11,423 nucleotides of DNA from Actinomycetota bacterium (GTDB lineage: Bacteria; Actinomycetota; Thermoleophilia; Solirubrobacterales; 70-9). The stretch covers positions 1 through 11,423 of the forward strand of contig JAFDWD010001011.1 in NCBI GenBank assembly GCA_018268695.1, read 5' to 3'. The position numbers and the translations under genes were made by a program. The notes beneath the pieces are model-generated. The model was not told the origin of the DNA and made no database searches. It saw nothing but the letters and a program-made list of their open reading frames with translations. Within the stretch, counting starts at the first letter, position 1. Every line of letters starts with the position of its first letter. Positions 1 through 11,423 of the stretch are shown here, in pieces.

Positions 1-126
1 GGTGAGCTCGACGTCGTCTTCGACGAGCGCACCCAGACCTTCGGCTACGTCCAGCCCGACCGCAGCTCCGAGCTCATCGAGCTCTCCAAGGAGCCGTCGT
101 GGCGCCGCATCGCCTACCGCCGGTAG
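1..126 (+). CDS. C-terminal end of an unrecognised protein (partial, 5' end outside window)
   Basis: Frame 1 is open from the first base and ends at a TAG at 124-126, giving 41 residues that end in SWRRIAYRR. The visible part is mixed: an acidic stretch (GELDVVFDER), then QTFGYVQPDRSSELIEL and a basic tail. Third positions are almost all G or C, as in the confident genes nearby, which supports real coding. No domain can be assigned from so short a tail, and I do not recognise the protein. A hairpin at 144-160 and a repeat element at 162-256 follow the stop. It is convergent with the minus-strand glpD/Rho-like pair. Confidence 0.6.
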   Translation, partial: GELDVVFDERTQTFGYVQPDRSSELIELSKEPSWRRIAYRR

Positions 127-143
127 GTAGTTGATCACACGGC

Positions 144-160
144 CCCGTCCGAGGGACGGG
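144..160 (+). terminator. Short GC hairpin after the first gene, possible terminator
   Basis: The arms CCCGTCC and GGACGGG form a perfect 7-bp stem around a GAG loop, 18 nt after the TAG at 124-126. There is no T-run after it (CAAGGGA follows), so a classic intrinsic terminator is not shown. High-GC actinobacteria often have stems without U tracts. It directly precedes the 39-nt repeat and may belong to that element. Confidence 0.35.
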
Positions 161-161
161 C

Positions 162-200
162 AAGGGACGCAACGGTCCGCGGCGAGCACGGCCGTCTCGG
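162..200 (+). repeat. 39-nt dispersed repeat, copy A
   Basis: This stretch matches 11336-11374 without gaps. The first 11 nt (AAGGGACGCAA) and the last 18 nt (CGAGCACGGCCGTCTCGG) are identical, and the central 10 nt vary (5 of 10 match), giving 34 of 39 identities. It starts 35 nt after a + strand stop codon; copy B starts 32 nt after one. The 3' half is itself a bulged palindrome (CGAG..ACGGCCGT..CTCG). A perfect inverted repeat follows at 210-256. It may be a repeated 3'-end/terminator element or a REP-like intergenic element. Its function is unknown. Confidence 0.7.
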
Positions 201-209
201 GGCAAGGAA

Positions 210-256
210 GTGCGTTCGTACTTAGTGGCCATATACCGCGCTAAGTACGAACGCAC
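210..256. repeat. Perfect 16-bp inverted repeat with 15-nt loop
   Basis: The arms GTGCGTTCGTACTTAG (210-225) and CTAAGTACGAACGCAC (241-256) are exact reverse complements around a 15-nt loop that includes CCATATACC. The stem is less GC-rich than its surroundings. It lies between convergent genes and follows repeat copy A by 9 nt. Possible roles are a bidirectional terminator, a palindromic intergenic element, or an operator; the position between two gene ends argues against an operator. Confidence 0.75.
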
Positions 257-343
257 CCGAGATGATCGCAGCCGAGGCGTGGCCTCTTACGCCTGCCAGG
301 ACCTCGATAAGACGCCCAGGACATCGAAGCTAGGACTGGCGGA

Positions 344-368
344 GCGGCCGGAAGGACGCCCGGCCCGC
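344..368 (-). terminator. GC-rich hairpin after the Rho-like gene, possible terminator
   Basis: GCGGCCGG (344-351) pairs with CCGGCCCGC (360-368) to give an 8-bp stem with one bulged C and an 8-nt loop. It sits directly after the stop of the minus-strand Rho-like gene (stop codon 372-374). No T-run follows on the minus strand, so termination is plausible but not shown. Confidence 0.35.
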
Positions 369-371
369 GGC

Positions 372-1232
372 TCAGCCGCGCTCTAGCGCCACGACCACCG
401 TCAGCGAGCCCTTGCCGGACGACTTTTTGGCGCGGCCGGCGTCGAAGAGCTCCTTCGCGGCGTCGTTGTCGCCGAAGGACCCGGCGAAGCGGGTCAGGGA
501 GTCGACCAGGAGGATCACGTCTTCGCCATCGCCGGCGCGGCGCTGGGCCGCGGCGAGCGCGTCGTCGGCGTGACGGGCCTGGCCGGCGGAGACGAGCTCG
601 GCTTTCGGCGCCTCGCGCTTCCAGTCGGCCAGCTCCTCGGGGCTCGGGTCGATCAGCAGGGCGACCGGGTCGGGACCCTCGGAGGCCTCGGCGAGGTCGG
701 CGGCGACGCCGCGCAGCAGTTCGGTGGCCGCCTCGCGGCTGTCGGCGATCAACACGGCCTGGCGACCCGACTCGGCGGGCAGCAGCAGATCCTGGATCGA
801 GAGCCCCTCTTTGCGGCGCCCGAACGGACGGCGGCGACGGCGACGACGCCGCGGGCGGGAGCCCTCCCCATCCTCGTCGGCGTCCTTCTCCGCATCCTCG
901 GTATCGCGACCGGAATCCTCGGCAGCGCGGGAGCTCGAGGCGGCGCGGCTGCGCCGCGGACGGGGCTGCTCCTCCTCTTCTTCCTCGACGTCGGTGCGCT
1001 CCTCGCGTTCGCGCCCGCTCGAGGCGGAGCGGCGACGTCGGCGGCGCGGGCGCTCGCGGCCCTCATCGGCATCGGCGTCGCCCGACGCGGAGCCACCCTC
1101 GTCACCGTTGCCGTCGCTGAGGCGCTCGATCAGCTCGGCGCGCGTCAGCATCCGGAAGCGCTCGACGCCGGCAGCGGCGGCGAGCTGGTGGAGGTCAGAA
1201 AGATGTTTGGATTCGAGCTCGGTCTTGGTCAT
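372..1232 (-). CDS. Rho-like protein: Rho_N domain, charged low-complexity insert, degenerate Rho ATPase core
   Basis: The protein has 286 residues. Residues 5-40 (ELESKHLSDLHQLAAAAGV...MLTRAELIERL) are a typical Rho N-terminal helical domain. Residues 42-142 are an Arg/Asp/Glu-rich segment with Arg runs at 63-68 and 127-135. Residues 145-286 follow the Rho ATPase core: LLID at 192-195 (Rho VLLIDERPEE), the Walker B-like DVILLVDSLTRFA at 238-250 (Rho DVVILLDSITRLA), and GSLTVVVAL at 275-283 (Rho GSLTIIATAL). Where Rho has its P-loop (APPKAGKT), this protein has IADSREAAT (162-170), with no Gly-Lys-Thr. The OB-fold RNA-binding part is not visible, and the protein stops where Rho continues for roughly 90 more residues, including the arginine finger. 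It is most likely a paralogue that cannot hydrolyse ATP, not the working Rho. The ATG lies 12 nt after the glpD stop, without a strong RBS, which suggests coupling to glpD. Confidence 0.8.
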   Translation of the reverse strand: MTKTELESKHLSDLHQLAAAAGVERFRMLTRAELIERLSDGNGDEGGSASGDADADEGRERPRRRRRRSASSGREREERTDVEEEEEEQPRPRRSRAASSSRAAEDSGRDTEDAEKDADEDGEGSRPRRRRRRRRPFGRRKEGLSIQDLLLPAESGRQAVLIADSREAATELLRGVAADLAEASEGPDPVALLIDPSPEELADWKREAPKAELVSAGQARHADDALAAAQRRAGDGEDVILLVDSLTRFAGSFGDNDAAKELFDAGRAKKSSGKGSLTVVVALERG

Positions 1233-1244
1233 CGCGAGGCGACT

Positions 1245-2984
1245 TTAGTCAACGCGGTCCGCCGAGGACGCGGCGGCCGGCGCGGAAGCGCCCCCCATAC
1301 TTCGCGCCGGGTCCACCCCTTCCTCCGCCGCGACGCCCTCCCAGGCCGCGATCTCGGCCTCGACCCGGGCGTCCGTCCAGCCCAGCTCCCCGCCCAGCGC
1401 CGCGGCGATCGGCCGCCGCGCCTCCGGGTCGCGCAGCGAGGGCGCCGCGAGGATCCCGAGGCGGGTGCGCCGCAGCAGCACGTCGCCGAGCGAGCGCGCC
1501 TGCTCGTGGCGCGCCGCCACCACGACCTCGGCCAGGAGATCGGGGCGATCGGGCACGATCGGCGCCGCCAGCTCCGGCCGCTCCCGCACCAGGTCGAGCA
1601 CCTTGCGCGCCGCGTGGCCGTAACGGAAGGCGAGCTGTGACAGCGCCTCCTCCCCCACCTCGTCGGATGCCTCGAGGTCGGCCGGGCGAGCCTCCATCCC
1701 CAGCGGGATCTCGGCCGTGCGGCACGGCGCCTTGCGCCCTTCCCGCTCGACCAGCCGATCCACCGTCAGTTTCGCCATCCGTCGGTAGGTGGTGAGCTTT
1801 CCTCCGGTGATCGTCAGCATCCCCGACGAGGTCTCGTACAGCTCCTCCTTGCGCGAGATGTCGACCGACTTGCGCGGATCGCCGCTCGAGATCAGCGGCC
1901 GCACCCCGGCGTAGGCGCCGACCAGGTCACCCGCCCCGAGGGCCGTGCCGAAGAAGGAGTTGGCCGCGTCGAGCAGGTACTCGACTTCGTCCTCGGCAGG
2001 CCGCGGGTGCCGCGTGTCGCCGTCGAAGTCGTTGTCGGTGGTACCGATCAGCGTCCGCCCGTACCAGGGCAGCGCGAAGATCATCCGCCCTTCGCCCGCC
2101 GGGACGATGCAGGCGGCGCTGCCCATCGGCAGGTCGGCGGCGTCGAGCACCAGGTGGGTCCCGCGGCTCGGCGCGATCCGCGGCACGTCCTCCTCCTCGA
2201 TCACCTCGGGGCGGATCGTGTCGGCCCAGACGCCGGTCGCGTTGACCACGTGGTCGGCGCTCACCTCGATCCGCTCGCCCGAGTCAGCCTCGACGAAGGC
2301 GACGCCGGCGGCGCTCCCGGGCCCGCCCGTCACCTCGACCACGTCGGCGCCGTTCAGCATCGCCGCGCCGTAGCGTTCGGCCTCGCCGAGCACGGTCAGC
2401 ACGAGCCGCACGTCGTCGGTCTGGCAGTCGTAGAAGAGGTAGGCGTCGTGGGGGTCGCGCGTGGCGAGCGCCGGGACCAGCCCAAGTACCTCGTCGTGGT
2501 CGATCGTCCGGTGGCGATCCGGGGACCACCAGGGGTCGCCCTCGCGCTCCTGCGCGGAGAATTTCTCCCGCTTCTCCCGTTTCTCGCGCCGACCGCGCCC
2601 GGCCCGCGAGGACGCCATCACGTCGTACATGTTCAGTCCGATACCGACTTTGCGGTCGCGCTTCTCCTCGCCCAGCGCGGCGACCAGGAACGGGGTCGGG
2701 TAGACCAGGTGCGGCGTCAGGTGCACGAGCAGCTGGCGCTCCAGGAGCGCCTCGCGCACCAGGCCGAGGTCGAAGTTCTGCAGGTAGCGGAGGCCGCCGT
2801 GGACCATCTTGGAGGAGCGGCTCGAGGTGCCGACGGCGAAATCGTCGCGCTCCAGCAACGCCACCGAGTAGCCGCGCGAGGCGGCGTCGAGCGCGACCCC
2901 GGCGCCGGTGATGCCGCCGCCGATCACGACCACCTCGAAGTGGGCGCCCGCGATCACCTCGATCGCCGCGGCGCGGGTCAGCAT
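1245..2984 (-). CDS. glpD: Aerobic glycerol-3-phosphate dehydrogenase (FAD-dependent)
   Basis: GlpD oxidises sn-glycerol 3-phosphate to dihydroxyacetone phosphate at the inner face of the membrane and passes the electrons to quinone. The 579-residue product has the usual family length. An FAD dinucleotide fold starts at residue 17 (EVVVIGGGITGAG, Gly motif 22-29), with the ribose-binding acidic residue at E45 (LLERDDF). The GlpD signature GTSSRSSKMVHGGLRYL is at 52-68. GGKLTTYRRMAKL lies before the C-terminal DAO_C-type domain. The ATG at 2984 is preceded by GGGGGCG. A short charged repeat (REKREKREK, about residues 133-141) interrupts the substrate domain and looks like a local triplet expansion. 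No glpK or glpF is visible, so glycerol use must be completed elsewhere. The gene is 69 nt downstream of the B12 operon's last stop on the same strand; read-through is possible but not shown. Confidence 0.95.
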   Translation of the reverse strand: MLTRAAAIEVIAGAHFEVVVIGGGITGAGVALDAASRGYSVALLERDDFAVGTSSRSSKMVHGGLRYLQNFDLGLVREALLERQLLVHLTPHLVYPTPFLVAALGEEKRDRKVGIGLNMYDVMASSRAGRGRREKREKREKFSAQEREGDPWWSPDRHRTIDHDEVLGLVPALATRDPHDAYLFYDCQTDDVRLVLTVLGEAERYGAAMLNGADVVEVTGGPGSAAGVAFVEADSGERIEVSADHVVNATGVWADTIRPEVIEEEDVPRIAPSRGTHLVLDAADLPMGSAACIVPAGEGRMIFALPWYGRTLIGTTDNDFDGDTRHPRPAEDEVEYLLDAANSFFGTALGAGDLVGAYAGVRPLISSGDPRKSVDISRKEELYETSSGMLTITGGKLTTYRRMAKLTVDRLVEREGRKAPCRTAEIPLGMEARPADLEASDEVGEEALSQLAFRYGHAARKVLDLVRERPELAAPIVPDRPDLLAEVVVAARHEQARSLGDVLLRRTRLGILAAPSLRDPEARRPIAAALGGELGWTDARVEAEIAAWEGVAAEEGVDPARSMGGASAPAAASSADRVD

Positions 2985-3053
2985 CGCCGCGCCCCCGGGC
3001 CGACACCGACGACCTGGGTTTCCCTGCCGAGGTCCATCGCTCGAGGGTACTCG

Positions 3054-5234
3054 TCAGGAGTAACGGCGCGGCGGCGGAGGCGGCTCCGGGGCCGGAGCGT
3101 GTGGGGTCGTGCCGTTGATCGCCGGGGGCGGGGGCGGCGGCATCGAGCCGAGGGTGACCCGGCCGGTGCTCGACGGCGGCGCGGGTGGAGGCGCCGGTGG
3201 CGTCTTCGGATGCGTCGCCTTCCAGCGCTTGTAGGGGCCGAAGCCGATCGCGAAGAGGATCCCCCCGGCCACCAGGCCGGCGACGATCGATCCGAGCACC
3301 GAGCCGCCCCCCGAGCCCGAACCCGAGTCGGAGCCCGCCACGGGGACTCCTTCGGAGAACGATTCGCCGGTGCCTTCTTCGATCGGCTCGGGCGTCGGCG
3401 CTTCGGCCGGCGGGGCCGTGCCGGCGCCGCCGGGGTTCGTGCCCACGCCCCCGGTCTTGCCCTGCTTCCCGTTCTGGCCCTTCTTGCCGCCGCCGTGAGC
3501 CTTCGGCGCGGAAGATTCGGCCCCCGGCACTTCCGCCGGGAGTTCGGGGATCGGCGTCGGCAACGGGGCCACGCCGCCTTCTTCGGGCAGCGGCAGGGGC
3601 GTGATTTCAGGGGTGGGAGTCGGGGTGGGCTTCGGCGCCTTCGGCTTCGGCGCCCGCGGCACCGCCGCCAGCGGCAGGTGCTGCTTCGCCGCCGCGACCA
3701 GCACCGTGCCCGTCACCCATACCGGAGTCTGGTCGCTCTTCGCGGAGTACCGGTAGTGGCCGTCGGCGTCCTGGTTGTCTTCGAGGTATTCGAACGCCGA
3801 CTTGCCGCCGCGCTTGAACTCGGCCGGGTTCGCGCCCGCGGCGAGCAGGCCCTCGATCGCCCAGGCCGTCGATTGCGTGTTCAGCACGCCGTTGCCGCCG
3901 AGCCGCCAGCCGCCGCCCGGCTGCTGGGTCTGGCGCAGGTAACCGATCGCCTTCTTCGCCGGCTTCCCGGACGGATCCAGCACCTGCAGCACCGCCCCGG
4001 TCCCGTCGGCGTTGCTCGGCGCGCCCTCGGTGTCGCCCCAGCCGCCGTCTTCGTTCTGGACTTCCCGCAGCCATTCGATCGAGTCGGAGACGTTGGCGAT
4101 CCCGGCCGAGCGCAGCGCCAGCACCGCGTACGCGGTCGTGTTCGGCCACGCTTCATAGGAACCGTCCTTGCGTCGCTTGGCGAGCAGCGCCGCGACCAGG
4201 TTGCGCCCGCCGAATTCGCGCGGTTCGACCCCGGCGCCCTCGAGGGCGAGGATCGTGCGGGCGAGGTCCCCGGGGCTCTGGATCTCGCTGAGGACGCCCT
4301 GGAGGTACTCGACCGGCGACTTGCCACCGGCGCTGGTGACGTCGAGGGGGTTCACCCCGGCCGCCTCGAGCCCGAGCATCGCCCAGCCGGTCATCGCCTG
4401 CGCCGACTTGGCGCCGGGCTTTTCGCCCCAGCCGCCGTCCTCGTTCTGGGTCCCTTCGAGCCAGGTGACCGCGGCTTCGGTGCCGCCCGCGGGAGCGGCC
4501 TCGGCGCGGGTCGAGGCGAAGGCGCCGAGCAGCAGCACCGCGACGAGAACGGTGGCGATGCGGCCCGTGGTCGCGATGCCGCCGGCAGCAGGCGGCACCG
4601 CCCCGGTCGGCTTCACCGTCCCGACTTCCTCCCGCTTCCATTCGAAACGTTCACGGAATCGAATCAACATCCTGATCATCGCGGGACCGGCGGCGAGCGC
4701 AAGGACGACGTTGCCGGCTGCATGGGCTACTTCAAAGGGGATCGCCCGGCCCTCGAGCAGCCAGAAGCGCTCCCAGGAGAGACTGCCGCTGCCGTAGGTC
4801 GCCATCAGCGAGAAGTTGAGGATCGCGCCGTAGCCGACCGCGGCGAGGCCGCAGACCGCGGCGAGCGTCAGCCGTCCGACGTTGCGGGTGCCGAGCGCCA
4901 GCGCCGCGCCAAGGATGCCGCAGAGTCCCCAGGCCGCCATCTGCCAGGGCGTCCAGGGGCCCTGGCCGAACCAGAAGTTCGAGATCAGCGCCGAGAAGGC
5001 GCCGACCGCAAAGCCCGCCGCCGGGCCGAGCGCGTAGCCCGCGAAGATGACGATGTCGGTGGTCGGCTTGACGTTGGGGAAGGCGGCGAAGGCGACGCGC
5101 CCGGCGATCGCCAGCGCGGCCAGGGCGGCGACGAGGGCGACGACCTGCGACGGCGGGCGCGAGCGCTCGTACCAGCCGAAGCCGGCGAGGAGGACCCCGG
5201 CGAGGATCAGGAAGCTGACCAGCTGCCAGCTCAT
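3054..5234 (-). CDS. ECF transporter S-component fused to an extracellular six-repeat alpha/alpha barrel (predicted corrinoid-binding)
   Basis: The start ATG shares ATGA with the ATPase stop, giving 726 residues. Residues 1-195 are a multi-pass membrane domain with ECF S-component character (FPNVKPTTDIVIFAGYALGP, then a Trp/Gly-rich WFGQGPWTPWQMAAWG), ending in a basic loop RFRERFEWKRE. A single hydrophobic helix (225-240) then leads outside. Residues 252-525 hold six helix-pair repeats, several centred on an Asp-Gly-aromatic turn: DGGW 265, DGSY 357, DGGW 396, GGGW 440, DGHY 491. This is the prenyltransferase/squalene-cyclase alpha6/alpha6 fold, which also forms the N-terminal domain of intrinsic factor and transcobalamin. 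A Pro-rich then Gly/Lys-rich spacer (526-644), a second anchor helix (645-665) with KRWK after it, and a Pro-rich cytosolic tail complete it. The topology fits the positive-inside rule. I infer the barrel holds or passes a corrinoid to the S-component. Another vitamin is possible, but the riboswitch points to B12. Confidence 0.85.
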   Translation of the reverse strand: MSWQLVSFLILAGVLLAGFGWYERSRPPSQVVALVAALAALAIAGRVAFAAFPNVKPTTDIVIFAGYALGPAAGFAVGAFSALISNFWFGQGPWTPWQMAAWGLCGILGAALALGTRNVGRLTLAAVCGLAAVGYGAILNFSLMATYGSGSLSWERFWLLEGRAIPFEVAHAAGNVVLALAAGPAMIRMLIRFRERFEWKREEVGTVKPTGAVPPAAGGIATTGRIATVLVAVLLLGAFASTRAEAAPAGGTEAAVTWLEGTQNEDGGWGEKPGAKSAQAMTGWAMLGLEAAGVNPLDVTSAGGKSPVEYLQGVLSEIQSPGDLARTILALEGAGVEPREFGGRNLVAALLAKRRKDGSYEAWPNTTAYAVLALRSAGIANVSDSIEWLREVQNEDGGWGDTEGAPSNADGTGAVLQVLDPSGKPAKKAIGYLRQTQQPGGGWRLGGNGVLNTQSTAWAIEGLLAAGANPAEFKRGGKSAFEYLEDNQDADGHYRYSAKSDQTPVWVTGTVLVAAAKQHLPLAAVPRAPKPKAPKPTPTPTPEITPLPLPEEGGVAPLPTPIPELPAEVPGAESSAPKAHGGGKKGQNGKQGKTGGVGTNPGGAGTAPPAEAPTPEPIEEGTGESFSEGVPVAGSDSGSGSGGGSVLGSIVAGLVAGGILFAIGFGPYKRWKATHPKTPPAPPPAPPSSTGRVTLGSMPPPPPPAINGTTPHAPAPEPPPPPRRYS

Positions 5235-6865
5235 CCGGGGCGCTCCGCGAGGTGGGCGGCGCCCTGCTCGGGGGTGACGACGCCGGGGCGGTCGAGGACG
5301 CGGGCGACCTCGGTGGCGAAGTACCAGCCGCCGGAGAGGATCTCGGCGCTCGGGCCGTCGGCGATCACGACCCCGTCGCCGAGGAGGACGACGCGCTCGG
5401 CGAACTCGGCGGCGAACTCGACGTCGTGGGTGGCGATGACGACCGCCGCGCCTCCCGCGGCGAGGCACTCGACCAGCTTGTGGAGATCCTCCTTGCGGCC
5501 GCGGTCCATCCCCCGGGTCGGCTCGTCGAGGGCGACGAGGCCGGGGACGCCGTCCCCCTCGAGGCGCCCGGCGAGGGCGATCGCGAGGGCGAGCCGCTGG
5601 CGCTCGCCGCCGGAGAGGTCGCGCGGATCGGCGTCGATCGCGTGCTCCATCCCGACCGCGCGCAGCGCGTCGCGACCGTCGACGCCCGGCAGCTCGTCGC
5701 CGACCCGCTCGCGGACGAGGAAATCGCTCGGATTCTGGGTAAGGAGCGCCATCCGCGCCGCCGCTACCCGGCCCGCGACCGGATCGATCAGGTCGGCCGC
5801 GGTGCGCAGCAGCGTCGACTTCCCGGCCCCGTTGCGACCCATCAGGGCGACGCGTTCGCCGGGCGCGACGGCGAGGTCGATGCCCCGGAGCACGTCCCGC
5901 GCCTCCTCCCCGCCGTCGAGCTCCACCCAGAGCCCCTTCGCCTCGAACGCCCACGGCCCCTTACCACCACGCCTGAAGGATTGGTGTTGCCCTGACGACA
6001 CCAATGCTTCAGGCGTGGTCGTTTCGCCCAGGGTCCGGCGCGCGTCGCGGACGCCGACCGGCAGCGGCTCGATCCCGACCAGGGAGAAGAGCCGCGCGGC
6101 GGGGGTCGTCAGCGCCGGGTCGGCCTCCCGCGTCCAGCCGAGGAACTCGCGCGGCGAGCCGTCGAAGCCGATCCGCCCGTCCTCCATCGCCACCACCCGA
6201 TCGGCCGCCGCGAGGCACCGCTCGAGACGGTGTTCGGCAAGCACCACCGCCACCCCCCACTCCTCGTTCAGCCGCCGCAGGAGCCAGATCAGCTCGTCGC
6301 CGGAGACCGGGTCGAGCTGCGAAGTCGGCTCGTCGAGGAGGACCAGCCGCGGCCGCGTCACCAGCGCCGCCGCCAACGCCACCCGCTGCAGCTCGCCGCC
6401 CGAGAGCGTGTCGACGGCGCGCTCGAGCAGGTGCGGGATCGCCAGCGCCAGCGCCACCTCCTCGACCGCGCGCGCCCGGTCCCCGGGGCCGTCCCCACGC
6501 ATCTCCAGCGGCAGCTCGATCTCGGCCGCGACCGTGGTCGAGACGACCTGCGTCTCCGGATCCTGGGCGACGTAGCCGACCGCGGCGGCCAGCTCGCCCG
6601 GGCCGGCGGCGATCGCGTCGAGCCCGGCGACCTCGACCCGGCCCTCGACCTCGCCGCCGTGGAAGTGGGGCACCAGGCCACAGCCCGCGCGCAGGAGCGT
6701 CGACTTGCCCGAGGCCGAGCGCCCCGCGAGCAGCACGAACTCCCCCGGCGCGACCTCCACCGAGACGTCGAGCAGGGCCGGCGCGGCGGCGCGCGCGTAG
6801 GAATAGGAGAGACGGTCGACCGCGAGGGCCGGGGCCGCGCCGCGCCGGATCGCGAGCTCAGACAC
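5231..6865 (-). CDS. ecfA: ECF transporter double ATPase (two ABC domains in one chain)
   Basis: This is the energising pair of an energy-coupling-factor importer, with both ABC domains in one 544-residue chain. Domain 1 has Walker A GRSASGKST (48-56), Q-loop YVAQDPETQ (98-106), signature LSGGELQR (154-161), Walker B LVLLDEP (174-180) and H-loop LAEHR. Domain 2 has Walker A GRNGAGKST (343-351), Q-loop LLTQNPSDF (374-382), signature LSGGERQR (417-424), Walker B LVALDEP (443-449) and H-loop IATHD. All catalytic motifs look intact. I chose the GTG start at 6865 because GGGAGG lies just upstream and because it gives a normal N-terminus; an in-frame extension upstream would only overlap ecfT. The gene overlaps the ecfT stop by 8 nt (GTGTCTGA) and the S-component start by 4 nt. 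The linker between the domains (residues 283-300) is encoded by a 54-nt palindrome. Confidence 0.93.
   Translation of the reverse strand: MSELAIRRGAAPALAVDRLSYSYARAAAPALLDVSVEVAPGEFVLLAGRSASGKSTLLRAGCGLVPHFHGGEVEGRVEVAGLDAIAAGPGELAAAVGYVAQDPETQVVSTTVAAEIELPLEMRGDGPGDRARAVEEVALALAIPHLLERAVDTLSGGELQRVALAAALVTRPRLVLLDEPTSQLDPVSGDELIWLLRRLNEEWGVAVVLAEHRLERCLAAADRVVAMEDGRIGFDGSPREFLGWTREADPALTTPAARLFSLVGIEPLPVGVRDARRTLGETTTPEALVSSGQHQSFRRGGKGPWAFEAKGLWVELDGGEEARDVLRGIDLAVAPGERVALMGRNGAGKSTLLRTAADLIDPVAGRVAAARMALLTQNPSDFLVRERVGDELPGVDGRDALRAVGMEHAIDADPRDLSGGERQRLALAIALAGRLEGDGVPGLVALDEPTRGMDRGRKEDLHKLVECLAAGGAAVVIATHDVEFAAEFAERVVLLGDGVVIADGPSAEILSGGWYFATEVARVLDRPGVVTPEQGAAHLAERPG
5966..6019. repeat. 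54-nt near-perfect palindrome inside the ecfA linker
   Basis: On the + strand the outer arms ACCACGCCTGAAG (5966-5978) and CTTCAGGCGTGGT (6007-6019) pair perfectly. After one G:G mismatch the inner arms ATTGGTGT (5980-5987) and ACACCAAT (5998-6005) also pair, leaving a 10-nt loop: 21 paired bases per arm. The element spans exactly 18 codons (residues 283-300) between the two ATPase domains and leaves the frame intact. The inner arms are AT-richer than the surrounding gene. Possibilities are an in-frame palindromic insertion, similar in concept to Rickettsia palindromic elements, or an mRNA hairpin acting in translation. Confidence 0.8.
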
Positions 6866-7790
6866 GGCCCGCCTCCCGCGCCACCGACACCCGCGCCGGG
6901 GCGACGCGGCGCCGAGCCGTCCCCCGCGCCGGCCGCAGCGGCGCCAGGCCGCTCGCGGCCACCACCGCACAGACCGCGAGCGTCGCGGCGCCGAGGCCGA
7001 CGTGGATCGTCGGGTAGGGATGGAAGTCGTCGGCGCCCGCGACCTTGCCGACGATCGCCACCACAAGGACCACCGCCGCGACGGCGTAGAAGCGGACATC
7101 GTGGCGGCTCGGCTCGCGCCGCCGGCGCCCACGCGGGACGTCGAGGCTGTAGCCGCGGAGCTCGAGCGTCGCCGCCACGTCGACCGCGCGATCGAGCGAG
7201 CCCGCCAGGAGGCGCCGCGCCAACGCCCCCTTCCCCACCGGCGCCGCCCCCGGGCCGCGCAGCTGCCCCGCGTCGCGGAGGCGCCCGGCGTCGGCCGCCG
7301 CCACCGGCACCAGGCGCGAGACCAGCGTCGCGGTGAGCGCCGAGCGCGCCGCGATCGGCCGCAGCGCCCGCAGCACCCGGTCGGGGTCGACGCAGGCCGA
7401 GTAGACGCCGAAGGCGACCATCGTCACCACCGCCCGCATCCCGATCGAGACCCCCGCGACGATCGACTCCAGGGTGATGTCGACCTGGCCGAGAATCGGC
7501 AGCTCGCCGAGGCGCGCCAGCACCGTCTCCCCGCGATCGACGACCAACGCGTTGACGACGACGATCAGGAGCGCCAGCCCGAGCCCCATCCGCAGCGCCG
7601 CCCGGACCGCGGTCCGGGCCCCCGCCAGGCGCCCGGCCAGGCACGCCGCGAACCCCGCGGCGAGCAGCACGGGCGGGCTCGAGTAGAGGAAGGCGACGAC
7701 GACCAGCGCGCCGAGATAGGCGACCGCGGCGCCGGGCCGGGCCGACTGCAGCGGCCCCCGGCGAGGGATATAGGCGAACGGCGATCTCAT
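6858..7790 (-). CDS. ecfT: ECF transporter T-component (CbiQ/EcfT family permease)
   Basis: EcfT links the two ATPase domains to the S-component in the membrane. The 310-residue product has hydrophobic segments near residues 22-55, 65-83, 105-132 and two more after residue 225. It carries two Arg-Gly coupling motifs expected in this family: DAGQLRG (173-179) and ATLELRGYS (207-215). In known ECF structures these sit on the long cytosolic helices that dock into the ATPase grooves. The ATG shares ATGA with the preceding lipoprotein gene and has GGGAGCGAG just upstream. Its stop lies within the start region of ecfA. No cobalt/nickel CbiM or CbiN partner is present, so the complex is better read as a vitamin importer with the S-component encoded two genes downstream. 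The C-terminal end is Arg-rich. Confidence 0.92.
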   Translation of the reverse strand: MRSPFAYIPRRGPLQSARPGAAVAYLGALVVVAFLYSSPPVLLAAGFAACLAGRLAGARTAVRAALRMGLGLALLIVVVNALVVDRGETVLARLGELPILGQVDITLESIVAGVSIGMRAVVTMVAFGVYSACVDPDRVLRALRPIAARSALTATLVSRLVPVAAADAGRLRDAGQLRGPGAAPVGKGALARRLLAGSLDRAVDVAATLELRGYSLDVPRGRRRREPSRHDVRFYAVAAVVLVVAIVGKVAGADDFHPYPTIHVGLGAATLAVCAVVAASGLAPLRPARGTARRRVAPARVSVAREAGRV

Positions 7791-8716
7791 CTCGCTCCCG
7801 AGCGGAGTGGCAGCGGCGTCACCGCCCCCGCTTCGCTCTCCACCGCGAAATGGTCCCGCAAATCGTCGGAATCGAGAACTTCGGCCGCCGATTCCACCGC
7901 CGCGAGCGTGCCGCCGGTGACCAGCCATACCGGCGGGCCTTCGAAGTGGCGGGTCGCCGCGACCAGGCCCGCGTCGGGACCGAAGGTGCGTGCCTTGGCG
8001 CCGTCTTCGTCGATCCCGACCAGCTGCCAGCCGCCCTTGCCCTGTGCGAACTCGGCGTAGACACCGCTTTCCCCGGGGCCGTTCTCGACCAGCGGGCCGA
8101 TCGGGTCCGAGCGCAGCTTCGCCCACGGCCCGACCAGCACCCGGATCGCGCCCTTCGGCGATCCCGAGGCGATCTTCACCCCTTCTCCTTCGAGTGCCCC
8201 GCGCACCGTCGCGCACGCCTTCCCGCCGCCCTTGCATTCGACGACGACCGCCGGCGCGTGCCCTTCCCAGCCCGTCGTGAACGGCGCGGGCCAGGAGCCG
8301 ACCACCGCCGGGACATGCGCGGTCCCGGACCAGTTGTGCATGTCCCACCAGATCCGCTCGCCGCCCTTCAGCGACACCTGGGCGGCGCCGACCGGGGACT
8401 CGACCCCGTTCAGGTAGAAGAACCAGTCGTAGGGATGGCCGCCGCGTTCGCTTTCTTCGATCCCGTCGATCGACTTCACGTAGCCGCCGCCGTAGCGCGT
8501 CTGGAGGTCTTCGACTTCGCCTTCGAGGAAGCGCATCACCGTGTCGGATTCGTTCGCTTCTCCCGACGATTCCGACACCTTGGTCGCGCCGAATTCACGC
8601 GTCACGGTCAGGTCGACCGAGCCGACCTTCTCGCCCGGGCCGAGACCGCAGCCGGCGGCCACGACCGCCGCTCCGAGCAGGAGCGCGATCGCGACCGCCT
8701 TGCCGCGGCGAGACAT
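7787..8716 (-). CDS. Lipoprotein with transcobalamin-like C-terminal (DUF4430) domain plus an unknown C-terminal domain
   Basis: The 309-residue product starts with a basic/hydrophobic signal (RRGK then about 16 apolar residues) ending at AAGC, with Cys23 as the likely lipidated residue; the -3 position is Ala, a weaker lipobox than usual. Residues 31-130 match the DUF4430 pattern: a strand near VGSVDLTVTREFG, TVMRFLEG (59-66), DWFFYLNGVES (97-107) and GGERIWWDMHNW (118-129). That domain corresponds to the C-terminal beta domain of intrinsic factor and transcobalamin. Residues 135-309 form a second region I do not recognise, with Cys155/Cys161-type residues near its start and a LVTGG...LDSDDLRDHF end. 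It is likely anchored on the outer face of the membrane next to the barrel of the S-component fusion. The start overlaps the previous stop as TGATG. Corrinoid binding is inferred. Confidence 0.87.
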   Translation of the reverse strand: MSRRGKAVAIALLLGAAVVAAGCGLGPGEKVGSVDLTVTREFGATKVSESSGEANESDTVMRFLEGEVEDLQTRYGGGYVKSIDGIEESERGGHPYDWFFYLNGVESPVGAAQVSLKGGERIWWDMHNWSGTAHVPAVVGSWPAPFTTGWEGHAPAVVVECKGGGKACATVRGALEGEGVKIASGSPKGAIRVLVGPWAKLRSDPIGPLVENGPGESGVYAEFAQGKGGWQLVGIDEDGAKARTFGPDAGLVAATRHFEGPPVWLVTGGTLAAVESAAEVLDSDDLRDHFAVESEAGAVTPLPLRSGAR

Positions 8717-9456
8717 CAGCTACCGGCGGGGCACTTCGAGCCGAGGCAGACCGGCTCCTGCGCGGAGGGGATCGCTTCGCCGATCGCGGCACTCAGCAGC
8801 GTCGGTTCGGTCAGCGTCACCATCACCTTGCCGCTGGCGTCGGTGGGCCCGGTAGCGCCGATCACCGTCGCGCCCTTCATCGGCTTGTGCTGCCCCTTTT
8901 CGTTGTAGGCGTAGACGTGCACCGCGAACGGCACCCCGGCGCTCGCCTGCCGCGGCGCGCTCAGCACCAGCTCTTCCGGATAGGGGTAGGACGGCGCCAG
9001 GTCCCAGAGGACTTCGTCGCCGGTCTTGATCTTGGCCTTTTCGCCGCCGACCGTGGCGCCCTTGTGGTTGATCTTCAGGTACCAGGAGGCCTTCCCGGAG
9101 GCGACGCTCTTGCCGACGCCGCAGAGGCCGAGGCCGAAGCTGAAGTGATCGGTGAGCGAGAGCGGCGAGAGCTGCTTGATCGTCTTCGCGCCGTTGGCGA
9201 GCAGCCCCAGCGCCGTGTTGCCCTTCAGCGCCACGGACTTGCCGCTGCCGCCGGTCCCGGCGCCGAGGCAGGTCGCCTTCGGGCTGGTGTTGACGGAGAC
9301 GTTCGGGGACTTGACCAGTTCTTCGGCGAGCACCACGTTGCCCTTGCCGACGACGCGCAGCGTCGCCGTCGTGGCGGAGGCGGTCGCGGACACCACCAGT
9401 GCGAGACAGAGGACCAGCGCGCACGCGGCCACGGTCGATTTCATCCTGCTTGGCAT
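8716..9456 (-). CDS. Exported protein with DUF4430 domain and Ig-like domain, first gene after the B12 riboswitch
   Basis: I place the start at the ATG at 9454-9456, which has GAGGAAAGGG upstream and gives MPSRMKSTVAACALV. The open frame continues to 9579, but that part is riboswitch RNA. The 246-residue protein has a signal peptide (about 1-28, ending ATASA). A DUF4430-like domain covers about 33-155, with SWYLKINHKGATVG (124-137) and GDEVLWDL (146-153) as its signature. Cys63 and Cys112 could form a disulfide. Residues 156-236 look like an Ig-like beta domain (ELVLSAPRQASAGVPFAVHVYAY, then DASGKVMVTLTEP). The end carries two more cysteines (237 and 242). No lipobox or sorting motif is visible, so it may be free in the wall or medium. 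Being the first gene, it answers most directly to the riboswitch. I infer a role in corrinoid capture. Confidence 0.85.
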   Translation of the reverse strand: MPSRMKSTVAACALVLCLALVVSATASATTATLRVVGKGNVVLAEELVKSPNVSVNTSPKATCLGAGTGGSGKSVALKGNTALGLLANGAKTIKQLSPLSLTDHFSFGLGLCGVGKSVASGKASWYLKINHKGATVGGEKAKIKTGDEVLWDLAPSYPYPEELVLSAPRQASAGVPFAVHVYAYNEKGQHKPMKGATVIGATGPTDASGKVMVTLTEPTLLSAAIGEAIPSAQEPVCLGSKCPAGS

Positions 9457-9459
9457 ATG

Positions 9460-9490
9460 AGCCACCCTTTCCTCGAGGGTCGTATTGGCT
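9460..9490 (-). promoter_or_regulatory. Candidate Shine-Dalgarno sequestering hairpin (riboswitch expression platform)
   Basis: On the minus strand ACCCT and AGGGT pair around CGAGGAA, and AGCC (5') can pair with GGCT (3') after a 6-nt bulge. The RBS-like GAGGAAAGGG of the first gene lies in the loop and 3' arm. Sequestration would fit translational control, common for B12 riboswitches in high-GC bacteria. No U-tract terminator is seen between the aptamer and the ATG. The pairing was worked out by eye. Confidence 0.4.
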
Positions 9491-9668
9491 GGCCGGGGAC
9501 AGGTCTCCTGGCTTCCGGGGTTTGGGCGGGCCGCGCCTTCCCGGGAGCGGATGCGCCCCCAGTGGCCGACGCCAGGCAAGCGGCGTCCGCGACCTCCTCG
9601 ACCCGGTCACAGTGGCGGGACCACGCCGGTTTCGCACCGGACTTCCCTTGACCACCGACCGTATGTAG
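9490..9668 (-). promoter_or_regulatory. Cobalamin (B12) riboswitch
   Basis: Read on the minus strand, the leader has the conserved landmarks of the cobalamin aptamer in order: AAGGGAAGTCCGGTGCGAAACC near 9629-9650, the CCGCCACTGT loop at 9609-9618, variable peripheral stems, and the B12 box GGAAGCCAGGAGACCTG near 9499-9516. The length of about 180 nt is normal. It lies 34 nt upstream of the ATG of the first operon gene. Corrinoid binding is expected to reduce expression of the five genes downstream, which is how these riboswitches usually act on B12 importers. The boundaries are approximate, and I could not find a convincing promoter between it and the divergent gene at 9745. Confidence 0.96.
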
Positions 9669-9744
9669 GTGGCGAGTCTATTAGGCTCTCACCGCTCGGG
9701 CATTACCTGAGCACTGGGGATGACTCGTCCGATGGAGGTCTGAG

Positions 9745-10392
9745 ATGAAGCGCATCAGCCGGCGGCTACCGTCGCCCGCCCTGGTGATCGCCTGCCTTGC
9801 CCTGTTCGTCGCCCTCGGCGGCACCGTGCTGGCGGCGACCAAGATCGACGGCCGACGGATCGAGGTGAGATCGCTGCCCGGCAACCGCCTCGAAGTCGGC
9901 TCGCTGCCCGGCAACCGCATCGCGACCGATTCGGTGAAGGGCTCCCAGATCCAACTCGACACGCTGGGCGAGGTGCCGAGTGCCGCCCACGCCGATTCCG
10001 CCGACACCGCCCGCCGCGCCCAGACCGCGACGGCGGCCGACCATGCCGCCGACGCGACGACGATCAACGGCCACACGGTGGGATGCCCGGCCGGACGGCG
10101 CCAGTACGCCGGAGCGTGCTGGGACCTGACGCCGAGCGCGGCGGTCGCGAACGCGACGGATGCGGCGGCGTCCTGCGCGGCGCAGGGTGGGGAGCTGCCG
10201 TCGCTGCTGACGTTCATGGCGTTTCTCCGCGAACCAGGAGCCAACGTCGCCGTGGGAGGCGAGTGGGTGGACGAGATAATCGCGCTCACTACTGACTACG
10301 ACGTTCTGACCCTTCAGAGCAACGGATCCGTTTTTGCCAGCTCCCCGCAGAGCCTCTTCCACTACCGCTGCGTGACGCCGCTCCTCGGCTGA
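9745..10392 (+). CDS. Exported protein with SLPGNR repeats and a possible C-type-lectin-like C-terminal domain
   Basis: The 215-residue product begins with MKRISRRLPSPALVIA and an apolar stretch ending about residue 31 (GGTVLAA), a signal peptide or membrane anchor. GGAGGT at 9734-9739 sits at good spacing from the ATG. Residues 33-70 contain short repeats, with SLPGNR occurring twice; the DNA shows the same 18 nt at 9871-9888 and 9901-9918, a 30-nt period. An Ala/Asp-rich segment (AHADSADTARRAQTATAADHAADA) follows. From about residue 112 a compact Cys-containing region (CPAGRRQYAGACW ... CAAQGGELPSL ... EWV ... FHYRCV) has the spacing of a short lectin-like or related fold. The N-terminal design is one I associate with Thermoleophilia. 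Function unknown; it is divergent from the B12 operon and probably not part of it. Confidence 0.8.
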   Translation: MKRISRRLPSPALVIACLALFVALGGTVLAATKIDGRRIEVRSLPGNRLEVGSLPGNRIATDSVKGSQIQLDTLGEVPSAAHADSADTARRAQTATAADHAADATTINGHTVGCPAGRRQYAGACWDLTPSAAVANATDAAASCAAQGGELPSLLTFMAFLREPGANVAVGGEWVDEIIALTTDYDVLTLQSNGSVFASSPQSLFHYRCVTPLLG

Positions 10393-10412
10393 TGCCCAAA
10401 TAACCTGCGGCG

Positions 10413-11303
10413 ATGTCCGGCCGAGCACTCGCCGTCGCGCTTCTCCTCTTCGTCCTCCTCGTCGGAACCGCGCGGGCCGACCCGACCCCGCGCCAGATCG
10501 AGCGGTTCTGGACGCCCGCGCGGATGGCGGCGGCACGGCCGCTCGAGCTGTCGGTGGACGGCGACGGTCGCGCCGATACCCACCTTGGCCCCCGCCCCCG
10601 GCCGGCCACCGCCAGCTACTCGACCGTCGAATCGCCAGAAGATCCGCCGTACGCCTGGAACGGCCGACTCTTCGTCCGCCAGGACGGCGAGGAAGGCTTC
10701 TGCTCGGCCACCGCGATCGACTCGCCTACCCGCCGCCTCGTCCTCACCGCCGGCCACTGCGTCAACGGCGGCCCCAAGGACGGCAAGCCCGGCGCCTGGT
10801 CGACCTACCTCGAGTTCGTCCCCGGGTTCAACCTCGGTGCCGCCCCTTACGGCACCTTCACCCTCTCGGGCCGGCCCCGGGCGCTGCCCCAGTGGGTGAA
10901 GGAAGGCAACCCGGACTTCGACCTCGGCGCCTTCCTCGTCGAACCGAACGCCGAAGGCGTCGCCCTCGCCGACGCGGTCGGCGGCGGGGCGACGATCGTC
11001 ACCGACCGCGGCCCCCGCCAACGCTTCGAAAGCTTCGGCTACCCCGGCGGCACCGAACGGATGCGCACCTGCGTCTCGGGCTTCGCCGGCCACGACCCGA
11101 TCACCGCGACCCTGCCCGGTCCGAGCACGATCGGGATCCGCTGCGACTGGGCCCCGGGAGCGAGCGGCGGCGGTTGGCTGATCGAAGGCGGCACCGAGAT
11201 CGACGGCCTCAACAGCTACATCACCGACGAAGGCCCGAAGAAGCTCACCTTCGGCCCCTACTTCTCGGCGAGCACCGTCGGCCGGCTCGTCGCCGGGCTG
11301 TAG
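10413..11303 (+). CDS. Secreted trypsin-like serine protease (peptidase S1 family)
   Basis: The 296-residue product has a signal peptide (about 1-22, MSGRALAVALLLFVLLVGTARA). It carries a trypsin-fold triad: His115 in LTAGHC (111-116), Asp170 in DFDLGAF (168-174) and Ser251 in GASGGGW (249-255). Cys96 and Cys116 fit the disulfide that brackets the histidine, and Cys220 with Cys244 could form a second one near the active serine. The stretch from about 23 to 80 may be a short propeptide. The specificity pocket cannot be assigned with confidence. The ATG is 20 nt after the previous stop with no strong RBS; co-transcription is possible. All catalytic residues are present, so activity is likely. 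The substrate is unknown. Confidence 0.88.
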   Translation: MSGRALAVALLLFVLLVGTARADPTPRQIERFWTPARMAAARPLELSVDGDGRADTHLGPRPRPATASYSTVESPEDPPYAWNGRLFVRQDGEEGFCSATAIDSPTRRLVLTAGHCVNGGPKDGKPGAWSTYLEFVPGFNLGAAPYGTFTLSGRPRALPQWVKEGNPDFDLGAFLVEPNAEGVALADAVGGGATIVTDRGPRQRFESFGYPGGTERMRTCVSGFAGHDPITATLPGPSTIGIRCDWAPGASGGGWLIEGGTEIDGLNSYITDEGPKKLTFGPYFSASTVGRLVAGL

Positions 11304-11335
11304 AAGGACCCGCGGCCCGCGCCGGGGACCGAGGA

Positions 11336-11374
11336 AAGGGACGCAAGGGCTTGCCGCGAGCACGGCCGTCTCGG
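11336..11374 (+). repeat. 39-nt dispersed repeat, copy B
   Basis: This is the gap-free match of 162-200: identical first 11 and last 18 nt, variable middle 10 nt. It starts 32 nt after the stop of the protease gene. Its 3' part (CGGCCGTCTCGG) forms the outer half of the left arm of the perfect inverted repeat at 11363-11414, whereas in copy A the inverted repeat is a separate sequence 9 nt further on. Confidence 0.7.
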
Positions 11375-11414
11375 CCACGGCCCGGGCTGGCTGTGGCCGT
11401 GGCCGAGACGGCCG
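11363..11414. repeat. Perfect 20-bp inverted repeat with 12-nt loop
   Basis: The arms CGGCCGTCTCGGCCACGGCC (11363-11382) and GGCCGTGGCCGAGACGGCCG (11395-11414) are exact reverse complements around CGGGCTGGCTGT. It lies 59 nt after the protease stop. As RNA it would be an extremely stable hairpin and could end transcription, although GGGTATGAA follows with no T-run. The window ends 9 nt later, so the downstream context is unseen. Confidence 0.8.
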
Positions 11415-11423
11415 GGGTATGAA

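What the first reader, a model, noticed from the sequence alone, without database searches (positions are those of the whole stretch)
3054..9668. A 'split intrinsic factor' joined to an ECF importer under a B12 riboswitch
The sequence shows a cobalamin riboswitch, two exported DUF4430 proteins, EcfT, a double ECF ATPase, and an S-component fused to a six-repeat alpha/alpha barrel. Established knowledge: intrinsic factor and transcobalamin are an alpha6/alpha6 barrel plus a DUF4430-type beta domain that clamp B12 between them. Inference: this operon carries both halves on separate proteins at the cell surface, so a B12 molecule could be clamped by barrel plus beta domain and handed to the S-component. 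I do not know whether this arrangement has been described.
Basis: partly seen in the sequence, partly recalled or inferred. Interest (0 to 1): 0.9.

Follow-up and report, generated by a model that had tools for sequence, protein, structure and literature searches.

The report
Bacterial two-part vitamin B12 capture-import operon
An actinobacterium known from environmental DNA carries, behind a vitamin B12 sensor, a likely B12 importer together with surface proteins built like the two halves of the human B12 carriers, suggesting that some bacteria may clamp B12 outside the cell much as our intrinsic factor does.

The parts
9481..9671 (-). Cobalamin riboswitch aptamer (RF00174) leading the operon
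   Evidence: 65.9 bits, E 8.7e-15, model 1-189/189
8716..9456 (-). A1: 246-aa protein with a signal peptide (by eye), a DUF4430-like core and a C-terminal Ig-like domain (by eye)
   Evidence: PF14478 18.1 bits, below the cut-off; hhalign to the A2 family 55% probability, E 1.2e-4, 34 columns; the relative in the same operon place in L006 passes the cut-off
7787..8716 (-). A2: lipoprotein (lipobox Cys23) with a transcobalamin-beta-like DUF4430 domain (about 26-130) and a C-terminal domain of unknown role
   Evidence: PF14478 47.2 bits; model pLDDT 90.6; top PDB matches are cobalamin carriers; Cys23 invariant in 54 aligned sequences
6858..7790 (-). EcfT, transmembrane component
   Evidence: PF02361 46.4 bits; hydrophobic segments and RG motifs
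5231..6865 (-). EcfA-EcfA' double ATPase (GTG start)
   Evidence: PF00005 two stretches, E 3.1e-43; TIGR04520 243.5 bits, below its cut-off of 315; two sets of Walker A, signature and Walker B motifs
4635..5234 (-). CbrT-like S-component (residues 1-200 of the 726-aa protein), with an extra N-terminal hydrophobic segment
   Evidence: 6fnp_A E 5.4e-11, profile E 2.7e-21; PF12822 25.9 bits, below its cut-off of 30.7
4494..4565 (-). Internal signal-peptide-like segment (about residues 224-247) with A-x-A before the barrel
   Evidence: hydropathy; Ala in 41 and 42 of 47 aligned sequences at the two A-x-A positions
3660..4487 (-). Alpha6/alpha6 barrel (about residues 250-525)
3054..3659 (-). Pro/Gly-rich spacer, C-terminal membrane segment (642-668) and basic tail
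   Evidence: hydropathy; sequence

Best explanation
A B12-repressed ECF-type cobalamin importer with a dedicated surface capture device. When B12 is scarce the riboswitch lets the operon be made. A DUF4430 lipoprotein (A2), and probably the exported DUF4430-like protein (A1), hold cobalamin as the beta domain of transcobalamin does. The membrane-tethered alpha6/alpha6 barrel, made on the S-component chain but placed outside the cell, closes over it as the alpha half. The clamped B12 is passed to the CbrT-like S-component, which topples and releases it inside, driven by EcfT and EcfAA'. Shown: operon anatomy, riboswitch match, S-component kinship to CbrT, predicted folds, signals read from sequence, co-occurrence. 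Inferred: corrinoid binding, closure of the two halves, hand-over, and possible cleavage of the barrel from the S-component at the internal A-x-A site.
Against: No sequence or curated-family link between the barrel and the cobalamin-carrier alpha domain: PDB profiles find squalene cyclases, prenyltransferases and complement-type domains. The best structural rows for the barrel are terpene cyclases; carriers are not among the 50 rows shown (inconclusive). In 7 of 15 barrels from loci after L031 the squalene-cyclase acid motif DxDDT is kept; the window has NADGT. Not every locus has all parts: by profiles built from the window family, DUF4430 in 51 of 80 loci and a barrel in at most 52 of 80; archaeal loci L039 and L044 lack barrel and riboswitch matches. 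The barrels of the stand-alone pairs are weak: L082 has no Pfam match at E up to 0.05 and no hit with the narrow barrel profile, only 85.3 bits with the A4 profile; L081 and L084 are below the Pfam cut-off. ECF-CbrT transports B12 without such helpers when made in E. coli (PMC5997447). No complex was modelled.
Confidence: 0.6

Rival explanations
1. A B12 ECF importer whose DUF4430 proteins alone capture B12; the barrel does something else, such as holding the complex to the wall, binding a glycan, or forming a docking platform.
For: The barrel fold is shared with glycosidases, prenyltransferases and cyclases and its sequence is closer to squalene cyclase; some loci with S and DUF4430 lack a detected barrel; several Firmicutes barrels sit on SLH-bearing surface proteins.
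Against: Barrel-like and DUF4430 genes are adjacent behind a riboswitch in three places, two of them on contigs other than that of the S-component, and share single proteins, which points to one shared job; W284 and T412 are kept in all 42 and D410 in 41 of 42 barrels compared.
Confidence: 0.25
2. The system imports a corrinoid precursor or remnant (cobinamide, lower-ligand variants) rather than complete B12.
For: CbrT also takes up cobinamide (PMC5997447); B12 riboswitches also control salvage genes (general knowledge).
Against: Nothing computed here separates the two; human transcobalamin binds cobinamide less tightly than cobalamin (PMC5599065 passage), but haptocorrin, the top match of A2, binds it well (same passage).
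Confidence: 0.1
3. A cobalt or nickel ECF importer (CbiMNQO type) under a B12 riboswitch.
For: EcfT matches CbiQ; cobalt importers are often under B12 riboswitches (general knowledge).
Against: No CbiM family among the matches of the S-barrel protein; the S-component matches CbrT, next S-component FolT at E 0.59; the CbiQ equivalog score is 29.9 against a cut-off of 111.8; a transcobalamin-like domain makes little sense for a bare metal ion.
Confidence: 0.03
4. The barrel is an enzyme of the class II terpene cyclase kind that acts at the surface and is only co-regulated.
For: 7 of 15 barrels from loci after L031 keep DxDDT.
Against: The window lacks the motif; the domain is predicted outside the cell and is a single small barrel.
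Confidence: 0.02

Closest known systems
ECF-CbrT, the cobalamin ECF transporter of Lactobacillus delbrueckii (PDB 6FNP)
   Same: S-component kinship (E 5.4e-11; profile 2.7e-21), EcfT and two EcfA domains
   Different: Here EcfT and a one-chain EcfAA' lie in the same operon, the S-component carries an extra N-terminal hydrophobic segment and an external barrel, and two DUF4430-type proteins are added under a B12 riboswitch. A cbrS gene lies beside cbrT in L. delbrueckii (PMC5997447 passage); whether it is a related protein was not tested.
Animal cobalamin carriers: transcobalamin, intrinsic factor, haptocorrin
   Different: Halves lie on separate bacterial proteins, one fused to a transporter subunit; barrel sequences are not detectably related; corrinoid binding not shown
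BtuF of BtuCDF (from PMC5997447 passages and recall)
   Same: Extracytoplasmic B12 capture for an ATP-driven importer
   Different: Different transporter type and, from recall, an unrelated fold; not compared here
SCO2321 family (NCBIfam NF053823)
   Same: The barrel part matches (117 bits)
   Different: Below the cut-off of 300; only the family name was seen, no function is stated there

Membership tests
ECF transporter, CbrT type (cobalamin) | S-component related to CbrT | tested here: met
   6fnp_A E 5.4e-11, only hit at E up to 0.01; profile E 2.7e-21
ECF transporter, CbrT type (cobalamin) | EcfT and two ATPase domains with intact motifs in the same operon | tested here: met
ECF transporter, CbrT type (cobalamin) | ATP-dependent uptake of cobalamin | not testable with these tools
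   needs transport assays
Transcobalamin/intrinsic factor/haptocorrin carriers | Beta domain of the PF14478 fold | tested here: met
   [not shown]
Transcobalamin/intrinsic factor/haptocorrin carriers | Alpha6/alpha6 barrel | tested here: met
   [not shown]
Transcobalamin/intrinsic factor/haptocorrin carriers | Barrel belongs to the PF01122 (Cobalamin_bind; name recalled) family | tested here: not met
   no PF01122 match for the window protein at E up to 0.1, nor for the 18 proteins (0.05) or the 10 (0.01); PDB profile hits are cyclases and other toroids
Transcobalamin/intrinsic factor/haptocorrin carriers | Both domains in one polypeptide | tested here: not met
   separate genes in the window; one-chain forms exist in Firmicutes loci
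Transcobalamin/intrinsic factor/haptocorrin carriers | Structural match of the barrel to a carrier alpha domain | tested here: inconclusive
   carriers not among the 50 rows shown
Transcobalamin/intrinsic factor/haptocorrin carriers | Cobalamin bound between the two domains | not testable with these tools
   no ligand or complex modelling available
Cobalamin riboswitch regulon | RF00174 aptamer directly upstream, same strand | tested here: met
   upstream in 37 of 60 related loci scanned, 33 of 42 with at least 5.5 kb upstream held
Class II terpene cyclase / squalene-hopene cyclase | DxDDTA acid motif (recalled; seen as DVDDTA in the cyclase chain) | tested here: not met
   window has NADGTG at the aligned place

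The most novel reading that the evidence does not exclude
Bacteria of at least two phyla carry a transcobalamin-like surface clamp for B12, here split into DUF4430 proteins and a barrel tethered to the S-component. It closes only around the vitamin and feeds it to an ECF importer. ECF systems would then sometimes use extracellular capture proteins, contrary to the usual view (recalled), and the barrel-plus-beta design of human intrinsic factor would exist in, and perhaps come from, bacteria.
Probability: 0.45. Interest if true: 0.9.

Novelty: new variant of a known kind. Interest (0 to 1): 0.78.

Why it matters
It gives bacterial DUF4430, a domain with no stated function in the open papers and the Pfam entry seen here, a concrete role that can be tested quickly, since B12 binding shows as a colour shift. 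It would show that ECF importers can be fed by dedicated surface binding proteins, and it would link the animal B12 carriers to a bacterial system found in Thermoleophilia and Firmicutes. B12 exchange shapes many microbial communities (general knowledge), so a high-affinity scavenging device would bear on their ecology.

Tried and rejected
Rejected or unproductive: (1) PDB sequence searches with A2, A1 and an A2 profile gave only chance matches; the link to carriers came from the structural comparison. (2) PDB profile searches with the barrel did not list carriers (best 60 of 65 shown, 43 of 43); in the structural comparison the carriers are absent from the 50 rows shown. (3) A cobalt importer was considered and rejected. 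(4) A terpene cyclase was considered; the motif is missing in the window. (5) The window's own genome is not held, so its other B12 genes were not examined. (6) A model of barrel plus DUF4430 plus B12 was not possible: two single-chain predictions are allowed, both used. (7) L082 first looked like a barrel-DUF4430 fusion; the reading frames show two adjacent genes, and Pfam does not see its barrel.

RF00174 was scanned in L001-L060 only, 20 of the 80 were left out. In one search I left out 5 of the 125 RF00174 rows (under the gathering score) and the 38 weakest of 91 rows (partial barrel-like matches that began at position 300 or later, or ended by 400). In one search I left out 1 of the 116 RF00174 rows (under the gathering score). 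DUF4430 rows were all counted, 3 under the cut-off included (1, 2). DUF and barrel counts rest on profiles of the window family; they can miss distant copies, and a 'separate' barrel may lie anywhere in the locus. The 18 proteins were chosen because one search flagged them. Of the 9 fused S-barrel matches, two have stop codons inside the matched stretch (G017, G041).

Full report
What is there. The window is a GC-rich (73%) stretch for which no genome is held; named close relatives of its S-barrel protein include Solirubrobacterales records. On the minus strand it carries one compact operon: RF00174 cobalamin riboswitch 9671-9481 (65.9 bits, E 8.7e-15), A1 (9456-8716), A2 (8716-7787), EcfT (7790-6858), EcfA-EcfA' (6865-5231) and S-barrel (5234-3054). 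Each gene overlaps the next by a few bases.

The importer. EcfT scores 46.4 bits with PF02361, and the ATPase has two sets of Walker A, signature and Walker B motifs. The S-component (residues 1-200) matches 6fnp_A (E 5.4e-11), its only PDB match at E up to 0.01; a 47-sequence profile of the fusion gives E 2.7e-21 for it and 0.59 for the next S-component, FolT. That 6FNP is ECF-CbrT is stated in PMC5997447 (passages); that chain A is CbrT I infer from its length of 182 and its match. CbrT binds cyanocobalamin with 9.2 nM and cobinamide with 36 nM (passage). No CbiM family was among the matches, which argues against a cobalt importer.

Topology. Between S-component and barrel lies a signal-peptide-like hydrophobic stretch ending in A-x-A; Ala stands at its two positions in 41 and 42 of 47 aligned sequences. 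With basic residues before it and a C-terminal membrane segment followed by a basic tail, the barrel should face outward and might even be cut from the S-component (inference). Of the 28 class genomes with the S-component, the fusion appears as one profile match in 9 (two of these with stop codons inside the match); in 12 more, S and barrel are neighbours within 3 kb.

Related loci. Using profiles from the window family: EcfT in 75 of 80, EcfA in 79 of 80, at least one DUF4430 in 51 of 80, barrel fused in 24 of 80 and in a separate open frame somewhere in the locus in 28 of 80. A cobalamin riboswitch lies upstream in 37 of the 60 loci scanned, and in 33 of the 42 of these with at least 5.5 kb upstream held. 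Record titles include Solirubrobacterales, many Firmicutes, an Armatimonadetes bin and three archaeal bins (L039, L044, L060); none of the three has a barrel match or an RF00174 match.

Co-occurrence. In 61 genomes of the class of L006 (Conexibacter arvalis; Thermoleophilia), 29 have PF14478, 60 have RF00174 and 28 have the S-component. Of 52 DUF4430 matches, 44 lie within 3 kb and 46 within 6 kb of a riboswitch; at most 0.24 and 0.46 would be expected by chance. Of 28 S-components, 24 lie within 6 kb of a riboswitch, 19 of a DUF4430 and 21 of a barrel. All 28 genomes with the S-component have DUF4430, against 1 of 33 without; Fisher p 1.5e-16, not corrected for kinship. In 41 genomes of the phylum of L064 (Bacillota), 15 have DUF4430; 37 of 43 matches lie within 6 kb of a riboswitch, 36 of them downstream of it on the same strand, where at most 0.80 would be expected.

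The two halves travel together. In L082 and L084, on contigs other than that of the S-component, a riboswitch is followed by adjacent barrel-like and DUF4430 genes; L081 shows the same behind a second riboswitch just after the ECF operon. These barrels are weak: L082 scores 85.3 bits with the A4 profile but has no Pfam match and none with the narrow barrel profile; L081 and L084 have 21.4 and 24.0 bits against a cut-off of 26.1. Among 18 surface proteins that I picked from the loci, five hold DUF4430 over its cut-off and a barrel-family match in one chain (L037, L053, L057, L064, L067); only in L064 is the barrel also over its cut-off, and four of the five carry SLH domains. Where real, this is the animal carrier arrangement in a bacterial surface protein, though with other domains and spacings.

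Mechanism and precedent. Separately expressed halves of human transcobalamin assemble only when cobalamin is added, and the beta half alone binds B12 (PMC5599065, abstract and passages). A split clamp is therefore physically sensible. The step from the clamp to the S-component is my inference; the tether on the S-component chain would place the loaded clamp beside its acceptor.

Literature. Searches of the held library (open-licence PubMed Central): DUF4430 with ECF transporter (1 paper), with cobalamin (2), alone (6; each looked at by passage), PF14478 (0), transcobalamin-like with ECF (0), transcobalamin with energy-coupling factor (5; three by passage, two by listing), CbrT with cobalamin and ECF (15; listing, with passages of PMC5997447, PMC6072759 and PMC6593275), intrinsic factor with bacterial homolog terms (2, listing), SCO2321 (1, listing), and barrel with riboswitch terms (1, listing). 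In what I saw of them, none describes this arrangement. One paper notes a DUF4430 gene beside rtpR in L. rhamnosus (passage). Most subscription journals are not held, and I recall that older annotation systems list an additional lipoprotein component for a predicted cobalamin ECF transporter, so part of this may have been predicted before.

Verdict. Observation confirmed; interpretation partly supported. The importer and the DUF4430 proteins very likely handle corrinoids (about 0.85); the barrel as second half of the clamp is somewhat better than even (about 0.6).

Noticed in passing
window 372-1232 (-): Protein with a Rho_N domain, a long Arg-rich stretch and only part of the Rho ATPase core (residues 146-253 align to 158-271 of 413): a truncated Rho-like protein.
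   Followed up: no
window 1245-2984 (-): GlpD-like glycerol-3-phosphate dehydrogenase directly downstream of the operon.
   Followed up: no
window 9745-10392 (+) and 10413-11303 (+): Two genes on the other strand upstream: one without any family, one weakly trypsin-like (PF13365 21.0 bits, below the cut-off of 27.6).
   Followed up: no
[not shown]
   Followed up: no
L083 (second locus in the genome of L006): Two divergent B12 riboswitches flank two barrel proteins, one with collagen repeats, next to an RCC1-repeat protein; a DUF4430 match lies further on.
   Followed up: partly
L039 and L044 (archaeal bins): DUF4430, EcfT, EcfA and CbrT-like S-component genes in archaeal records without a barrel or an RF00174 match.
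   Followed up: no
L047, L051, L054, L056, L060-L062, L065, L068, L070, L074, L076, L077: EcfA-EcfA' and the S-component share one open frame, a triple fusion, in these 13 of 80 loci.
   Followed up: no
[not shown]
   Followed up: no
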